In this document: positions 1-64,000 of the stretch, in pieces | Layout of the letters: each line of letters begins with the position of its first letter | Position numbering within the stretch: the stretch's first letter is position 1 | Virus record (IMG/VR): IMGVR_UViG_3300009194_000007 | Location: 37,611-101,610 of that record | Strand: one strand, 5' to 3' | Length of the DNA stretch: 64,000 nt | Source: a virus | Notes under the pieces: model-generated | Database searches by the model: none | What the model saw: the letters and a program-made list of their open reading frames with translations, nothing else | Told to the model about the DNA's origin: nothing | Made by a program: the position numbers and the translations under genes

Positions 1-835
1 GACCGGTTACGCGACCCGTATCAATGGTGGTACCATCAGACAGGGTAATGATGAGGTGCCCTTCGGTAGCCGGATCGGTGCTGATAGTGGCACTCTGGAC
101 TGACTTGGTAGTTCCATCGATCACCGTCTTGCTGACCTTACCGGCGATAATAGTATCACCATTGGACATCAGAAGGTTAAGCTGACCCTTGCCATCCACA
201 TAGGCGGTAACCACGTTAAGACCGTTAGCACCTTTGGCACCAACAACGCGACCCACATTTTCAACCGTGCCATCGGTATAGACAACAACCAGATCACCTT
301 CGTTGGTAATGTCTGCATCCTGAGCAGCAACCCCACCAAACTGAGTCACATCGCCAGCGTCGATAGTGCTACCATCCGACAGATCAACCTTGAGTCGTCC
401 GGTGTCGATATAGGCTTTGGTAACATTCACCCCATCCGCACCAACGACTCGACCCACGTTGAAGTTCGTGCCATCGTCCAGAGTAATTACCAGATCAGTA
501 CCAACGATAGCGGCATTGCTAACCGACTTACCATCTTTCCCTTCGACCCGACCAAGATTCAGAGAAATGCCATTGGTGAGATCGATAATCAGGTTGCCAC
601 TTGCATCGATTTTAGCGGTGCTGAGGCCAATCGCATCTTCACCATCCAGAGCGCCGCTGGCAACCAGCGACGACAGGTAGAGATGAACACGACGAGCCAG
701 AGAAGGAACAGTTTCACCATTCGCATTCAGAATGACTTCTTCTGTCTTACTCTTTGAAAGGATTTCATTGATAAGACGATTGACTTCCTGCGCCTGTTGC
801 GCGGAGTCATACAGCATTTGTTCAAGTGAGTTCAT
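1..835 (-). CDS. Repetitive tail fibre/adhesin-like protein, 3' part cut by window edge
   Basis: The reading frame opens at ATG 835 behind an AGGGA Shine-Dalgarno and stays open to base 1, giving 278 codons with no stop; the C-terminus lies outside the window. After an N-terminal helical stretch (about residues 1-60) come at least five repeats built around L-x-I-x-L-x-D/N-G-T followed by GRV-x-G and a short glycine-rich turn (GADG, GAKG, GKDG). Such beta-rich DGT/GRV repeats are typical of phage fibre shafts and secreted adhesins, but I do not recognise a named family. Its place at the end of a minus-strand fibre/accessory group supports a virion role. The function is inferred from repeat architecture only. 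Confidence 0.75.
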   Translation of the reverse strand, partial: MNSLEQMLYDSAQQAQEVNRLINEILSKSKTEEVILNANGETVPSLARRVHLYLSSLVASGALDGEDAIGLSTAKIDASGNLIIDLTNGISLNLGRVEGKDGKSVSNAAIVGTDLVITLDDGTNFNVGRVVGADGVNVTKAYIDTGRLKVDLSDGSTIDAGDVTQFGGVAAQDADITNEGDLVVVYTDGTVENVGRVVGAKGANGLNVVTAYVDGKGQLNLLMSNGDTIIAGKVSKTVIDGTTKSVQSATISTDPATEGHLIITLSDGTTIDTGRVTG

Positions 836-847
836 TTATGGTCCCTA

Positions 848-1264
848 TCATTTGAAAATCTTGACGCCGAAATTCTGTTCAATATGCTCGACGCCCTCTA
901 AGAAATCTGTGTCGGCTGTATTTACTTCCTCAGCTAAAATCAACATCTCCCACCAGTCTTCTAGGAGTTCATCGTGTTCCATACGAATGGCTCTACGGAG
1001 TTTGATACGATCACTCCGAGGAATCATGGACAGGACTTCGACAGGTTTCAGTGTCGGTTTGGTTTCAACTTCCCACCAGATTTCTTGGGTTTCAATATTC
1101 CCATAGAGGCGAGCGATCTGATACACTTCCACATGCGGACGTTCAGGTTGATCTTCAATTTCAAACGTATTGGCAAGTTGACCTTTCGGAACAGTTTCGA
1201 GTTTGGCATGAATGAAGGTGACCGGTGAGCGAGTAGTAGCGGATTCCAGAATAACAGCAGGCAT
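848..1264 (-). CDS. Hypothetical protein, 138 aa, next to fibre gene
   Basis: The start is ATG 1264, preceded by a strong AAAGGAG with 8-base spacing. The product is soluble-looking, with no signal peptide or membrane segment, and is rich in charged residues; the second half is strongly acidic, with paired Trp (EDWWEML) and Glu/Asp-rich helices. I do not recognise a family. It sits 12 bases upstream of the repetitive fibre gene on the same strand, so a chaperone or fibre-accessory role is possible, but nothing in the sequence proves it. A terminator and a late-promoter-like motif lie just upstream. Confidence 0.75.
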   Translation of the reverse strand: MPAVILESATTRSPVTFIHAKLETVPKGQLANTFEIEDQPERPHVEVYQIARLYGNIETQEIWWEVETKPTLKPVEVLSMIPRSDRIKLRRAIRMEHDELLEDWWEMLILAEEVNTADTDFLEGVEHIEQNFGVKIFK

Positions 1265-1288
1265 TATAGTTTCTCCTTTGAGATTGAA

Positions 1289-1310
1289 AAGGGCTTCGAT
1301 TGAAGCCCTT
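1289..1310 (-). terminator. Intrinsic terminator hairpin
   Basis: Perfect 9-bp stem AAGGGCTTC / GAAGCCCTT with a 4-base loop, followed on the minus strand by a short T-rich run. It lies between the end of the DUF4376-like gene and the start of the 138-aa gene. Confidence 0.75.
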
Positions 1311-1311
1311 G

Positions 1312-1320
1312 TGTATTTAC
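1312..1320 (-). promoter_or_regulatory. T4-type late promoter motif
   Basis: The minus strand reads AGTAAATAC here, 48 bases upstream of ATG 1264. A start site about 6-7 bases downstream would fall inside the neighbouring terminator stem, so transcripts made from this promoter would not form the full hairpin. Confidence 0.45.
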
Positions 1321-1931
1321 TGGATATCGGTTGAGAGGAAATGCGGCGAAGGCCAACCGTTTAGATAGTCAATCGATTCTGGACTATCCGAAGCCAACAT
1401 CTCATCCTTGATACGCCGGGCATAGTTAATGACCCGCGATTCGAAAATGGCTTGAGCCTTGCCCAACTTGACCACTTCCCCTGCCGTGAGAATGACTGAC
1501 CCATTGTTGGCAGTGACCCATTCCACCTGATAGGTCGAATCGGTAATCGCCATCACGGTCGCCCCGGCAATACGCATCATCGATTTCTCATCTCGATCAT
1601 ACAGATTGCCATCCAGACTGATAGCCTGATTCAAATACTGTGCCCGGTAGTCATTGACCTTATCGACCATGTACTGGCGACGCATTTCTACCGGCTTCAG
1701 ATCATAGCGATAGACGAACTTGACCCGTGTACCATCCACATACCAGTCATCCCTTACGGGCTGGTACAGGTTCATGTTCTTGGCTTCGGTCGGGTAGACT
1801 TCTTCAACCACGAACCAGTCGTGGTAATGAATCACATCATCGGAAAGACGTTTAATCTGACGCGGCTTCTGCGAATACAGGGCCGAACGCAATTCCTTGT
1901 GATCGTTAGACAGCTTAATATACTTGCTCAT
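1317..1931 (-). CDS. DUF4376-like tail-fibre-associated protein
   Basis: 204 aa, ATG 1931 with GGAG 9 bases upstream. The C-terminal 100 residues have the pattern of DUF4376: a helix with YRxxYLNQ, a segment ending in xDKxSMxRIxGA, a V-x-W-T-A-x-N-N motif near residue 140, LTAxEVxxLG, and a closing helix that runs into KDEM. DUF4376 domains are commonly found in small proteins next to phage fibre genes. The N-terminal half is beta-rich with many Tyr and Trp. Family assignment is from motif spacing, not a search; the precise role is unknown. Confidence 0.7.
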   Translation of the reverse strand: MSKYIKLSNDHKELRSALYSQKPRQIKRLSDDVIHYHDWFVVEEVYPTEAKNMNLYQPVRDDWYVDGTRVKFVYRYDLKPVEMRRQYMVDKVNDYRAQYLNQAISLDGNLYDRDEKSMMRIAGATVMAITDSTYQVEWVTANNGSVILTAGEVVKLGKAQAIFESRVINYARRIKDEMLASDSPESIDYLNGWPSPHFLSTDIQ

Positions 1932-1950
1932 TGATTACTCCAAAGTTGTG

Positions 1951-2163
1951 TTAGAGGGTGTCAGGATTTTCTATGGTAACGGAATACGGATCAGTGAAGT
2001 CCATTGCATCGAACATGACATCAGCCCAGTTCAACGTGAACTGATAATTGATGTCGGGAGGCGGCAATGTATTCCTGAGTTCTGGACCTTTCCAGCGTCC
2101 TGCTTTGCCGTTACCAAACAGGGTATTCCTGAACCGAACATCAGGGGATTCCCATACAGCCAT
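1951..2163 (-). CDS. Small hypothetical protein, 70 aa
   Basis: Start ATG 2163 is set by an AGGAG 6 bases upstream on the minus strand and by a late-promoter-like motif about 31 bases upstream. Two other open frames overlap here but lack a ribosome site. The product is short, hydrophilic and aromatic-rich (WESPDVRFRN, WADVMFDAMDF). No family is recognised. It lies between the DUF4376-like and DUF1353-like genes and is probably cotranscribed with the former. Confidence 0.65.
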   Translation of the reverse strand: MAVWESPDVRFRNTLFGNGKAGRWKGPELRNTLPPPDINYQFTLNWADVMFDAMDFTDPYSVTIENPDTL

Positions 2164-2193
2164 AGTGATCTCCTATAAACAGATAGTGTGCCG

Positions 2194-2204
2194 AGATATT
2201 TATC
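2194..2204 (-). promoter_or_regulatory. T4-type late promoter motif
   Basis: Minus strand GATAAATATC, 31 bases ahead of ATG 2163; it overlaps the stop codon of the upstream DUF1353-like gene. Confidence 0.55.
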
Positions 2205-2613
2205 AGTAAGATGCGTTATCCCACCCACCCTTTCCAAACCAACGAACCCCACAATAGGCGATATAGGCTTTCCAGTTGGGCATCCCCATGGCTTTCAATC
2301 CTTCATAGAACAATCGATCCGCATAGGACTTGGAGTATTCATGATACAGTCGGCTGTAAATGTAATCATGAATCACCGAGGGCTTGCGACCATACGAGGA
2401 AGCGGGCGGATACCAGAACCAAAACAGCTTAGGGACACTGGACAGGTCAGTAATGTAACCTGCCTCTACCACAATAGTGTCGCCTTCAAACCAGACTTCG
2501 AAATTCTTGTCTACCCTGAACTTGTCTGCATCCTTATCCAACCACGGAACGAATGTATTCCTATCAATGTCCTGAAGATATAATCCAGTCAGGAATTTAA
2601 TTTTTTGAGACAT
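2203..2613 (-). CDS. DUF1353 family protein
   Basis: The pattern V-x-A-G-Y-I-T-D-L-S-S-V-P followed by the aromatic stretch FWFWYPP, then VIHDYIYS, a YADRLFYEGLKAMG helix and GVRWFGKGGW matches the DUF1353 family, a small domain frequent in tailed phages. ATG 2613 is preferred because a GGAG lies about 10 bases upstream; an in-frame TTG at 2634 would add seven residues and abut the terminase stop. The biochemical role of DUF1353 is not established; its His and Asp residues would suit a metal-binding enzyme, but that is inference. Confidence 0.75.
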   Translation of the reverse strand: MSQKIKFLTGLYLQDIDRNTFVPWLDKDADKFRVDKNFEVWFEGDTIVVEAGYITDLSSVPKLFWFWYPPASSYGRKPSVIHDYIYSRLYHEYSKSYADRLFYEGLKAMGMPNWKAYIAYCGVRWFGKGGWDNASY

Positions 2614-2634
2614 GGCGTTGAAACTCCAAAGCAA

Positions 2635-4287
2635 TTAGAAAATGATCCCCCAGTCGGAATCATCCAAGGCATCACCCAGCGACACCTCGTTGAGTGTGTC
2701 GTAAACAAAATCCTCATAGTTGGACAATTGCTTCATCACCAACATGAGTAGTACCATGGCCATCACCCGATCATCCTTGGCTCCTGCTTCCGCCTTGAAG
2801 GTTGCACCATGTTTAGTGAACATCCTGAGTTCATTGAGTAGCTTGGCACTACGCAGGGTGAGTTTTCCTTCCTCAACCAAATCTTTCAATTGGGTACATC
2901 CTTCCAACTTCTTTTTGTTGGTGGTATATAAACCCATCTTTCCAGTCGGGATACCGTGATCATTCACGTCATTGATCATCACCGCTTGGTTTAGAATGGG
3001 ATCATCACTGTTTTCGATCAGACGAAGAATGCCATTCCCCAATCCATTGTTCTCGACCGTGTAATAGACTTCTCTTGCGCCTTCATTGAACAGCAGATGC
3101 ATGATGCGCAGGATGGTCTTGAAATAGTTGGTCTGGTTAATCGTGTTATTGGCGAACTCGGCTACCTGTTCAAAGGTATGCACATCGATGAACTGGATCG
3201 CATGGTTATCCTTCCCGACTCCTTCAGACACATCACACGCGAACGCAATGGTTCGGCCTTGAAAGGAATCCACATAGATTTCCATGTCCCCGTACTGGCG
3301 AATCGGATCAAGGGGCTTGATGGACTCGATCACTTGGGAGTTGATCAGTGAACTGTTATCGGAGAGCCATGCCCCTTCAAATTCCTGACGGTATTTGTTG
3401 ATGCCCAGCTTGCGAATCATCATTTCTCGCCATTCTTCGGTGCGACCGGGGATTTTTGAATGGTCTACTTGGTGATACTTGAAACCATTCATGCCCTCCA
3501 TGGCACCAAACGACAATTCCGCGTATTTCCCAGTGGATGAGTTAGGGGTTGAGATGATGACGACCTTAGCCGAACTCTCTTCCCCCGCCGCTTCCAAGGA
3601 CGGCATGAACCCCGTGTAAAATTCCTCAGCCACTTGGGGTTTGACGAACGCAAATTCGTCAATGATCGCCATGCCAGTGATGGTTCGTCCGCGAAAGGTT
3701 TGTTCGGATGTTACCTGAACGAAAATAGAAGACCCGTTGGTGAACTTGACTTCCCCCTTGTTGTACACGGTACAGGGAGGCTTCAGGAAATCTTCGAGGG
3801 ATTCATAGGAATATTTGATTCGATCCATGAAATCCTTGCAGTTGACGGACTTGTAGGAGGTGATGCCTACGGTCTTGTCATCTTCGAACACCGCCATGTG
3901 AAGAGCGTATAACCCCATTACCGTGGTATTGTGAGACAGAACACCATCGCAGTAATACAAGTTATCGCCAGACACCGATAGATCGTACATATTTTCACGA
4001 ACACCGGTTGCTTCAACTTTAACGACACGGGACGGGCCATCAATCGTATTGATGATGACCCCGACAGAATCCTTGGCGTATACCTCTTGGAAATCTTCGG
4101 TGATGAGAATGTGAGTGTCGGCACACTCAAGGGTCAATCCATTTTCCAATTCAACCCTATGGAGTTCATAGGGAACGGTTTTATTCGATGAATTGACATC
4201 TCTCCAACCATCGTGGGAAAGCACTTCCCACGATGACGTTTCCATTACCTCTTCAAACTTACGTGTTGTATTTTCGGACGGCTTCAT
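2635..4287 (-). CDS. terL: Terminase large subunit, C-terminal half fused to C-fragment of a split intein
   Basis: Residues 1-120 are the C-part of an intein ending in VLSHN; residue 121 onward is terminase, beginning TTVMGLYALHM, which completes the Walker A motif started by the 83-residue extein at 5,472-5,720. Walker B is MAIIDEF (D210, E211) and motif III is IISTPN. The RNase-H-fold nuclease carries FACDVSEG (D352), VENNGLG (E412) and AKDDR (about D505), as in T4 gp17. Spliced TerL would be 513 aa (83+430), an ATP-driven packaging motor that docks on the portal. ATG 4287 is chosen because GAGGT lies 5 bases upstream; TTG 4293 is an alternative. The start overlaps the end of the nested endonuclease gene. 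Confidence 0.92.
   Translation of the reverse strand: MKPSENTTRKFEEVMETSSWEVLSHDGWRDVNSSNKTVPYELHRVELENGLTLECADTHILITEDFQEVYAKDSVGVIINTIDGPSRVVKVEATGVRENMYDLSVSGDNLYYCDGVLSHNTTVMGLYALHMAVFEDDKTVGITSYKSVNCKDFMDRIKYSYESLEDFLKPPCTVYNKGEVKFTNGSSIFVQVTSEQTFRGRTITGMAIIDEFAFVKPQVAEEFYTGFMPSLEAAGEESSAKVVIISTPNSSTGKYAELSFGAMEGMNGFKYHQVDHSKIPGRTEEWREMMIRKLGINKYRQEFEGAWLSDNSSLINSQVIESIKPLDPIRQYGDMEIYVDSFQGRTIAFACDVSEGVGKDNHAIQFIDVHTFEQVAEFANNTINQTNYFKTILRIMHLLFNEGAREVYYTVENNGLGNGILRLIENSDDPILNQAVMINDVNDHGIPTGKMGLYTTNKKKLEGCTQLKDLVEEGKLTLRSAKLLNELRMFTKHGATFKAEAGAKDDRVMAMVLLMLVMKQLSNYEDFVYDTLNEVSLGDALDDSDWGIIF
3928..4287 (-). other. Split-intein C-fragment (TerL)
   Basis: 120 residues with intein blocks: a block-B-like segment LTLECADTHILIT with its His near residue 59, then block F ENMYDLSVSGDNLYYCDG and block G GVLSHN, followed by Thr as the +1 extein residue. 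No endonuclease domain is present inside. The break lies before block B, so nearly the whole splicing domain is on this fragment. That is the atypical split known from phage terminase inteins such as AceL-TerL. Confidence 0.88.
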
Positions 4288-5416
4288 TGACAACCTCTAG
4301 TAGTTCGTCTTTGTGTTCTATTTCTACACATTCGGTCCATCCATCGAATTTCTTATCTTCTGATTCGATCAGAATGGATAGTTGATTTCCGAGTATGTAT
4401 TTCTTGATCTCACATTCCCTGTTAAAATTCGTAAACCGGTCTGCATGATAGACTTTGATTACGTCTTTGATCGTAACAGAAGGAAATCGTTGTGACAGAT
4501 ACTTGGAAGTCACACCAATCTTGATAAAGGATTTATCATAACCGAGCGGCTGATATTCAATCACATACAGCTTGGTATCGATCTGATTGAACGGATCATC
4601 GGGGTCCATCAATTGGGTTTTTGGTTCGCTGTGCTTCCAGAAGCCTTTCTTGGCATTAATTTCGATCTTCTTTTCCTCGGGCAGTGCTTCGAGTGACGCA
4701 AGCCATTTCTCTTGGCGCTCGTTCCAGCGACGAATGCCCTCTTCCTCGCCATACTTAGCAATTAGCTTTTCACGATTGAACGTGTTTTGACGATCATAGT
4801 AAAGGCGCTGACCCTCTTCCTCACCGTAGCGTTCGGTCCAATAAGAAAGACGAGCGGTAACGCTGTTGTTGGCGTCTCGTGAAGCCACCGCTTTCTTCTT
4901 GGTTTCTTCCGATATATCGCCAGCGACGAATTTCTTGCTGAAAGGAGAAAATTTCCCTCCATGCTGGTAGCCCGGATTGTTTTCTCCTTTGACCCGTGAC
5001 GCTTTCTTGTTCAATTTTTCCTTGGCATGTTCCTCGCCGTAGAGCAGCGTGTAAAACTCCATGTTCTCGGTCTTTTTAGGGTATTGCTGGCAAAGCAATA
5101 CCTGTTGCCAGTAATCCGTCACTTCCTTGTTGTACTTGACGATCTTTGCAAGGTAGCTTTGCATCAGCTTGATCTTGTTGTTTCTATTCTCATTTGACAT
5201 CGCTTTACCAAACATGTCACTGACCTCATCGGTGGTGAGATTGGCAAGGCGATTGAAAACGGTGACGAACTGATCAACGTCACCGATTTCTTCAACCGAA
5301 AGATCGACACCCATCCGTCTCGGGAATTTGGCTACCTTTGTAAGCATCTCATCGATTGTGAAGGTTTTGATTTTCTTCTTGTACCGCTTCGTGGAATTGC
5401 TCTGCCGTGAGTTCAT
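4259..5416 (-). CDS. Free-standing GIY-YIG-like homing endonuclease nested between terL halves
   Basis: 385 aa in its own frame, with AGGAG 7 bases before ATG 5416. It overlaps the N-half gene by 68 bases and the C-half gene by 29. A GIY-YIG-like core is seen at about residues 282-340: LYVIEY, then FIKIGVTSKYLSQRF, then a Glu in NRECEIKKYI, resembling the T5orf172/MUG113 branch. Upstream are NUMOD-like segments (GENNPGYQHGG, SEETKKKAVAS) and three YGEE-type modules near residues 126, 197 and 222 of the kind seen in phage homing nucleases. Its position between the halves of a split intein suggests it drives inheritance of the split terminase locus. Class assignment is by motif. Confidence 0.78.
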   Translation of the reverse strand: MNSRQSNSTKRYKKKIKTFTIDEMLTKVAKFPRRMGVDLSVEEIGDVDQFVTVFNRLANLTTDEVSDMFGKAMSNENRNNKIKLMQSYLAKIVKYNKEVTDYWQQVLLCQQYPKKTENMEFYTLLYGEEHAKEKLNKKASRVKGENNPGYQHGGKFSPFSKKFVAGDISEETKKKAVASRDANNSVTARLSYWTERYGEEEGQRLYYDRQNTFNREKLIAKYGEEEGIRRWNERQEKWLASLEALPEEKKIEINAKKGFWKHSEPKTQLMDPDDPFNQIDTKLYVIEYQPLGYDKSFIKIGVTSKYLSQRFPSVTIKDVIKVYHADRFTNFNRECEIKKYILGNQLSILIESEDKKFDGWTECVEIEHKDELLEVVNEAVRKYNT

Positions 5417-5720
5417 AGATTTCTCCTGTGTGTTTGTTTCTCACGGTGTATTTAGTCATTTTGCCCGAGCACTTTCCACACTGTCTTGGCGCGTTTGAAA
5501 TCAAATACCTTTCATTCTGAATGTCATCAAGCAATTCCTCTTGATACTCACGAGGATCAAACAATTGTTTTCCACGAGGACCAACCACATAACAGTAATT
5601 GGTAAAGAAATACATCGGATCATCAGCACATTTCAGCCATTCATCGACTTCTTCCGATGTAAGGGGACGATCCTGCCCCGGCTTCTTGACAACGCTGTGA
5701 TCTACATTATATTCTGACAT
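5349..5720 (-). CDS. terL: Terminase large subunit, N-terminal half fused to N-fragment of a split intein
   Basis: Residues 1-83 are the terminase N-terminus: the adenine-binding Q-motif region (PREYQEELL, about 56-64) and the first part of Walker A, APRQCGK. Residue 84 is Cys, the first residue of a 40-residue intein N-fragment (CSGKMTKYTV, then TGEIYELTAEQF), after which the frame stops. The matching C-part is at 3928-4287. In T4 gp17 the equivalent motif is SRQLGKTT, so splicing rebuilds a Lys-Thr junction exactly in the ATP-binding loop. A late-promoter-like motif lies 31 bases upstream. Both halves keep intact splice-site residues, which argues against a decayed gene. Confidence 0.9.
   Translation of the reverse strand: MSEYNVDHSVVKKPGQDRPLTSEEVDEWLKCADDPMYFFTNYCYVVGPRGKQLFDPREYQEELLDDIQNERYLISNAPRQCGKCSGKMTKYTVRNKHTGEIYELTAEQFHEAVQEENQNLHNR
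5352..5471 (-). other. Split-intein N-fragment (TerL)
   Basis: 40 residues beginning with the nucleophilic Cys and carrying a block-A-like CSGKMTKYTVRNKHTG followed by EIYEL and a short helix. It begins immediately after the Walker A Lys and ends at a stop codon. The ribosome site and start of the endonuclease gene are embedded in this coding segment. Confidence 0.85.
5686..5713 (+). promoter_or_regulatory. Sigma70-type promoter antisense to terL start
   Basis: TTGACA and TATATT separated by 16 bases on the plus strand, inside the first codons of the terL N-half on the opposite strand. It would serve the short plus-strand gene that follows and could interfere with the facing terminase transcript. 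Confidence 0.5.
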
Positions 5721-5751
5721 GGCCTGTATACCTCTTTGTCTGGTTACAAAC

Positions 5752-5762
5752 CTATTTACTGA
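5752..5762 (-). promoter_or_regulatory. T4-type late promoter motif
   Basis: Minus strand CAGTAAATAGG, 31 bases ahead of ATG 5720 of the terL N-half. Confidence 0.5.
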
Positions 5763-5840
5763 AAAGAAAGGAATTGTGATGAAAATGATAGAAACGGATC
5801 AATTGAAATCCGATCTGAAGAAACTGGTTTCAGTGAAGGC

Positions 5841-6167
5841 ATGGCTGAAGGTCATTCACTACCTCCGGTGGGTACCGTATGTGAAGCAGTGTGTTCGGAT
5901 GGTGAGTGGCATAAAGTGACCATCGTACATACCGATGAATCCATCCACAAGAAAGGGATTTCCATTTATCCGGGGATTGCGGTCTTCAAATGCCCCATCA
6001 GTTCGGATTTGAAGTATTATTGGCAGACACCGAATCGTTTCCGTCCGATTCGTTCAGAAAAAGAAAAGACCATTGATGCCATGATGGAACTGTGGAACAA
6101 ATCACCCCATGAATGCCCTGAAGAAAAACTAAAGGAGATTTACGAAACCTTCATCGAATCACAATAA
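5841..6167 (+). CDS. Hypothetical protein, possibly the 3' part of a frameshifted gene
   Basis: 108 aa, the only plus-strand gene in the left 31 kb. ATG 5841 has no convincing ribosome site. Sixty-two bases upstream, ATG 5779 has a good AAAGGA, but that frame ends at 5919 after 46 residues. The upstream frame (MKMIETDQLKSDLKKL) looks like a natural N-terminus, while this frame carries the rest (LPPVGTVCEAV, GEWHKVTIVH, FRPIRSEKEKTIDAM). An indel between 5,800 and 5,840, or a sequencing error, would explain this. The LPPVGTVCE and FRPIR motifs recur in small phage proteins of unknown function. A sigma70-type promoter at 5,686-5,713 and a terminator at 6,173 frame the unit. Confidence 0.6.
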   Translation: MAEGHSLPPVGTVCEAVCSDGEWHKVTIVHTDESIHKKGISIYPGIAVFKCPISSDLKYYWQTPNRFRPIRSEKEKTIDAMMELWNKSPHECPEEKLKEIYETFIESQ

Positions 6168-6172
6168 ACAAA

Positions 6173-6200
6173 AAGGGAGCCAAATGGCTCCCTTATCTTT
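6173..6200. terminator. Bidirectional terminator
   Basis: Stem AAGGGAGCC / GGCTCCCTT with loop AAAT, A-run on one side and TTATCTTTT on the other. It lies between the converging plus-strand gene (ends 6167) and minus-strand gene (ends 6224). Confidence 0.8.
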
Positions 6201-6223
6201 TCCTACCTAGTTAAATCCTTATA

Positions 6224-6781
6224 TCAAGACACGTAATCCCGTTCCTGAGTGACCAGTGTCATGTGGGTATCGATACCAGAAAGGGTATTAGGAACAATGC
6301 GAACCTGAGTACACAGGGTCGGTGCCACGGTCAGGGCTTCCGGGGTAGCCGCATTGACGGTACCAATGGATTTCTCATAGCCTGACATGTAGGTAATGAA
6401 AACCTCAACGGTACCAGACCCCGTGTTAATCGGATTACCAGAGGCATCAAGGAATACCGGATACACTTCGGTAATGGCTCCACGGTGCGGATCGAAGGTC
6501 ATGGTGATTTCATTCGCCGGAGCAATATGATCAGAACCGACGATACGCTGGGTAACCGGTGCATTCAGAGAATACACGTATTCATTCGGATCAACAATCA
6601 GATCACCATACTGATCAATCGCAGCCATGCCGTTGGGCAGGGTATCGGTGTCGATATCGGTTACTGCGCCCAGCAGGGTATGATCGATAGCTTCCAGTGA
6701 TGCACTCGGAATAAAACGGGTGCTATCGATTTCATAGCCATCTGCGCTACCGATGATATTAGTAAAAGTCGTTACGTTCAT
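6224..6781 (-). CDS. Hypothetical virion-type protein, 185 aa
   Basis: ATG 6781 with an AGGAG about 10 bases upstream and a late-promoter-like motif 34 bases upstream. The sequence is beta-rich and Thr/Asp-rich with no signal peptide, membrane segment or catalytic motif. Segments such as AITEVYPVFLDASGNP and GTVEVFITYMSG look like an immunoglobulin-like or decoration-type fold. No family is recognised. Its late promoter and position at the downstream end of the fibre/lysis group make a structural role likely, but that is inference. Confidence 0.75.
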   Translation of the reverse strand: MNVTTFTNIIGSADGYEIDSTRFIPSASLEAIDHTLLGAVTDIDTDTLPNGMAAIDQYGDLIVDPNEYVYSLNAPVTQRIVGSDHIAPANEITMTFDPHRGAITEVYPVFLDASGNPINTGSGTVEVFITYMSGYEKSIGTVNAATPEALTVAPTLCTQVRIVPNTLSGIDTHMTLVTQERDYVS

Positions 6782-6799
6782 CTAATTCAATCTCCTGTG

Positions 6800-7144
6800 T
6801 TATTGAGTCTGGTCCGTATTTACGCCAAGGATCAACAGTTGACCATCGACCTCCCCTTGGACATCCGTCACGGTCGGCAAGGTGTGATCATCCCCATCCA
6901 CCTTGAACGAGAACCGCCATTGCTCGTTAGGTTCCAATACCGACCCGGCGTTGATTCCTTCCACATCATAACCGTCACTGGTTTGAATCTTATTCCCGTT
7001 CCATAGATCAGAAATGTTTTCAGGTATTTCCATGTGAACAACTGGGGAATCAATAGTTTCACTTGTGGTATCGGTCACAAACACTTCTAACACAAAACCG
7101 TCATTCCAATCACTTGAAATGACGTAATCAATTTTTGCTGACAT
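6800..7144 (-). CDS. CBM2-like single-domain carbohydrate-binding protein
   Basis: 114 aa. Residues about 8-95 follow the family 2 carbohydrate-binding module pattern: S-x-W-N-D-G-F, V-x-V-T-D-T, a central SDLWNG segment, then LEPNEQWRFSFKVDGD, corresponding to the W-G-F, N-L-W-N and P-G-x-S-x-x-F-G-F positions of CBM2. No signal peptide or enzyme domain is attached, so it is probably a virion or fibre decoration that binds a polysaccharide. It lies in the fibre/lysis group, 3 bases from the o-spanin gene stop. The assignment rests on motif spacing and is not proven. Confidence 0.65.
   Translation of the reverse strand: MSAKIDYVISSDWNDGFVLEVFVTDTTSETIDSPVVHMEIPENISDLWNGNKIQTSDGYDVEGINAGSVLEPNEQWRFSFKVDGDDHTLPTVTDVQGEVDGQLLILGVNTDQTQ
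6815..6825 (-). promoter_or_regulatory. T4-type late promoter motif
   Basis: Minus strand GCGTAAATACG, 34 bases ahead of ATG 6781. It lies inside the 3' end of the CBM2-like gene. Confidence 0.5.
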
Positions 7145-7147
7145 GGT

Positions 7148-7459
7148 TCACTCACTCGTCGTTGACTGTTGAGACGCCTTCCATTGTCGAAGACTGCTCA
7201 ACTGATCATTACATTGCCTGACCGTTCTATCTAGGAGAACCAAGATATCCTTCAGGGTGACAAGATCATTGTTATCGATTTTGGCATACAGTAGTTTCAT
7301 TGCCTCTTTCGATGGGTAACACGGTTGCAATAAGACATCACTCGGATACACAGGTTGTTCAATCGTGATTGCCGGTATGGTCGTTTGTGGGGTAGTTGAA
7401 CACCCGGTCAAGAAACTCAGCATCAACGCCAGTGCCCATGCACGCATCCAGTTTTTCAT
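7148..7459 (-). CDS. Outer-membrane spanin lipoprotein (Rz1-like)
   Basis: 103 aa with a type II signal: basic MKNWMRAW, hydrophobic core, lipobox LTGC with Cys at residue 20. The mature part is short, with prolines near the N-terminus and a helical C-terminus (LKDILVLLDRTVRQC). Its first 101 bases overlap the end of the i-spanin gene in another frame, the classical Rz/Rz1 arrangement. Together the pair would link inner and outer membranes and fuse them at the end of lysis. Function is inferred from topology and overlap. Confidence 0.82.
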   Translation of the reverse strand: MKNWMRAWALALMLSFLTGCSTTPQTTIPAITIEQPVYPSDVLLQPCYPSKEAMKLLYAKIDNNDLVTLKDILVLLDRTVRQCNDQLSSLRQWKASQQSTTSE

Positions 7460-7763
7460 TGTTTAGATTCTCCAATTGATATTTGAGTTTGTTATTTGTT
7501 TCGGAGGAATCAGCAACAGCATTCACATAGTGGCGCATGGCCGCATCATAGCTTTTCATCACTTCCTTGTGACGTTCCTCCTGTGCTTTAAGTTTATTGG
7601 CATTTTGTTGGTTGGTGTATTGCAAAGCAGTGACTTGGGTTTGCAAGGCATCCCGTTCCTTGATAACGCCATTGACATACCAGCCACCACCAAATAAAGC
7701 CCCGATAAAAATCAGGGCCAAAATGGTTTTTCGATTCACAAATAACCTCATGAGAAAATTCAT
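7359..7763 (-). CDS. Inner-membrane spanin (Rz-like)
   Basis: 134 aa: short cytoplasmic N-terminus, one transmembrane segment at about residues 12-31 (ILALIFIGALFGGGWYV), then a long periplasmic coiled coil (about 35-105, many Gln, Lys and Glu). This is the topology of an i-spanin. The o-spanin gene starts inside its 3' end. ATG 7763 overlaps the TGA of the candidate holin gene by 4 bases, indicating translational coupling within a lysis cassette. No endolysin gene is adjacent in the window. Confidence 0.82.
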   Translation of the reverse strand: MNFLMRLFVNRKTILALIFIGALFGGGWYVNGVIKERDALQTQVTALQYTNQQNANKLKAQEERHKEVMKSYDAAMRHYVNAVADSSETNNKLKYQLENLNNEKLDACMGTGVDAEFLDRVFNYPTNDHTGNHD

Positions 7764-8011
7764 GACGGATTCCTTTTGTGTTTAACCGCTTCCTCAACGG
7801 CGGTGTTACTGTAATACCCCACTATAATCGTCGCAGGGACGCCGTAGGACCATCCAATGACCACCCCAAGGCTACCTATGGCGGCAGGGATAAAAGCCGC
7901 CAGAATGGCCCACAGGAACGTCTGAAGGATGACCCATACGATTGCGATGTAAGCCATCCGACGACGATTCTTCCACCAGATATTCGGATTAGGATGATTG
8001 GTATCAGACAT
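7760..8011 (-). CDS. Small membrane protein, candidate holin
   Basis: 83 aa with two hydrophobic segments (about residues 20-43 and 46-68), a basic patch NRRRM before the first and a charged C-terminus KHKRNPS. Size and topology suit a two-span holin, and it sits directly upstream of the spanin pair. ATG 8011 overlaps the stop region of the coiled-coil fibre gene by 8 bases. Holins have little sequence conservation, so this is an inference from context; another small membrane protein cannot be excluded. Confidence 0.62.
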   Translation of the reverse strand: MSDTNHPNPNIWWKNRRRMAYIAIVWVILQTFLWAILAAFIPAAIGSLGVVIGWSYGVPATIIVGYYSNTAVEEAVKHKRNPS

Positions 8012-9662
8012 TCTCGTAGCTATCCAGCTTGCCGATCAACTTGTCACCCATCCAAACGAATTTAAACAGGTTCCATGTGTTGCCAATTGATGTCGGTGCT
8101 GATCCTTGGTACCACTGGATGGTATTGCTTCCACTCCATGAGACCAGTGATCCATCCCCTTCCAAGTACAAATAGAATTCCTTACCAGCGTTTGCCCCGG
8201 GAAGGTTAGTAAATTCAATCGTGACGTTGGACGTATCCAGCGTGTAGGAGAAGAATTCACCCTGAGAGACATCAATGGTGGTGTCTGCCAGATCGGTATG
8301 CACCCGTGGCGGCTCGATATAATAGCTGTCCTGTGTGGCAAACAATTCGAACGTCGACCAATTGGATTCGTGACCCTGATCACCAATATAACGAACCGCA
8401 ATTTTATAGCTTTCGTCCGGGCGCAACGTATTGATGGGGATAGTCCATGATTCGGTATCACTATTACTCTCATGGAATTCCACGAGGGCATTAGTGTCTG
8501 CCAAGATAATTGCCCACTGGGAGACAGCATGGGTTTCTGAGGTATCAGTCGAATCAAATGCATCTGATGTCACTTCAAATGACAGACTGGTGTCAGTTGC
8601 ATTTGCTAGGGTAACCGTCGGGGTAGACACATCGAATCCATTGGTCGAATCAATGGTGAATTCTTCCCACGGAGACCATTCGAGGGTTGTGACGACCGCT
8701 TGGGCGTCTTCCTCGATGATGTATTTGTCCCGCACGCGCCACGCATAGGTCACAGTACCATCATGAGTATACGGACCCGAGGTATCATTGGTCACCGTAC
8801 TTGTCCCACCCGAACCGTCGGAAACAACCGAAGTTGTTATCATCTCACCGAACGAATAGGAAAAACTCGACTGGGTAGTATTTGAATCCACTGTTGTATA
8901 GGTAGCAGGGCTAACTGAATTATCCACCTCGGCAATTTCAAATTCACGCTCATACCACAATGCACGCCCATTAAAAGGCATGGGTACGCTGGCCACGAAA
9001 AACAAACTATTGCCCATAACTGTCCCGCCCCTAGGATACATTTGGATCGCTTTGCCCATTTCCACTGAAGGCAAGTTGATCATATTCTGAACCGTCGAAG
9101 CGGCGGCTTGGGCATCGTCCGCAGAATTCCTTGCATCCATACTATAATTCATAGCATTAAGAACGGCTGGTTGGACTTGGTTAGTATAAAGATCGTTGGT
9201 CTGGGAGTAGGTACTATTGACATTCGTTTCAATGGTCTGAATGTTGCTATAAGTCGTATCGATATTCGATTTGGTGGTATCGATATCCGTCTTGATCGTA
9301 TCAATTGCGGCTTTGGTATTCGAAACATCAGTCGCCAACCCATCCGTTTGATTATATAGGTTGGTAACATCCGTTTCCATGGTAGAAACATTCGTCTCTA
9401 CCGTATTAATGCGGGTTTCGGCAGCCGCCACATTATTTTCGGAAGTCTCAGCATTGGTTGCTGCGGTTTCAGACCGAGTGATGGCATCGTTCAACGATAC
9501 GGTCAGAGTATCCAAACGATATTGAACCATATTCGCAATCGACCGTTCGGTACGGTTTTCAAGAACGACCGTATCGGTATCTGTGCCATTAACCAGTTTC
9601 TTCAGCCGGTCACGATCAAGTTCCATCTGTGTGATGATTGGGGTGATAGTCGTGGTCGCCAT
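8004..9662 (-). CDS. Tail fibre with long coiled-coil shaft and FN3-like domains
   Basis: 552 aa. Residues about 60-195 are a long heptad-type coiled coil with repeated I/V-x-T-x-I-D-T and TNLYNQT units, typical of trimeric phage fibres. Residues about 200-340 and 345-445 look like fibronectin-type III beta sandwiches (EWSPWEEFTID, then SYKIAVRYIGDQGHESNWS). A C-terminal beta domain with GNTWNLFKFVWMGDKLIGKLD closes the protein and is probably the binding or surface-contact tip. It is followed by the holin/spanin genes. Fibre assignment rests on architecture; receptor specificity is not predictable. Confidence 0.75.
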   Translation of the reverse strand: MATTTITPIITQMELDRDRLKKLVNGTDTDTVVLENRTERSIANMVQYRLDTLTVSLNDAITRSETAATNAETSENNVAAAETRINTVETNVSTMETDVTNLYNQTDGLATDVSNTKAAIDTIKTDIDTTKSNIDTTYSNIQTIETNVNSTYSQTNDLYTNQVQPAVLNAMNYSMDARNSADDAQAAASTVQNMINLPSVEMGKAIQMYPRGGTVMGNSLFFVASVPMPFNGRALWYEREFEIAEVDNSVSPATYTTVDSNTTQSSFSYSFGEMITTSVVSDGSGGTSTVTNDTSGPYTHDGTVTYAWRVRDKYIIEEDAQAVVTTLEWSPWEEFTIDSTNGFDVSTPTVTLANATDTSLSFEVTSDAFDSTDTSETHAVSQWAIILADTNALVEFHESNSDTESWTIPINTLRPDESYKIAVRYIGDQGHESNWSTFELFATQDSYYIEPPRVHTDLADTTIDVSQGEFFSYTLDTSNVTIEFTNLPGANAGKEFYLYLEGDGSLVSWSGSNTIQWYQGSAPTSIGNTWNLFKFVWMGDKLIGKLDSYENV

Positions 9663-9665
9663 TCA

Positions 9666-10175
9666 TTAACTCCAAGGTTGATTCATAAATTGGTTAAACT
9701 CTTCCATCATGGCCCGCTCATCAGCCGGGATGGTGATATTGTCATTGTAATATTTAGCCATAAGGAAGTAAGATTGACCCGTTACGGTATCCGCGTTCGG
9801 GAAAATCAGCATGTCTTTATCGAGGGTTTGGACTTCACTGGGCGTCAATTCGAAAATATGCAGCTTGAGGGCATTTACGCCTTCAATCTCAATATTCCCA
9901 CACTTGAACCATGTCACTCCTTCCGGTGCAGACCCAATCACAAATAGAGTTCCACCGCCATTGCCCATCCATTGCTTATTGGTGAGACGCGGAATACGCA
10001 TGGTATCCCCATCCCCGAACTTGATGCCCATCAGATACCCTTGATCATTATACTCAAGACGAATTCGGTTAGGGGCAGCCATTATCGTATGTCCAAACTC
10101 ATCTTGGTATTCGTTGGGCGTTGGGCGAGAATAGGAAATCATCTCACCCAGTTTCTTCTTGTTAAACTGCGCCAT
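9666..10175 (-). CDS. Hypothetical fibre-associated protein, 169 aa
   Basis: The start ATG 10175 lies inside the 3' end of the LamG-like fibre gene (14-base overlap), suggesting translational coupling. The protein is soluble and mixed alpha/beta, with GDGDTMRIPRL, GNGGGTLFVIGSAPEG and a C-terminal helix ADERAMMEEFNQFMNQ. I do not recognise a family. The C-terminal helix resembles those of small fibre-tip or fibre-chaperone proteins, but that comparison is weak. It belongs to the minus-strand host-recognition group. Confidence 0.7.
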   Translation of the reverse strand: MAQFNKKKLGEMISYSRPTPNEYQDEFGHTIMAAPNRIRLEYNDQGYLMGIKFGDGDTMRIPRLTNKQWMGNGGGTLFVIGSAPEGVTWFKCGNIEIEGVNALKLHIFELTPSEVQTLDKDMLIFPNADTVTGQSYFLMAKYYNDNITIPADERAMMEEFNQFMNQPWS

Positions 10176-11313
10176 TTGACATCTCCGTATCTACATAAGC
10201 CCGTGCGTAGCAACGAAACAGTTTGATTAACCCGGTGAAATACGAACTTTCCGTGCTTTCTCCGATGGTAATCATATTCGGGGTATTCAATTCAAACATA
10301 TTGAAATCTTTGTATTCCCGTAATTCAGTGCCTTGATTGATGTCCATCCTCACTCCATAGGGACTATAGGTAAAACGAATGAACGATTCTCCTTGGAGAA
10401 GATTGGAATTATCTTCAAATCCAAACAATGCGTTTTCAGAATCAATTTTGATATTATTCGGTTGATCCAATCTGCCAATCTGGATATGTTCTTTGAGATC
10501 AGCCGTATGGAGTCGGAACGCAGTTCCTTTAGAACCGGGGTGAGGTTCGTACATGAAATCGATAGTACCTTGTTGCTTATTCATGGTACGACCGTATTCC
10601 AATGCACCCGTGATATAATCGGGAAGACGCTCTTCGATTGCCCCATTGGTAGGAATCAATGACGAATACAGGTTTTCCTCGATCTGCATAGTGGAAATCC
10701 AAATATCCTTCTTAAGATTTTCGTGTGACGTAGCAAAGGCAAAATCCACAATAGGCGTCTCGGGTGAACGAATCCTTGAGCGGACCCAGAACGACCCATC
10801 CTTGAGCGGACCACGAATATCATAGGTGCTATCCGCATCCATGACATCCTGCCCATTGATCAGTAGGTGCATCTCTGCCCAACGACTATATGACCTACCG
10901 ATGATCGGGTAACTGTTATCGGATGTCCTGACGAAATAAGAGACTCCGATGTATTCACAATCAAGGGGAGTGTCAAAGACAACCTTGGCAGTCTTATCAA
11001 CGACCGAACTATCCATATGTAGGGCATTGCTTGCACCCATGAGCGTATTGGATGAAGTCAGTGACATGCCGCTGCTAAGAACAAAATCATCGAGAGTATC
11101 ACTGTGCTTGAATAGGTTGCGGGAGTAACCCTCTATCTGAATCCCTTCTAGTGTTTTCAATCGAGGGTCATAGGCATAAGGAATAGCAGAAACGGGGATT
11201 TTTACCAAATCCCCGTTAACATCAAACAACCACTTATCAGAATTTCTATGGATGGTAAATAAATCACCAAAGGGAACTGTAGTTAACAATTTTACCTCCC
11301 AATTGCCAGCCAA
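10162..11313 (-). CDS. Tail fibre/spike protein with CBM-like and LamG-like beta-sandwich domains
   Basis: 383 aa. Residues about 60-215 resemble the CBM-like module common in phage fibres: SRNLFKHSD, then a beta sandwich ending in ISTMQIEENLYSSLIPT, the usual QIExGxxxTSYIPT signature. Residues about 230-375 look like a LamG/concanavalin-type domain (GTIDFMYEPHPGSKGTAFRL, ending in FTGLIKLFRCYARAY). Such proteins are usually receptor- or glycan-binding parts of fibres. It overlaps the next fibre gene by 22 bases and the following small gene by 14, so the three are probably one translational unit. Confidence 0.72.
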   Translation of the reverse strand: MAGNWEVKLLTTVPFGDLFTIHRNSDKWLFDVNGDLVKIPVSAIPYAYDPRLKTLEGIQIEGYSRNLFKHSDTLDDFVLSSGMSLTSSNTLMGASNALHMDSSVVDKTAKVVFDTPLDCEYIGVSYFVRTSDNSYPIIGRSYSRWAEMHLLINGQDVMDADSTYDIRGPLKDGSFWVRSRIRSPETPIVDFAFATSHENLKKDIWISTMQIEENLYSSLIPTNGAIEERLPDYITGALEYGRTMNKQQGTIDFMYEPHPGSKGTAFRLHTADLKEHIQIGRLDQPNNIKIDSENALFGFEDNSNLLQGESFIRFTYSPYGVRMDINQGTELREYKDFNMFELNTPNMITIGESTESSYFTGLIKLFRCYARAYVDTEMSNGAV

Positions 11314-12161
11314 TAATGACCTTGGCCGAACCCTGTGTCATTTAAGTTGGTCGCTACAAAAGAAAATCTATCCTTTACATCAAACCCGTACATTCCAGAA
11401 CTTTCTTTATCGAAATAAGCACCCTTGCTACCAATGACTATGAATGCCCTGTTTTGGAAAGGCTTTGGAAAGTTTATAGACTTTTGTTCAACCGGTGATT
11501 CAAGAACGATCCACCCGTACTGAACAATCAACCCGCCCGGCAAATTAAACCACCCACTGTTTTGACCCGGGGACGGGTCATCATGTTCGTTGATGAAAAT
11601 ATCCCACAATGATTGTGCGTTTTCATAAGCCAAACGAACAGCATTGGCACTACCCGCGTCGTCTGTGTCATTGCTGTCGACTGCATCAATGACATCGGGA
11701 ATGGCGGCGCGTGCTGAGTTAGCCGCAGACATGGCACTGGATGCGTGATCATATGCCTTCTTGACTGCATACGGTGTAGCGGCCTGATCCTGAATGGTGC
11801 TATTGGTGGAATTATTCAATTGAACAATGCCACGATCAGACAACGATGCCCATGGGAGACGACTACGTTTGACATTTTGTGTTGTCTGGTTGATGAGATC
11901 TTTGACATACTCATCAAGCACACGAAATTCGGCGACCCGGATAACGTGCTGCTCATCGGTCGGCGTGCCAAACTTAGACTGACCTGCCGCATCTCGGCGC
12001 ACCAGTGAAAAGGGAACCGCTTCACTGGTAGCATTCAAAACATCTTCAATGTTCGTGATGGCTTGTTCGAGATTGACTTGAATATCATGCAATGCACGGT
12101 TCAGTGTAATCTCATCAAGCGGTTCACCATTGCTGTATAGAACAATCGGTGTATAAAGCAT
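11292..12161 (-). CDS. Tail fibre protein with gp53-like C-terminal domain
   Basis: 289 aa. It has an N-terminal attachment region with LNRALHDIQVNLEQAIT. A fibre repeat follows (DRGIVQLNNSTNS, then AATPYAVKKAYDHA), the hallmark of long tail-fibre shafts. The C-terminal beta domain (residues about 205-289) contains GWFNLPGGLIVQYGW, INFPKPFQNRAFIVIG and a closing WLAIGR, matching the gp53-like tail-fibre C-terminal family that binds host surface sugars. The gene is 11 bases from a second fibre gene with a similar C-terminus, suggesting duplication. Confidence 0.85.
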   Translation of the reverse strand: MLYTPIVLYSNGEPLDEITLNRALHDIQVNLEQAITNIEDVLNATSEAVPFSLVRRDAAGQSKFGTPTDEQHVIRVAEFRVLDEYVKDLINQTTQNVKRSRLPWASLSDRGIVQLNNSTNSTIQDQAATPYAVKKAYDHASSAMSAANSARAAIPDVIDAVDSNDTDDAGSANAVRLAYENAQSLWDIFINEHDDPSPGQNSGWFNLPGGLIVQYGWIVLESPVEQKSINFPKPFQNRAFIVIGSKGAYFDKESSGMYGFDVKDRFSFVATNLNDTGFGQGHYWLAIGR

Positions 12162-12172
12162 TCAAATACCCC

Positions 12173-13045
12173 TTAGAATCCGATGACTAGGTATCGAACA
12201 CCTAGTTTCTCTGCATTGGTATTTACCCCGCCGATGCGGGTAGCCCGAAGTTTTGCACCACCTGTATTTTGCTCGATAGCCCGAATGAAGAAATCTGTCC
12301 CTTCATGGTAATTGGCGGGATCAACTTCATACCCCACGGGGATAACCATCAATGTCTTGTTGGGCATCGCTTGGGGGAATGTCACATTCAGATCGAAATA
12401 AGAATGAATGTGATTGAAACTGCTAGACGGGTCAGCAGTATTATAAACCGATGCAGCTTGAACCTCAGCATACTGAATGATGATCTCGCGCTTCTTGTCA
12501 TCACTGGAATCCTTAACAGGAAACTTGAAGACGAAGGTATCATTGCCGAACAGACTTGCTCCAAGAATCCCTTCGAAAAGAGACAGGGGCGTAACCGCCT
12601 TAGAATCGTCTGTACCGGTCGATGTTTCTAACCCGGTAGCCAAGGCTACCAAGCCCGCGAAAGCATGTGTGGAGTCCATAGCAGCGAAATTTGAGGCAGT
12701 GATAACCGCTGTGGTACTTGCCTTATCCGTTGCTTGAATATCTGTCGCCAATTCCACCACCCCAACAGACGAGGTAGTGGCATATTGGGTGACATTCTCT
12801 AGGAAACGAATCTTATTGTTCCATTGGTCAATCCATTTGGTCAGCGTTTTGACATCAGACGGATCGCCAGACGGTCGAACCGGTGCTTGTTCAAGGAAGT
12901 TTTGCACCGTAACCTTGACATCGGTGCCCTCCGGGGAAGAGGACACGTCCGATTTATCGACAATCACAACTTCATCATTGGCACCAATCGTGGTGACCTC
13001 TGTGAGTTCTGTAAAACGAATATACTTACCGAGTGTTGAAGCCAT
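12173..13045 (-). CDS. Tail fibre protein, repeat-containing
   Basis: ATG 13045 is chosen over an upstream in-frame ATG at 13093 because it shares bases with the preceding stop (TAATG) and has AGGA at good spacing. The 290-aa product has an N-terminal virion-anchor-like part (KYIRFTELTEVTTIGANDEVVIVD) and two shaft repeats (SVGVVELATDIQATD and GLVALATGLETSTG). The C-terminal beta domain, with NVTFPQAMPNKTLMVIPVGY and a closing LGVRYLVIGF, parallels the neighbouring gp53-like fibre. The two probably arose by duplication and may form mixed or alternative fibres. Confidence 0.82.
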   Translation of the reverse strand: MASTLGKYIRFTELTEVTTIGANDEVVIVDKSDVSSSPEGTDVKVTVQNFLEQAPVRPSGDPSDVKTLTKWIDQWNNKIRFLENVTQYATTSSVGVVELATDIQATDKASTTAVITASNFAAMDSTHAFAGLVALATGLETSTGTDDSKAVTPLSLFEGILGASLFGNDTFVFKFPVKDSSDDKKREIIIQYAEVQAASVYNTADPSSSFNHIHSYFDLNVTFPQAMPNKTLMVIPVGYEVDPANYHEGTDFFIRAIEQNTGGAKLRATRIGGVNTNAEKLGVRYLVIGF

Positions 13046-14520
13046 TAGGGTGTTCCTGTAACTGGTTTCAATCCAGCCGCAATAGCAGCGCAAGCGTTCT
13101 CATTACCAACAAAGACCCAAACCTGATTACCGTTCGGGGTAATCTTCCTTACGGTCTGATCGATGCTGCCTGAGTACACATATCCCAAATAGTCCACGTC
13201 CAATCCACGAACAATGTCCGTGTGACGCTCAAACTTCCAAATTTCTGAGCCGGTCGGATCGATTTTCCTTACTGTGTTATCGTCAGACCCGACATAAAGC
13301 ACATCGTTAGCATCAACGACTAAGCAATGGCTGAAGTCGGTGAAATCGGATTTCTCCCAATCGCGCCCACGACTGGTGTTGAACTTCTTGACCTTGAAGA
13401 TGGTGTCGAACACCGACGCATAACAATTGCCCACAGAATCAGTTGCAATCGCTACCAGTTCTGAAGACTTGGTATCAAAGGCACCTGCGGTAACCAGTGT
13501 TCCGGTGGCATCATCTATTTCATAGACGTTACCGTTTCGATACCCGACCAGAATGTTGCCACTAGGCATGAACGCGAGGTCCATGGCATCCGCCGTATCG
13601 CCACTGATGATCCAGATCATATTACCCTGACGATCCATCTTCATGACGGTGCTATCGTTACCACACGAGTAGATATATTCGTTGTGATATTTGATTGAAC
13701 GAATCACGTCCGTATGAATCTGGCGTGACCACTCTTCGGTACCATCGGATTGGCGAAGTTTCTTGATTGAGAAATCACGCGATGCGCTGTAAACAAATAC
13801 GTCATCAAGCGTTAGATCAGTCACCCAGTTAATATGACCCGTATATGACCATACTTCCTGATTGACCGAATTTATCTTGCGAACACTATTGTCTCCCCAA
13901 TAGCCTGCATAGACCGGAATCCCATGATCATGATCCATCTGCGGAGGATCAACCGGGGGCGGTTCGATGGAGCAATCATACAAACTGGAATCCATAAGGG
14001 TGAATGTCCAGATAACCTGAATATCAATCAGGCGTGAAATGGATCGCACACCGAATCGCTTGTAAGAGAACACAGTCCCATTACCAACTCGAAGCGTCGC
14101 CGAATTGTACTTGGCATTCACCTCGTTCGGGAACAAGGTGTCCATGATGTTCTTTCCATCCAGAAGCGTTGCCACTTCAAGAACATTTTCATCAGGAAAA
14201 CTGTAAACCATTTCAGTCGGATCAACCTGATAGATGACCTGTTGGTTCATGTCCGTAAAATTCTTCTTGGCGGGTCTTGGAAGAAAAATAGACCAGTCCC
14301 CGGTATCTTCACCGGCACCGTAGTCCTCACCCAAATAGAACGCACTGAACCGGTAGTCATCGTTCGTATCATCCAACGATAACCGTTTCCAAAGGGCATT
14401 CATACCCTTCTCGGTGATTACATTCTTATCAGAAAATTCAGACAGGGTTGCCCCTGTCGCCTTGTCAATCTCACGAATGGTAAGAATGCCCTGAATACCG
14501 GCAAGTTGTTTTGGTTTCAT
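13045..14520 (-). CDS. Virion protein with C-terminal WD40/PQQ-like beta-propeller (copy 1)
   Basis: 491 aa. The N-terminal 185 residues form a domain shared with the next gene (NVITEKGMNALWKRLS, SATLRVGNG, FSYKRFGVRSISRLIDIQVIWTFTL). Residues about 200-491 are six to seven propeller blades marked by repeats such as VYAGYWGDNSVRKI, VYSASRDFSIKKL, LYVGSDDNTVRKIDPTGSEIW and VYSGSIDQTVRKITPNGNQVW. The blade pattern y-x-G-S-x-D-x-x-V-R-K-i-x-x-x-G-x-x-x-W is intermediate between WD40 and PQQ/outer-membrane propellers. Its position between tail protein I and fibre genes suggests a baseplate- or fibre-linked surface protein. Confidence 0.78.
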   Translation of the reverse strand: MKPKQLAGIQGILTIREIDKATGATLSEFSDKNVITEKGMNALWKRLSLDDTNDDYRFSAFYLGEDYGAGEDTGDWSIFLPRPAKKNFTDMNQQVIYQVDPTEMVYSFPDENVLEVATLLDGKNIMDTLFPNEVNAKYNSATLRVGNGTVFSYKRFGVRSISRLIDIQVIWTFTLMDSSLYDCSIEPPPVDPPQMDHDHGIPVYAGYWGDNSVRKINSVNQEVWSYTGHINWVTDLTLDDVFVYSASRDFSIKKLRQSDGTEEWSRQIHTDVIRSIKYHNEYIYSCGNDSTVMKMDRQGNMIWIISGDTADAMDLAFMPSGNILVGYRNGNVYEIDDATGTLVTAGAFDTKSSELVAIATDSVGNCYASVFDTIFKVKKFNTSRGRDWEKSDFTDFSHCLVVDANDVLYVGSDDNTVRKIDPTGSEIWKFERHTDIVRGLDVDYLGYVYSGSIDQTVRKITPNGNQVWVFVGNENACAAIAAGLKPVTGTP

Positions 14521-14522
14521 AA

Positions 14523-15926
14523 TTAGTTCCTATTAACTGCCATGTCATTGACATTATCTTCTTCTTGGGCATACATCCAAATCTGATTGCCATCAGAGTT
14601 CAATTTGCGGATGTACCCATCAGTAGACAAAACGAAAATGGAGTTGCTGGCATCGACAATGACCTTTTGAATCCATTCTGTGCTATCCGTATTCTTCCAC
14701 ACCTCGGTCTTTGCGGGTGACACTTTACGAACGGTTTTATCATTGGACCCAGCCACCACGTTGTTTAGAGAATCCCCGGATACCGATGTCACAAAATCCG
14801 TGAACCCGTTATACTCCCATTCGAATGATCCATCAAAATCGAACTTACGAAGAAGATTATCACTAGACCCGGTATAAACTGAATCGTTGGCAGCAAATGC
14901 CACATCCAGAATCGTTGACGGATGATAGTTGCTCGTCCACACCAGCCCTCCATTCGAATTGAGTTTCGTCATGACATTGTTAGACGGGGTATAAATGAGA
15001 ATGCTTCCATTGCTCGCTACATCTCCCACCACTACCGGCATACCGGCATCATACGTCCACAGGGGCAAGCCATCCGAGTTCAACTTGACGATGGTTCCAT
15101 CATTCGAGGACGTGTACAGGTTGCCTCTGTCGTCTGTCTTGAGTCCGGTGATGGTGTCAGTATGTGCATCATAGCGCCATTGTTCCACGCCACTGCGATT
15201 CATTTTAATGATCACATGATCAATGGCACTAGCCGAATAGATGTTCTTGGTCAAATCCGATGCAACACAGATGACTTCATTATCATGGAGGCGTGAAGAA
15301 AAGGCCAATGACCCAGTAATATCCAATTCATTGACCTCATTCCTACCATCGGTGCAGTAATAGGCCAGAGTGATTCCATCATCGAAGATACCCTCGTTAC
15401 AGTATTCCGCCGCGTTCTTCAGGGTAATCGTCCAGACGATCTTGATATTCACATCACGGGTAATGGATCGAATTGGAAACCGCTTGTAGGCAAACGTCTC
15501 CCCGTTACCGAAACGCAAAGTCGCCGAACTGAAATCCGCTGAGAACTGATCCGAAAAACTCTGCGCCATGGTCATAGCACCATCAATGATCGCCGTGACC
15601 TTGATAGTCGGGTCCAATGGATAGTCATAAAAGACCTGATCGACCTTGGCGAAATAAATTGCCGTCTGATCAGCACTGGTGAAATCCCGAGTCGCAGGTT
15701 CGGGATTAAAGACAGACCATGTAGCCGGATCACCAAAATCTGTACCAATGGCAATGGTTTCGAATTTAAAAATTCCACTGGAATCGGACATGGAGATACG
15801 ACGCCACATCTGCCCAATGCCTTTATCCGTGACAATATTATCAGAGGGACCGCAAATCTCGATTCGTTTTCCAGTTTTGCGGTCGTATGTTTCTATGGTG
15901 ACTTCACCTTTTGCATATTCGTACAT
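14523..15926 (-). CDS. Virion protein with C-terminal WD40/PQQ-like beta-propeller (copy 2)
   Basis: 467 aa, a clear tandem paralogue of the neighbouring 491-aa gene (2-base gap). It shares the N-terminal domain (NIVTDKGIGQMWRRIS, SATLRFGNGETFAYKRFPI, NIKIVWTITLKN) and the propeller blades (TSSNDGTIVKLNSDGLPLW, VYTGSSDNLLRKFDFDG, VVAGSNDKTVRKVSPA, YIRKLNSDGNQIW). The N-terminal part probably anchors to the tail and the propeller projects outward. The two copies have diverged strongly in the blades, which would suit binding of different surface ligands. Role inferred; phage tail propellers of this kind are poorly characterised. Confidence 0.78.
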   Translation of the reverse strand: MYEYAKGEVTIETYDRKTGKRIEICGPSDNIVTDKGIGQMWRRISMSDSSGIFKFETIAIGTDFGDPATWSVFNPEPATRDFTSADQTAIYFAKVDQVFYDYPLDPTIKVTAIIDGAMTMAQSFSDQFSADFSSATLRFGNGETFAYKRFPIRSITRDVNIKIVWTITLKNAAEYCNEGIFDDGITLAYYCTDGRNEVNELDITGSLAFSSRLHDNEVICVASDLTKNIYSASAIDHVIIKMNRSGVEQWRYDAHTDTITGLKTDDRGNLYTSSNDGTIVKLNSDGLPLWTYDAGMPVVVGDVASNGSILIYTPSNNVMTKLNSNGGLVWTSNYHPSTILDVAFAANDSVYTGSSDNLLRKFDFDGSFEWEYNGFTDFVTSVSGDSLNNVVAGSNDKTVRKVSPAKTEVWKNTDSTEWIQKVIVDASNSIFVLSTDGYIRKLNSDGNQIWMYAQEEDNVNDMAVNRN

Positions 15927-15929
15927 TTA

Positions 15930-17621
15930 TTACCCTCGATTGTCCCAATGGGGTTGCGCTTTGTATTTAATGTCGAACACAAAGTCGAACCCGATAGGTC
16001 TATCCAACGAAAACCAAATATTATTGTATTCAGTAATGTTTGCCAGAGACGTATTATCCGGTGTAAAAGTGGTTGATTTCCAGTTGGGATCAGGATTGTC
16101 TTCCTTACCGAAGATAGTCACCTCGAAAGAATAGGTGAACTGTTTAGGTGATGAATCCGCTTTTAGGTCACCTGTCACAAAATTGAAATCAACCAAGGTG
16201 TTATCCTCGAACCCAGACCCTTGCGGGACACCTACCATATATTCGTTGGTCACCGTATCCGGTCGGAAATTCTGAGAACGAATCTCAGTCGGGTTACGAA
16301 TCAAAAAACCATCCAAGGATGCCAGTGTTTCAATGATGCCATACGAATCGGTAGTCAAATCAAAACACAAGGACAGCGCGGTTTCATCATTTGAATAAGG
16401 GGGTGTTGTTCCAGACAACACACTCTCGACAACACCTCCATAATATACCAAACGATACGAAAAGGATTCTTCGTGAGGGGTAACAAAAACAAACTCTTCT
16501 GTCCCGACCCGAGGTACCGGATACGCATTTGGATTATCGAACCGAAATCCATTTGAAGCATCTTGATCCGAATACTCATCCACGCCATCTGAATTTCGAT
16601 AATCAACCTTCTGGACCGGTGAAATTACCATGTCCTTGGAAAACGGACTCGGTGGTGTTCCTGCTAAGAAATCCTTACTGACCTGCAATTCATAAGGCAT
16701 CCTATCGAAGTCTTGGTGTATGAGAACACCTTCGTCTTCCATTTCCAGCGGCTTGGCAATATAGAAGTCACGATAATCTTCCTTGATCACGCTCCTGTCG
16801 TAAATGGTGTGCGGAGTTACAATTACCACAACCCGAACATTCGTCGGGCGGAAGGCATTGAACAGGAAGAAATTGAAAATGTTTTCAACGACCTTATAAA
16901 ACTCAAGATCGGTGTAAGCATAAACCTCCCCGGTATCCTCATCAACGTAAGGCTCCATGAAGATGTTATATGTCTCTTCACTCACCCGAATGAAAATATA
17001 TGGGGTACTCATCACCTTGTCAGGAGTACGAACTTTAGTCGTCTCGTCATACTTCTCCCCCACGATCTCTAGCTGGGACAAAGTATCTGACGTGTCAAAA
17101 AACTTTCTTCCTTTGAAATACGTGTTCCCGGCAGTATCGACATAGCTATCACCGATCAAAAACGATCTAAAGTCGGTTCTGAAAAAATCAGTGATAACCG
17201 TTTCCATTTGCTGTTGATCATAATCATCCAGAGAGAACACCTTACCGATCTCTGGATCATATTTCTCAGGGTTAGGAAGCCAAGCATATTCGACCTTGAC
17301 ATCCCAGCCGATCAGTCGGAATACCCAATTGACTACATCTACGGTACCGGACTTCTTATAGATAGCCTCTAGGTCACGAATGATCGTTCTTTGGAGTTCG
17401 GGGTTTAAATTGCGAGGGAACTCCATGGCAAACTGACTCGCCAGATGGGCTAGATGTTGTTCGGGCACCCTAGCGTAATCATGCAGGTTGTCCATATCCT
17501 CAATCGCAGCAGCGAACTCATCGAAGAGTTCGCCAGCGGTTTCAAGATATTCCTGAAGTTCATTGTCGCCTTGGAGATATTCTGGAATCCTCTTAGGCAA
17601 TAGCTTCTTGTACGTTTCCAT
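15930..17621 (-). CDS. Tail protein I-like baseplate protein
   Basis: 563 aa. The N-terminal 150 residues match P2 gpI-type tail proteins: LLPKRIPEYLQGD, an acidic helix FDEFAAAIEDMDNL, LASQFAMEFPRNLNPELQRTI, and a YKKSGTVDVVNWVFRLIGW segment. The long C-terminal extension is beta-rich. In contractile-tail baseplates gpI/gp7-type proteins sit next to the wedge protein J/gp6, and here the gp6-like gene is 8 bases upstream on the same strand. It likely forms the outer wedge that carries the fibres encoded immediately downstream. Confidence 0.82.
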   Translation of the reverse strand: METYKKLLPKRIPEYLQGDNELQEYLETAGELFDEFAAAIEDMDNLHDYARVPEQHLAHLASQFAMEFPRNLNPELQRTIIRDLEAIYKKSGTVDVVNWVFRLIGWDVKVEYAWLPNPEKYDPEIGKVFSLDDYDQQQMETVITDFFRTDFRSFLIGDSYVDTAGNTYFKGRKFFDTSDTLSQLEIVGEKYDETTKVRTPDKVMSTPYIFIRVSEETYNIFMEPYVDEDTGEVYAYTDLEFYKVVENIFNFFLFNAFRPTNVRVVVIVTPHTIYDRSVIKEDYRDFYIAKPLEMEDEGVLIHQDFDRMPYELQVSKDFLAGTPPSPFSKDMVISPVQKVDYRNSDGVDEYSDQDASNGFRFDNPNAYPVPRVGTEEFVFVTPHEESFSYRLVYYGGVVESVLSGTTPPYSNDETALSLCFDLTTDSYGIIETLASLDGFLIRNPTEIRSQNFRPDTVTNEYMVGVPQGSGFEDNTLVDFNFVTGDLKADSSPKQFTYSFEVTIFGKEDNPDPNWKSTTFTPDNTSLANITEYNNIWFSLDRPIGFDFVFDIKYKAQPHWDNRG

Positions 17622-17629
17622 AAGGCTCC

Positions 17630-19717
17630 TTAGCGAATGATGTTGAGAACACTGTAATTACTGGTCTGGGTATTGGTCGGCTCATCCGCGAAAGGCATTT
17701 TGAAGACCGCACCATCCCGTGCCACATCGAAGTTCTGATATTCGTTCTGTTGGAATTTCACATAGTACATGCCATTCGGAACAGACGGGGCTTCGATCAA
17801 CGACCGCTTGTAATCCACGAAGACTACCGGGAAGAAATACCCATCAGTTGGTTCGACATTACCATTACCATCGTCCTGCATGATGATGGTTTCCTGATCA
17901 TCCACGATACGAACCGAATTAGGTTTGATTTGATCGCTGTTAGATGTAGCCACATTTTGTGACTTAGGCAATTGGATCAACTGACGGAACCTAGTGAACT
18001 CAACCAAATCACCGGTACCGACTGAAAGGGTATAGGTTCCCGTCTCAGTAGGCTCTTTAATTCGAATCTGATTAGCCTTCGGTGTTGCTAACATGAGGCT
18101 GGTATTCTGGAAAATCTTGTCCTTCATACGTGCCACCAAGGTTTCCACGGTATCCGTATCGTAAACAAGAATCGAATAGGTATTCCCATTGATGGTTACG
18201 TTCCAGATATCATCCTTGTTGATGACATAATCGTAACTCAATTCCACAATCCCATCGTAAGCCGGTTGCGGGATCGGCAGAGGAATCATTGCATCGATTT
18301 CCACCTTCACGAAGTCCGTCATCGGATAGGTGATGTTATTGAATACCGTGGTTAGGTTCTGAAGGTATTCGACAAATTCAGAATGCTGGAATCCGGTACC
18401 GATGGCACCTTCCCGAATACCGAAATACTCGTTGATCCGATCCTTTAGAATCTTGACCAACTGGGCATCAGAAATCGGCAGCTTGGGATGTCGCTTGAAA
18501 TCAATATCCAATTTCAAATAGGTTCGAACCGCTTCACTGATGACCAGATGGGTGGTGTTCACCTTGTATTTGCTCAGGTACTCACCGAGTTGGGTCTTCT
18601 GGACAGCGTTAAGAGGAATGCCTTGCTTGGTCAGATAGGCGATATAGACATTGTTCATGGTGAAGATGATCGTATCCGCCTCATGCTCCCCATAGGCAGT
18701 CACGTCAACGATATCACCGATGCCAGAACGACGAGTCCAAAACTCATAATCGAAGTTGGTGACAGCACGATCATTAGTCCTGACGTACTCAGCGACGTTA
18801 CGACGCATCTCCACAATGCTTTCTTCATCATTACCACCCCGGATAGGAGTCGTATTGGTGAGTTCATAGTAATAGATGTTTCGCGGAGTGGTAGTGGTGT
18901 CGTCATAAAGGTATTCTGATGCGAAATTGAACTCAAGTCCGGTTTTGACCACATCGACTTCGGACCCAGAGGATTCCACCCAATTGACCACGACTTCACC
19001 TTCCGGCTTCTTGCCGAAGATATCGTTACCGAAAATGATCCGCATCCCTGAGCGGTAATAGCGAATGTCATAGGCGCGGGTCTTGGAATCAGCAAACGAG
19101 AGTGCCCCGAGACGGATGCCATTGATCTCGTTGTCAACGTCATAGAACTCGCCCTTGGCATCCTGAATATAAAGGGAGAACTCTTCCTTATTCACATAGT
19201 CGCTGAACTCAAGGAAGTTGTTTTCTCGGTAGGGAGAGGCTTCGAAGTTAAAAGTCTCCTGACGAATCGATCCTTCCTTCACCGACAGGGTGACTTCCGA
19301 ATCCCCAGAAGCAATCGTGGCATCTTCCATGACAATGAAAGCATTGTCCTCGAAATAGACTTCGGTACCATAGGGAATGAAGATGTTTCCAATAGCCGGG
19401 ACGCTGGCATCGGTTTGATTGTCCTTGAGGCGCAGTTTCAGTTGGCCCGTGGCACTGATCTTGCGACGCGGGCGATAGCCGATAGCCGACACCGCAGCAC
19501 GGGCCGAAGAATCCAATCGGGAAGTAATCAGATAGCTTTCTTGGGTACGGCGTTCCAACATAAACTGAAGGTTATCGGTGATATCCGCCAGTAGTTGGAT
19601 AAGCGTCTGTCCCATTGACGATTGATATCCTTGACCCCACCCCGGCTGATCGCTCAGTTTTTGTGTGGCCTCGTCAACGAGTGATTCATAGTCGTACTGG
19701 GTAAAATCTTTGCTCAT
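17630..19717 (-). CDS. Baseplate wedge protein (gp6/gpJ-like)
   Basis: 695 aa. The N-terminus carries the gpJ/gp6 signature: WGQGYQSSMGQTLIQLLADI, FMLERRTQESYLITSRLDSS and AAVSAIGYRPRRKISATG. The middle has RGGNDEESIVEMRRNVAEYV and NFDYEFWTRRSGIGDIVDVTAYGEHE, typical of baseplate J proteins. The C-terminus is beta-rich. It would form the ring of wedge dimers around the hub. It lies between the gp25-like and gpI-like genes, the conserved order in contractile injection systems. Confidence 0.9.
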   Translation of the reverse strand: MSKDFTQYDYESLVDEATQKLSDQPGWGQGYQSSMGQTLIQLLADITDNLQFMLERRTQESYLITSRLDSSARAAVSAIGYRPRRKISATGQLKLRLKDNQTDASVPAIGNIFIPYGTEVYFEDNAFIVMEDATIASGDSEVTLSVKEGSIRQETFNFEASPYRENNFLEFSDYVNKEEFSLYIQDAKGEFYDVDNEINGIRLGALSFADSKTRAYDIRYYRSGMRIIFGNDIFGKKPEGEVVVNWVESSGSEVDVVKTGLEFNFASEYLYDDTTTTPRNIYYYELTNTTPIRGGNDEESIVEMRRNVAEYVRTNDRAVTNFDYEFWTRRSGIGDIVDVTAYGEHEADTIIFTMNNVYIAYLTKQGIPLNAVQKTQLGEYLSKYKVNTTHLVISEAVRTYLKLDIDFKRHPKLPISDAQLVKILKDRINEYFGIREGAIGTGFQHSEFVEYLQNLTTVFNNITYPMTDFVKVEIDAMIPLPIPQPAYDGIVELSYDYVINKDDIWNVTINGNTYSILVYDTDTVETLVARMKDKIFQNTSLMLATPKANQIRIKEPTETGTYTLSVGTGDLVEFTRFRQLIQLPKSQNVATSNSDQIKPNSVRIVDDQETIIMQDDGNGNVEPTDGYFFPVVFVDYKRSLIEAPSVPNGMYYVKFQQNEYQNFDVARDGAVFKMPFADEPTNTQTSNYSVLNIIR

Positions 19718-19728
19718 GGTGATTCCTT

Positions 19729-20115
19729 TTATTCAGCCGCCAGTGAACGAAGACGGGTCTGGAAAGTCGTGGTCGTTCGCAGTGATTTAATCGTCACACG
19801 AACAGAAACCTCATACCGGTTGTTATCAATATCCGGGTAGACGTTGATGACATCGATGGTCACACGGGGTTCGAACCGTTCGATTTGTTCACGAAGTTCG
19901 TATCCGATGATCTCGGCGACATCCGGGGAAATGGGTTCGAAAAGATAGCGTACCAGTGATCCACCAAACGGACTCCTGACCCGCTCGCCAGCCACAACGG
20001 CAATGATCATACGGATTGATTCAACGATCACGTCTTCGTCGTAATTGATTTCAACTTGACCTTTAGAATCAATCGCTAATTCTTTATCGAAATCAGAATA
20101 GATGTGTTTGGGCAT
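19729..20115 (-). CDS. Baseplate wedge protein gp25-like
   Basis: 128 aa with the GPW/gp25 pattern: VEINYDEDVIVESIRMIIAV, RVRSPFGGSLVRYLFEP, then YELREQIERFEPRVTIDVI and a closing beta strand YEVSVRVTIKSL. In T4-type baseplates gp25 starts the sheath and joins gp6 and gp53. Length is typical of the family. A late-promoter motif 26-36 bases upstream and a terminator just before it show that this gene starts a new transcription unit. Confidence 0.92.
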   Translation of the reverse strand: MPKHIYSDFDKELAIDSKGQVEINYDEDVIVESIRMIIAVVAGERVRSPFGGSLVRYLFEPISPDVAEIIGYELREQIERFEPRVTIDVINVYPDIDNNRYEVSVRVTIKSLRTTTTFQTRLRSLAAE

Positions 20116-20140
20116 AGTTCTGAGCCTATATAGTTACAAG

Positions 20141-20151
20141 CGTATTTATAG
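20141..20151 (-). promoter_or_regulatory. T4-type late promoter motif
   Basis: Minus strand CTATAAATACG, a near-consensus T4 late promoter, 26 bases ahead of ATG 20115 (gp25-like). Confidence 0.7.
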
Positions 20152-20166
20152 ACCCAGAAACGAGAA

Positions 20167-20186
20167 AGGGGACCGGTTGGTCCCCT
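20167..20186 (-). terminator. Intrinsic terminator
   Basis: Perfect 8-bp stem AGGGGACC / GGTCCCCT with loop GGTT, 10 bases past the PAAR gene stop; followed on the minus strand by TTTCTCGTTTC. Confidence 0.78.
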
Positions 20187-20195
20187 ATTTATTAT

Positions 20196-20480
20196 TCAGC
20201 CACCGGCATAAACATCGGGTGAGCCTTCTTCGACAGTATCCCCGCAACTAATTGGGTCACCTACTCGTCCCAATTGCTTGCCATTGACAAATACCGTCGA
20301 ACTCCCTGATGACAACACCCCATCGTGACAATCACCAGAGCAATGAACATCCCATTTATCACCCTGACGATGTGCTGCTTTTCCATTCACAAAAACATCG
20401 GGTGAGCCTTCAATTGAGGGTCTAGGTGGATATGGCTTATGACCTTTACTCATATCCCCTTTCCGTGTTACTGCTGGCAT
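20196..20480 (-). CDS. PAAR-domain spike tip protein
   Basis: 94 aa from ATG 20480, set by GGAGGT 8 bases upstream that overlaps the preceding gene's end. The sequence is a full PAAR domain: PAVTRKGDMSKGH, SPDVFVNGKAAHRQGD, HCSGDCHDG, SSTVFVNGKQLGRVGDPISCG and SPDVYAG. PAAR proteins form the sharp metal-binding cone on the trimeric spike; His and Cys residues here could bind the ion. It directly follows the spike gene, so the two products surely assemble together. Confidence 0.93.
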   Translation of the reverse strand: MPAVTRKGDMSKGHKPYPPRPSIEGSPDVFVNGKAAHRQGDKWDVHCSGDCHDGVLSSGSSTVFVNGKQLGRVGDPISCGDTVEEGSPDVYAGG

Positions 20481-20482
20481 AT

Positions 20483-21937
20483 TTACACCTCCCATCCGCT
20501 TGTGTATGCCGGACTGCGACCCGAAACATAAGTCAGACGTTCCTTACGTTGGGTAGTTTTGTCCTTGTCGAAACTTATATGAATCCAATAGGTCGATCCG
20601 TTACTGGTTTCAATGATGCATTGGTCATAGGGTACGTTCTTAGCAATGAAATCGAGAACTCGTTTGTAATCGTCTTTGGTTCCCCCTGAAGAGAATTGTA
20701 GATCAATTGCCATGCCCTTTAAATGTTGGCTGGCCCCGCCGCCCCGCCGGAATCCACTATTGATTCGTAGATCAGGGAAATTGCTTGAAATCGGATCAAG
20801 GCAATTGAGAACCAGATTATGAAGGTTGCACACGATATCATCCACAGTAAGACCATTCTGGGCTTCCAGAGGATGCGAGAACACTGCGCCCAAGGACAGA
20901 TCATTAACCGTGAAGGTTCCATTTCCAAGGGGGATACTGTACGGATCGTTTGGATCATTGACCACGGGGCATTCTCCTGATTGTTCGGTTACCGTTTCAT
21001 CGGTAGTAGTAATAGTTTCTGTCGGCAATGGTGCTGTCGGTTCTGTCGGATACTCACCATACGCCAATTCGGCTTCTTTCACATTCTGCTCATCAGGGGT
21101 ATCAAAAGGTGCGTTCACACCAGCCTGTTCGACCAGAGGCTTCGCTGACCCGTAGGAGTAGGCATAGGGAGCCGTATAAACGAATCGTCCTGCCACCATT
21201 CGGATTGCCACACCACCGGGGTTAAGATCGATTCGGGAACCGGAGACGGTCACATTATTGGATGACAGATATTCGGTACCATTACCCGACTGTTCCTTTC
21301 TGCGTCCGAAAATTGTGGTGGTGAAGTCCCCGTTGACAATCTCTTCAACGTCACCTTGAACCTGCCGCTTGACATTACCCTCTACCGTTTCGTCCACATT
21401 CCCTTTGACATAGATGGAAGCATCCTTTTCCACATAGATGCTCAGATTATTGGTGATCTCTTCAACAGCATCCCCGTTCTCATGATATGTCTTGTGGGTG
21501 CCTGACTTGTGAAGAACATGAATCCGCGTGTCACCGGGCGTGTCATCGATTTCAATCACATGCCCTGCCTTGGTCCTGAATACCTTGTTGCGCGGGTACT
21601 GGACACCATCTAGGGTCTTCTCGGGGGGTCCATGAGGTTTGGCGGGTGCCCCGGCGAAGAAGACGGGTTGCATGTGATCGCCTCCTTCGAAAAAGACCCA
21701 CACATGAGAACCGACATCCGGGGTAATGAACCCACCGAGTCCGGGCTGACCTCCCATCAACGGATCAGCAAAGATCGCCCACGGAATATCATCCTCTAGG
21801 AGTTCGTCATGCACCCCAAATACCCGAATCTTGACCCTGCCCGCTTCCATAGGATCAAGATCATTGATGACAACGCCGCGATAATTTCCCGTGAAAGACT
21901 TTTCATTCGTCTTCCTGTCGTATGACTTATGAATCAT
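20483..21937 (-). CDS. Baseplate hub spike (gp5/VgrG-like) with C-terminal M15-type peptidase domain
   Basis: 484 aa. Residues about 15-110 form the OB domain (FTGNYRGVVINDLDPMEAGRV, PWAIFADPLMGGQPG, GSHVWVFFEGGD). Residues about 165-260 are a triple-stranded beta-helix with VxGNVxxxVxGDV repeats. An acidic Thr/Pro linker follows. Residues about 345-484 match M15 peptidases: SGFRRGGGASQHLKGMAIDL (H405, D412), IIE at 443 and WIHISF (H453). T4 gp5 carries a lysozyme instead, placed between OB and helix. The peptidase would locally cut peptide cross-links during penetration. Confidence 0.87.
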   Translation of the reverse strand: MIHKSYDRKTNEKSFTGNYRGVVINDLDPMEAGRVKIRVFGVHDELLEDDIPWAIFADPLMGGQPGLGGFITPDVGSHVWVFFEGGDHMQPVFFAGAPAKPHGPPEKTLDGVQYPRNKVFRTKAGHVIEIDDTPGDTRIHVLHKSGTHKTYHENGDAVEEITNNLSIYVEKDASIYVKGNVDETVEGNVKRQVQGDVEEIVNGDFTTTIFGRRKEQSGNGTEYLSSNNVTVSGSRIDLNPGGVAIRMVAGRFVYTAPYAYSYGSAKPLVEQAGVNAPFDTPDEQNVKEAELAYGEYPTEPTAPLPTETITTTDETVTEQSGECPVVNDPNDPYSIPLGNGTFTVNDLSLGAVFSHPLEAQNGLTVDDIVCNLHNLVLNCLDPISSNFPDLRINSGFRRGGGASQHLKGMAIDLQFSSGGTKDDYKRVLDFIAKNVPYDQCIIETSNGSTYWIHISFDKDKTTQRKERLTYVSGRSPAYTSGWEV

Positions 21938-23225
21938 TGAATTGAACCTTACCTACCTTTGATTTCACCAGACCCTTAATCGATTTTCCATCAATCCCCT
22001 GACGGCTCAAAGTCAAGGCAGTGGTGTAATTTGTCGATTGTGTTCTGGTGGTAATTAGATGTTCGACTTCGGACACCATGTAGTATCCAGAATACATTTC
22101 ACTATAGGGTATTTTACTCGAATCCACAGGCGTCGGAATGATGACTTCGATGATATCCCCGATGGAAACGAAAGGCGTGCCATTGATCTCCACTTTCATC
22201 CGTTGCATCGACATGGTGGCTGAAGATACCCGGTTATTGCTGTTGTTCTCCGAAAGGGTATCCCGTCCATAGGCAATGTTGAGTCCTGCCAGTTCATTCT
22301 CAGGATGGATCAATGACCAATCTGACAATTGGGATGAGCGAGAATCGCCATACTTGTTATCTCGAACGACAAACTCCCCTCGTTCGAAATCGTAATAGCG
22401 TGTCCTGACGCCTCCGGCTCCTTGCAATGTCATCTCGAAGAAATCTTCGGTGCATCCGAGTTTCGTGAAATTGATAGGAACATATTCGTTCGCTTTGGTG
22501 GCTTCCTTGCGACGATCATTCGACCCATAGTAACCACCCATCTTGATCGACGGAATGACATTCTTCATGGATTTGAATCGATCAACCAAGTCAGGAATAG
22601 AACCATAGAAGAAAGTTCCATCCATGGTGATTCCGAACTCGAAGTGACCATCATACTGGGAGTTAGTGTCAGATCGTTCAGCAAGCCACTTGAGGAAGGT
22701 CTGGTTTGTCCAATTGGGTTGAACCACGAACTCATGAACTGTTCTGGTCGGTGATACGTACTTGTCACGGAAATTGATATCCGACACGATGCTATTCACC
22801 ACCGAAGACAACTTGGTGTTGTTCCACCCTCGGTTATGTGACTTGTGCATCATGGCTTCCCATGTCGCATGAACAAAGTGAACCCGGAAGTTGACCTGTT
22901 CCGTCTTCCCGCCGATATGATTCTCGAAATCAATTCGTGAAATCTTCAGCGATACCACTTTGGTATGCTCAGGGGATTTGCCAATGTGCAAGTTGTATGT
23001 GGCATTCGTATCGAGACGATTGTGATTGACCAGATCGCCCGTAGCATCGATAAAATCGATGATTGCCACAGGGCTGCCCAATGACAACCCTTCCTTGACC
23101 ACGATGCCACCTACCCGAAACATGAACATGCCAATATCGGCAGACGTAGACAACCGAACGAAGATAGCATCATCGTAATTCGGTTTGCCTAGCATCTGTT
23201 CAAAAATAATCGTCTCGTCTGCCAT
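21927..23225 (-). CDS. Baseplate hub protein (gp27/gpD-like)
   Basis: 432 aa, overlapping the spike gene by 11 bases. Its pattern fits hub proteins of the gp27/gpD type: N-terminal beta-barrel, then a region with WNNTKLSSVVNSIVSDINF, a FVVQPNWTNQTFLKWLAERS motif (the F-L-x-x-L-A-E of hub proteins), and a C-terminal tube-like half ending in YYMVSEVEHLITTRTQSTNYTTALTLSRQG. It would form the trimeric adaptor between the tail tube and the spike. Gene order hub-spike-PAAR supports this strongly. Confidence 0.85.
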   Translation of the reverse strand: MADETIIFEQMLGKPNYDDAIFVRLSTSADIGMFMFRVGGIVVKEGLSLGSPVAIIDFIDATGDLVNHNRLDTNATYNLHIGKSPEHTKVVSLKISRIDFENHIGGKTEQVNFRVHFVHATWEAMMHKSHNRGWNNTKLSSVVNSIVSDINFRDKYVSPTRTVHEFVVQPNWTNQTFLKWLAERSDTNSQYDGHFEFGITMDGTFFYGSIPDLVDRFKSMKNVIPSIKMGGYYGSNDRRKEATKANEYVPINFTKLGCTEDFFEMTLQGAGGVRTRYYDFERGEFVVRDNKYGDSRSSQLSDWSLIHPENELAGLNIAYGRDTLSENNSNNRVSSATMSMQRMKVEINGTPFVSIGDIIEVIIPTPVDSSKIPYSEMYSGYYMVSEVEHLITTRTQSTNYTTALTLSRQGIDGKSIKGLVKSKVGKVQFNDS

Positions 23226-23542
23226 TAGATCACCTTCGCATTGTTGTTATAGAATCGATAGTACGCATCCAGATCAGGGATATCGACCAATCGACCCACA
23301 TAGTAATCCCTGACCGGATCGAGGAAGTTGTTGTGGAGTGTGATCAGCCACCCCATGTGATAGTTGCCAAAGTATTTCTGAGACAACAGATCAGGACGAT
23401 ATTCAAAGGCCACCGGCAGCCGAATGGTTTGTGTGGTTGGCAAATCCATCTTGTGGATATTGGTATCGATGTAATCCAGTTCCAAGGTGAGTTCATCCAG
23501 ATCATGTTGACCATAGAACTCACGAGTGCTAATCATTGACAT
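23225..23542 (-). CDS. Baseplate wedge protein gp53-like
   Basis: 105 aa from ATG 23542 with GGGAGGT 7 bases upstream. The core FEYRPDLLSQKYFGNYHMGWLI and LHNNFLDPVRDYYVGRLVDIP follows the pattern found in T4 gp53 and LysM-type wedge proteins: R-x-D-L-x-x-x-x-x-G-x-x-x-x-G-W-x-x-x-x-x-N. Its stop and the hub start share bases (TAATG), so translation is coupled. It probably joins wedges to the hub. Confidence 0.8.
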   Translation of the reverse strand: MSMISTREFYGQHDLDELTLELDYIDTNIHKMDLPTTQTIRLPVAFEYRPDLLSQKYFGNYHMGWLITLHNNFLDPVRDYYVGRLVDIPDLDAYYRFYNNNAKVI

Positions 23543-23547
23543 TCGTA

Positions 23548-24297
23548 TTACCTCCCAATATCACCACGAGACGAGACGCCACCACCGATGGCACCACTAA
23601 ACCATTCATTCACATCCTCAACAATCGGTTCCTGTTCGAGTACGCAGGTGACAGATGCCGTTGCTGACATCGGGTACCCTTCTGCATCAAGAACATTACT
23701 GAATTGCGGAGACACACTAGAAATCCAAACAGAAGGCAATCTGAATGTGTTACCGAAGTTGATCCTCACTTTTCTCGGTCCCTGAATGAACCCGATGAAG
23801 TTACTGATACGATCTGCCCAATGTTCGGTGTTTTGAGATGCCACATCGACAGAATCGTATGTGTTTTCAGACGATGTTCCAAGGAAGTTATCGGCTTTAC
23901 CGAGGAAACGTCGAGTTGAAGCATCGAGGTCTTCCATGGTCAAGTGAGTACCGAGGGCCATGGTCATCAGCAAGGCCACCGGAAGCAGAACTTCTTCCTT
24001 AGCGGAATAGTATGCTTCAAATTCAAGTTCAAATGAAATCTCAGACGGTTCGGGGTTAGAATACATCTTGTTCCCCGACATCCCAGTCTTCTTAGCCATG
24101 CCCTGAAGTGCTGCCACCTTGGCGAGTGTCCCATTGACCAAGTTTCCATCAAACGGGGCCGAAAATTCCGACCCCACAGTTACACCAAATGTCTCGGGCA
24201 GTGGCGCTTCGACCATTTCAATGCCTTTGTCACCGCCATAAGCAGTAATCTTGACTTTGAACTTAGAATCAACCTCCCGCATTCTATGCTGTGTCAT
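23548..24297 (-). CDS. Probable baseplate/tail-tube initiator protein
   Basis: 249 aa. N-terminal beta-strand KFKVKITAYGGDKGIEMVEAP, a central variable region, and a C-terminal module KVRINFGNTFRLPSVWISSVSPQF followed by LDAEGYPMSATASVTCVLEQEPIVED. That module has the layout of hub/tube-initiator proteins (S-V-x-x-x-F, D-x-x-G-x-P-x-x-A-x-V). It lies between the tape measure and the gp53-like gene, where T4-like phages place hub and tube-cap genes. I cannot assign it to a specific T4 gene product. Confidence 0.65.
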   Translation of the reverse strand: MTQHRMREVDSKFKVKITAYGGDKGIEMVEAPLPETFGVTVGSEFSAPFDGNLVNGTLAKVAALQGMAKKTGMSGNKMYSNPEPSEISFELEFEAYYSAKEEVLLPVALLMTMALGTHLTMEDLDASTRRFLGKADNFLGTSSENTYDSVDVASQNTEHWADRISNFIGFIQGPRKVRINFGNTFRLPSVWISSVSPQFSNVLDAEGYPMSATASVTCVLEQEPIVEDVNEWFSGAIGGGVSSRGDIGR

Positions 24298-24300
24298 TCA

Positions 24301-26628
24301 TCAATCTCCGTAAATGCTATGATTGGTGCCAGACGGAAAATGAACGATGGGGGATGAATCCGTACCACGTTTGTTATCATTTTCCACCAGCTTACGCAGG
24401 TGTTCTTCAACCTTCTTCAGTAGGTCTTCCGATTTCTTGGCACCGGAATCATAGGTAGACTTCATCTCGTCTTTGACCTGACTCAGAACCTTATCCAACT
24501 GAGGATAGGACGCATCATACTTAGCACTGATATCCTTAATTGCGTTTTTCACATTGTTGGTATCAATGCTGTTTGACGAGAAGAATTTCTTGAATTTCTG
24601 GTCATATAGGCTATCCAATTTATCACCAAGCGACTTCATGCTTTCTTTCAAGCCATCAACCGAGTCACCAATCCTCGGGGTCACATCCTTGGTGTTCTGG
24701 GAAGCGATATATTGTTCTTTCGCCGCTTTAGCATCCCTCACGAATTGCCCGCCATCATTGGGGAGTGCCAGTCCGTCAGCGGGACGAGACATATACTGAT
24801 TCGAGTCAGGCGGCGCAACGTAACGCTTCTTCATCGCTTCGGGGGAAGCCAGATCAGGAGCCAGCATCTGACCGGCAAGGGATGCTCCGGTGGCTACTGT
24901 TGCCATGGTACCAAGACCCGGTACTGCACGAACCATGGAAACCCCTTTACGAACAACCGGCGCTGCTTTAGTAGCGTTCTTTTTAAGGAAATCAAGCGCC
25001 CGTTTGATCATTCCACCTTTGGGATTCTTCCCTTTGGGCTTCGGTTTTCCGGTAGACGGATCAATGTCGGGAGTCGAGTTACCGAATCCACCAAGACGGC
25101 GCAGTTTCAGAATAGCAGCCACCGTTCCAGCAATCCCCAACAGGGTATTCGAGATCGTTCCCAGAACCGTCCTGATACCGTTCAAGGCGATACTGGCACC
25201 TTTCATGATGGTCTGCCAAATCTGCCCGTCACGAAGCCGCTTGAGCCATTTGACCTGATCTTTCTCATGCTCGGTAGATTTCTTCAGCGTATCCCCGATG
25301 TCATTGAGCGATACAAACTCACGATCAATCGTACTGCCTGTTTTCTGCTGTTGATCGTAACTGCGTTTTTGCCAATTGCTGTTCTCTTCGGCCATAGCAA
25401 CGATGACTTCTTTCATTCGTTCGTTGCCTTTGGTGATTTCCGCCATGTTGACCATTGAAACATTCAGCGGTGAACTACTCAGCATATCACCAATGGACTG
25501 AGCGTTCTGGTGAGTAAGCAACTGCGTGTTCGATCCAATTACTGATAGGTGATTCAGAACACTTTGCTGATAAAGCAAGGTATGTTGTTGAACCTGACTA
25601 TTGATGATCGCACTTGCAAAGGCACCACCGATATCAACCACATTACCAAACATACCCGAAACATCCTGTTTGAATCCTAACAAGATATCACGGATTTCAG
25701 TCAAAAGACTCACTTTAGGGTCTTGATCCAAACCACCAGACGCGCCCGCGTTTGTTCCACGGAGATTGAGGCTTCGCAGATACATAAGGGTGGACATGCG
25801 GGCACCCCACCGGGAGTCACCCTGTTCTCCCCGCGCACGCGCATCCTCGCGGTTCTGGGCACGCGACCGACTGATGCCCGTAGTAGCTTCCAATAGCGAT
25901 TCACCGATAGCCTTAACCGGCATACCCATGATCCCTTGACGCCACATGCGCACAAAGAACCCATTTGTGTTGTCGATGGCACCCGTTCTCAGGAACTCGG
26001 TCTGTTTGCTAATAGCTTCGACAATACGATCAGTATCACTCTTTCTCTTTTTGAACCCAAAAAGAATACCACTCACCGTGGTTCTAAGTGAATTGCCGAT
26101 AAAACGAAGCGTATTCCATACCGGAAACCGCATGAAGTCTTGGAAACTCAAGTACAACGACCGGAGAGACGTTTCGCCTTTCGAAGTTAGGTGTTCCAAC
26201 GCACGGATCATTTCACGACGCTGGCGCTTAGATTCCAGATGCAATTTGTTCGTATGCAACCGTTCATCGACTGAAATAAGTTGCATCCGCCTATACATCG
26301 GATCGACAATCTCGTTGAAGGCATTGGAAACACGAACCGTGAATACAGTCCCTTTCAGTTGTTCAACAAGAGGAACATATTCGTCTTCTTGCCATTGCAT
26401 TTGAGGCGGTCTGATTGGTGATGATCCAGAACTAACAAACCGCCCGTTGGAATCACGTTCCTGTTTCGTCAGCCCAGCAACCGCTTCCGTGTTGTCCTGA
26501 ATAGCTTGAAGTTGTTGACGCATGATCCCAGCGGCACCTAGCGATGCCGCCGAATCCGTCACTCCTTGCTGTTCAAACAGGTTGGTCATCGAATTGAACT
26601 GATCGATCTCAGACTGAGAGATATTCAT
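24301..26628 (-). CDS. Tape measure protein
   Basis: 775 aa, among the longest genes in the tail block. Mostly helical with coiled-coil stretches at the N-terminus (residues 1-60) and C-terminus (about 660-760). Two hydrophobic Gly/Ala-rich segments at about 490-520 and 580-610 could insert in the host membrane. A basic Pro/Gly/Lys linker (TGKPKPKGKNPKGG) separates them. Composition, size and place beside the baseplate hub genes fit a tape measure such as T4 gp29. It sets tail length and leaves first during ejection. No catalytic domain is seen. Confidence 0.78.
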   Translation of the reverse strand: MNISQSEIDQFNSMTNLFEQQGVTDSAASLGAAGIMRQQLQAIQDNTEAVAGLTKQERDSNGRFVSSGSSPIRPPQMQWQEDEYVPLVEQLKGTVFTVRVSNAFNEIVDPMYRRMQLISVDERLHTNKLHLESKRQRREMIRALEHLTSKGETSLRSLYLSFQDFMRFPVWNTLRFIGNSLRTTVSGILFGFKKRKSDTDRIVEAISKQTEFLRTGAIDNTNGFFVRMWRQGIMGMPVKAIGESLLEATTGISRSRAQNREDARARGEQGDSRWGARMSTLMYLRSLNLRGTNAGASGGLDQDPKVSLLTEIRDILLGFKQDVSGMFGNVVDIGGAFASAIINSQVQQHTLLYQQSVLNHLSVIGSNTQLLTHQNAQSIGDMLSSSPLNVSMVNMAEITKGNERMKEVIVAMAEENSNWQKRSYDQQQKTGSTIDREFVSLNDIGDTLKKSTEHEKDQVKWLKRLRDGQIWQTIMKGASIALNGIRTVLGTISNTLLGIAGTVAAILKLRRLGGFGNSTPDIDPSTGKPKPKGKNPKGGMIKRALDFLKKNATKAAPVVRKGVSMVRAVPGLGTMATVATGASLAGQMLAPDLASPEAMKKRYVAPPDSNQYMSRPADGLALPNDGGQFVRDAKAAKEQYIASQNTKDVTPRIGDSVDGLKESMKSLGDKLDSLYDQKFKKFFSSNSIDTNNVKNAIKDISAKYDASYPQLDKVLSQVKDEMKSTYDSGAKKSEDLLKKVEEHLRKLVENDNKRGTDSSPIVHFPSGTNHSIYGD

Positions 26629-26636
26629 AGATCACC

Positions 26637-28793
26637 TTAGAGTGTTGTCCCCAACTTGGAATATGCAACCTGAACCGCATTGCGATAGTAGGGGAGATAC
26701 TTCCTGACCACGGTTTTCGAAGTCACATCATAAACATAGAAGCTGGATTGCATAGTGGTGTTCATGTTGAATCGATCCGTTTCCGGGCCGGGTTCAGTGA
26801 CATACCAGATTTCAATGTTGACCTTATCCGCAAGGCTGAAACCAACGATGAAGTCAGCCCGATACTTCTGACCTTTCAATCCCATTTTGATGGAATCCCA
26901 AATCGGTGCCGGATCGGTCGGTGAAATAATCTTGTCCTTGCGGTTTTTGAAGAACAAATTGCGCATCCAACGACTGAAACGACTGGTCGCCATGCTGTCA
27001 TCCGCTTTGGTCTGGTGATAGATGGTGAACAAGTCCTGCATCACCTTCCCTTTGAGAGCCGCTTGGGTATAGGCACTGTTCTCTGCATGAGTTCGAATGT
27101 TCTCAACACGAGAATCCATGGCCCGTTGATCGATACCATCCTCATCCATGGGGACGTATGACTCTTCCATCTTGTTGCGGCGCGGATTCAGATTGAACCG
27201 TTTGCCCAGACCACTCTTCCCGTTGCTTGTGGTTTCATCCGGTTGACCTTCATCGGCAATATCCTTAGCCAACTGTTTGCGCTGTGCAATCAGGGCGGCT
27301 TCACGTTCGGCGGACGATGCAGATTCCTGATCGGTATTCTTGATACGATCCATGCTATTGCGGGCTTTATTCAGAGCATTCTTCATGTTGGTACCATGCT
27401 TGTCCTGAAACTCTTTATCCGCTTTAGCACGCTGTTCGGCTTGGCGTTTTGCTCGCTGTTCATTGCCTTGGCGAATCTGACTCTGAATATCCACCACACG
27501 AGCCGCTTCTTCAGGGTCAGGTGCAGTGTTGTTCCGGTAGTATTCAGATTTAGCCTGCTGGTACTCGGACTTGGCATCTTCCCAATAGGTCGGGAGATCA
27601 TATTTTACGAACGTAGTCCAATTCGCAGCATCGCCGCGCATATCCGTGTACTCGCGCTTCATTTCCTGTTTAAAAGTTTCGTAATCGAACGATTTTCCTT
27701 TATTGATGAGTTTACGAGTGACCCGATATGTGGCAGCCTCAATTTTCTTTTTACGTTTGTATTGCGTCACACGGTCAACCCGTGCTTGTCGCTTGGCATC
27801 CGCTTTGGCTTGAACATGGGCACTATCTTCCGCATCCTGACGAGATTTGAGCATGTCTTGACGACGCAACTCGCCAACTTCGCCCGTGAGGTCTTTCGAC
27901 AAAGAGCGCATCATCGACTGGGCGACGCCATTATTGATGCCATGAGCAAAGATATCACCATCGGTCTTATCCATACGCGCCACGTTGAGCGTCAGATGTC
28001 GAATGGCTTCTTGTACCGTCTCGACAGGAGTACCCAGTTCCACTCCGTTACGATCATAGAGGCTGAATGAACTATCGAGACTGTTGTACCAAATTTCCAC
28101 GAACATCTTCTGATCAATCTGGTAACCAAGAATGAATGTCTTCCCCCAATGCTGACCAGTCAGGCTAAATTTGTTGGGTCGAACATGTTGCTTGCTCTGA
28201 TCCCAGAACTTCCACCAGCTTGCCCACCGAGACTTCGGGATACGGGTATGGTTAGCATAGAACTCGCCCGGAATAATTTCCTGCGCGTTGATCTTATCCA
28301 CGATGACAGTTGCACGATTCCGCTTGTTGCGCTCACCCGGATCAATATCATCTATGGACGGGTCATATGGATGACCACCATTCTTCATGGCAATTCTAGC
28401 CTGCCTACTATAATACTTGATACGCATTCCGGGAGGAACAATAGGCAAGCCGTTGATGGTCTTTCCATTCACACGGAAATGCTTAGCAATTCGACGTACC
28501 GCTTTCGTTGCACTATCACCACTGGTGATCTGGCTAATATCAACACCCAGACCCTGCAATACTGCGACAGAAGTGGGATAACTGTCATAGTTTGAATACA
28601 CACGCTTGAAACTATCAAACGAAATATCCTTACCCCGAAACTCCGTGTTGTTTTCGGTTTTCGCCTCAGACAACATTACCTGAGACGACATAACGAACGC
28701 TTCAGAACTCTCAATGAGATTGCTCTTAACAAGTTCTTCCAGAAGATACTTGCCGACATCTTCCATGTCAAATTGATTCGGATCATTGGCCAT
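26637..28793 (-). CDS. Large tail-associated protein with duplicated terminal domain
   Basis: 718 aa, function unrecognised. Two related domains flank a long helical, Lys/Arg/Gln-rich middle (about 300-520). Domain A (about 205-275) has GQHWGKTFILGYQIDQKMFV, EIWYNSLDSSFSLYD and VQEAIRHL. Domain B (about 635-718) has GQKYRADFIVGFSLADKVNI, EIWYVTEPG, SSFYVYD and AVQVAYSKL. An N-terminal helix region with SQVMLSEAK precedes them. Position 8 bases from the tape measure and behind a late promoter makes it a virion or tail-assembly protein. The charged middle could bind DNA or act as a scaffold. Confidence 0.78.
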   Translation of the reverse strand: MANDPNQFDMEDVGKYLLEELVKSNLIESSEAFVMSSQVMLSEAKTENNTEFRGKDISFDSFKRVYSNYDSYPTSVAVLQGLGVDISQITSGDSATKAVRRIAKHFRVNGKTINGLPIVPPGMRIKYYSRQARIAMKNGGHPYDPSIDDIDPGERNKRNRATVIVDKINAQEIIPGEFYANHTRIPKSRWASWWKFWDQSKQHVRPNKFSLTGQHWGKTFILGYQIDQKMFVEIWYNSLDSSFSLYDRNGVELGTPVETVQEAIRHLTLNVARMDKTDGDIFAHGINNGVAQSMMRSLSKDLTGEVGELRRQDMLKSRQDAEDSAHVQAKADAKRQARVDRVTQYKRKKKIEAATYRVTRKLINKGKSFDYETFKQEMKREYTDMRGDAANWTTFVKYDLPTYWEDAKSEYQQAKSEYYRNNTAPDPEEAARVVDIQSQIRQGNEQRAKRQAEQRAKADKEFQDKHGTNMKNALNKARNSMDRIKNTDQESASSAEREAALIAQRKQLAKDIADEGQPDETTSNGKSGLGKRFNLNPRRNKMEESYVPMDEDGIDQRAMDSRVENIRTHAENSAYTQAALKGKVMQDLFTIYHQTKADDSMATSRFSRWMRNLFFKNRKDKIISPTDPAPIWDSIKMGLKGQKYRADFIVGFSLADKVNIEIWYVTEPGPETDRFNMNTTMQSSFYVYDVTSKTVVRKYLPYYRNAVQVAYSKLGTTL

Positions 28794-28826
28794 TAGAAAA
28801 TCCCCTATTTATGATCGATTTCTTGG

Positions 28827-28837
28827 GTATTTATAAA
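28827..28837 (-). promoter_or_regulatory. T4-type late promoter motif
   Basis: Minus strand TTATAAATACC, 34 bases ahead of ATG 28793 and directly downstream of a terminator. Confidence 0.7.
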
Positions 28838-28842
28838 AAGAT

Positions 28843-28867
28843 AAACCCTCTCAGAACGAGAGGGTTT
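28843..28867. terminator. Intrinsic terminator
   Basis: Perfect 10-bp stem AAACCCTCTC / GAGAGGGTTT with a 5-base loop. It covers the stop codon of the 61-aa gene and separates it from the next late promoter. Confidence 0.82.
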
Positions 28868-29036
28868 TTGGGAGAACATACGGGTCTTTGTTCTTTATGT
28901 CCTTTTCAAGTTCGGTTATGAAGAACCTAACATTGGCCACCGACATCTGACCAATGTCAATCGGCGAGATTCTTAGAATCTTGCACAACTCATAGCAGTT
29001 CTTCAAAACCATCTGGTGCGGCTGGGAATAAAACAT
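28851..29036 (-). CDS. Small protein overlapping the 3' end of the gp26-like gene
   Basis: 61 aa from ATG 29036, in another frame from the upstream gene and overlapping its last 47 bases; a purine-rich AGAGG precedes the start very closely. The product is helical, with NCYELCKILRISPIDIGQMS and FFITELEKDIKNKDPY. In T4-like phages a small hub-assembly gene often accompanies gp26, so a chaperone role is plausible. The overlap, the following terminator and the sensible composition support a real gene. Family not confirmed. Confidence 0.6.
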   Translation of the reverse strand: MFYSQPHQMVLKNCYELCKILRISPIDIGQMSVANVRFFITELEKDIKNKDPYVLPKTLSF

Positions 29037-29874
29037 CCTCTGCTTGAAAGGGCAGCGGTCCCCGCGTGACCTCCCCGCACGCGGGGCACTTGTAATCGAC
29101 GTAGCGTTGAACACCGAAACTGAAGTAATCGTGATACTTACGAACGAATGCCATTTCCTTACCCGTGACATTCTCACGAACCCAGTCAATCTTACTGCGC
29201 ATAGGCATCTTCATACCGGTGTCGATAGAAGCGATACGCATCAGATAATCGTATTCGTACTGCTTTCCTTCCTTGGTGGTCATGAACTGTTCCACTTCGA
29301 TCTCATCGGCAACGATATTGTGACGAACCTCAATCGCACTGCCCGGCTGTTTGGACAGGGGAATCTTGAGCGGCACCTTTACATTCTCATCGAGATCATT
29401 GACATCGAGTTTGGTCAGATCAACCTTGTGACTGGACTTATGCCAACATTCCTGATTCGAACACGTCAGTTCCACTTCCTTGATGGCGGAATAGTTGTTG
29501 GCCCAAATCCAAACCAACAGCCAGTCACGATCATTGACAGCGATCTTCTCATAGTAGTCACAGTCGTTGAGAATGCCCTTCAGAACGCTGTTGAGCGTGC
29601 GTGCATAGTTCTCCGTGGTCGCGGTGGACAACAGTTCCTCGTCCTTGACCAGAATATCACGACAGGTGATAGACGCCGGGTACCAAAGGTATCCACCAGA
29701 CGGCAGATCGATGACCATGGTGCTGGACTCAATGGATGTATCCGATTCAGGAACGTATTCCTGTTTCGGTTCTTCCTTGTCCTGTTTCGGTTGAGAGGTT
29801 TTGCGCCGAGTGGTTCGACGCTTAGGCTGATCCTCATCTTCAAACATAGCCTGAGTCGGTTTCTTTGTTGCCAT
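28990..29874 (-). CDS. Baseplate hub assembly protein (gp26-like) with zinc-binding Cys pairs
   Basis: 294 aa. After a disordered basic N-terminus (RRTTRRKTSQPKQDKEEPKQ) comes a globular part with LPSGGYLWYPASITCRDILVKDEELLS, two Cys clusters (CSNQEC with HKSSH near residue 140, and CPACG near 265) and GPLPFQAEDVLFP at the end. This follows the T4 gp26-type hub-assembly family, which carries such Cys pairs. It probably helps assemble or load the central hub. Late promoter 25-36 bases upstream. Confidence 0.7.
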   Translation of the reverse strand: MATKKPTQAMFEDEDQPKRRTTRRKTSQPKQDKEEPKQEYVPESDTSIESSTMVIDLPSGGYLWYPASITCRDILVKDEELLSTATTENYARTLNSVLKGILNDCDYYEKIAVNDRDWLLVWIWANNYSAIKEVELTCSNQECWHKSSHKVDLTKLDVNDLDENVKVPLKIPLSKQPGSAIEVRHNIVADEIEVEQFMTTKEGKQYEYDYLMRIASIDTGMKMPMRSKIDWVRENVTGKEMAFVRKYHDYFSFGVQRYVDYKCPACGEVTRGPLPFQAEDVLFPAAPDGFEELL

Positions 29875-29898
29875 AGAATTGCTACTCCTTTGTCACGC

Positions 29899-29910
29899 CC
29901 TATTTATAGG
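29899..29910 (-). promoter_or_regulatory. T4-type late promoter motif
   Basis: Palindromic CCTATAAATAGG, 25 bases ahead of ATG 29874; overlaps the stop codon of the upstream tube-fold gene. Confidence 0.65.
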
Positions 29911-30653
29911 AAATCGATGATGCGATTGAATATGCGGGATTTGGTCATGCCATCCATGTCACCGAATACGAACTTGGAATGATTGCTCTGTTCAAACGTA
30001 ATCTCACGTTCCGCCGCTTCAATCTTAGGCATGAGTTCCGATTCGGGAATGATCTTGTGCTTGACACGATCCCCAGTCAGGGTCAACGAATACTGCATGA
30101 TTCCATCACTCTCTTGTGATGAACTCAATGCTGCCACATTAGTCAGGAAGAATCCCTCATAGTAACTCACATGAAGATCGATGTTCGTACTGGACATGCG
30201 ATAGTATTTAATCGTCTTCTTGTACAATGCTGGCGGGTTAAAAGTTCCATCTGGGTTCTCAACCAAATGGGTCCAGTCATTGATGTACTTGAGAGTCCTG
30301 CCGTCCTCATACTCATCGAGGGTCACGGTGATGGCACCGAGGTCACGGTGATGGGCCGTGTAGATGTATCCGGGCGCACCGTTCACCTTCTGGGTATCAA
30401 AAGAGTAAAACGGAACCTCAATCGAATGCACCCGATGATTAATCTCATCTGCATCTGACGCCGATTCATCGCGTTTTTGCGATACTCCCCCTGTATTCAC
30501 TTTTCCATAGAGGCCACCGCCCGACATCACATTACCCGAGGTGGGGTCGATGGGATGGGATGAAATGATAGGCATTTCCACTCGCCAGAGATAATCATAC
30601 TGAGGTGATTGATCGTTCTTACGTTGTGTATAGTCAAGAATCCGCGAAGCCAT
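29904..30653 (-). CDS. Tail-tube-fold protein, probable tube initiator/cap (gp48/gp54-like)
   Basis: ATG 30653 is chosen because it shares bases with the upstream stop (TAATG). The 249-aa product has the layout of tail-tube-fold proteins: DYLWRVEMPI, a strand IEVPFYSFDTQKVNG, GAITVTLDEYEDGRTLKYINDW, and a late segment INDLHVSYYEGFFLTNV-type preceding a C-terminal strand SLTLTGDRVKHKI. In T4, gp48 and gp54 share the tube fold and sit between baseplate and tube. This gene and its upstream neighbour are the best candidates for that pair. Confidence 0.68.
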   Translation of the reverse strand: MASRILDYTQRKNDQSPQYDYLWRVEMPIISSHPIDPTSGNVMSGGGLYGKVNTGGVSQKRDESASDADEINHRVHSIEVPFYSFDTQKVNGAPGYIYTAHHRDLGAITVTLDEYEDGRTLKYINDWTHLVENPDGTFNPPALYKKTIKYYRMSSTNIDLHVSYYEGFFLTNVAALSSSQESDGIMQYSLTLTGDRVKHKIIPESELMPKIEAAEREITFEQSNHSKFVFGDMDGMTKSRIFNRIIDFL

Positions 30654-31255
30654 TAGATACCCCCATTGCCGAGTTGCTTGGTGTCGAACGCAATGTCCAC
30701 ATCGAAGGTGAAGACTTCGCTGGACGAATAACTCATCTGTGCCGGGCTGATCTCGACGGGAAAGCATCCAGAAAGCGTCACAGCCTCGTCTATGAGGAAA
30801 TCAGACGTATCCTTGAGGTTGAGTCGAATGGACCGCTTGTAGCCTTCTGGGCGCTTCCTGCGGCCTTCTAGGGCAGTGTTCATATCGCGGTACCATTCCA
30901 CGAAGAAGCGATATGAGGTCAAGTCCTGATCGTCCCAAAACGTGATGCGACAGGTATTCGGCGAATTGTCCTTGCCGGGGTACTTCACCGGCTTGTTCTG
31001 GACGTATCGGGTAATCTGACTCTGTGTATGGGAAGGCAGGGCTACGTCACTGGCATAGTAGGTGATGCGTGATGAGAACCCATCCAAGAACACCACTTCC
31101 CACATGTATGCTTTCTGGGGTTCTCCTGTGGGTCGAAACACCCCCTTGGCCACATTCCCCACTGTACCCAACAGACTATCCCCATTCTGGTTACCTGCCA
31201 TCCTGCCAACAGACCCCAGCATCTTCTTACCAGATGAAATTAGATCAAATCCCAT
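30653..31255 (-). CDS. Tail-tube-fold protein, probable baseplate tube initiator
   Basis: 200 aa with a Gly-rich N-terminus and a tube domain that parallels the tail tube protein at 35,279-35,794: CRITFWDDQDLTSYRFFVEWYRD against VTFWDDEAHTVYTFFKDWME, and AQMSYSSSEVFTFDVDIAFD against IQMSYDSSEHMTVEVTFSFD. It is therefore a paralogue of the tube. Location at the head of the baseplate operon, rather than beside the sheath, points to a gp54/gp48-type initiator. Late promoter 35 bases upstream. Confidence 0.75.
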   Translation of the reverse strand: MGFDLISSGKKMLGSVGRMAGNQNGDSLLGTVGNVAKGVFRPTGEPQKAYMWEVVFLDGFSSRITYYASDVALPSHTQSQITRYVQNKPVKYPGKDNSPNTCRITFWDDQDLTSYRFFVEWYRDMNTALEGRRKRPEGYKRSIRLNLKDTSDFLIDEAVTLSGCFPVEISPAQMSYSSSEVFTFDVDIAFDTKQLGNGGI

Positions 31256-31289
31256 TTACGGCTTGCTCCTATGTATGTCTCGTTTCATC

Positions 31290-31300
31290 GGGTATTTATG
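31290..31300 (-). promoter_or_regulatory. T4-type late promoter motif
   Basis: Minus strand CATAAATACCC, 35 bases ahead of ATG 31255, immediately outside the left inverted repeat. Confidence 0.6.
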
Positions 31301-31304
31301 GTGC

Positions 31305-31395
31305 GAATATGGGATTTGACATCAAGATATATCTATTTTCATCCCCCCACCCCCAAGCTTCGCTGCGCTCGCTCCCCAGCGGGGGCTTGTTAGAT
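31305..31395. repeat. Left arm of 91-bp inverted repeat
   Basis: The arm runs inward from GAATATGGGATTTGACATC and ends at GGGGGCTTGTTAGAT. Its reverse complement occurs at 35,961-36,051 with only three differences. It contains an AT-rich outer part, a C6-A-C5 tract and a GC-rich part with TTCGCTGCGCTCGC. The 310-base gap between the divergent genes at 31,255 and 31,566 is otherwise empty apart from late promoters at each end. Confidence 0.92.
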
Positions 31396-31521
31396 ATTAT
31401 TAACAATGGTAAACGATTATTATTCTCATTTAATAACATTGGCAAACGCATTATTGAGTCATTTGAGTCCTATACTCATGTAAGAATGATTCCTATTCAT
31501 AGTGCTTGGATTATTTCATCT

Positions 31522-31532
31522 CCTGATAAATA
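31522..31532 (+). promoter_or_regulatory. T4-type late promoter motif
   Basis: CTGATAAATAC, 34 bases ahead of ATG 31566; the same GATAAATACAATCA string recurs ahead of the tail tube gene. Confidence 0.65.
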
Positions 31533-31565
31533 CAATCAAAGTTGATCCATTTGGGAGACAGAACT

Positions 31566-31769
31566 ATGTCAAAGAAACGATATACGAACTATACGTCTGA
31601 ACTTCGTGCTGTTCATTTCAGTGATGGTTCAACTCAGTTCCTCATGCGTGGTCAGTCCATCGAAAGTGATGATAAAGCTGCCCGTGCAGAAGACGGTATC
31701 AAGGTAGTTGAAGTTGAAGATACCACGAAGCGTACAACTACACGTTCCACCAGTAAGACCTCAGAGTAA
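31566..31769 (+). CDS. Small hypothetical protein upstream of tail sheath
   Basis: 67 aa. ATG 31566 has GGGAG 9 bases upstream; an in-frame TTG at 31542 is less likely. The first half is beta-like (LRAVHFSDGSTQFLMRGQ) and the tail is Thr/Ser/Lys-rich (TTKRTTTRSTSKTSE). Small proteins with a similar front end are common just before sheath genes in myophages, but I know no proven function. It is separated from the sheath gene by 43 bases and probably shares its transcript. Confidence 0.7.
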   Translation: MSKKRYTNYTSELRAVHFSDGSTQFLMRGQSIESDDKAARAEDGIKVVEVEDTTKRTTTRSTSKTSE

Positions 31770-31812
31770 GTCTGAAGCCACATTACCAGTTAAAACAGTC
31801 AAGGAGTTTTAA

Positions 31813-33291
31813 ATGTCTTTTGGAAATTCACCGGGTGTGTATAACAGGATTGAAGATCAATCCTTCGTGGTTAGTGGCGGTGGCGTGATTGCTGGTGGCA
31901 TTGTCGTGTCAGCAAAGCGTGGCCCCACTGAAGTCAATGTTGTGACTTCTGCAAAACAATTCATTCGTCAGTACGGTCTTCCGAGTCGTGATAACCCGTC
32001 TCTGTATTGCGCTCTGCGCTTCCTTAATCGTGCTGGAATTCTTAGTGTTCGTCGCGTGATCAATGACGCTACGCTGGCAACTGGCGATCTGCCTGACCCA
32101 AATTCTGGTCCCGTCCCCCATTTGACCGTAGAAGCGGCGAACGAGGGTGCATGGGGCAATGCCATCACTGTCGAGTTTGCGACCATTGTGGGTGCCCCTA
32201 CGGGCGTTTTCGGCGTGGTTGTGAAGGAAGACGGACAGGTGGTTGAGCAATTCAGCGTAAGTCGTGACCCGGATGCCAAGAATGGTTATGGCAACAACAT
32301 CTTCATCGAGGATGTCATCAATAACCAGTCTGAGTTCATTCAGGTTCAGGACAACCCGACTATCACTGCGCCGTATAACATGAGTGCTGTTATCAACCTG
32401 TCTGGTGGTGCCGATGACACCGTGGCTCCGACCTCTGGTGACATCATGACTGCATGGGATGAGTTCAAGAATGAAGAAGATGTCGAAGCCCAGCTTCTGA
32501 TCAATGCAGGTTGGACCGCTCCTTCTGTCCAGAGCAAGATGCTGGAAGTGGCTGACACTCGTTTTGATGCTTATGCCATTCTCGATGTACCCCAGTCTGC
32601 TGCATCCAGCATTCAGGACATGATTGACTATCGCAACACCCAGTTGGGTGCCGATACCTATTTCGGTGGTCTGTATGGCGGTTGGCTGAAGGTGTATGAC
32701 CAGTACAACGACCGTGAAGTGACGATCCCTCCGTCTGGCGACGTGGCGGCTGCCTTCGTTGATACGGCAACCAACTATGAGCGTTGGGACGCTCCGGCTG
32801 GTATGCGTCGTGGTGTCATTCCTAGCACGCTGGGCGTGACCAAGGTCATGAATGAAGGTGAGCGTGACATGCTCTACAACAACGGCATCAACCCCGTTAC
32901 CTCGTTCCCCGGTGTCAATGCTGTTATCTTCGGTCAGAAATCGCTTCAGATGGCTGCCAGTGCCCTTGATCGTGCCAACGTGGTCATGAGTCTGCTGTGG
33001 ATCAATGAGCGCATGAAAGAAGCCCTCAAGCCGTTTGTGTTCGAACCCAATACTGAATACACCCGGAATGCGGTCAACTTCCTTCTGTCCAGCTTCCTTG
33101 AATCCATTCAGGTTCGTGGTGGTCTGTATGGCTTCGCTGTTGATACCTCGACGGATATCAACACGCCACAGGCGATTGACAACAACGAACTGATGGTTGA
33201 TGTTTACGTGCAGCCTGTTAAAACAGCCGAGTACGTGCGTGTCAGCACTATCGTTACCCGGACTGGGGTATCCCTCTCCTTCGGTAAGTAA
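31813..33291 (+). CDS. Tail sheath protein (gp18-like)
   Basis: 492 aa with AAGGAG 7 bases before ATG 31813. Sheath hallmarks: N-terminal SPGVYNRIEDQSFVV, GGIVVSAKRGPTEVNVVTSAKQF, a central NAGWTAPSVQSKMLEVADTRFDAYAILD, the PPSGDVAAAFVDTATNYERWDAPAG region, NPVTSFPGVNAVIFGQKSL, and a C-terminal VDVYVQPVKTAEYVRVSTIVTRTGVSLSF that forms the inter-subunit beta strand. Contracts during ejection. It lies inside the inverted-repeat cassette with the tube gene. Confidence 0.95.
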   Translation: MSFGNSPGVYNRIEDQSFVVSGGGVIAGGIVVSAKRGPTEVNVVTSAKQFIRQYGLPSRDNPSLYCALRFLNRAGILSVRRVINDATLATGDLPDPNSGPVPHLTVEAANEGAWGNAITVEFATIVGAPTGVFGVVVKEDGQVVEQFSVSRDPDAKNGYGNNIFIEDVINNQSEFIQVQDNPTITAPYNMSAVINLSGGADDTVAPTSGDIMTAWDEFKNEEDVEAQLLINAGWTAPSVQSKMLEVADTRFDAYAILDVPQSAASSIQDMIDYRNTQLGADTYFGGLYGGWLKVYDQYNDREVTIPPSGDVAAAFVDTATNYERWDAPAGMRRGVIPSTLGVTKVMNEGERDMLYNNGINPVTSFPGVNAVIFGQKSLQMAASALDRANVVMSLLWINERMKEALKPFVFEPNTEYTRNAVNFLLSSFLESIQVRGGLYGFAVDTSTDINTPQAIDNNELMVDVYVQPVKTAEYVRVSTIVTRTGVSLSFGK

Positions 33292-33295
33292 GCAA

Positions 33296-33323
33296 AAAGC
33301 CCCGCCAAGCGGGGCTTTCTTTT
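33296..33323. terminator. Bidirectional terminator after sheath gene
   Basis: Stem AAAGCCCCGC / GCGGGGCTTT with loop CAA, followed by CTTTT on the plus strand and by AAAAAG-derived T-run on the minus strand. It sits between the converging sheath and endonuclease genes. Confidence 0.85.
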
Positions 33324-35130
33324 AGAATGTCATTTCGTATCTGATCGATCCACTGTCATAGATTCGGTAGAATCCATTCATTCTCATATTCTCACTCTCT
33401 GTCAACGATTCATCGAACACGTCTAATCGGTCTTTCAGCTTATGCTTCATGAAGAGATGTCGGTTGAGACGCTTATCTGAGCCTTGTTTGACATACCATA
33501 GGTTGGGAGGTGTCACATGCTGGCGCGTGAACCCGGTCTTCTCGTACAGATTCCCGTTGCTGTAGTCTAGGCTGGCAAAAGTGAATACAGAGGAAGGGTC
33601 ATAGGTCTTCTTGAAATAACTCATCAGTTTTCCAAGTCCACCGATGACGTGAACGGACGTGGCATAGCGCGACAGATCAAAGACCCCGTTGCCGGTGTCT
33701 TTGAATGTAACACATGCAACGATGTTACCCCCATGACGCAGTGCGATGTATCGTGTTCCGTTAACATGACCTTGAATATGATTGTATTCATAGAAGGCTT
33801 TTGCTTCCTTGGTGTCGATTTCCTCAACAACACACTTACGGGCGAATACACGTTCATCCCCACCAACCAGTTTGGATTTGATCTTCTTGATGATGATCTC
33901 CCGCTTGACTGGATCATTCCAATCATCTTCCCACACATGAACCATGGAAAGGCCCGATTCATGGGCCGCAAGGGATTTGCGTTGGTGATAGTCCCTAGCC
34001 TTGTAAATCTCACTGTGCCAGTAGACACCATTGAACTCGACGCACAGATTCGCTTCTGGAATGAAAATATCGACCTCCCTTCTGTATTCACGAAGGGGTT
34101 CCCGAGTGTTACGAACGATGTCAAATCCCCAACCGGAAATCAAATCAGCCAGATCGTCCTCGGATTTTGAGGTCGTTTGTTTGATGGGTATACCAAGATT
34201 GGCTGCTGACCGTTGAACCGCCGAGAACGAAACCCCCAACTCATCGGCAACATTCGATAGGAACGTATGTTCCTCAATCATTTGCTCCATGCTTTCCTTG
34301 TCACTCAGGATAGCGATAGCCCTTTCCGATATATGACGCTGAGACGGCGATTCCACACCATACTTGGCGAGGTTACTTTGTGTGATCTTCCACTTGATCT
34401 TCGGATCGCGCATCGGATGACCGCCCTCAAATCGTTCGAAAGATGATTTGATTTTGGCCTTTGTTTCCGGGGAAGCTACACGATAGGTGCCGTCAGACAG
34501 CTTCAAGGAGCGCTCTGCAACGTCCTCACACTGCATGGCGTTGTCCACACCATAGCGCTCCCTGACGATCTTCCTGACACGTTCTTTGCCTTCCTCGGAC
34601 CTCATGTAATCGTCAGCGCCATAACGCTCCATGCAGGTTTTTCGGTACTTCTCCTTGTACCAAGGAAGTTGGGATGGGTGAGTTATCGATGGATCATCAA
34701 TTCCTTTTGCTTTCAGATTGCGTTGTATGCTATCTGCGTAGCGTTTCTTCCCTTCCTCAGAACACAGGTATGATGGTCCGCCATAATTGTCCTTGAGCGT
34801 TTTATGCTTCTTCGCAATAGTCTGTTCACTCCTATTAGAACATTTCGATGAACAGAACTTTGCAAAGACCTTTTTGTACACACCATCGAAATCCTGAACT
34901 TGGTTCCACGACACCTCATTCTCACCACAATGAATACAGAGGGGGATGGCGGTGATGCCTTTCTCGATACAATGCAAGCGAAGTGCGAAAGGCGGTTTGC
35001 GCTTCATGTCATTGACAAATGAAGTTGCTTCCATTACCGCTGCTTTGAAGGCTTTGTGCTTGGCGTTCATGAGTTCCCTACCGTTCGGGTATCCGTGGTC
35101 CTCAAGGTATCGCTTCAGATCGTCGTACAT
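33322..35130 (-). CDS. Free-standing Vsr-like (EDxHD-type) homing endonuclease, between sheath and tube genes
   Basis: 602 aa on the strand opposite to its neighbours. Zinc-finger-like pairs CIHCG and CSSKC lie near residues 65-95. ERYG-type modules follow (CMERYGADDYMRSEEGKERV, RERYGVDNAM, LAKYGVESPSQ). Residues about 340-410 are a Vsr-like nuclease: REVDIFIPEANLCVEFNGVYWHSE, then YHQRKSLAAHESGLSMVHVWEDDW. The C-terminal 170 residues (ARKCVVEEI, YNHIQGHVNG, YATSVHVIGGLGKLMSYF, LYEKTGF) resemble an acyltransferase-like fold shared by the two other copies. Such genes spread by cutting intergenic DNA of related phages that lack them. Confidence 0.82.
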   Translation of the reverse strand: MYDDLKRYLEDHGYPNGRELMNAKHKAFKAAVMEATSFVNDMKRKPPFALRLHCIEKGITAIPLCIHCGENEVSWNQVQDFDGVYKKVFAKFCSSKCSNRSEQTIAKKHKTLKDNYGGPSYLCSEEGKKRYADSIQRNLKAKGIDDPSITHPSQLPWYKEKYRKTCMERYGADDYMRSEEGKERVRKIVRERYGVDNAMQCEDVAERSLKLSDGTYRVASPETKAKIKSSFERFEGGHPMRDPKIKWKITQSNLAKYGVESPSQRHISERAIAILSDKESMEQMIEEHTFLSNVADELGVSFSAVQRSAANLGIPIKQTTSKSEDDLADLISGWGFDIVRNTREPLREYRREVDIFIPEANLCVEFNGVYWHSEIYKARDYHQRKSLAAHESGLSMVHVWEDDWNDPVKREIIIKKIKSKLVGGDERVFARKCVVEEIDTKEAKAFYEYNHIQGHVNGTRYIALRHGGNIVACVTFKDTGNGVFDLSRYATSVHVIGGLGKLMSYFKKTYDPSSVFTFASLDYSNGNLYEKTGFTRQHVTPPNLWYVKQGSDKRLNRHLFMKHKLKDRLDVFDESLTESENMRMNGFYRIYDSGSIRYEMTF

Positions 35131-35235
35131 ACTGTCCTCACTGGCTGTAGGTAAAAATCCATTGTCTCACACGCCGGTTTATTTAGCAATAGACGATACC
35201 TCCCCTGTATTCATTTTCCTCCCTTTTGCCTTTCT

Positions 35236-35246
35236 CCGATAAATAC
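35236..35246 (+). promoter_or_regulatory. T4-type late promoter motif
   Basis: CCGATAAATAC, 33 bases ahead of the tail tube ATG; shares GATAAATACAATCA with the promoter ahead of the sheath unit. Confidence 0.7.
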
Positions 35247-35278
35247 AATCACAAACCTTCAAATGTAGGAGAAATGTA

Positions 35279-35794
35279 ATGGCTAGTATTCAAGACATCC
35301 GTTCATCTGGTACGCCGCCGCAGCGCGCCTATGAATACGAAGTTGAAATCCTTGGTAATGTGACTACCGGCAATGTGCCCCTGCTGACCCAACGGGTCCA
35401 GTCCGCCAGTATCCCCGAAACCTCGGTTGAGACGATTGAGATCAACTACAAAGGCCGCAAAGCCCTCTACGCGGGGCGCGATGCTTCTGGTCATACCGCA
35501 ACCGTGACCTTTTGGGACGACGAAGCACACACCGTCTATACCTTCTTCAAGGACTGGATGGAGAACGGTATCTCCAATAGCATCACTGGTGGTGGTGTAG
35601 CACGCGACCTGTATTCAGTTGAGATGGTCATCAAGCAATTCGCTCATGATTCAACCACCCTCACTGGTCAACACCGTCTGACTGCTGTGTTCCCGACTAC
35701 CATTGGTGACATTCAGATGAGTTATGATTCCAGCGAACATATGACGGTTGAAGTGACCTTCAGCTTTGACTCCAACCTCTATGAAGCCGCATAA
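35279..35794 (+). CDS. Tail tube protein (gp19-like)
   Basis: 171 aa; AGGAG 7 bases before ATG 35279. Pattern of contractile tail tubes: QRAYEYEVEILGN, RVQSASIPETSVETIEINYKG, TVTFWDDEAHTVYTFFKDWME, and the C-terminal LTAVFPTTIGDIQMSYDSSEH then VEVTFSFDSNL. Forms the stacked hexameric tube inside the sheath. In most myophages sheath and tube genes are adjacent; here a 1.8-kb endonuclease gene has separated them, and each now has its own late promoter. Confidence 0.93.
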   Translation: MASIQDIRSSGTPPQRAYEYEVEILGNVTTGNVPLLTQRVQSASIPETSVETIEINYKGRKALYAGRDASGHTATVTFWDDEAHTVYTFFKDWMENGISNSITGGGVARDLYSVEMVIKQFAHDSTTLTGQHRLTAVFPTTIGDIQMSYDSSEHMTVEVTFSFDSNLYEAA

Positions 35795-35827
35795 CGGCTG
35801 ATCATCAGCTTATAGACCCTCCCAATG

Positions 35828-35865
35828 TCCCCTATGGGTATCTCACGACTCATAGGGGATTTCTA
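35828..35865 (+). terminator. Terminator after tail tube gene
   Basis: 9-bp stem TCCCCTATG / CATAGGGGA with a 14-base loop, then TTTCT. Confidence 0.7.
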
Positions 35866-35960
35866 TAACTCTTCAACGTGTAATCATCTTAGGCTATCGC
35901 CATAGTATTGATCTAATTCTATTTGCTGGGGCAAAATCCAATCCCATTTCTACTAATAAA

Positions 35961-36051
35961 ATCTAACAAGCCCCCGCTGGGGAGCGAGCGCAGCGAAGCT
36001 CGGGGGGGGGGGGATGAATATAGATATATCTTGATGTCAAATCCCATATTC
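35961..36051. repeat. Right arm of 91-bp inverted repeat
   Basis: Reverse complement of 31,305-31,395 with three differences: one in the AT-rich part, one at the G-tract (uninterrupted G12 here, an A-interrupted C6-A-C5 there) and one beside it. No transposase lies between the arms and no short direct repeat flanks them. It sits in a 545-base gene-free stretch (35,795-36,339) that also holds a terminator, a late promoter, a short hairpin RNA candidate and a sigma70-type promoter. Confidence 0.92.
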
Positions 36052-36160
36052 AGCCAATTCAAGGCACCATATTCAGGACACATGATCCATCGTCAGAGCA
36101 TAGTCATAAGACACATTGAAAATATTTTCGATAGGGTGTTGACGAGGGTGATGGATGAGC

Positions 36161-36171
36161 GTATAAATATA
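36161..36171 (+). promoter_or_regulatory. T4-type late promoter motif
   Basis: GTATAAATATA, containing an exact TATAAATA core. The first thing downstream is a terminator-like hairpin, not a gene. Confidence 0.65.
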
Positions 36172-36177
36172 CACATC

Positions 36178-36226
36178 TTAACTGGGATTGAGGCTTCACT
36201 CCTTCGGGACTGGAGCCTTCTTTTTG
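36178..36226 (+). ncRNA. Candidate tiny late transcript ending in a TTCG-loop terminator
   Basis: About 7 bases after the TATAAATA core begins a stretch that folds as a 13-bp stem (36,190-36,202 with 36,207-36,219; one C-C mismatch and two G-T pairs) closed by a TTCG loop and followed by CTTTTT. A transcript of roughly 45-50 bases would be made. Alternatively this is only a terminator. No protein could be encoded. Confidence 0.4.
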
Positions 36227-36276
36227 TCTGGATGATATCAATCGTATATCCACGATCCATTAGACGTTGACAGTTA

Positions 36277-36306
36277 TTGACATCGTTTGCTACGCGCCTG
36301 TATAAT
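36277..36306 (+). promoter_or_regulatory. Sigma70-type promoter for the late sigma gene
   Basis: TTGACA and TATAAT with an 18-base spacer, 34 bases ahead of ATG 36340. A second TTGACA lies 10 bases upstream. A host-type promoter is expected for a gene that must act before late transcription. Confidence 0.75.
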
Positions 36307-36339
36307 TCTTTTTAAAGTCGAACACAGGAGACAGCAAAC

Positions 36340-36978
36340 ATGAGCCAAAACGAACAGCGTAAGCATTATCTCAAGCCCGCCGATTTCTTCGCAGAACTTA
36401 TCAAGTGCCGTCAGGATGGAAAGATGTCAGATGAACTGGGGAGGATGTTCTATCTGATTTCTGAGAAGTATACCCACCATCGTTATTTTGTCCGTTACAA
36501 GCATATCCGATCCGATCTTATCAGTGTGGGTCTAGTGGCCTGTTGCCGTGGCTTTGAACGCTTTGCCCCTCTCAAGGGCGATTCGGAATGGGATGGATCC
36601 ACTATCGAGTATGATTATCGTGTGTGTAACAACCCGTTCGCGTTCTTTACTACCGTCATCCACAACGGGTTCCTCCAATTCATCAAGAAGGAATACGGGT
36701 ACAGCAATGTGCAGAATAAGATTCGATCCACGATGGGATTGGAAACCACCTACGGGTACAACGACATGATCGCGGCTGAGGAAGAACGCCAGCACATGGT
36801 GGTTGACGAAGAGGATAACTTTGACGTAAATTCGAGTCCGCTGCATGGGATGTCCGTGTGGGACGACTATGGCGAGGGTGATGATGGGGTTGATGATAGC
36901 CTGATCCCCGATGACCGATACGTCGAAACCGTGGTAGCATCCGATACCAACGATCAATCGTTAGGAGACGATGAATGA
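36340..36978 (+). CDS. Late transcription sigma factor (gp55-like)
   Basis: 212 aa with AGGAGA upstream. The core resembles T4 gp55: a helical N-terminus (ADFFAELIKCRQDGKMSDELGRMF), a region-2-like LISVGLVACCRGFERF, and NPFAFFTTVIHNGFLQFIKKEYGYSNVQNKIR at about residues 97-128, which matches the core-binding and promoter-recognition part of late sigma factors. The C-terminus is very acidic. It would direct host RNA polymerase to the ATAAATA-type promoters seen across the window. It overlaps the gp47-like gene by 4 bases. Confidence 0.88.
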   Translation: MSQNEQRKHYLKPADFFAELIKCRQDGKMSDELGRMFYLISEKYTHHRYFVRYKHIRSDLISVGLVACCRGFERFAPLKGDSEWDGSTIEYDYRVCNNPFAFFTTVIHNGFLQFIKKEYGYSNVQNKIRSTMGLETTYGYNDMIAAEEERQHMVVDEEDNFDVNSSPLHGMSVWDDYGEGDDGVDDSLIPDDRYVETVVASDTNDQSLGDDE

Positions 36979-38006
36979 AGGAACTTTTGATTGGTGATCT
37001 GCACTGGGGCGAGAAGAACAACTCGCCCAAATTTCATGGGCAGGTCATGGACTTTTTGAAATGGGTGCGAGAACTGGCAGAGAGCCGCCACATCGAGCGC
37101 TGCATCCAACTGGGGGACTGGTACCACCATCGCAACAAACTCGACGTAGCGACCGTCAATGCCTCCATACAGGGGGCAAAGCTACTGGGTGACACCTTCG
37201 GCAAGGAAAATGTCTGGGTTCTCCTTGGCAACCACGACCTCTACTACCTGAATCGTCTTGACGTTCACAGCCTGAAGACGATTCAATCCTTCGTCACCGT
37301 CATCGATTCGCCAACCGAAACGCCGGATGGAACGGGCATCGTCATCCCATGGATCACCGATGGTGAGATGTGGGATCGTGTCGTGGATATGGGCGATGAG
37401 TATGATTACCTGTTCTCGCATCTGGAACTGAATGGTTTCCAAGTCAACGATCAGTACACCATGGAACACGGCTTCTCCCACCGTGAACTTCGTGGTTACA
37501 ATCGTGTTCTGACCGGGCATTACCATTCGCGCCAGACCAAGGACAACATCACCTACGTTGGTACCCCGTATCCCATCACCATGAACGAAGCCAACGAAGC
37601 CCATGGAGTCTACATTCTGGACACCGAGACTGGCGAATTGGAGTTTGTTGAGTACACCGGTATCCGGGTTGTATCGATCCCTTACACCGAAATAGATACC
37701 ATCGAGGACTATGATCCCGAGAACACTAGCATCCGGGTCGAGTTTCCTGATGATCTTGAAGATGAAACGGTTATCACTGATGTTCAGAATCTATTGAAGG
37801 AGAAGAACTTTCAGGAATCCAAGATCAAGTACACCGCCAAGAAGGTCAGGGAACTGCTAGAGGCTGATGTCAGCGAAGTGTCCGAGGTCCAGAACATCGA
37901 TGAAGTCGTTCTGAAGTTTCTTGACAGTAGTATCGAGGTAGATGGGGTGGATAAGTCCCTATTGAAAGAACTGTATCGTGAAGCTAAAGCGCAGGAGGAC
38001 GAATAA
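36975..38006 (+). CDS. Recombination nuclease subunit gp47/SbcD/Mre11-like
   Basis: 343 aa. Calcineurin-like phosphoesterase motifs are complete: IGDLHWG (D8, H10), QLGDWYHHR, LLGNHDLYY, then FSHLE and LTGHYHSRQ. These bind two metal ions for DNA-end cleavage. ATG overlaps the sigma gene by ATGA and the stop overlaps the next gene start, so sigma-47-46 form one coupled operon as in T4. Works as a complex with the gp46-like ATPase in recombination-dependent replication and end processing. Confidence 0.93.
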   Translation: MKELLIGDLHWGEKNNSPKFHGQVMDFLKWVRELAESRHIERCIQLGDWYHHRNKLDVATVNASIQGAKLLGDTFGKENVWVLLGNHDLYYLNRLDVHSLKTIQSFVTVIDSPTETPDGTGIVIPWITDGEMWDRVVDMGDEYDYLFSHLELNGFQVNDQYTMEHGFSHRELRGYNRVLTGHYHSRQTKDNITYVGTPYPITMNEANEAHGVYILDTETGELEFVEYTGIRVVSIPYTEIDTIEDYDPENTSIRVEFPDDLEDETVITDVQNLLKEKNFQESKIKYTAKKVRELLEADVSEVSEVQNIDEVVLKFLDSSIEVDGVDKSLLKELYREAKAQEDE

Positions 38007-41000
38007 TGAACATCGTCATTGAAACCGTAGCCATGTCCAACTTTATGTCCTTCGGCAAGAAACCGACCTCGGTGTTGATGGATGTTCAACAGAATTGTCT
38101 TATTGTCGGTGATAATCGTGACATCGGATCGCCGGGAGAGAGTCGCAACGGCGCAGGTAAGTGTCTGGGAAGAGATACGCCTATTTTGATGTATGACGGA
38201 ACCATAAAGATGGTTCAAGACATTAAGGTTGGTGATGTTTTGATGGGTCCAGATGGAACTAAACGTAATGTTCTGTCTGTAGCTTCTGGAAGAGAAGAAC
38301 TGTTTCGAGTGAAACAGAATTTAGGCGATGATTACATCGTAAACCGCTCACACATTCTCTCCTTGAAGGTAGGAACAACACGTCCAACGTATGGGCATTT
38401 CAAAGGGGACGTTATCAACATTCCTGTTGAAACATATCTTTCGTACCCCCGTCATGTACAGCGTGGTGTATGTGGATATGTTGCAGATTTGGTAAACCTC
38501 GATGACGGGCATGATGATTTGTTCGACCCTTGGCTGCTTGGTATTTGGCTTGCTGATGGTACTTCATCAAAATCGCAAATAACTATCAATAACGATGATG
38601 TTGAAATTTACGATGAAGTTGAAAGAATCGTTTCTAATTACGGATACAAAATCAGTTTATATCCGTCTGGTTACAGACCGGGATGTAAGATTGTCAACTA
38701 TTCAGGTGGATTCCTAACTAAACTTCGAGAACTCGGTGTTCTGAATAATAAACATATTCCAGAAGAGTATCTAAGGTCTTCTTATCAAAACCGGCTTGAT
38801 CTCCTTGCTGGGATTCTTGATGGTGATGGATATTACCCCGGAGATCGGCATTTATTCGATATCATTCTTAAAGATAATAAACTTGTCGATGATCTTGTTT
38901 TCTTAGCAAGAAGTGTCGGGTTGCGCGTATCGGTGAATGATAAGTTTTGTAAATGCCAGAATTTTGATGGTGATGTGTACAAACGAATCACGATAACTGG
39001 TGAAATAGAAAAGATTCCTAATCGACTTTCTAGGAAAAAGGCTTCAAAGAAGCCTGACACAGCGAAGCCGCGTAACCATGGCGTCACTGGAATCCAATTG
39101 GAATCTTTGGGAGAAGGTGACTATTATGGCTTTGAGATTGATGGAGATCGACTTTTCTGCCTTGGTGACTTTACTGTAACGCATAACACAACTATACAAC
39201 AGGCTGTTATGTTTGGACTGTATGGCAAAGGCATCGATGGAAAGATCAAGGCTGATGAGTTCATCAACCTCAAAAACGAGAAGAAATTGTTGGTTGAGGT
39301 GGTCTTTCGTGCCAATAACGTAAGGTATCGTGTGGTTCGCCGCCGTAAGCCGTCATCGCTGTCACTTCATCTCCTTGAAACTGAAGGTGAGGTTGATTTG
39401 ACACAGGACTCCATGGCGAACACCGATAAGACACTGGAAGAGATTCTGGGTGTGTCTTATGACGTGTTCATGGGAGTATTCTTCCTGAGTCCCCATCGTG
39501 AATCGTTCATGGCCATGAGTGGACCGAATCAGCGCAAGTTCATCGAGGATGTGCTTGATCTGGATACGCTTGTGAAGCGTTCAGAATCCCTAAAGAAGAT
39601 TGCAAAGGATCAGGTCAAGGTTGATCTGAAGCTGATTCAGAAGGACATTGAGAACGCCGAATCGACCAATACACTGGTCAATTCGACCATCGAGCGTCTT
39701 CAAGGCAATGCATCGAGGTTTGATAGGGATATCAAGAAGGAGCAGGAGGAATGTCTGGAAACCCTAGACCTTGCCTCTGGACTTGACTTCGATGAAGCCA
39801 TGAATAGGATTGCTTCGATTCCAGACGCACGGGATATCGATGATCTCAATGCTAAAAAGGATTCTATTGAAACTCGTATCAAGACCATTGACGGTGAGGT
39901 AGCAACAAAGACCAAGATTGCGGACCAACTTGTTGGTATTACTCGCAAGGATGACGGATTTTCTGATTCTAAGAAATCGCGTCTGACGGAATTGGAAGAT
40001 GAACTTGATCGGTACCATGACTGTACTTACTACAAAAATCAGATCGCTCGTCGTGAAGAAGCCTCTGCTAAACGGAAGCAACTTGATCGTGTAGTGAGTC
40101 TGATTGAAAAGTCTGATTCTGAACTGGACAGGCTTGAAGATTCTGGTTCTAAACTAATCGATGAAATCGAGAAGCTGGAAGGTGGCGTGTGCCCTACCTG
40201 TGGCACTGAGGACCATGGTCCTAAGCTGAAAAAGATGATCGAAGAGCGTAGGACCAAGGCGGAAGAAATCACACAGCGCATCGATGAACTCGATTCCGAA
40301 TTGACTGTTCTCAATGAGAAACGTGCCCGTCTCGAAGATGAGATCGAGAATCTGGACGCGCATATTGATGATGGTGACCCGGAAAAGGAACTCCGTGCCC
40401 GAGAGAACCTTCTTGAACGCATTGATCGTGTGTCCGGTGAAGACAATCCGTACCATGAGCAAGTTATCGAAATGACCCAAACCTATGGGACATTGGAGTC
40501 TATCACCGTCAATATCGCCGAACTCGATACAGAACGGAAAACACTCAAGTCTGAACTCGAATCAGTGACCAAGGCTATTGGTGAGTTTCATACCCGGCGT
40601 AAGCAACTCGTAAGCGAGTGTGAGGACAAGTACGGCACCAGTGATATCAATGTCCTCAAGGACTTCATGGGTGATGTGACACGCGCTAAAGACCGCCTTG
40701 ATGAACTCAAGGGGAAAGTGAACCCGTGGCTGGAAGAGATCGAATCAGCAAGGGAAGGGTATGTTGATGTTTCAGAATTGAACAGTGCCAAAACCGATCT
40801 CGAAAAGCGTCTGAAACATATCGACTATCTCGTTAAGCTACTGAATGATTCCAAGTCGTTCATTCGTCGTAACATCGTTGATCAGTATGTGCCGTTCCTG
40901 AATAAGAAGATCAACGAATATGCAAGCCGTTTGGGTCTGGGTCATGTGGTTGAAATTAACTCTGATATGACAGTTGACCTGTTCTACATGCAGAAAGCAG

Positions 41001-41290
41001 TTTCCTATCACCTCATGAGTCAGGGTGAGCGGATGCGTCTCAACACGGCGACGACCATGGCATTCCGCGACCTGATGGGTCTTCTCGGGCGGAATTGCAA
41101 TCTTCTCATGGTTGACGAGATGTTCGATAGTGCGTTGGACACCAGTGGGTGCCACGACATGATCAAGTTCATCGGGGGTCGCGCCGATAACCTGCTGATG
41201 ATCAGCCACCGTGAAGAGTTTGAAGGGTTCATGGATTCAAAGATGATCGTAACGAAGGAGAATGGTTTCAGCAGGATCGACATCGTTTAA
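38006..41290 (+). CDS. Recombination nuclease ATPase gp46/SbcC/Rad50-like, interrupted by an intein
   Basis: 1094 aa before splicing, 752 after. Extein parts: N-terminal ATPase with Walker A split as NGAGK (residues 48-52) and TTIQQAV after the intein; QEE/KK-rich coiled-coil arms; a zinc hook CPTC near residue 728; ABC signature SQGERMRLN; and Walker B LLMVDEMFDS. Residues 53-394 are the intein. Together with the gp47-like nuclease it resects DNA ends. The extein is longer than T4 gp46, mainly in the coiled coil. Confidence 0.92.
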   Translation: MNIVIETVAMSNFMSFGKKPTSVLMDVQQNCLIVGDNRDIGSPGESRNGAGKCLGRDTPILMYDGTIKMVQDIKVGDVLMGPDGTKRNVLSVASGREELFRVKQNLGDDYIVNRSHILSLKVGTTRPTYGHFKGDVINIPVETYLSYPRHVQRGVCGYVADLVNLDDGHDDLFDPWLLGIWLADGTSSKSQITINNDDVEIYDEVERIVSNYGYKISLYPSGYRPGCKIVNYSGGFLTKLRELGVLNNKHIPEEYLRSSYQNRLDLLAGILDGDGYYPGDRHLFDIILKDNKLVDDLVFLARSVGLRVSVNDKFCKCQNFDGDVYKRITITGEIEKIPNRLSRKKASKKPDTAKPRNHGVTGIQLESLGEGDYYGFEIDGDRLFCLGDFTVTHNTTIQQAVMFGLYGKGIDGKIKADEFINLKNEKKLLVEVVFRANNVRYRVVRRRKPSSLSLHLLETEGEVDLTQDSMANTDKTLEEILGVSYDVFMGVFFLSPHRESFMAMSGPNQRKFIEDVLDLDTLVKRSESLKKIAKDQVKVDLKLIQKDIENAESTNTLVNSTIERLQGNASRFDRDIKKEQEECLETLDLASGLDFDEAMNRIASIPDARDIDDLNAKKDSIETRIKTIDGEVATKTKIADQLVGITRKDDGFSDSKKSRLTELEDELDRYHDCTYYKNQIARREEASAKRKQLDRVVSLIEKSDSELDRLEDSGSKLIDEIEKLEGGVCPTCGTEDHGPKLKKMIEERRTKAEEITQRIDELDSELTVLNEKRARLEDEIENLDAHIDDGDPEKELRARENLLERIDRVSGEDNPYHEQVIEMTQTYGTLESITVNIAELDTERKTLKSELESVTKAIGEFHTRRKQLVSECEDKYGTSDINVLKDFMGDVTRAKDRLDELKGKVNPWLEEIESAREGYVDVSELNSAKTDLEKRLKHIDYLVKLLNDSKSFIRRNIVDQYVPFLNKKINEYASRLGLGHVVEINSDMTVDLFYMQKAVSYHLMSQGERMRLNTATTMAFRDLMGLLGRNCNLLMVDEMFDSALDTSGCHDMIKFIGGRADNLLMISHREEFEGFMDSKMIVTKENGFSRIDIV
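38162..39187 (+). other. Intein with LAGLIDADG homing endonuclease in gp46 Walker A
   Basis: 342 residues from Cys (CLGRDTPILM, block A) to FTVTHN (block G), +1 residue Thr. Block B is NRSHILSL. Two LAGLIDADG motifs are visible: LLGIWLADG (about precursor residues 177-185) and LLAGILDGDG (about 265-274), so the endonuclease is probably intact. The local composition is more AT-rich than the flanking extein, consistent with transfer. Confidence 0.93.
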
Positions 41291-41495
41291 CCGGAAATTC
41301 ATCCTCATCGTCTTCTGCCTCGGGGCTTTCCTCGGGGCAGACTTGTTTTATATGATCGAGTTTCGATTCGAACTTATCGACTCTCGCCTTATACTGATCC
41401 ACCATCTCAATCAGCGCATCTAACTTCTTGTCTAAATAGTTCATAGAAGAAAGGAAATCACTATCCGTTTGATGTTTACGCTTTGAAGGCATCAT
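41268..41495 (-). CDS. Small acidic hypothetical protein on the opposite strand
   Basis: 75 aa, convergent with the gp46-like gene and overlapping its last 23 bases. Basic start (MMPSKRKHQ), a helical coiled-coil middle (LDKKLDALIEMVDQYKARV) and an acidic tail (EESPEAEDDEDEF) ending in Cys-rich RCRSC. A late-promoter motif lies 20-31 bases upstream on the same strand, which is the main reason to accept it; the ribosome site is weak. No family recognised. Confidence 0.6.
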   Translation of the reverse strand: MMPSKRKHQTDSDFLSSMNYLDKKLDALIEMVDQYKARVDKFESKLDHIKQVCPEESPEAEDDEDEFPVKRCRSC

Positions 41496-41514
41496 AGGTT
41501 AACTCTCGATTTCC

Positions 41515-41526
41515 CCTATTTATGAG
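41515..41526 (-). promoter_or_regulatory. T4-type late promoter motif
   Basis: Minus strand CTCATAAATAGG, 20 bases ahead of ATG 41495. Confidence 0.55.
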
Positions 41527-41537
41527 AGGTCAAAAGG

Positions 41538-42026
41538 ATGAGCGAGATTGTAATGGGGATCGATCAATCCCTAACTTCCACTGGCATTGCCATTAAGCTG
41601 TTCAACCGTGTGTACTTCGAAGTTGTGTCCACGAAGGCCGACAAAGAAGACAACCTGCAAAAGATTAAGCGTTCTCGTGAGATTGCCGATAGGATTGTAG
41701 ACCTATGCACGATGCACGATGTGACCCGTGTGCAAATCGAGGGTCTGGGCTTCAACGCAAAAGGGAACGCGACTCGTGATCTCTCGGGACTCCAATTCAT
41801 CATCATCAGTAGCCTTCTGGATGCGGGTTTTGATACGGATTCGATTGAGTTGATCGCTCCCACGTCCCTGAAGAAGTTCGCCACCGGCAATGGCAAAGCG
41901 TCAAAGGACGATATGTTCAACGCACTGCCGGACTATGAGCGTGGTGAGATTGGTTGCTATGCGAAGTCGAAGGGTCGATTTGACCTTACCGATGCATACT
42001 TTCTTTCGACATTCAATAGGGGTTGA
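41538..42026 (+). CDS. RuvC-like Holliday junction resolvase
   Basis: 162 aa with the RNase-H-fold RuvC layout: MGIDQSLTSTGIA (catalytic D9), VQIEGLGF (Glu near 68), a helix with IAPTSLKKFATGNGKASKDDM and a final RFDLTDAYFLS (Asp near 151-154). The four acidic residues fit a metal-dependent junction resolvase. T4 uses an unrelated endonuclease VII, so this phage has a different resolvase type. It lies between the recombination genes and the primase. Confidence 0.87.
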   Translation: MSEIVMGIDQSLTSTGIAIKLFNRVYFEVVSTKADKEDNLQKIKRSREIADRIVDLCTMHDVTRVQIEGLGFNAKGNATRDLSGLQFIIISSLLDAGFDTDSIELIAPTSLKKFATGNGKASKDDMFNALPDYERGEIGCYAKSKGRFDLTDAYFLSTFNRG

Positions 42027-42052
42027 CAGCCATCCTACCGTGATGGTAAGAT
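42023..42052 (+). promoter_or_regulatory. Sigma70-type promoter for primase gene
   Basis: TTGACA and TAAGAT with an 18-base spacer, 66 bases ahead of ATG 42118. Confidence 0.6.
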
Positions 42053-42083
42053 GAATCCCTATCCACCGATTGAGGTGAATACT

Positions 42084-42094
42084 TTGTAAATACC
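42084..42094 (+). promoter_or_regulatory. T4-type late promoter motif
   Basis: TTGTAAATACC, 24-34 bases ahead of ATG 42118, so the primase gene may have both early and late promoters. Confidence 0.4.
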
Positions 42095-42117
42095 GTAACG
42101 TTTTAAAGGAGACAGAC

Positions 42118-44421
42118 ATGGCGGAACCCCAGTTCAAGATGAATCAGCGTCAGATCGCTGAAGCGTATGCTGAAGCAGGCATTGCCGTATTCCCGTGTAA
42201 CCCCAAAAACAAGTCACCGCTTGTGAAAGGGGGCTTCAAAGCAGCCACATCGGATTCGAAAACGGTATCTGAGTGGTGGAAGAAACACCCCCATGCTCTC
42301 ATCGGTTCACCTGACCCGTCCTTCGTGGTCATGGACATCGATGATTATAATCTTGATCCGGGTTCCAAATTCATTGTAAAGTCTGTCAAGAAAGAACTGT
42401 ACGAGTGCGGTCTTGTACAAAAGGACTTCCCGCATGTCACCACCATGTCTGGTGGCACTCATGTGTATTTCCGTGGTGACTCCGAGTTGACCCGGCACAT
42501 CAAATCACTCCCGCAGATTGATCTACTTGGAAATGGTGGGTATGTCATCCTCCCAGACAATACCAACTATCATTCCAATTATGAGAATCCGTGGGAGATG
42601 ATGAACAATCTCCCGACTCTTGATGTTGAACTGTTCGAGAGTCTGTGTGAGAAGCATAAGGATGTCACCAAGTCGGTCAGTGCCGCCGTGAAGCGTTATC
42701 GCAACGCCCACAAAGGCGAAGCTGCGTCCGTCAAGGTGTCTACCAAGGGCAAAGCTAAAGCCCCGTCTGCCAAGCATGAGCATCGTCGTGAAGTCAATGC
42801 AGCGAAGCGTCGTATTTCCGATATGGTAGAACAGGTCAATGTCGAAGTCGGTGACGATGCCAATGTTTCTCACGTCGATTACGATACCGATACAATCACG
42901 TTCAAGATCAAGGATGGCATCTATGCTATCTCTGAAAACGAATATGAGCGTGCCAACCCGACTGAAAAACTGCTGGATGAGAACGGTAAACTAACCATTC
43001 CCGAAGACGGCATGGACAGTGATTTCATCAACCGGACATTCCATAACCAGCAAATCCAAATGAAGCTGGTGGAACTGCTGGGTGTCACCCCGCCGACGCC
43101 CGGTGATACCAAGTCCATTCATTCCCTGTTCCCCAATCATATCGATGAAAACAAGTCGATGGGGATTCGTTGGTCACGCGATAAGAGTCATGTAATCTTC
43201 CGTGACTTCTCCAACTTCTATGCGGACCAGTACAATCAGGTCGATTACAACGTGGTCCGCATGTACGCAACCACGGCTTACAAGACCAACATCCCGCGTC
43301 TCAGTTCTGTTGAGTTCGTGGTGTGGTTCACTCGTATGCTGTGCGATGCGGGCATGATCGACATCACTCCGTACATGAAGGAATACGCTTGTGATGTCAA
43401 CGATCTTTCGAAACAGAATAAGAAGGTTGCCGAAGGTTTCTTGTATCTGGACGCGATTCGGAGCCTGTACAACGGCTATCTTGGTATCACTGCATTCTCT
43501 GACAAGTTTGCCGCTCGGTGGTGTGGAGTGTCACTTTCCACTTGTAATCGGGCAAAGACCAAGATGCAGGAGCGTCATTTCCTGAAGTATGAGGGTGAGT
43601 ACAACTGCGTTGAGAAGCGTGATGACGGATTCTTCAACACCCGTCTTTTCAGTGTCATCACCGAAGACAACTTCTATGATGAAGACGAGACTGAAACCAA
43701 AGAAGTCGAACAAGAAGTAACTACTAACCAAACCAACGAAGAGGCAAACGAAATGGATCAGTTTGACGAAGCAACTACCGCTGCTGCCACTGGCGTCAGT
43801 AATGTCGGTGCTGGGTCTGCAAACCTCGGCCCGAAAGGTATGTATCGTCGGGGCAACAACGGAGTATCAATCGTGGATAAGGAAGAAGTTGAAGGCGGGG
43901 ATTACCTCGACATGAAGACTATCGTCGGCATCACTATTGATGAAGCCGATCATGAGAAGATCAAGAACTTTTGTGAAGATTTTGATCTGAATGAGGCACC
44001 TGACAAACAGAACATGTTTGTTCCTATTCTCATTGGTGATAAGTATGATGAAGTGCCTATCCCGTCACCGAAGAACATGCTGACCTACACGGTGGGTGAT
44101 GTGACACTCGATGTCCAACCATCGGCGGCAGATGGGTTTGATTATATGGTGGTTGGGTACTTCAACTCCAACCCTCTATCTAAGCTACTTGATCAGGTCA
44201 ATGAGAAGCATGAGAACTTGATTCAGGAGGATAACTTCTGGTTTGTGATTGCCAATCAGCTATCACCCGAGGAAGCCAACGCATTGGATTTGAGTTATCT
44301 GACACTGAAATTCAACGAGTATGTTAAGGGTGGACCTAGCTTCACGAATATGTTCATCCGACACATGCAGGAACCACAAGCGGTGATGTTCATTGATGGG
44401 CAGGAGCCGATTGACGAGTAA
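42118..44421 (+). CDS. Prim-Pol (archaeo-eukaryotic type) DNA primase/polymerase
   Basis: 767 aa, AAAGGAG 9 bases upstream. Residues about 10-170 are a bifunctional primase-polymerase domain: AGIAVFPCNPKNKSPLVKGGF, SEWWKKHPHALIG, catalytic MDIDD (D73, D75), GGTHVYFRG (H115) and IDLLGNGGYVILP (D135). Residues about 330-540 include a winged-helix-like part (FAARWCGVSLSTCNRAKTKM). A low-complexity Glu/Thr linker near 550-580 leads to a C-terminal domain of unknown type. No Walker motifs, so no helicase is fused. T4 uses a TOPRIM primase, so this is a replacement. Confidence 0.85.
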   Translation: MAEPQFKMNQRQIAEAYAEAGIAVFPCNPKNKSPLVKGGFKAATSDSKTVSEWWKKHPHALIGSPDPSFVVMDIDDYNLDPGSKFIVKSVKKELYECGLVQKDFPHVTTMSGGTHVYFRGDSELTRHIKSLPQIDLLGNGGYVILPDNTNYHSNYENPWEMMNNLPTLDVELFESLCEKHKDVTKSVSAAVKRYRNAHKGEAASVKVSTKGKAKAPSAKHEHRREVNAAKRRISDMVEQVNVEVGDDANVSHVDYDTDTITFKIKDGIYAISENEYERANPTEKLLDENGKLTIPEDGMDSDFINRTFHNQQIQMKLVELLGVTPPTPGDTKSIHSLFPNHIDENKSMGIRWSRDKSHVIFRDFSNFYADQYNQVDYNVVRMYATTAYKTNIPRLSSVEFVVWFTRMLCDAGMIDITPYMKEYACDVNDLSKQNKKVAEGFLYLDAIRSLYNGYLGITAFSDKFAARWCGVSLSTCNRAKTKMQERHFLKYEGEYNCVEKRDDGFFNTRLFSVITEDNFYDEDETETKEVEQEVTTNQTNEEANEMDQFDEATTAAATGVSNVGAGSANLGPKGMYRRGNNGVSIVDKEEVEGGDYLDMKTIVGITIDEADHEKIKNFCEDFDLNEAPDKQNMFVPILIGDKYDEVPIPSPKNMLTYTVGDVTLDVQPSAADGFDYMVVGYFNSNPLSKLLDQVNEKHENLIQEDNFWFVIANQLSPEEANALDLSYLTLKFNEYVKGGPSFTNMFIRHMQEPQAVMFIDGQEPIDE

Positions 44422-44459
44422 CCACTGAGATGGGCAAGTAAGGGGATTCCTCCCACCCC

Positions 44460-44972
44460 TTACTTGCTATAAATCTTGTAGTGATTCTCCCAACGGCTTT
44501 GTTCTGTGATGACTTTCGGAATCTCAGAAAGCGGATAGGTTTCAATGACACCGATGCCTACTTGCTTGTAGCGACGAACGATATATTGCGATACCGGAAT
44601 CGCATTCTTGATAGCGACGTAATCGACAATGATGGGCAGATTGCTTTTGATCCTCGCTCTATTGGATTCAAGCACCATCTTCATGATTGCTTTTCTATAG
44701 TCCAACGGGACGTAATGCAGGTTGTAAGCCAAGATCGTCGCATACCGTGGTTCCTGCATGATCGGAAGAATCATCGGTTGAGTGTCATGCTCGAATCCCG
44801 CATACACAACGCTTGAAAGCAAGCCGATTCCAAGTGTTCTAATCTTCTTCTGTTGATAGTCTTTTGAGTGATAGATGTTCGGGTTGATAAGCCCAAGCCC
44901 GATGTCCTGAAGGTCTGCGCCGTGATAGGCTTTCAGATAATCAGGTCCACCACCAGAGTTGATCGTTGCCAT
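44460..44972 (-). CDS. Conserved-looking hypothetical protein, 170 aa
   Basis: Minus-strand gene wedged between the primase and portal genes, with a late-promoter motif 29-40 bases upstream of ATG 44972 that faces the portal's own late promoter. The protein is soluble; features include SGGGPDYLKAYHGADL, ILAYNLHYVPLDYRKAIMKM and an orderly C-terminus with KYKQVGIGVIETYPLSEIP-like strands. I recognise no family. The late promoter and location suggest a virion or packaging-related protein. Confidence 0.72.
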   Translation of the reverse strand: MATINSGGGPDYLKAYHGADLQDIGLGLINPNIYHSKDYQQKKIRTLGIGLLSSVVYAGFEHDTQPMILPIMQEPRYATILAYNLHYVPLDYRKAIMKMVLESNRARIKSNLPIIVDYVAIKNAIPVSQYIVRRYKQVGIGVIETYPLSEIPKVITEQSRWENHYKIYSK

Positions 44973-44981
44973 GGTCGTGTT

Positions 44982-44992
44982 CCTATAAATAC
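44982..44992 (+). promoter_or_regulatory. T4-type late promoter motif for portal operon
   Basis: CCTATAAATAC, 36-46 bases ahead of ATG 45028. Confidence 0.65.
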
Positions 44993-45000
44993 GTTTTGAA

Positions 45001-45012
45001 ACTATTTATAGT
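45001..45012 (-). promoter_or_regulatory. T4-type late promoter motif, divergent
   Basis: Minus strand ACTATAAATAGT, 29 bases ahead of ATG 44972. It lies 9 bases from the oppositely directed portal promoter, so both polymerases would compete for the same 30-base region. Confidence 0.6.
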
Positions 45013-45027
45013 GAAAGGGCTATTACA

Positions 45028-46563
45028 ATGGCAAATCAACTCACAGAAAGCAAATGGAATCCTGTTCAGCTAGGAGGCCGCACCGCTCAATCCGGTGGGT
45101 ATAACATCGATACGCATTCGGTGTCTTCTGGTTGGTACAATCGTTACGTTGATTCGCGGGGTAGCCGCCGTACCAAACTCCGTCGTTATGAAGAGATGGA
45201 CAAGGAAAGCGTAGAAATCTCTCGTGCGCTTGACATTATGGCGGAAGACGTATCCTCGTGTAACGCAGACGATCAGGATATCTTCAATCTGGACATTCCA
45301 GACGACTCCAAGATTCTCAAGTCTCACATCAAACTACTCGAAACGGCCAAAGACACATGGGCGTCTCGAACTCGTCTTGATCACGAACTATTTAATCGCG
45401 TTCGTGATACCCTGAAGTTCGGTGCTACGTTCTGGCATCGTCAGAAAGATGGAACCCACAAGAAACTTCGTCCCGAGCGCATCGTTGGGCATATTCGCGC
45501 CAAAGACGATGAAGAGGTTGTCACCCATTACATCTATGATCCGAATGGGGCATCTCTCGATTCTGGGCAACAAAAGACAGTTGTCACCGGCAATCGAAAG
45601 TCCTCTGAAGATTTCATTCCTATTCCTGTCGATGAGATGATCGTCTTGAAGGTCGGCGACGGACCCTATGGTAAGTCTGTTCTGGAACAGGTTTACAAGG
45701 TATGGCGTCAGATGTCGTTGGTGGAAGACGCGGTGATTATCTACCGTGTGGTTCGTGCCCCGGAACGTCGAGTCTATTACATCGATGTCGGCAACCTGCA
45801 AGGACCGAAACGGGAACAGGCAATCGAGAAACAACGTCTCCGGTTGATGCAACGCAATCTGAACAAGAACAATCAGATGTCAACCGATTACGACCCGCAT
45901 TCGACCAGTGAAGACATTTTCATTCCGACCAACTCGATGGGCAAAGGATCGCGTATCGAAACGCTTCCTGCCGGTCAGAACCTTGGTGAATTGAGTGACC
46001 TTCAATGGTTTGCTAAGAAAGTGGCTGCCGGTCTTCGGATTCCGTTTTCTATGTTGGATACATTCGGTGAACAGAACCAGCAACAGACGTTTTCTGATAT
46101 GCGAGTGGGTCAGGTGTACCAAGTAGAAATGCGTTATGTGGGGTACATTCGTCGTATTCAACGTCTGATCGCTGAGGCACTTCATAACGATTACTATGAG
46201 TTCTGTCGGTCTAGGGAAATCACGGTTCCTTTTGATGTGAATCTTGAGATCAATCCTCCGACCTCCTTTGCCAAGTACAAAGATATTGAAGTGAATCAAG
46301 CGACATTGAATGTGTTTAACAGCACACTTCAAATCGGTTCTCTGTCCAAGAAGTTTGCGCTTCAAAAGTATCTGGACTTGGACCAGGAAGATATCGCTTA
46401 TAACGAGATCGAGAAACTAAAAGAGAAGGGGCTTACTGAAGAAGAGATTAAGGCCATGGATCAAAGTGCCATTGACAACATCGTGTACGGGGATGGGCGT
46501 TTGGGCGAAAAATATGGACTCGCAGCGGCTGATCCGAATGCCGGTGGGGGCTATGGATTCTGA
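45028..46563 (+). CDS. Portal protein (gp20-like)
   Basis: 511 aa. Portal pattern: VSSGWYNRYVDSRGSRRTKLRRYEEMD, EISRALDIMAEDVSSCNADD, FGATFWHRQKDGT, the crown/clip part YGKSVLEQVYKVWRQMSLVEDAVIIYRVVRAPERRVYYIDVGNL-type segment, and the long C-terminal helix with AAGLRIPFSMLDTFGEQNQQQTFSDM. Dodecameric ring at the head vertex that receives the terminase. It starts the conserved 20-21-22-23 block; its TGA overlaps the next ATG. Confidence 0.95.
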   Translation: MANQLTESKWNPVQLGGRTAQSGGYNIDTHSVSSGWYNRYVDSRGSRRTKLRRYEEMDKESVEISRALDIMAEDVSSCNADDQDIFNLDIPDDSKILKSHIKLLETAKDTWASRTRLDHELFNRVRDTLKFGATFWHRQKDGTHKKLRPERIVGHIRAKDDEEVVTHYIYDPNGASLDSGQQKTVVTGNRKSSEDFIPIPVDEMIVLKVGDGPYGKSVLEQVYKVWRQMSLVEDAVIIYRVVRAPERRVYYIDVGNLQGPKREQAIEKQRLRLMQRNLNKNNQMSTDYDPHSTSEDIFIPTNSMGKGSRIETLPAGQNLGELSDLQWFAKKVAAGLRIPFSMLDTFGEQNQQQTFSDMRVGQVYQVEMRYVGYIRRIQRLIAEALHNDYYEFCRSREITVPFDVNLEINPPTSFAKYKDIEVNQATLNVFNSTLQIGSLSKKFALQKYLDLDQEDIAYNEIEKLKEKGLTEEEIKAMDQSAIDNIVYGDGRLGEKYGLAAADPNAGGGYGF

Positions 46564-47339
46564 TGAAACTTAAAGATGTAAGCAAATCATTTGGCAATGT
46601 TAAGAACAACATCGAGGGAAGTTTGCTTGCTGGCGGGGTGGCTGGCGCTGGTCTTACGGTAGCGTCGTTGTTTGGCCTCCCCATTCCAACGGCATTGGGC
46701 GCGGGTATTTTCGTTGGTGGACATGCCCTCGGAGCATTGATTGATCTGTATCGGAATAAGAATTTCGCCCACAACTATGATAATGCAATGCACAACATTG
46801 AGCGTCGTGAAGTCATCCAGCGGGCGGTAAAGAAAGCCCCATCTTCACTGGAGAATGTGTATCGACAGCATACCATGTTGGAACTCAAGGCTATTAGTAC
46901 CGACATCCAAAAGTATGGAAATCGTGTTGTGTCTATCATCGATTCTGAGATCAAGAGTCAATCTGACGAAGGGAAAGTATCAGAACTCAAAGAGACGAAA
47001 CGTAAGATGAACAAAGCTATGTCGAGAACGGCGCTCATCGAGTCAACTGAGATTGAACAACTCGATGAGGTTCTTGCACCTATTGTACTTGCGATTCGTC
47101 TTGGTCGAAAACTGCGTGACGATACATTGACTACAAGAAAGCTGAAGAAGTTGTTCACCCTCAAAACCGGTGAAGAGACTAAATACGAACGATACGAGCA
47201 AATGACTTCTCTGATCAGAGACTTTACCCGAGATTATCGTCGTGGGCTAATCAAGTCAGAGGAATATGTGGTCGCTATGAAAGTTCTTGGCAACGCTATT
47301 ATCGAAGACGACCCTTCAAAGATCAAAGCGATTATGTGA
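46563..47339 (+). CDS. Head-operon protein with N-terminal glycine-zipper hydrophobic segment
   Basis: 258 aa, ATG overlapping the portal stop. Residues about 19-62 are hydrophobic and Gly/Ala-rich (LLAGGVAGAGLTVASLFGL, ALGAGIFVGGHALGALIDL), long enough for two membrane passes with GxxxG spacing. The rest is a charged helical domain. Genes between portal and protease in T4-like phages encode prohead core or head-inserted proteins; a membrane-active N-terminus would suit a protein ejected with the DNA. No family recognised. The following gene has the same design. Confidence 0.72.
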   Translation: MKLKDVSKSFGNVKNNIEGSLLAGGVAGAGLTVASLFGLPIPTALGAGIFVGGHALGALIDLYRNKNFAHNYDNAMHNIERREVIQRAVKKAPSSLENVYRQHTMLELKAISTDIQKYGNRVVSIIDSEIKSQSDEGKVSELKETKRKMNKAMSRTALIESTEIEQLDEVLAPIVLAIRLGRKLRDDTLTTRKLKKLFTLKTGEETKYERYEQMTSLIRDFTRDYRRGLIKSEEYVVAMKVLGNAIIEDDPSKIKAIM

Positions 47340-47345
47340 GGAAAT

Positions 47346-47939
47346 ATGAATCAGGAAGAACTCAAGGATATGATTGACAGCATGGTAAGTGCTGAAATCA
47401 GTAAATCTGTGAAGTTGAAAACTTCGGAACCAGTGGAAGAAAGTCTTACCGCTGAACTCGTCGGTATTGGTGCAAGTATCATCGGTCTTGTAGGCGGTGT
47501 GGCTGTTGCTGGCGCGGCTGCTGTGGCTTCTGCAAATCCCCTTGTGGCTTTTGCTGCCCTTCCGGTGGGTCTGGCTGGCGCGGCTGCGGGAAGCGTTCTC
47601 CGCGACAAGATCAATGATAGTCAATTCCGTAGCAAGTTCGATGCCCTTCAGAACGCAATTGCGGAACGTGACATGATTATCAAACAAGCCGCTGATATGC
47701 GTGGAGATCAACAACAAAAAGTGGATTTCCTTAAACAGCACAAGCGTGATCTGAAGAAAGCGACTGAGAAGCAGAAGAAAGCGGCGGCTAGTCTTCGCAA
47801 GTTCGTCAATGACTCTTCTAACAGCAAGTACCTCTCTACTCTTTCGCAGAGTGAGTTCAACTATGTGAAGAAGATGATCAGCGTTGGTGAAAACGGTCTT
47901 CTGACAAATGACATTCAGCTTGCAGGCAAGGTCTACTAA
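47346..47939 (+). CDS. Head-operon protein with central glycine-zipper hydrophobic segment
   Basis: 197 aa, AGGAAA upstream. Residues about 38-84 are hydrophobic, rich in Gly and Ala (LVGIGASIIGLVGGVAVAG, FAALPVGLAGAAAGSVL), flanked by charged helices; the last 100 residues are coiled-coil-like with many Lys and Gln. Architecture parallels the 258-aa gene just before it, suggesting a functional pair. Candidate internal head or ejection protein; a role in the prohead core is equally possible. Inference only. Confidence 0.72.
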   Translation: MNQEELKDMIDSMVSAEISKSVKLKTSEPVEESLTAELVGIGASIIGLVGGVAVAGAAAVASANPLVAFAALPVGLAGAAAGSVLRDKINDSQFRSKFDALQNAIAERDMIIKQAADMRGDQQQKVDFLKQHKRDLKKATEKQKKAAASLRKFVNDSSNSKYLSTLSQSEFNYVKKMISVGENGLLTNDIQLAGKVY

Positions 47940-47951
47940 ACGGAGAACCCT

Positions 47952-48236
47952 ATGAATTTTGACGAACTCGTTCAACAGGAATATGCCGCCCTTGAAGAAT
48001 CCGCAATGCCGCTCGCACAACGCAACGTGGTATCTGATCTGAAGAAGGCTGGTTGGGATATCGAAAAACGCACTGATAACGCGGTTGTCTGTTCTGATGG
48101 CAAGCACAGTGTCAGCATCGATGCCCAAGGTAATACCAAAGTGATCAAGGAAGGTGCAGAACAAGACATCACCAAACTGATTGAAAGTGAATCTGCTGAT
48201 GATCTGTCCACCATCCTCGATACGCTTGGTGAGTGA
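47952..48236 (+). CDS. Small head-operon protein, possible prohead core component
   Basis: 94 aa, GGAG 9 bases upstream. Acidic, with LVQQEYAALEESAMPLAQR at the front, a beta-like middle (VVCSDGKHSVSIDAQGNTKVI) and an acidic tail (IESESADDLSTILDTLGE). Position corresponds to the small core genes 67/68 that precede the protease in T4, but no sequence match is claimed. Confidence 0.65.
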   Translation: MNFDELVQQEYAALEESAMPLAQRNVVSDLKKAGWDIEKRTDNAVVCSDGKHSVSIDAQGNTKVIKEGAEQDITKLIESESADDLSTILDTLGE

Positions 48237-48248
48237 TGGAGAGAATCT

Positions 48249-48866
48249 ATGATTCTAATTGAAGAGAATTTTAATGATGTGCTGGTTGAAGCATCCGGGG
48301 AGGGGAAGAAAGCCTACCTCTCCGGGGTGTTTATGGAAGCGAACAACCGCAACCGCAACGGGCGCATCTATGATCTTGAAGAGATGAAGGCTCAGGTCGA
48401 GAAGATCAATGATCAAGCCAAACAAGGTCGTTTTGTCCTTGGTGAACTCGATCATCCTAACAACCTGACCATCAAACTGGAAAACGTGTCCCATAAGATC
48501 GTGGAACTGCGCATCGAAGGCAATCAGGTTTACGGAAAAGCTGAAATCCTCGACAAGCATCCGAAAGGTGCGATCCTTCGTTCTCTGGTCGATTCCGGTA
48601 TTCAAGTCGGCGTGTCATCTCGCGGTGCTGGGAGTATGAACGAATCCACCGGGAAAGTTAGCAATTTCAATCTGATCACTGTGGACGCAGTGGCAACCCC
48701 GTCCTGTCGTTCGGCTTACCCGGAGACGATTGAGGAACAATTGAGCATGTACAAGCGCGGGGAGATCATCACCGATCTGTCTGAATCGATTGTTCATGAT
48801 CCGATTGCCCAACGGTACTTTCGGATGGAGATGAAGAAGTTCATCGAGACGTTGTACCAGAAGTAA
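48249..48866 (+). CDS. Prohead protease (gp21-like, S77 family)
   Basis: 205 aa. Catalytic features: GELDHP (H69), GVSSRG (Ser 123/124) and LITVDAVATPS, with FMEANNRNRNGRIYDLEEM near the N-terminus, all typical of T4-type prohead proteases. It processes the scaffold and head proteins before DNA packaging. Its place between portal and scaffold genes is conserved. Confidence 0.93.
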   Translation: MILIEENFNDVLVEASGEGKKAYLSGVFMEANNRNRNGRIYDLEEMKAQVEKINDQAKQGRFVLGELDHPNNLTIKLENVSHKIVELRIEGNQVYGKAEILDKHPKGAILRSLVDSGIQVGVSSRGAGSMNESTGKVSNFNLITVDAVATPSCRSAYPETIEEQLSMYKRGEIITDLSESIVHDPIAQRYFRMEMKKFIETLYQK

Positions 48867-48876
48867 AAATTTTTAG

Positions 48877-48889
48877 GTGTATAAATAAT
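48877..48889 (+). promoter_or_regulatory. T4-type late promoter motif
   Basis: GTGTATAAATAAT with an exact TATAAATA, 30-42 bases ahead of the scaffold start. Confidence 0.72.
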
Positions 48890-48918
48890 TCAAGCAAACA
48901 TTCTTTTAGGAGATGAAC

Positions 48919-49743
48919 ATGAACTTCAAAGAACTTTTTGACTCCCAAATGCTTAACGAGGAAACCAAAGCCGTTATCTCTGAAGCATTTGAACAGGCAG
49001 TCGAAGCCAAGCGCGTAGAACTCGAAGAGTCTTACGTTGCCAAACTGGATGAAGCTAAGACCGAGATTACCGGTGAAGCCTTCCAACTGATCGAATCCGC
49101 TCTGGATGAAACTCTCGAAGAACTGGCTGAAGAGATTGCTGAAGCCCGTACTCTCGACGTTCGGTATGCCAAGCAACTGAATGAGTTTAAAGAGAAGTAC
49201 GCTGAGAAGATGGAAGAGAGCGTTCAAGTCATGGTGGCTGAAAAGGTCGCTGAGGAAATGGACGAACTCAAGGAAGACATCGAAGTTGCTAAGAAGCATC
49301 AGTTTGTCTCCGAAATGTTCGAAGCATTCCGTCAGGCTTATGAAGCTAACTTCGTGGGTGAAGTTGATGAAGAAAGCCTTCGCAACCAACTCAAGGAAGC
49401 CACCGATGAACTGTCCCAGATTAAGCGTGATCGTAAGATTGCCGAACTTCTGGAAGGTGTCTCTGGCTCCAAGCGTGAAGTGGCAATGACTCTTCTGGAA
49501 AGCACTCCTACCGAGCGTCTGGAAACTCGTTTCGAAGCACTCAAGCCGATTCTGATGGCTGAGAGTAAAGAGACTGAAGGGACTGTGGTCACCGAAGGTG
49601 CGGAAGATGGCAAAGAACAACCGTCTGGTACTGTTGTGATCGAAGAGGGTGATGTTGTTGAGGAAGGTGCCAAGTCTACTGGCTCTGATGCCTACGCCCA
49701 ACGAATTGAGAAAGCACTGCGTCGTGCCGGTGTTCTCAAGTAA
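48919..49743 (+). CDS. Prohead core scaffold protein (gp22-like)
   Basis: 274 aa. ATG 48919 is preferred to ATG 48913 because TAGGAG abuts the first ATG and gives proper spacing to the second. Highly acidic, almost wholly alpha-helical/coiled-coil protein (LDETLEELAEEIAEAR, VAEEMDELKEDIEVAKKHQF, SQIKRDRKIAELLEGV) with a low-complexity acidic segment (TEGAEDGKEQ) and C-terminal RIEKALRRAGVLK. Location between protease and major capsid and composition match T4 gp22, which is cleaved and removed during maturation. Confidence 0.87.
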   Translation: MNFKELFDSQMLNEETKAVISEAFEQAVEAKRVELEESYVAKLDEAKTEITGEAFQLIESALDETLEELAEEIAEARTLDVRYAKQLNEFKEKYAEKMEESVQVMVAEKVAEEMDELKEDIEVAKKHQFVSEMFEAFRQAYEANFVGEVDEESLRNQLKEATDELSQIKRDRKIAELLEGVSGSKREVAMTLLESTPTERLETRFEALKPILMAESKETEGTVVTEGAEDGKEQPSGTVVIEEGDVVEEGAKSTGSDAYAQRIEKALRRAGVLK

Positions 49744-49762
49744 TTGAGAAAATATTCGTATC

Positions 49763-49774
49763 GAATAAATAAAG
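49763..49774 (+). promoter_or_regulatory. T4-type late promoter motif
   Basis: GAATAAATAAAG, 31-42 bases ahead of the major capsid ATG. Confidence 0.6.
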
Positions 49775-49804
49775 ATACGAAACAATTAACTAGGAGTTTT
49801 TAAG

Positions 49805-51058
49805 ATGGTTGAACTTAAAGATATCAAGAACTGGGAAGACTTCAAAGCCTCCATGCTTGAGGGTCTGGACGACAAGCAGGCTAAGATGGTCGGCACCATG
49901 ATGGAAGCCTCCCACAAAGAAAACATGCGTACCGTTCGTGGCTCTACCGGCTATGACGAATTTAACGATGTGGTCATTAACGAAGCCGCCGATGCTGGTG
50001 CTACCACCACTTCTAACATCTCTCGTTACGACATGATGTTCATGCCGCTCATCCGTCGCACCATGCCCGCTCTGCTGGCAATGGACCTCGTTGGCGTCCA
50101 GCCGCTTCCCGGCCCGTCTGGCATCGTTCGTACCCTGCGTTTCCGGTATTCCGAAAGCACTGAAACCACTGCGGCTTCTGGTGTGAATGCTGTTACCGCT
50201 GGTGACGAAGCCTCTGGCGAAAACGTCTATGACAAGTATTCTCGTCTTGTTCTGGGCGGCGCTTACGACGAAGTTGATAATCTGGACCCGTTTGCACAAA
50301 CCGTGTATCTGGAAGGTAACCGTGGTAAGCCGATGAACCTCGACGTTGTTACTCAGCGCGTCGAACCGGGTTCTCGTAAGCTGTCTGCAAGCTGGACTCT
50401 GGAAGCTGATGACGATCTGAGCGCACTGGATGGTCTGGATATCGAATCCGAAATCACTCAGTCCGTGGGTGACGAAATCCAGCGTGAAATGGATCGTGAA
50501 CTGCTGGGCGAACTGAATGCTCTGGCTGGTACCGTGCGTTCTTTCGACTTCCTGAATGTTGATGGTCGTTATGCTGGTGAGAAGCTGGCTGCAATGAACA
50601 TCGCCATTGACAACCTGAGCGCTCAGATTGCAATGAAGACCAAGAAGGGCGGTGCCACTTGGATGGTCGTCTCTCAGCGTGTCTTCACTGGCATGAAGAA
50701 TGCTGCTAACAGCACCTTCATTCCGGCTAACGGCGGTGAACTGCAACTGAACAACAGCCTGTATGTGGGTACTTTCGGCGCTGGCGTCCGCGTCTATGTC
50801 GATCCGTATGCTGAAACCGATACTATTCTGATGGGCTACAAGAAGTCCAATCTGGATACCGGCTTCGTCTACTGCCCGTACATTCCGCTTCAGTCCTCTG
50901 GCGTGGTTCGTAACCCCGAGACTGGTGACAATCGGATTATGCTGCGTACCCGTTACGCTCTGCATAAGTTTACCGATACATCGACTTCTCTTGGTGATAG
51001 TGCGGACTACTATGCTCGGGCGTCCGTTGCTAATATTGGTCTTGGCTTTACTAACTAA
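49805..51058 (+). CDS. Major capsid protein (gp23-like)
   Basis: 417 aa, TAGGAG 9 bases upstream. HK97-fold capsid of the gp23 group: SRYDMMFMPLIRRTMPALLAMDLVGVQPLPGPSG, the central RKLSASWTLEADDDLSALDGLD, MDRELLGELNALAG, WMVVSQRVFTGM, and C-terminal VYVDPYAETDTILMGYKKS with IMLRTRYALHKF. Somewhat shorter than T4 gp23, so insertion domains are reduced. Strong codon preference and late promoter fit very high expression. A terminator follows. Confidence 0.95.
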   Translation: MVELKDIKNWEDFKASMLEGLDDKQAKMVGTMMEASHKENMRTVRGSTGYDEFNDVVINEAADAGATTTSNISRYDMMFMPLIRRTMPALLAMDLVGVQPLPGPSGIVRTLRFRYSESTETTAASGVNAVTAGDEASGENVYDKYSRLVLGGAYDEVDNLDPFAQTVYLEGNRGKPMNLDVVTQRVEPGSRKLSASWTLEADDDLSALDGLDIESEITQSVGDEIQREMDRELLGELNALAGTVRSFDFLNVDGRYAGEKLAAMNIAIDNLSAQIAMKTKKGGATWMVVSQRVFTGMKNAANSTFIPANGGELQLNNSLYVGTFGAGVRVYVDPYAETDTILMGYKKSNLDTGFVYCPYIPLQSSGVVRNPETGDNRIMLRTRYALHKFTDTSTSLGDSADYYARASVANIGLGFTN

Positions 51059-51086
51059 TTTATTGATATATAAATTAGTAGACCAG

Positions 51087-51117
51087 AAACCCCTCTTCGG
51101 AGGGGTTTTCTTTTTTA
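51087..51117 (+). terminator. Strong intrinsic terminator after major capsid gene
   Basis: 8-bp stem AACCCCTC / GAGGGGTT with TTCG loop and a TTTTCTTTTTT tail. Confidence 0.92.
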
Positions 51118-51155
51118 TGGTCTGATGATAGGATGCATCGGTTTAATGGGAGGCG

Positions 51156-52928
51156 ATGATGACAGAAACAGAATTGAAAGCGTATTTGAAAGAACTCAAA
51201 GGTTACACCCACCTATCCAGAAACGAGAAATACAAACCTATCTATGATCTCATCATCGAAATGACTTCTATGCTTCCTTCCCATACGAAGGTTGGGATGC
51301 GAGTCAAGATCATTTTGGGTCAGATGGATACCCAATACTGCCCGGTCTGCGGGACCGTGTGTGACGTGGAAAAGGAAGGCAATCGCTGGCGCAAGACATG
51401 CGGCGATGCATCGTGTGATAAAGCCAGTAGGAAGAACGCCCTACGCAAGACCTCTATGGAACGCTACGGTGTTGAGAATCCTGCCCATTCTCAGCGTGTC
51501 AAGGACAAGCGCAAACAAACGAATCTCGAACGCTATGGGTCAGGTAACTATGCACAGACTGAAGAATACAAACAGAAAACGAAAGGAAGAAAACACACCG
51601 AAAACACAAAACAAAAGATGCGAGAGTCGTGGCAGGTAGCCATTGCCGAGCGAGGGGAAGAGATAGTCGAGAAGCGCCTAAACACGGTCAAGGAGCGTTA
51701 TGGGGTCGAGAACGTAGGTCAGGTGGACACGATTAAGCAACGTATCTCCGAAAGCCACAAGAAGCACTTTGGAGGACATTTTCTATCGTCATCTGCTGCG
51801 AAAGAAGCCCGCGTGGCCGCGTTCGGTGCCGCCAACTACTTCAGCACGGATGAGTTTAAGGAGCGTGTGAAGGCCAACAACATGGAGCGGTATGGGGTTG
51901 AGCATCACTTTCAGAACCCAACCTCGATGAAATATCTCGATGATCATGATTGGCTGATGGAGCAGTACCAAACACGCACCATCGTTTCTATTGCTGAAGA
52001 GGTAGGTGTTTATCCGTCTACTGTGTGGAACAAACTGGTTGCTCTGGGGGTAGAGGAAACGATTCATGGTGCATCTAAGGTGTCTCAAGGGGAGCGTGAC
52101 CTACATGCATTCCTCACCGATGAGTTAGGTGTTGAGTTTGAATCATCTAATCGAACTGTGTTGAGTGGTATGGAACTGGATATCTATATCCCAGAACGCA
52201 ATGTGGCTATCGAATACAATGGCATCTATTGGCATTGTGAGAAGTACCGGGACCGTAAGTATCACCAAGAGAAGTCACTTTCTTGTATGGGTCACGGAAT
52301 CCAATTGGTTCACGTATGGGAAGACGATTGGACGAATCCCGTGAAACGTGAGATAGTGAAAAATAAGCTGCGCAGTAAGCTGGGGTTCCCTGTCAGTCAG
52401 AAGGTGTATGCCCGCAAGACATCCATCGTGATCCCGTCTGCCTCTCAGGTGAGATCATTTTACAATTCAAATCACCTTCAGGGGTTCGTTCGTGCATCTA
52501 AACATATCGGACTCGAATATGAAGGTGAACTGGTTGCCTGTGCTTCATTCCATCCCATGCGTGAAGAAGGTGTTTGGGATTTGAACCGCTTTGCGACTTC
52601 AATGACGGTGGTGGGAGGATTCAGTAAGCTATTGTCACACTTCAAGAAAACTACAGAGTGGAACAAGATCGTGACGTTCGCCCACCTCGATTACTCACAC
52701 GGTGGGGTGTACGAGAAGACAGGATTTGAGAAGATCAAGATCACTGAACCGGGAATGTGGTATACCAAGGGAAGTGTACGTCTCCAACGTCAACGGTTCA
52801 TGAAAAGCAAACTGAAAGAGGTGTTGGAGAATTTCGATCCTGATATATCCGAACATGCCAACATGCTCAACCATGGCTTCTACAAACTATATGATGCAGG
52901 TTCTATTCGGTACGAGATGACTCCGTAA
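51156..52928 (+). CDS. Free-standing Vsr-like (EDxHD-type) homing endonuclease, first of tandem pair
   Basis: 590 aa; GGGAGG precedes two in-frame ATGs (51156, 51159). Same architecture as the sheath/tube copy: Cys pairs CPVCG and CGDASC near residues 65-90, ERYG modules (MERYGVENPAHSQRV, LERYGSGNYAQT, KERYGVENVGQV, MERYGVEHHFQ), a Vsr-like nuclease (ELDIYIPERNVAIEYNGIYW, then YHQEKSLSCMGHGIQLVHVW) and an acyltransferase-like C-terminus (SNHLQGFVRA, GGFSKLLSHF, YEKTGFEKI). Located right after the major capsid terminator, a typical invasion site. Confidence 0.83.
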   Translation: MMTETELKAYLKELKGYTHLSRNEKYKPIYDLIIEMTSMLPSHTKVGMRVKIILGQMDTQYCPVCGTVCDVEKEGNRWRKTCGDASCDKASRKNALRKTSMERYGVENPAHSQRVKDKRKQTNLERYGSGNYAQTEEYKQKTKGRKHTENTKQKMRESWQVAIAERGEEIVEKRLNTVKERYGVENVGQVDTIKQRISESHKKHFGGHFLSSSAAKEARVAAFGAANYFSTDEFKERVKANNMERYGVEHHFQNPTSMKYLDDHDWLMEQYQTRTIVSIAEEVGVYPSTVWNKLVALGVEETIHGASKVSQGERDLHAFLTDELGVEFESSNRTVLSGMELDIYIPERNVAIEYNGIYWHCEKYRDRKYHQEKSLSCMGHGIQLVHVWEDDWTNPVKREIVKNKLRSKLGFPVSQKVYARKTSIVIPSASQVRSFYNSNHLQGFVRASKHIGLEYEGELVACASFHPMREEGVWDLNRFATSMTVVGGFSKLLSHFKKTTEWNKIVTFAHLDYSHGGVYEKTGFEKIKITEPGMWYTKGSVRLQRQRFMKSKLKEVLENFDPDISEHANMLNHGFYKLYDAGSIRYEMTP

Positions 52929-52932
52929 ATAT

Positions 52933-52961
52933 TTGACATGCGTAGAAAGGGAAGGTACCGT
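52933..52961 (+). promoter_or_regulatory. Possible sigma70-type promoter
   Basis: TTGACA with TACCGT 17 bases away, 25 bases ahead of the second endonuclease gene; the -10 match is weak. Confidence 0.35.
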
Positions 52962-52985
52962 CTTAACATTGTCTAGGAGTAAGGT

Positions 52986-55055
52986 ATGAGCAAAAGAAAG
53001 ATGAGTGATAGCGAGGAACATGCTAACTGGTCAACCGAACAGCTTAGGGAGTTCCTTAAAGGGGTGTCTAATGTTGGGTACATCTCGAATTATTTCAAAC
53101 ACATGAAAGGGAACATAATCAGAAAAACGAGTTTTCTTGAGGACCACTATCCCCAAAACAAGATTACGTTTTCCGTCCGTGTGAAGATGATTGTGGATGG
53201 CATTCTTGACGCTAACCAACTTCCGACATGTCGTGTTTGTGGCGAGCGCAAGGCAAAGTTTGCTCGTGGAACCCTAGACTTCGAAGAAACATGTTATGAA
53301 CGCAAATGCGTTAAACAGGTGAAGGTCGAACGCACACGGAAGGCATGGGACGAACGCTACGGTGGTCACCCTCTCCGAAATGAAGCGTTCTTAGAGAAGC
53401 GAAAGAGAACCAATGTCGAACGCTATGGTGGGTCTAGTCCTGCTGCTTCTGAAGAGGTGAAAGCCAAGATCAAAGCCACGAATGTCGAACGCTATGGGGT
53501 TGAGTACGTTACCCAGAATGATGAGATACGAAAGCGTCAACAGGCTACACTGGATGCCAAATACGGCAAGGACAGGAAGCCGATTGTAGAGAACACGAAG
53601 AGAACAATGCGTTCTCGGTATGGCGTGGATTGTCCCTACCACATTCCGGGCGTTAAAGAGAAGACCACACAAACCAATATCGAGCGGTATGGTGGTCATC
53701 CATCGGCTTCTCCCGATGTAAAGGCCAAGTCGAAGTTGACAAACCGTGAGAAGTACGGGGTGGATCATCCCATGAAAAGTCCTCCTATTCGGGACCGGGT
53801 TAGGCAATCTATTTTGGACACGATTGCCGAACGCGGCGATGAAATTGTATCACTGAGGCGTATTACATCGACAGAACGGTATGGGGTTGACAATCCCGCC
53901 AAATCCGAGACGGTTAAGTATCGGATAAAAGAAGCATTTCGGCATAGGTATGGGGTTGATAATCCTAGCCAAAGTGGTGAGGTGAAACAGAAAAAGGTCC
54001 AGACTTCGTTGGATCGTTACGGGCATCCTCATTACATGACATCGACACTTAGCCCGGAAGCAATTGATGTTCTCAACAATGCCGATAAGTTGCAAGAATA
54101 CTATTCGACGTATGGGGGTCTTCGTGCTTCCGATATGATAGGAGTGGATGACAAAACCTTCTACGCCTACATGAGAAAGCATGGCATCGCCGTCGATGAA
54201 ACGGTTGGAACCTCTTTCGGGGAACGAGAACTGATTGAGTATATACGATCCCTTGGGATCGAAGTGGTGACCAAGTACAGGGATGGGATGGACGGAAAAG
54301 AGATTGATATCTATCTTCCAAACCATCAGATCGGAATAGAATACAACGGCGTCTACTGGCACTGTGAGTTGTATCGTGATGCCCAGTATCATTTGGAGAA
54401 AACCAAAACAGCGGCTTCTCAAGGGATACGTCTCATTCAGCTTTTCGAGGACGAGTGGCATGATCGTAAAGAAGTCGTTAAAGAGAAACTGAGGTTCATG
54501 CTGGGGATTCGAACCGAAAGAGTATATGCTAGGAAGTGTCATGTTCAACAGGTGAAACATTCGGATTTGAAGAATTTCTATGATAACAACCATATTCAGG
54601 GTCATGGTCCCGGTTCTACTGCACTGACATTGACCCACAATGATACAATCGTTGCCGCGATGTCCTTTCGTAAGACCGGTAAGGCTGGTGAAGTAGAATT
54701 GATTCGTTACGCAACGTCTAAGTCGGTAGTGGGAGGATTCAGCAAGCTACTGAAACATTCTATTCGTGTTCTGAAGGATCAAGGTATCAGCCGCATCGTT
54801 TCATTCGCTGACAAGCGGTGGAGTGTAGGCGACGTGTACCACAATTGTGGCTTCGTTCACGAGTACGATACCGCACCCGATTATCAATATGTGGTAGGAC
54901 AGCGCCGAGAACGCAAACAGAAGTTCCGTAGAAATAGGTTGCCTTCGATCCTGAAGAACTTCGATCCTGCCAAGTCTGAGATTCGGAACATGAACGATCA
55001 TGGGTACTACCGTATTTTCGATTGCGGGCTGATGAAATTCTCCATGGCCATTTGA
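52986..55055 (+). CDS. Free-standing Vsr-like (EDxHD-type) homing endonuclease, second of tandem pair
   Basis: 689 aa, TAGGAG 6 bases upstream. Same family as the two other copies but with more ERYG-type modules (nine or more, including VERYGGSSPAASEEV, SRYGVDCPYHIPGV, REKYGVDHPMKS, HRYGVDNPSQSGEV). Cys pairs CRVCG and CYERKC lie near residues 79-105. The nuclease has KEIDIYLPNHQIGIEYNGVY, WHCELYRDAQYH and IRLIQLFEDEW. The C-terminal domain carries YDNNHIQGHGPG and GGFSKLLKH. The repeat number differs among the three copies, suggesting expansion and contraction of DNA-reading modules. Confidence 0.83.
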   Translation: MSKRKMSDSEEHANWSTEQLREFLKGVSNVGYISNYFKHMKGNIIRKTSFLEDHYPQNKITFSVRVKMIVDGILDANQLPTCRVCGERKAKFARGTLDFEETCYERKCVKQVKVERTRKAWDERYGGHPLRNEAFLEKRKRTNVERYGGSSPAASEEVKAKIKATNVERYGVEYVTQNDEIRKRQQATLDAKYGKDRKPIVENTKRTMRSRYGVDCPYHIPGVKEKTTQTNIERYGGHPSASPDVKAKSKLTNREKYGVDHPMKSPPIRDRVRQSILDTIAERGDEIVSLRRITSTERYGVDNPAKSETVKYRIKEAFRHRYGVDNPSQSGEVKQKKVQTSLDRYGHPHYMTSTLSPEAIDVLNNADKLQEYYSTYGGLRASDMIGVDDKTFYAYMRKHGIAVDETVGTSFGERELIEYIRSLGIEVVTKYRDGMDGKEIDIYLPNHQIGIEYNGVYWHCELYRDAQYHLEKTKTAASQGIRLIQLFEDEWHDRKEVVKEKLRFMLGIRTERVYARKCHVQQVKHSDLKNFYDNNHIQGHGPGSTALTLTHNDTIVAAMSFRKTGKAGEVELIRYATSKSVVGGFSKLLKHSIRVLKDQGISRIVSFADKRWSVGDVYHNCGFVHEYDTAPDYQYVVGQRRERKQKFRRNRLPSILKNFDPAKSEIRNMNDHGYYRIFDCGLMKFSMAI

Positions 55056-55070
55056 CGGTGTAAATACTCC

Positions 55071-55099
55071 TTGAAACGCATTGCGATATCCCGTATCAT
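55071..55099 (+). promoter_or_regulatory. Sigma70-type promoter
   Basis: TTGAAA and TATCAT with a 17-base spacer, 23 bases ahead of ATG 55123. The same TATCAT -10 appears before the helicase gene. Confidence 0.65.
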
Positions 55100-55122
55100 G
55101 GGTCGCTCAAAGGAGACATAAT

Positions 55123-55569
55123 ATGTTTACAATCGTTAAGAAGAATCGATTGGCTGGCCTCTCGAATGAGGTCAGCAATCTGCAACAGAAGGTCACCGAT
55201 CTCCATAATTCTTTGGAAACCCTTCGTCAGCGCAGTGGTGAGATGGAATCGCTCGCCTCAGATCGACTCGAAGACTATCTGAAGGTTGTTGAAGAGAATA
55301 AGCAACTTCAAGAACGTATCCAAGAATTGGAAGAAGCCTCGGTCTATTCTGATCACAACACGGTGACATTCGAAATCCAAGACAATCTGTTGTCTGTGAG
55401 TCCTATCATTCGGTATAACCCTCGCATCACCGAAAAGATGATTGAACTCCATTACATCGACGATGCAAATGCGTCTAGCCATGCCATCCAACTGGCTCTC
55501 ATGGTCATCGCTCGTGATGCGGCTGATCAAATCCTTGAATCTTTTGAAAAACCTGTGGAGGACGCATAA
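55123..55569 (+). CDS. Coiled-coil hypothetical protein upstream of 5'-3' exonuclease
   Basis: ATG 55123 is chosen because AAAGGAG lies 8 bases upstream and a promoter ends just before it; an in-frame upstream start at 55081 lies inside the promoter. The 148-aa product has a coiled coil (about 10-75, SNEVSNLQQKVTDLHNSLE) and a small globular domain (FEIQDNLLSVSPIIRYNPRI, ASSHAIQLALMVIARDAADQIL). No family recognised. Its TAATG junction couples it to the exonuclease gene, so an accessory role in replication is plausible. Confidence 0.72.
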   Translation: MFTIVKKNRLAGLSNEVSNLQQKVTDLHNSLETLRQRSGEMESLASDRLEDYLKVVEENKQLQERIQELEEASVYSDHNTVTFEIQDNLLSVSPIIRYNPRITEKMIELHYIDDANASSHAIQLALMVIARDAADQILESFEKPVEDA

Positions 55570-56447
55570 TGCATCGCAATATGATTGTCGATCTCAATAA
55601 CATCATCTTCACTACTCGATTTGCCAAGGTCAAGACACCATCCGGTCGTCAGCGCAAGGAACAGTACGTCACCGAACTGATCTTCAAGGAAGCTATCACC
55701 GCTATCGTGAACAAGGCATTGGAACTCAAGGCCGATGCAATTGTGGTGGCACGCGATTCCCCCAATGTTTGGCGCAAGGATATCCATCCTGATTACAAAG
55801 GAAATCGTGAACACAACGATGTCTATTATCAGGAAACCATCGATGCGGCTGAACTTTGCACGGATTTCTTCAAGACCTGCACCAACGTCGCAGTGGTTGA
55901 AGCCCCTCGGGCGGAAGCGGATGATGTCATTGCCGTGTTCTGTCAGGAATCAGAAGGTGTTGAGAATGTAATCCTTTCATCGGACAAGGATTTTGTTCAG
56001 CTACTCGATGAACGGACCCAACTGTTTAGTCCTCCCCAGAACGTGTTTCGTGAGAGTGAGGATGTTGCATACGATCTGTTCCTGAAGTGCGTACGGGGTG
56101 ACACGAACGACAACATTAAGAGTGCGTTCCCGCGTGTAAGGGAAACCCGACTCCGCAAAGCATGGGATGACGAATTGGAGATGGTTAATCTGTTGGAAAC
56201 CGTCAGGAAGGACAATCAGAAGGTCGGGGATGTGCTTGAGTTCAACCGTAAGCTGATCTGCCTAGATTCACAACCTGAAGATATCCGTACTTCGATTCTG
56301 AATGCTATTCAATCCGCCAGAGGCAATCGGTTTGGAGAACTTAGGATCATGCGATACTTCGCCGAACACAACTTGAAGGATCACGCCGATATCTTGGCGT
56401 ACAAAGAACGTCCCTTGAAAGGCCACTTCGTCTTCAAGGCTAAATAA
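55569..56447 (+). CDS. 5'-3' exonuclease/RNase H (FEN-type, T4 Rnh-like)
   Basis: 292 aa. FEN-type motifs: MIVDLNNIIF (Asp near 8), VARDSPNVWRKDIHPDYKGNR, EADDVIAVFCQ, ILSSDKDFVQLL and GDTNDNI, which supply the acidic metal-binding residues of T4 RNase H and related flap nucleases. It removes RNA primers on the lagging strand. The gene is in a cluster with helicase, ligase and exonuclease genes, and is coupled to the upstream coiled-coil gene by overlapping stop/start. Confidence 0.9.
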   Translation: MHRNMIVDLNNIIFTTRFAKVKTPSGRQRKEQYVTELIFKEAITAIVNKALELKADAIVVARDSPNVWRKDIHPDYKGNREHNDVYYQETIDAAELCTDFFKTCTNVAVVEAPRAEADDVIAVFCQESEGVENVILSSDKDFVQLLDERTQLFSPPQNVFRESEDVAYDLFLKCVRGDTNDNIKSAFPRVRETRLRKAWDDELEMVNLLETVRKDNQKVGDVLEFNRKLICLDSQPEDIRTSILNAIQSARGNRFGELRIMRYFAEHNLKDHADILAYKERPLKGHFVFKAK

Positions 56448-56454
56448 ATACACG
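56443..56454 (+). promoter_or_regulatory. T4-type late promoter motif
   Basis: AAATAAATACAC, 23-34 bases ahead of ATG 56477. Confidence 0.5.
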
Positions 56455-56476
56455 ACAACATCATAGGAGAGTTACT

Positions 56477-56710
56477 ATGGCAACTTTTGACGAGAAAAAG
56501 GAACAGCTTCGTGAGTCTGTTCGTGAGCATATTTCTACCGCTGTCCCCGCGATGATCGAGGAACGTGTGGAAGCAAAACGTAAAGAGATTGAAGAGTCTC
56601 TGACTGAATCTGAGGAAGAAACCACTGAAGCCGAAGAAGGTGAAACCGAGGCTGAAGAGGAATCCGAAGAAGAGTCAGAAGAAACAGAAACAGAAACCGA
56701 AAACGAGTAA
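56477..56710 (+). CDS. Small highly acidic protein
   Basis: 77 aa, AGGAG 8 bases upstream. The first half is a charged helix (FDEKKEQLRESVREHISTA); the last 35 residues are almost pure Glu/Thr/Ser (for example EEETTEAEEGETEAEEESEE). Such polyanionic tails occur in DNA mimics, chaperones and core proteins; no function can be assigned. It lies between the exonuclease gene and an AT-hook-type gene. Confidence 0.75.
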   Translation: MATFDEKKEQLRESVREHISTAVPAMIEERVEAKRKEIEESLTESEEETTEAEEGETEAEEESEEESEETETETENE

Positions 56711-56728
56711 AAGGAGATAGAATTAGCC

Positions 56729-57151
56729 ATGCAAGACATTCGTATTGACGGTCGTACCCATCGTGTTTTCGTTCTCACCAAGAGTGACAAGCGAATCGTT
56801 TATATCCCGGTGAAATCACTGCATCGCACCGACTATGACCGCCTGTGTCAACTTGAGAAGCAGGATGGTGATCTACTGAAGGTCATGCAGAAGACCAAGC
56901 TGGACAATGGTCGCAATGCATTGGAACTTTACGATGACATCATTCAGGTACTCGATCTGACCAAGGGCAATCATCGTCTGCCCAAGCCGGATGAAGCAAT
57001 GTTTGGCGAAGCGGCTCCCCAGTCCGAACCGGCAAAGACCTCTGAAGAGAAGCCCCAACAGGCTGAAAAGAAAGAGGAAACCGCCGAAGAACCGAAGAAG
57101 CGTGGTCGTCGCGGCCCCGGTCGTCCTCGGAAGTCCGAAACCGCTCAGTAA
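56729..57151 (+). CDS. AT-hook-type DNA-binding protein candidate
   Basis: 140 aa, AAGGAG 14 bases upstream of ATG. The N-terminal 85 residues are a small globular domain (VFVLTKSDKRIVYIPVKSLH, YDRLCQLEKQDGDLLKVMQ). A Glu/Lys/Pro-rich linker leads to a C-terminal KKRGRRGPGRPRKSE, which contains the GRP core of AT-hooks. It would bind the minor groove of AT-rich DNA and might modulate transcription or nucleoid structure, loosely like T4 MotB, although I claim no sequence homology. The acidic protein gene immediately upstream may be its partner. Confidence 0.72.
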   Translation: MQDIRIDGRTHRVFVLTKSDKRIVYIPVKSLHRTDYDRLCQLEKQDGDLLKVMQKTKLDNGRNALELYDDIIQVLDLTKGNHRLPKPDEAMFGEAAPQSEPAKTSEEKPQQAEKKEETAEEPKKRGRRGPGRPRKSETAQ

Positions 57152-57166
57152 TTTCGTAAATCCTCC

Positions 57167-57195
57167 TTGCAGCGAAGCGCCACACGGGTTATCAT
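57167..57195 (+). promoter_or_regulatory. Sigma70-type promoter for helicase gene
   Basis: TTGCAG and TATCAT with a 17-base spacer. The -10 lies in the loop of an overlapping terminator hairpin. Confidence 0.6.
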
Positions 57196-57211
57196 CTGTG
57201 TGGCGTTTTTC
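57178..57211 (+). terminator. Terminator overlapping the helicase promoter
   Basis: Perfect 8-bp stem CGCCACAC / GTGTGGCG with a 12-base loop and a TTTTT tail. It would stop read-through from the AT-hook gene, while transcripts started at the embedded promoter begin inside the hairpin. Confidence 0.7.
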
Positions 57212-57229
57212 ATTAAAGGACCACGATAC

Positions 57230-59578
57230 ATGATTGAAACACTTGCAGATGAACAGTACCGGGCATTCGTTACCACGGCGGATTATCTTGTTAATCGTAA
57301 GGATATTTCCAATCCTCTTCGGTTTCTCTCGCACGCGGGTTGCGGGAAGACCTATACCGTAAGGGCATTGACTGCGTTTCTGGCCAAACACAATATCCAA
57401 CCCGTGGCGGCATCCTATGTGGGGCGTGCAGCAGCACAGATGGCGAAGGATGGTCTTAACGCATCTACCCTACATAGCATTCTTTACAAACCTGTTCTCG
57501 ATGCTGATGGGAATCTGGTTCGATGGGAGAAACGAAACAAGGACGACGTTGCTTCTGTACTTATCCACGGGCTGATCATTGATGAGGCATCAATGGTCCC
57601 GCGTGGTATCTGGAATGACTTGGCGGAACTCGGTGTCCCTATCGTACTGGCGGGTGATCAAGCCCAGTTGCCGTCTATTTCGCCGCGTGAGGAAACACCG
57701 TTCTGCACCCTGACTGATCTTCCGGGCCAATCCATCGAACTGAAACAGATTCGTCGTCAGAGTGAAGGGTCGGGTATCCTAGAACTGTGCCAGCATCTCC
57801 GTGAAAACAATTCAATTCCTCGTTGGAAACGTAATGATGTGGTAGTGCGTGCAAAACGAAGCGTCATGACTGTCAAGCACTTCAAGGACAATGATTATGA
57901 CGCCATCATTTGCGGTATGAACAAGACTCGTAAGAAGATCAATGAAAACGTGAGGGTGGCCAAAGGGTTCAATGACATCGTGCCTGAAGCGGGTGAAACT
58001 GTCATGTGTCTTCAGAACACAGTCGTAAACAACACCAAGATTTACAATGGTGAGCGTTTCAAGGTAGAAGGGCGCATGAACTCGCTGGACGTATGCCAAT
58101 TCAATCTGAGTTCAATGGATTCCCCCGGTAAGAAAGTGACGGTTCGGGTTCACAACACGACTTGGAAGACCGAGAAACCCCATTGGGAAGAACCCGATCT
58201 ACCGATCATGACTTTCGGATATGCACTTACAGCGCACAAGTGCGTTCACCCAGACACCATCGTTGAAACCGATGAAGGATTACTGCCGATCCGTGAAATC
58301 ACTGATACAGGTATGATTGCTACCCGTGACGGGGTGATGGGATATCATAACAAAATCATCAACCCACCTATGCGGTCACTACGGATTATTGGTGAGGGTG
58401 GGTATGAAGTGACAGTCACGGATGATCACAAGGTCGAGTATTATGATGACGATTCTGGTTCTTTCATTATGAAGGAAGCGAAAGAGTTAAAGGAAGGAGA
58501 ATGGATGCGAATGAAATTGGGTGTCACGGCACAGCCGAATCGATACGCATGTCTACCAGAAAACATCGAATCTGATGTTAGGGCGGTGAAGTGGGATTTG
58601 CCTAAAGAATGTGATGAAACTGTAGCGGAATTTCTTGGGTTGATGGTAGCCGATGGATGTATGTTTAAAACAGGCTTTCGTTTACTCAAGAGACATAGAG
58701 ATGTTGTTGAAAGATTTTCTGAATTGGTATATACCCTATTCGGTTATCGTTGCGAGGTTAAACCTTCTAATGTTTGTAGCATCGGTAACGGTTGGGTATC
58801 CGAAGTGAACTCTACGCATATTAGGTCGTGGCTGATTGCTGTAGGTGGCATGACCCCCCACGAAAAGGGCATTCCAGAGTGCATCATGCGATCACCATAC
58901 TCAGTTCAAATGTCATTCTTCCGTGGTTTGTTTGAAGATGGATGTGCGAATATTAAAGATGGTGTGTGTGATCATATTCAGTTTACTACTGAATACAAAT
59001 CTATTGCTGATTACGTTCAAGTCTCCCTTCTTCGGGCTGGCATAATCAGCCAAAAGGTCCAACGGGAAACATCATCCCTTTGGAACATTTACATTTACGG
59101 AAATGGATGTTCAACGTTTAAGGAAAGGATTGGTTTTGTATCAAAATTAAAGAACTCGCGGTTGAATCACTACCGAGAAACAGAAAAAAGGTATCGTATT
59201 CCCATTACTCGTGAGATGGCATCTGGCTTGTATGATGAAGGACTTGTACAACAACACCAAAAGGTTTCTATGTACAAGAAAGGATACATTTCGAGAGAAA
59301 TGGCTCGTTCTACTGGGGATTCTACTCTCTCCGAGATGCTCAATTGGCATTATGTGCGGGTGGAGAGTATTGAAGAATCAGTGGAGAGTAGCATGTGCGT
59401 TACCGTTCCTGATGGGGGGAACTTCTTACAAAACGGCTTCCCCCATAGTAATTGCCAAGGTTCAAGTTTCACGGACGTGTTGTTTATCGATGAGGACGTA
59501 TCCTTCTTCCTCGATCAACAGAAGTTCCGTTACACTGCCTGTTCCCGTGCGTCAAACAAACTTACTGTAGGAGCCTAA
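57230..59578 (+). CDS. Dda-like SF1 DNA helicase interrupted by an intein
   Basis: ATG 57230 with AAAGGA 9 bases upstream; a longer frame to 57167 would run through the promoter. 782 aa before splicing, 378 after. Helicase motifs: Walker A SHAGCGKTYTV (residues about 34-44), Q-motif-like LADEQYRAF, motif II IIDEASMV, VLAGDQAQLPSI (motif III), and after the intein CQGSSFTDVLFI and RYTACSRASNKL (motifs V and VI). Like T4 Dda it probably acts in origin firing, recombination and displacing bound protein. The intein occupies residues 338-741. Confidence 0.9.
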   Translation: MIETLADEQYRAFVTTADYLVNRKDISNPLRFLSHAGCGKTYTVRALTAFLAKHNIQPVAASYVGRAAAQMAKDGLNASTLHSILYKPVLDADGNLVRWEKRNKDDVASVLIHGLIIDEASMVPRGIWNDLAELGVPIVLAGDQAQLPSISPREETPFCTLTDLPGQSIELKQIRRQSEGSGILELCQHLRENNSIPRWKRNDVVVRAKRSVMTVKHFKDNDYDAIICGMNKTRKKINENVRVAKGFNDIVPEAGETVMCLQNTVVNNTKIYNGERFKVEGRMNSLDVCQFNLSSMDSPGKKVTVRVHNTTWKTEKPHWEEPDLPIMTFGYALTAHKCVHPDTIVETDEGLLPIREITDTGMIATRDGVMGYHNKIINPPMRSLRIIGEGGYEVTVTDDHKVEYYDDDSGSFIMKEAKELKEGEWMRMKLGVTAQPNRYACLPENIESDVRAVKWDLPKECDETVAEFLGLMVADGCMFKTGFRLLKRHRDVVERFSELVYTLFGYRCEVKPSNVCSIGNGWVSEVNSTHIRSWLIAVGGMTPHEKGIPECIMRSPYSVQMSFFRGLFEDGCANIKDGVCDHIQFTTEYKSIADYVQVSLLRAGIISQKVQRETSSLWNIYIYGNGCSTFKERIGFVSKLKNSRLNHYRETEKRYRIPITREMASGLYDEGLVQQHQKVSMYKKGYISREMARSTGDSTLSEMLNWHYVRVESIEESVESSMCVTVPDGGNFLQNGFPHSNCQGSSFTDVLFIDEDVSFFLDQQKFRYTACSRASNKLTVGA
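58241..59452 (+). other. Intein with LAGLIDADG homing endonuclease in Dda motif V
   Basis: 404 residues from Cys (CVHPDTIVETDEGLLPI, block A) to LQNGFPHSN (block G), +1 residue Cys. Block B is VTDDHKVEYYD. LAGLIDADG motifs: FLGLMVADG and FFRGLFEDG. Removing it restores LTAHKCQGSS, the conserved motif V of Dda/RecD helicases. The penultimate Ser instead of His is less usual but known in inteins. Confidence 0.92.
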
Positions 59579-59579
59579 T

Positions 59580-60962
59580 GTGACCATTCTTTCTGTCTTG
59601 AATGAACTTGCCGCAACACGTTCTCGTCTCGAAAAGGAACGTATTCTAAAGGATGCCTTGGCGGATCGTGATACCGGACAACTGCTGTCTAAGGTGTTCG
59701 ACATGGCGTATGATCCGTATACGAACTTCTTCATGCGCAAGGTCGATCTTCCTGATTCAAACGTGGGGGCGATGACACTCAATGAAGCCCTCGATGAGAT
59801 CAACAACACAATCGCAACACGAGAACTCACCGGCAATCACGCAAAGGCGTTCGTCAAATCGGTTCTTATGCAATGCACCGAGGAAGATGCCGAGGTGGTC
59901 AAACGTGTCATCCTTCGCAATCTGAAATGCGGCGTATCCACATCCTTGTTCAATAAGGTTTGTGACACTCACCAGATTGCAACATTCGCGTGTATGTTGG
60001 CCAAACCGTTCTCCCCGGAAGCACTGGACAAGCTGACACCGCCCTATGTCGTGCAACTGAAATCGGACGGTTCTCGTTGTTGTGCGTTGGTGGACGCCAG
60101 TAGCGGCAAGGTGACGTATCATACCCGTGAAGGAAACAAGTATCTGATCGATGTGCCTGAGATCGATGAGATCATGTTGTCTGTCTCTTCTCAAACCGGA
60201 AGTGTGATGATCGATGGCGAGATGGTATTGATCGATGATGACGGCATTTGTGATCGCCAAAAAAGCAATGGGATCGTAAACAAAGCCATTGGCGGTACCA
60301 TCTCGAAAGAGGAATGTGACCACCTTCGCTTCTACGTTTGGGATTGCGTACCCATGGAAGCGTTCGAGGCGAAGACGTATTCGGTTCCGTATCACGCCCG
60401 CCATTACCAGTTGATAACGTGTGTGGGGGCGGATGCGTCAATCGACGGCGGAAGCCACGTCGAGGTGTCACCCACCCATTATGTCGAAACGCTGGATGAA
60501 GTTCTCGAATTGGGTCAGCAGTATATCTCTGCGGGTGAAGAAGGGGTCGTCGTCAAGTCATACGATCTGAAGTGGGAAGACAAACGAACACCGAAGATGC
60601 TCAAGTTTAAAGAAGAACACGATTGTGATCTTCTGGTGACGGGATTCACTCATGGGGACGAGAACAAAGGCTTTCATGAAGGCATCGGAACACTACAATG
60701 TGCGTCTTCTTGTGGCAATCTCACAGTATCCGTCTATAGCGGTCTGAGCGCCGCCCAGAGGGGCTATGTCAAGGACGACGATGGTAACTACGTCTTCGAT
60801 CCAGCGTTCGACCTAGAGCAGTATACGGGGCGTATCGTCAAAGTAACGTACAACACCAAAATCAAACGTAAGGATTCGGATGGTTACAAACTGTTCTGCC
60901 CCCGCATCGTTGCTATTCGTGATGATAAGGATGAAGCGGATTCGGAGAAGGACATCAAATGA
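59580..60962 (+). CDS. ATP-dependent DNA ligase (gp30-like)
   Basis: 460 aa starting at GTG 59580, two bases after the helicase stop, with GTAGGAG upstream. Adenylation motif is LKSDGSRC (K161), with VMIDGEMVLID (motif III), EEGVVVKSYDLKWEDKRTPKMLKFK (motifs IV-V) and an OB domain ending in YNTKIKRKD. The N-terminal helical domain fits the T4 ligase type. It seals Okazaki fragments after the 5'-3' exonuclease. Close to full length for the family. Confidence 0.92.
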   Translation: MTILSVLNELAATRSRLEKERILKDALADRDTGQLLSKVFDMAYDPYTNFFMRKVDLPDSNVGAMTLNEALDEINNTIATRELTGNHAKAFVKSVLMQCTEEDAEVVKRVILRNLKCGVSTSLFNKVCDTHQIATFACMLAKPFSPEALDKLTPPYVVQLKSDGSRCCALVDASSGKVTYHTREGNKYLIDVPEIDEIMLSVSSQTGSVMIDGEMVLIDDDGICDRQKSNGIVNKAIGGTISKEECDHLRFYVWDCVPMEAFEAKTYSVPYHARHYQLITCVGADASIDGGSHVEVSPTHYVETLDEVLELGQQYISAGEEGVVVKSYDLKWEDKRTPKMLKFKEEHDCDLLVTGFTHGDENKGFHEGIGTLQCASSCGNLTVSVYSGLSAAQRGYVKDDDGNYVFDPAFDLEQYTGRIVKVTYNTKIKRKDSDGYKLFCPRIVAIRDDKDEADSEKDIK

Positions 60963-61036
60963 GAGCATTGGAAGATCAAGCATGGGTCGGTGCGTGTGTC
61001 AGGAAGGATCGGCGATGAAAGAGGGTCCGAGCGGCG

Positions 61037-61048
61037 GGTAAATATACC
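61037..61048 (+). promoter_or_regulatory. Late-promoter-like motif
   Basis: GGTAAATATACC, 27-38 bases ahead of ATG 61075, inside a small inverted repeat. Confidence 0.4.
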
Positions 61049-61074
61049 CAAACGAACGCCGTAAGGAGGCCACA

Positions 61075-62028
61075 ATGATTTACACTGACACCATCAAGAA
61101 GACTATCGTTGAAATGCAATCAAAGGGCATGTCCAGTCGTGCTATCGCCAAGGTGCTTGGTATTAGTAAGAGTGGTATCAATGATTTTCTGACCCGGCTG
61201 CGAGAAGGCAAGTCTGATGATGTAACTTCCATCGATGCTGTTTATCGGCCCAAGATTCTGATTTACGACATCGAAACCGCCCCGTCCATGTCCTACCATT
61301 GGCGGCGCTGGAAGGAAAACATCGGTCAGTCCCAAGTCATCCGCGAAGGATACATGCTGTGCTGGTCTGCCAAGTGGCTTGGTGATGACAATGTTGCTTT
61401 CGATTCGATCCAACAGAATCCGGGTAAAGACCATGAAGACGATTCTAAGATTCTCATGAGTCTGGTCGAGATGATGAAAGAGGCAGACATCATTGTGGCC
61501 CACAACAACAAGCGGTTCGATCTTCCCACTGTGCAAGCCTATATGGTACGTCAGGGCATGGAACCGCTTCCCCCGATGAAGGTAGTGGACACTCTTCTGA
61601 TTGCAAAGAAGAACTTCCGTTTCCCTTCCAATTCACTCGATGCGCTGGGGCAGTATCTTGGTTGCGGTCAGAAACTACAACACACTGGATTCGATCTCTG
61701 GAAGCGGTGTATGGCGAATGACAGCGAAGCATGGGACACCATGACTTCCTATAACATTCAGGATGTAAACCTTCTGGAAGAAGTCTATATGAAACTTCGT
61801 CCGTGGGACAAACAGCATCCGAACCTGTCTCTGTACTACCCGAACGGTGTGATGCGGTGCCCTTGCTGTGCATCGAAAAACATTGAAATGACTGACAAAC
61901 TCGCGTACACTTCTGTGAGTGCATTCGAGACGTATCAGTGTCAGGATTGTGGCAAATACTCTCGGACCCGTGCTAATCTGAAGACAAAGGAACAGCGGGC
62001 TAACGTGCTGTCCAACGTCGCTGACTAA
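61075..62028 (+). CDS. DnaQ-like 3'-5' exonuclease with N-terminal HTH and C-terminal zinc ribbon
   Basis: 317 aa. Residues about 1-45 are a resolvase-type helix-turn-helix (IKKTIVEMQSKGMSSRAIAKVLGISKSGI). The exonuclease core has IYDIETAP (D65, E67), IIVAHNNKRFDLPTV and YNIQDVNLLEEVY, giving the DEDD set. A CPCC...CQDC zinc ribbon lies near residues 262-290. The HTH and ribbon suggest DNA targeting of the nuclease. T4 dexA also encodes a DnaQ-type nuclease, but without this HTH to my knowledge. It lies in the replication block. Confidence 0.83.
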   Translation: MIYTDTIKKTIVEMQSKGMSSRAIAKVLGISKSGINDFLTRLREGKSDDVTSIDAVYRPKILIYDIETAPSMSYHWRRWKENIGQSQVIREGYMLCWSAKWLGDDNVAFDSIQQNPGKDHEDDSKILMSLVEMMKEADIIVAHNNKRFDLPTVQAYMVRQGMEPLPPMKVVDTLLIAKKNFRFPSNSLDALGQYLGCGQKLQHTGFDLWKRCMANDSEAWDTMTSYNIQDVNLLEEVYMKLRPWDKQHPNLSLYYPNGVMRCPCCASKNIEMTDKLAYTSVSAFETYQCQDCGKYSRTRANLKTKEQRANVLSNVAD

Positions 62029-62037
62029 ATCTTTGCA

Positions 62038-62062
62038 AAAGCCCTCGATGGGAGGGCTTTCA
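62038..62062 (+). terminator. Intrinsic terminator
   Basis: 9-bp stem AAAGCCCTC / GAGGGCTTT, loop GATGG, just after the exonuclease stop. Confidence 0.8.
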
Positions 62063-62092
62063 ACTTAATCACCAGACTCAGAAGAGGATTCA

Positions 62093-62857
62093 ATGGCTAC
62101 TAAAGATTCTATTTTCAAATCTCGCAACTACTCCATCTTTCAACTCACTTCCAAACAGGACGAACTCAACGAATACATCATCAAGGGCTGGAAGGGTGTT
62201 CTTACTGACTGCCACTTCCAAACTGAAATCATTGACGAAGCCTCTGAGTTCCTTGGGTCTGGCGTATCCCATAAGTGGTGGAAGTACACCGACCCGGCGA
62301 CGTTTGACCAATGGAACCTGAAGATCGAAGTGATCGATATCATGCACTTCTATCTGTCTTGTATGATTCTTTGGGAAATGGGAATGGATACCCAGCGTGA
62401 AGCCTGTTCAAATGATGCTGATATCTTCGGAACCAGTTCATTCGATCAATTCAGTTCTGTTTACATTGGTACCGACGAAGGCCCGACCTACTCAGCGGGT
62501 CCGGTGATCAGCGGTGAAAATGTTCTTGACCACTGTACGTTCGTCGGTCACGTCCGTTCCCTGCTCACCAACCAGACAGACGTGTACAAGATGATTCGAA
62601 TCCTCGATGGGCTGGTAAGCACTGTGGGTCTGACCAGTGAAGAAATGAGCGCCATCTTCGCGGCTAAATCAAAACTGAATGAGATTCGCGCTTCGTCCGG
62701 TTACAAAGACGGAACGTATGTCAAAGTGGATAACGGGGTTGAAGACAATCAGCGACTTCAGCCGCTGGTCGATGCCTTCCTTGCCGACCCGACCATGACA
62801 CTTGAGACATTGCGGCAGAATGTGTTTGATGAGTTCTATGATGTTGTGACAGTCTGA
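62093..62857 (+). CDS. All-alpha dimeric dUTPase (dUTPase_2, MazG-like fold)
   Basis: 254 aa. Metal-binding helices: TEIIDEASEFLG (E45, E49) and NLKIEVIDIMHFYL (E79, D82); C-terminal signature LNEIRASSGYKDGTYVKVDNG and EDNQRLQPLVDAF. This matches the all-alpha dUTPase family, which hydrolyses dUTP to dUMP and keeps uracil out of DNA. An insertion of about 60 residues (SSFDQFSSVYIGTDEGPTYS) is present. AGAGGATTC before ATG acts as ribosome site. Flanked by terminators on both sides. Confidence 0.87.
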   Translation: MATKDSIFKSRNYSIFQLTSKQDELNEYIIKGWKGVLTDCHFQTEIIDEASEFLGSGVSHKWWKYTDPATFDQWNLKIEVIDIMHFYLSCMILWEMGMDTQREACSNDADIFGTSSFDQFSSVYIGTDEGPTYSAGPVISGENVLDHCTFVGHVRSLLTNQTDVYKMIRILDGLVSTVGLTSEEMSAIFAAKSKLNEIRASSGYKDGTYVKVDNGVEDNQRLQPLVDAFLADPTMTLETLRQNVFDEFYDVVTV

Positions 62858-62863
62858 CTCGAT

Positions 62864-62884
62864 AAGCCCCACTAAGTGGGGCTT
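62864..62884 (+). terminator. Intrinsic terminator
   Basis: 9-bp stem AAGCCCCAC / GTGGGGCTT, loop TAA, followed by TCTTAT and directly by a late promoter motif. Confidence 0.82.
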
Positions 62885-62886
62885 TC

Positions 62887-62896
62887 TTATAAATAC
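62887..62896 (+). promoter_or_regulatory. T4-type late promoter motif
   Basis: TTATAAATAC, 24-33 bases ahead of ATG 62920. Confidence 0.7.
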
Positions 62897-62919
62897 AACA
62901 AAGATAACGGGAGTCTGTT

Positions 62920-63303
62920 ATGACATTTGATGAACTGATTGAAAGCGAACAGGAAGAACTCGGAACCCTAGAAGACTATCTGTATGAGTTCTACCTAGCT
63001 AGTTGTGATGAAAGCGAATTGGATGAACTCAAAGAAGAACTTGGTTTGACTGATGAAGAGTTCAAGCAACATTTGGATGAAGCCATGACCAAGCATGTTT
63101 CGTCTAAAGGGAAAGTGACTCGGACCCGTAGTAGAAAACAGCGTTCCCGGTCAGCGACCCGTACCACGGGTATGAGTAAATCAGAACTTAGGCGTCGGGC
63201 AAAGAAAGCCGCACGGACCCGCCGTAAGAATCCCGCCTCTTTGAAGAAAGCAATTCGAAAACGACAGAAAGCGATGAAACGCCGTAGAGCGATGCATATC
63301 TGA
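62920..63303 (+). CDS. Bipolar-charge small protein, possible DNA-condensing late protein
   Basis: 127 aa with GGGAG upstream. The N-terminal 60 residues are acidic and helical (FDELIESEQEELGTLED, ESELDELKEELGLTDEEF); from residue about 66 the chain is strongly basic and histone-like (RTRSRKQRSRSATRT, ELRRRAKKAARTRRK, AIRKRQKAMKRRRAMHI). The dedicated late promoter and terminators suggest a virion-packaged DNA-binding protein. The acidic half could mask or fold back on the basic half. No family recognised. Confidence 0.75.
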   Translation: MTFDELIESEQEELGTLEDYLYEFYLASCDESELDELKEELGLTDEEFKQHLDEAMTKHVSSKGKVTRTRSRKQRSRSATRTTGMSKSELRRRAKKAARTRRKNPASLKKAIRKRQKAMKRRRAMHI

Positions 63304-63311
63304 AATGAACA

Positions 63312-63340
63312 CGGGCCACTCTTGAAGTGGCCCGATTTGT
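63312..63340 (+). terminator. Intrinsic terminator
   Basis: Perfect 9-bp stem CGGGCCACT / AGTGGCCCG with loop CTTGA and tail ATTTGTTTG. Confidence 0.8.
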
Positions 63341-63357
63341 TTGTACATCCGTCCGTC

Positions 63358-63390
63358 ATCTTGTCCGGTATCTTGTCCGTCATCTTGTCC
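63358..63390 (+). repeat. Three tandem ATCTTGTCC repeats
   Basis: ATCTTGTCC occurs at 63,358, 63,370 and 63,382 with an exact 12-base period, about one helical turn apart, so a protein could bind all copies on one face of the DNA. Confidence 0.75.
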
Positions 63391-63398
63391 TGTCAAAC

Positions 63399-63426
63399 GT
63401 CCGGGATATACGGTAAAATCCCGGAC
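63399..63426. repeat. Perfect 9-bp inverted repeat
   Basis: GTCCGGGAT and ATCCCGGAC separated by 10 bases. No T-run follows, so an operator or cruciform fits better than a terminator. Confidence 0.7.
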
Positions 63427-63480
63427 AAATGCAATAATTAGCATCCTAATTGATCAAAAATTAACCAAATATCCTTTAAA

Positions 63481-63495
63481 TGAGAATCATTATCA
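63481..63495. promoter_or_regulatory. Fur-box-like site 1
   Basis: TGAGAATCATTATCA, a 7-1-7 palindrome matching the Fur core TGATAATNATTATCA at 14 of 15 positions. Confidence 0.6.
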
Positions 63496-63512
63496 AAAAT
63501 AATTTAAGCAAA

Positions 63513-63527
63513 TGAGAATCATTTTCA
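63513..63527. promoter_or_regulatory. Fur-box-like site 2
   Basis: TGAGAATCATTTTCA, matching the 7-1-7 Fur core at 13 of 15 positions, 32 bases from site 1; both share AAATGAGAATCATT. Confidence 0.55.
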
Positions 63528-63745
63528 TTTAAACTATTTACATTTTAAAATCAATCGTTTAGAATGTTTTTCATGGATTTGAAGAAAAATTCTTGATTCT
63601 TCAAATCAGATATGATATTCGCGGGTGCGGGATGGGATATAATGAAGGCGCTAGGTTCGCAGCCTAACGAAATCGGAAAATCAAAATAGAATCAATGCAT
63701 TACAGTCTATTTTGAAAATTTTTTCGGAAAATTGAATTTGAATAC

Positions 63746-63773
63746 TTGACCATTGCCGCTTCTAGTCTATAAT
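63746..63773 (+). promoter_or_regulatory. Strong sigma70-type promoter
   Basis: TTGACC and TATAAT with a 16-base spacer. No gene starts within the remaining 220 bases; a structured leader follows. Confidence 0.72.
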
Positions 63774-63781
63774 TCAAATCA

Positions 63782-63855
63782 CTTGCTTAGGACGAAGCAA
63801 GCGGGACAGGAAGCAAGTCCCAGCGCCACGGATTGGCGCGCGCTCTTTAAAATTG
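63782..63855 (+). ncRNA. Structured leader with three hairpins and a boxA-like motif
   Basis: Immediately after the promoter: stem CTTGCTT/AAGCAAG (63,782-63,801), stem GGGAC/GTCCC (63,803-63,821), stem GCGCCA/TGGCGC (63,823-63,839), then GCTCTTTAAAATT (63,842), which resembles the boxA antitermination element of rRNA operons (GCTCTTTAACAATT). A further 9-bp pairing GTTTCATCT with AGATGAAAC lies at 63,910 and 63,956. This suggests an antiterminated early transcript or a non-coding RNA. Confidence 0.5.
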
Positions 63856-64000
63856 TTGCCAGCCCCATCGCTCGACCACGGGACAAGTGCGCCTGAAAGT
63901 TGAGAATCGGTTTCATCTGGAAAGCATCGCCCAACGGGTCGCATTGCATAACAAAAGATGAAACGGGATTCAAAATAAAACTTGACAGAACACGAAAGCC

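What the first reader, a model, noticed from the sequence alone, without database searches (positions are those of the whole stretch)
2635..5720. Terminase gene split by an atypical split intein with a GIY-YIG-like endonuclease gene between the halves
Seen directly: terL N-half ends in APRQCGK followed by a 40-aa Cys-initiated intein fragment and a stop; a separate gene encodes a 120-aa intein fragment ending in VLSHN followed by TTVMG and the rest of TerL. The break is before block B, so the N-fragment is very short. A complete 385-aa endonuclease gene with its own ribosome site overlaps both halves. Known precedent: fractured genes with split inteins and free-standing endonucleases, and the AceL-TerL class of short N-fragment inteins. 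This would make packaging depend on trans-splicing of the motor's ATP-binding loop, and the three overlapping frames (N-half, nuclease, C-half) form one compact selfish unit. The combination of an early-split TerL intein with a GIY-YIG/T5orf172-like nuclease may be new.
Basis: partly seen in the sequence, partly recalled or inferred. Interest (0 to 1): 0.9.

Follow-up and report, generated by a model that had tools for sequence, protein, structure and literature searches.

The report
Terminase gene fractured by split intein
This phage makes its DNA-packaging motor in two pieces that a split intein should join in the middle of the ATP-binding loop, with a homing-endonuclease gene between the two halves; the arrangement belongs to a known class ('fractured genes') and is widespread in phage terminases, but this one carries a less common nuclease type.

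Summary
On the minus strand, terL is broken into an N-half (83 aa TerL plus a 40-aa Cys1 IntN) and a C-half (120-aa IntC ending in SHN, then TTVMG and 430 aa of TerL). The break lies exactly between Lys and Thr of Walker A (GK|T). A 385-aa nuclease gene with its own ribosome site sits between them and overlaps both (68 and 29 nt). Both intein fragments match full-length TerL inteins at the same site (at least 301 phage records). IntC matches solved split inteins (VidaL, gp41-1, Cat).

In IMG/VR, 22 of 63 distinct relatives carry a nuclease gene between the same two TerL halves. Most encode an EDxHD (Vsr-like) nuclease on the same presumed DNA-binding scaffold; four, including the window, have a GIY-YIG-like module instead, and the tree indicates at least two swaps. 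A fractured gene with a GIY-YIG nuclease is already published (AceL NrdHF), as are early-split TerL inteins (AceL-TerL, GOS-TerL), which have Cys+1 where this one has Thr+1.

Verdict: a genuine fractured terL, a new variant of a known kind. The most novel by-product is L079, where an intact TerL-intein frame runs through the nuclease gene out of frame. Splicing and homing remain untested.

The parts
5472..5720 (-). TerL N-extein, residues 1-83, ending APRQCGK (first half of Walker A)
   Evidence: phrog_5989 1.2e-20, residues 19-83; alignment A2
5352..5471 (-). IntN fragment, 40 aa, Cys1: CSGKMTKYTVRNKHTGEIYELTAEQFHEAVQEENQNLHNR; stop codon 5349-5351
   Evidence: aligns with IntN of Vme32, SCTP-2, BX-1, Kuja and others at the same junction; junction table
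5422..5427 (-). Shine-Dalgarno AGGAGA of the nuclease gene, inside the IntN coding sequence
   Evidence: sequence; similar GGAGATTTnT sites inside IntN codons in many relatives
4259..5416 (-). Free-standing homing-endonuclease gene, 385 aa; overlaps the N-half by 68 nt and the C-half by 29 nt
   Evidence: ORF and SD; relatives L009-L013, found with this protein, lie between TerL halves or directly after an N-half
4646..5077 (-). Nuclease residues 114-257: scaffold shared with EDxHD-type relatives (NPGYQHGGKxSPFS...RQxTF...WxxRQxKW), presumed DNA-binding
   Evidence: 43.5% identity to L101, 4e-29; 49% to L009, 9e-28; Cr30 42%, 3e-19
4280..4579 (-). Nuclease residues 280-379: GIY-YIG/T5orf172-like catalytic module (LYVIEY...KIGVTSKYLSQRF...)
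   Evidence: phrog_681 1.8e-6; L030 phrog_681 2e-12; L050 T5orf172 9.9e-7; alignment A8
3928..4287 (-). IntC fragment, 120 aa, blocks B (ECADTHIL), F (ENMYDLSV) and G (DGVLSHN)
   Evidence: Pfam Intein_splicing 0.002 and TIGR01443 15.8 bits, over its cut-off 15.6; the IntC family profile matches VidaL 1e-13, gp41-1 3e-13, CatC 3e-10
4294..4297 (-). Shine-Dalgarno GAGG of the C-half (start ATG 4287)
   Evidence: sequence
2638..3927 (-). TerL C-extein, 430 aa, starting TTVMG (second half of Walker A); ATPase and RNase H-like nuclease; stop 2635-2637
   Evidence: Terminase_6N 1.9e-8 and Terminase_6C 8.9e-6 for the C-half protein; catalytic columns invariant in A6

Best explanation
This is a 'fractured' terL. 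Two separately translated TerL halves each carry one piece of an early-split class-1 intein (IntN 40 aa, IntC 120 aa) inserted between Lys83 and the Walker A Thr. The fragments associate, Cys1 and Thr+1 act as nucleophiles and Asn120 cyclises, leaving a scarless 513-aa TerL with an intact ATP-binding loop. The gene between the halves encodes a free-standing homing endonuclease: a scaffold shared with EDxHD-type relatives, carrying a GIY-YIG/T5orf172-like catalytic module. By inference it cuts intein-less terL at the conserved P-loop codons in co-infecting phages, and repair copies the whole cassette. Shown here: anatomy, intein homology, site conservation, nuclease family and recurrence of the arrangement. 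Inferred: splicing, cleavage, homing and dependence of packaging on splicing.
For: Both fragments match whole inteins at the same insertion site in at least 301 phage records, and solved split inteins. Cys1, block-B His, His-Asn and Thr+1 are kept. The TerL catalytic Asp/Glu columns are invariant in an alignment that includes the window. There is no second TerL in the record. The same N-half/nuclease/C-half order recurs in 22 of 63 distinct loci. Nuclease relatives found with the nuclease protein alone lie at the same position in L009, L011, L012 and L013, and directly after an N-half in L010. Ribosome sites and overlaps. No intron family in Rfam matches.
Against: Block A is divergent (CSGKMT against the usual CVxGDT). 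The closest relative in the tree, L025, has the split intein without a nuclease gene, so a nuclease is not needed for the split form. The window's nuclease domain gives no Pfam hit, its fold prediction is poor, and its catalytic Glu cannot be placed with certainty. No experiment shows splicing or cutting.
Confidence: 0.87

Rival explanations
1. The split intein works, but the nuclease gene is a passive or decayed passenger that no longer homes.
For: Split TerLs without any nuclease gene are common (11 of 63 distinct loci, including L025, near the window in the tree). Truncated nucleases occur at the site (L044, L072). The window's GIY-YIG domain is divergent.
Against: The ORF is full length with a good ribosome site and a conserved position, and homology to L030 runs through the catalytic module.
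Confidence: 0.2
2. The halves are joined at the RNA level (intron) or by programmed frameshifting rather than by protein splicing.
For: Interrupted phage genes are often introns. In the relative L079 one open frame runs through the whole interruption.
Against: No Rfam intron at either threshold. Precise intein motifs lie at both junctions. In the window the N-half, nuclease and C-half occupy three different frames with separate ribosome sites.
Confidence: 0.03
3. TerL is a decaying or mis-assembled gene in this contig.
For: The record is a linear environmental contig without close relatives in the phage collection.
Against: The same arrangement recurs in many independent contigs; all reading frames are intact and the TerL catalytic columns are conserved.
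Confidence: 0.03
4. The two halves work as a non-covalent two-subunit TerL and splicing is not needed.
For: A heg-split nrdA that functions as two peptides is mentioned in PMC10448857.
Against: The break is inside Walker A itself, and each half would keep an intein fragment at the catalytic site; splice-junction residues are conserved.
Confidence: 0.04

Closest known systems
Fractured genes (Dassa et al. 2009, NAR 37:2560; full text not held, content from memory and citations)
   Same: A conserved phage enzyme broken by a split intein with a free-standing nuclease gene between the halves
   Different: Here TerL is broken inside Walker A, the split is before block B, and the nuclease is GIY-YIG-like rather than Vsr-like
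AceL NrdHF split intein (PMC7891396)
   Different: Host is NrdHF; class 3 intein; canonical split (98+48 aa)
AceL-TerL / GOS-TerL / Cat-TerL atypical split inteins (PMC11766414)
   Same: TerL host; very short IntN (25-37 aa) and long IntC (104-115 aa), as here (40/120)
   Different: They have Cys+1; here Thr+1 in Walker A, hence another insertion site
Contiguous TerL P-loop inteins of Ackermannviridae (e.g. Salmonella phages Marshall PMC3853055 and Mooltan; Vibrio phages Kuja, VPALA)
   Same: Same site RQxGK|C...HN|T and the same intein family
   Different: One continuous gene with no nuclease
EDxHD (Vsr-like) homing endonucleases, I-Bth0305I type
   Same: Relatives with this catalytic domain occupy the same gap and share the scaffold; the L060 model matches 1cw0 and 3r3p (prob 1.0)
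   Different: The window's nuclease lacks this domain and has a GIY-YIG-like one instead
MIJ3 split PolB with HNH nuclease (PMC6892783)
   Same: Split intein gene pair with a nuclease gene between the halves
   Different: Other host gene and other nuclease family

Membership tests
Split intein (class 1) | Nucleophile at intein position 1 after a conserved extein junction | tested here: met
   GK|C in the window and nearly all relatives
Split intein (class 1) | Block B His, block F, C-terminal His-Asn, +1 Cys/Ser/Thr | tested here: met
   H59, D102, H119 and N120 invariant in A6; +1 Thr
Split intein (class 1) | The two fragments lie in separately translated genes | tested here: met
   Two ORFs with their own starts and ribosome sites
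Split intein (class 1) | Trans-splicing activity | not testable with these tools
   needs co-expression and mass spectrometry
Fractured gene | Conserved enzyme gene broken by a split intein | tested here: met
   TerL
Fractured gene | Free-standing endonuclease gene between the halves | tested here: met
   4259-5416(-)
AceL-TerL class | Short IntN, split before block B, in TerL | tested here: met
   40-aa IntN, block B in IntC
AceL-TerL class | Insertion site with Cys+1 | tested here: not met
   Thr+1 in Walker A; Cys+1 for AceL, GOS and Cat-TerL per PMC11766414
GIY-YIG (T5orf172/MUG113) nuclease | Profile match over the curated cut-off | tested here: not met
   Window domain: no Pfam hit; relative L050 passes T5orf172 with 29.6 bits
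GIY-YIG (T5orf172/MUG113) nuclease | Motif Y...KIGxT...R, and homology to accepted members | tested here: met
   Y, K, G, T and R invariant in A8; phrog_681 match
GIY-YIG (T5orf172/MUG113) nuclease | GIY-YIG fold and catalytic Glu | tested here: inconclusive
   pLDDT 60, no PDB match; Glu not placed with certainty
EDxHD homing endonuclease | Vsr-like catalytic domain | tested here: not met
   Matches to most EDxHD-type relatives stop at about residue 257; the rest is GIY-YIG-like

The most novel reading that the evidence does not exclude
The TerL P-loop cassette is one ancient mobile element that swaps its cutting module: a common scaffold with a common place in the intein carries EDxHD or, at least twice independently, GIY-YIG-type catalytic domains. 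It may have arisen by overprinting: the nuclease gene sat out of frame inside an intact intein ORF, as in L079, where both frames are open over 313 codons (0 of 20,000 synonymous resamplings leave the intein frame open), and stops or frameshifts later turned cis-inteins into split ones. That would be a concrete route from cis to split inteins.
Probability: 0.4. Interest if true: 0.78.

Novelty: new variant of a known kind. Interest (0 to 1): 0.52.

Why it matters
It puts an obligatory protein trans-splicing step inside the ATP-binding loop of a genome-packaging motor. It shows that one fractured terminase site with one nuclease scaffold is reused across very diverse phages with interchangeable cutting domains. 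The related loci form an evolutionary series at one site (empty site, cis-intein, cis-intein with an overprinted nuclease, split with nuclease, split without nuclease, halves far apart in the genome) that makes the origin of split inteins directly testable. They are also a large source of new short-IntN split inteins with Thr+1 for protein labelling.

Tried and rejected
Intron explanation: no Rfam match at gathering or at E<=1 beyond two chance sub-threshold hits.

AceL-TerL membership: rejected because of Thr+1.

Fold confirmation of the window's GIY-YIG domain: AlphaFold model too poor (pLDDT 60), no PDB match; phmmer of the domain against PDB gave nothing.

Single-protein IMG/VR scan with the TerL C-half found no close relative, so dN/dS of the halves was not attempted.

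Megablast of the first 24 kb of the window against phages found nothing, so host and taxonomy stay unknown.

A search for more L079-like overprinted loci found only L079 itself.

A single origin of the GIY-YIG version was tested and rejected on the shared scaffold (AU p = 0.001), with the caution that the tree has only 144 columns and few well-supported branches.
Full report
CHECK OF THE OBSERVATION. Reading the minus strand, the N-half gene (5720..5349) encodes 83 residues of TerL ending APRQCGK and a 40-residue Cys-initiated tail. The nuclease gene (5416..4259) encodes 385 aa and has AGGAGA 5 nt before its ATG. The C-half gene (ATG 4287, GAGG upstream, to 2635) encodes a 120-residue tail ending SHN followed by 430 residues of TerL beginning TTVMG. 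The genes overlap by 68 and 29 nt and use three different frames. The ligated product would have 513 aa. There is only one N-half and one C-half in the 101,610-bp record, and no intact TerL; the record is linear and may be incomplete.

WHAT THE HALVES ARE. The N-half matches TerL families (phrog_5989, 1.2e-20) and the C-half matches Terminase_6N, Terminase_6C, Intein_splicing and the TIGR01443 intein C-terminal region. tblastn finds the IntC part in 312 phage records, 301 of them with at least 80% coverage, mostly Ackermannviridae and relatives; in those fetched it is part of a contiguous TerL intein. The N-half including IntN also aligns with these. In the alignments the junctions are the same: RQxGK|C at the start, HN|T or HN|S at the end, i.e. 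exactly between the Walker A lysine and threonine; a few relatives such as CP20 and L037 use a site two or three residues upstream. A profile of the IntC family and its extein matches T4 gp17 and the solved inteins VidaL (1e-13), gp41-1 (3e-13) and CatC (3e-10). IntN has a deviant block A (CSGKMT), but the following TVRNKxTGEI segment is nearly identical to IntN of Vibrio phage vB_VmeM-32.

HOW COMMON THE ARRANGEMENT IS. A profile scan of IMG/VR gave 450 relatives, the best 80 of which were kept. Together with the phage records they form 63 distinct loci: 18 fractured with an EDxHD-type nuclease, 4 fractured with a GIY-YIG-like one, 14 contiguous, 11 split without a nuclease, 2 with a short remnant ORF, 12 of unknown state and 2 with distant halves. 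The class labels were given by position, length and inspection of the sequences printed. These are the loci most similar to the query, so the numbers are not unbiased frequencies. Independently, the nuclease protein alone retrieved five IMG/VR loci. In L009, L011, L012 and L013 the nuclease lies between a TerL N-half and C-half; in L010 it follows an N-half and no C-half was found before the contig ends. In most fractured relatives the nuclease start lies inside the IntN codons, with its ribosome site in the codons for I-G-D-F, and the nuclease stop overlaps the C-half start by exactly 25 nt. On a tree of TerL plus intein the fractured state needs 15 changes and contiguous/split needs 8, so gain, loss or movement has been frequent; the window groups with L025 (split, no nuclease) and L026 with support 97/97.

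THE NUCLEASE. Residues 114-257 of the window's nuclease are shared with the EDxHD-type nucleases of other loci (43.5% identity to L101, 4e-29; 49% to L009, 9e-28) and with the free-standing nuclease directly upstream of an intein-less terL in Caulobacter phage Cr30 (42%, 3e-19). The structure model of one such relative, L060, has a confident C-terminal domain that matches Vsr endonuclease 1cw0 and the I-Bth0305I catalytic domain 3r3p at probability 1.0, although the E-values are weak (0.05 and 0.13). The window's nuclease has a different C-terminal module that aligns instead with L030, L050 and L053. L050 passes the Pfam T5orf172 cut-off (29.6 bits), L030 is just below it, and the window and L030 both match phrog_681. 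The window's own module gives no Pfam hit and a poor model, so GIY-YIG is probable, not proven. On the shared scaffold the four GIY-YIG-type nucleases do not form one clade (AU p = 0.001), and L050 is sister to the EDxHD-type L060 (95/89), so the catalytic module was probably swapped at least twice; the tree is short and this needs more data.

MECHANISM. Shown: the anatomy, homology, junction conservation and recurrence. Inferred from established intein and homing-endonuclease biology: the two fragments associate, Cys1 and Thr+1 act as nucleophiles, Asn120 cyclises and TerL is ligated without a scar; the nuclease cuts intein-less terL near the P-loop codons and the cassette spreads by repair. 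Because the break is inside Walker A, TerL function should depend on splicing.

EVOLUTIONARY SERIES AT ONE SITE. The related loci show an empty site (Alishewanella phage Slickus01) and its near twin Slicko01 with an unrelated Ala1 intein at the same position; contiguous mini-inteins; split genes with or without a nuclease; and halves far apart in the genome. In SCTP-2 the halves lie about 172 kb apart on opposite strands, in vB_VmeM-32 about 79 kb apart on opposite strands, and in LR756501 and the L041 record about 13-14 kb apart. In L079 one contiguous 1,015-aa TerL-intein frame runs through a complete EDxHD-type nuclease gene in another frame. Over its 313 codons, 20,000 synonymous resamplings gave on average 32 stops in the intein frame (minimum 17) and 20,000 codon permutations 23 (minimum 12), none open, so both frames appear to be kept. 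L082 and L078 are contiguous inteins whose linker still holds out-of-frame remnants of a nuclease. This suggests, but does not prove, that the nuclease first entered the intein loop out of frame and that stops or frameshifts later split the gene.

COMPARISON WITH WHAT IS KNOWN. Fractured genes are a known class (Dassa et al. 2009, not held here; cited by PMC10448857, PMC6892783 and PMC12350094). A fractured nrdHF with a GIY-YIG-type nuclease is published (PMC7891396), a fractured polB with an HNH nuclease too (PMC6892783). Early-split TerL inteins are known (AceL-TerL 25/104, GOS-TerL 37/115, Cat-TerL 30/104, all with Cys+1; PMC11766414). TerL inteins in Salmonella phages are known (PMC3853055). 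The present case differs from AceL-TerL in its insertion site and from the usual fractured genes in its nuclease module. No held paper found here describes a fractured TerL with a GIY-YIG nuclease, but many intein papers are not held, so absence from the literature is not shown.

VERDICT. Real, well explained and widespread: a new variant of a known kind.

Noticed in passing
L079:4732-7776 (IMGVR_UViG_3300044729_002140): A contiguous TerL-intein ORF runs open through a complete EDxHD-type nuclease gene (5093-6034) in another frame; 0 of 20,000 synonymous resamplings leave the intein frame open.
   Followed up: partly
L082:380-700 and L078:3230-3420: Contiguous TerL inteins whose linker holds out-of-frame remnants of a deleted nuclease gene.
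   Followed up: partly
window 38006-41290 (+): SbcC-like protein carries a contiguous ~342-aa intein (about 38162-39187) with a LAGLIDADG-like domain, also at the P-loop (GAGK|C...HN|TT); it resembles the Slicko01 TerL intein (28%, 2e-23).
   Followed up: partly
window 33322-35130 (-), 51156-52928 (+), 52986-55055 (+): Three further large homing endonucleases of phrog_3339; the last two lie just downstream of the major head protein gene.
   Followed up: no
KU160494.1 79950-80291(-) and 1105(+); MF360958.1 429359-429727(-) and 256434(+): TerL intein halves far apart and on opposite strands in Vibrio phage vB_VmeM-32 (~79 kb) and Salicola phage SCTP-2 (~172 kb).
   Followed up: partly
L050:4631-9551; also L034, L045, L072: TerL broken into three or four separate genes by split inteins at up to three sites, with nuclease genes between pieces.
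   Followed up: partly
L022 and L002 (Alishewanella phages Slickus01 and Slicko01): Near-identical TerLs of two phages of the same host strain, one with an empty site, one with an Ala1 LAGLIDADG-type intein exactly at GK|T: a natural intein-minus/plus pair.
   Followed up: partly
L024:2040-5101 (Aeromonas phage AsFcp_1): TerL appears fractured at a different site (QEH|C...HN|CCRF), with a SegE-type GIY-YIG/NUMOD3 domain fused ahead of IntC; the record is unannotated and marked unverified.
   Followed up: partly
L005 about 2473-2943 (Delftia phage PhiW-14): Unannotated TerL N-half with IntN directly upstream of the annotated terL, which is really the C-half.
   Followed up: partly
L097:5302-5994, L019:5838-6653, LR756501 700535-700939: Short intein-less TerL ATPase paralogues lie near or elsewhere in genomes with split TerL.
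   Followed up: no
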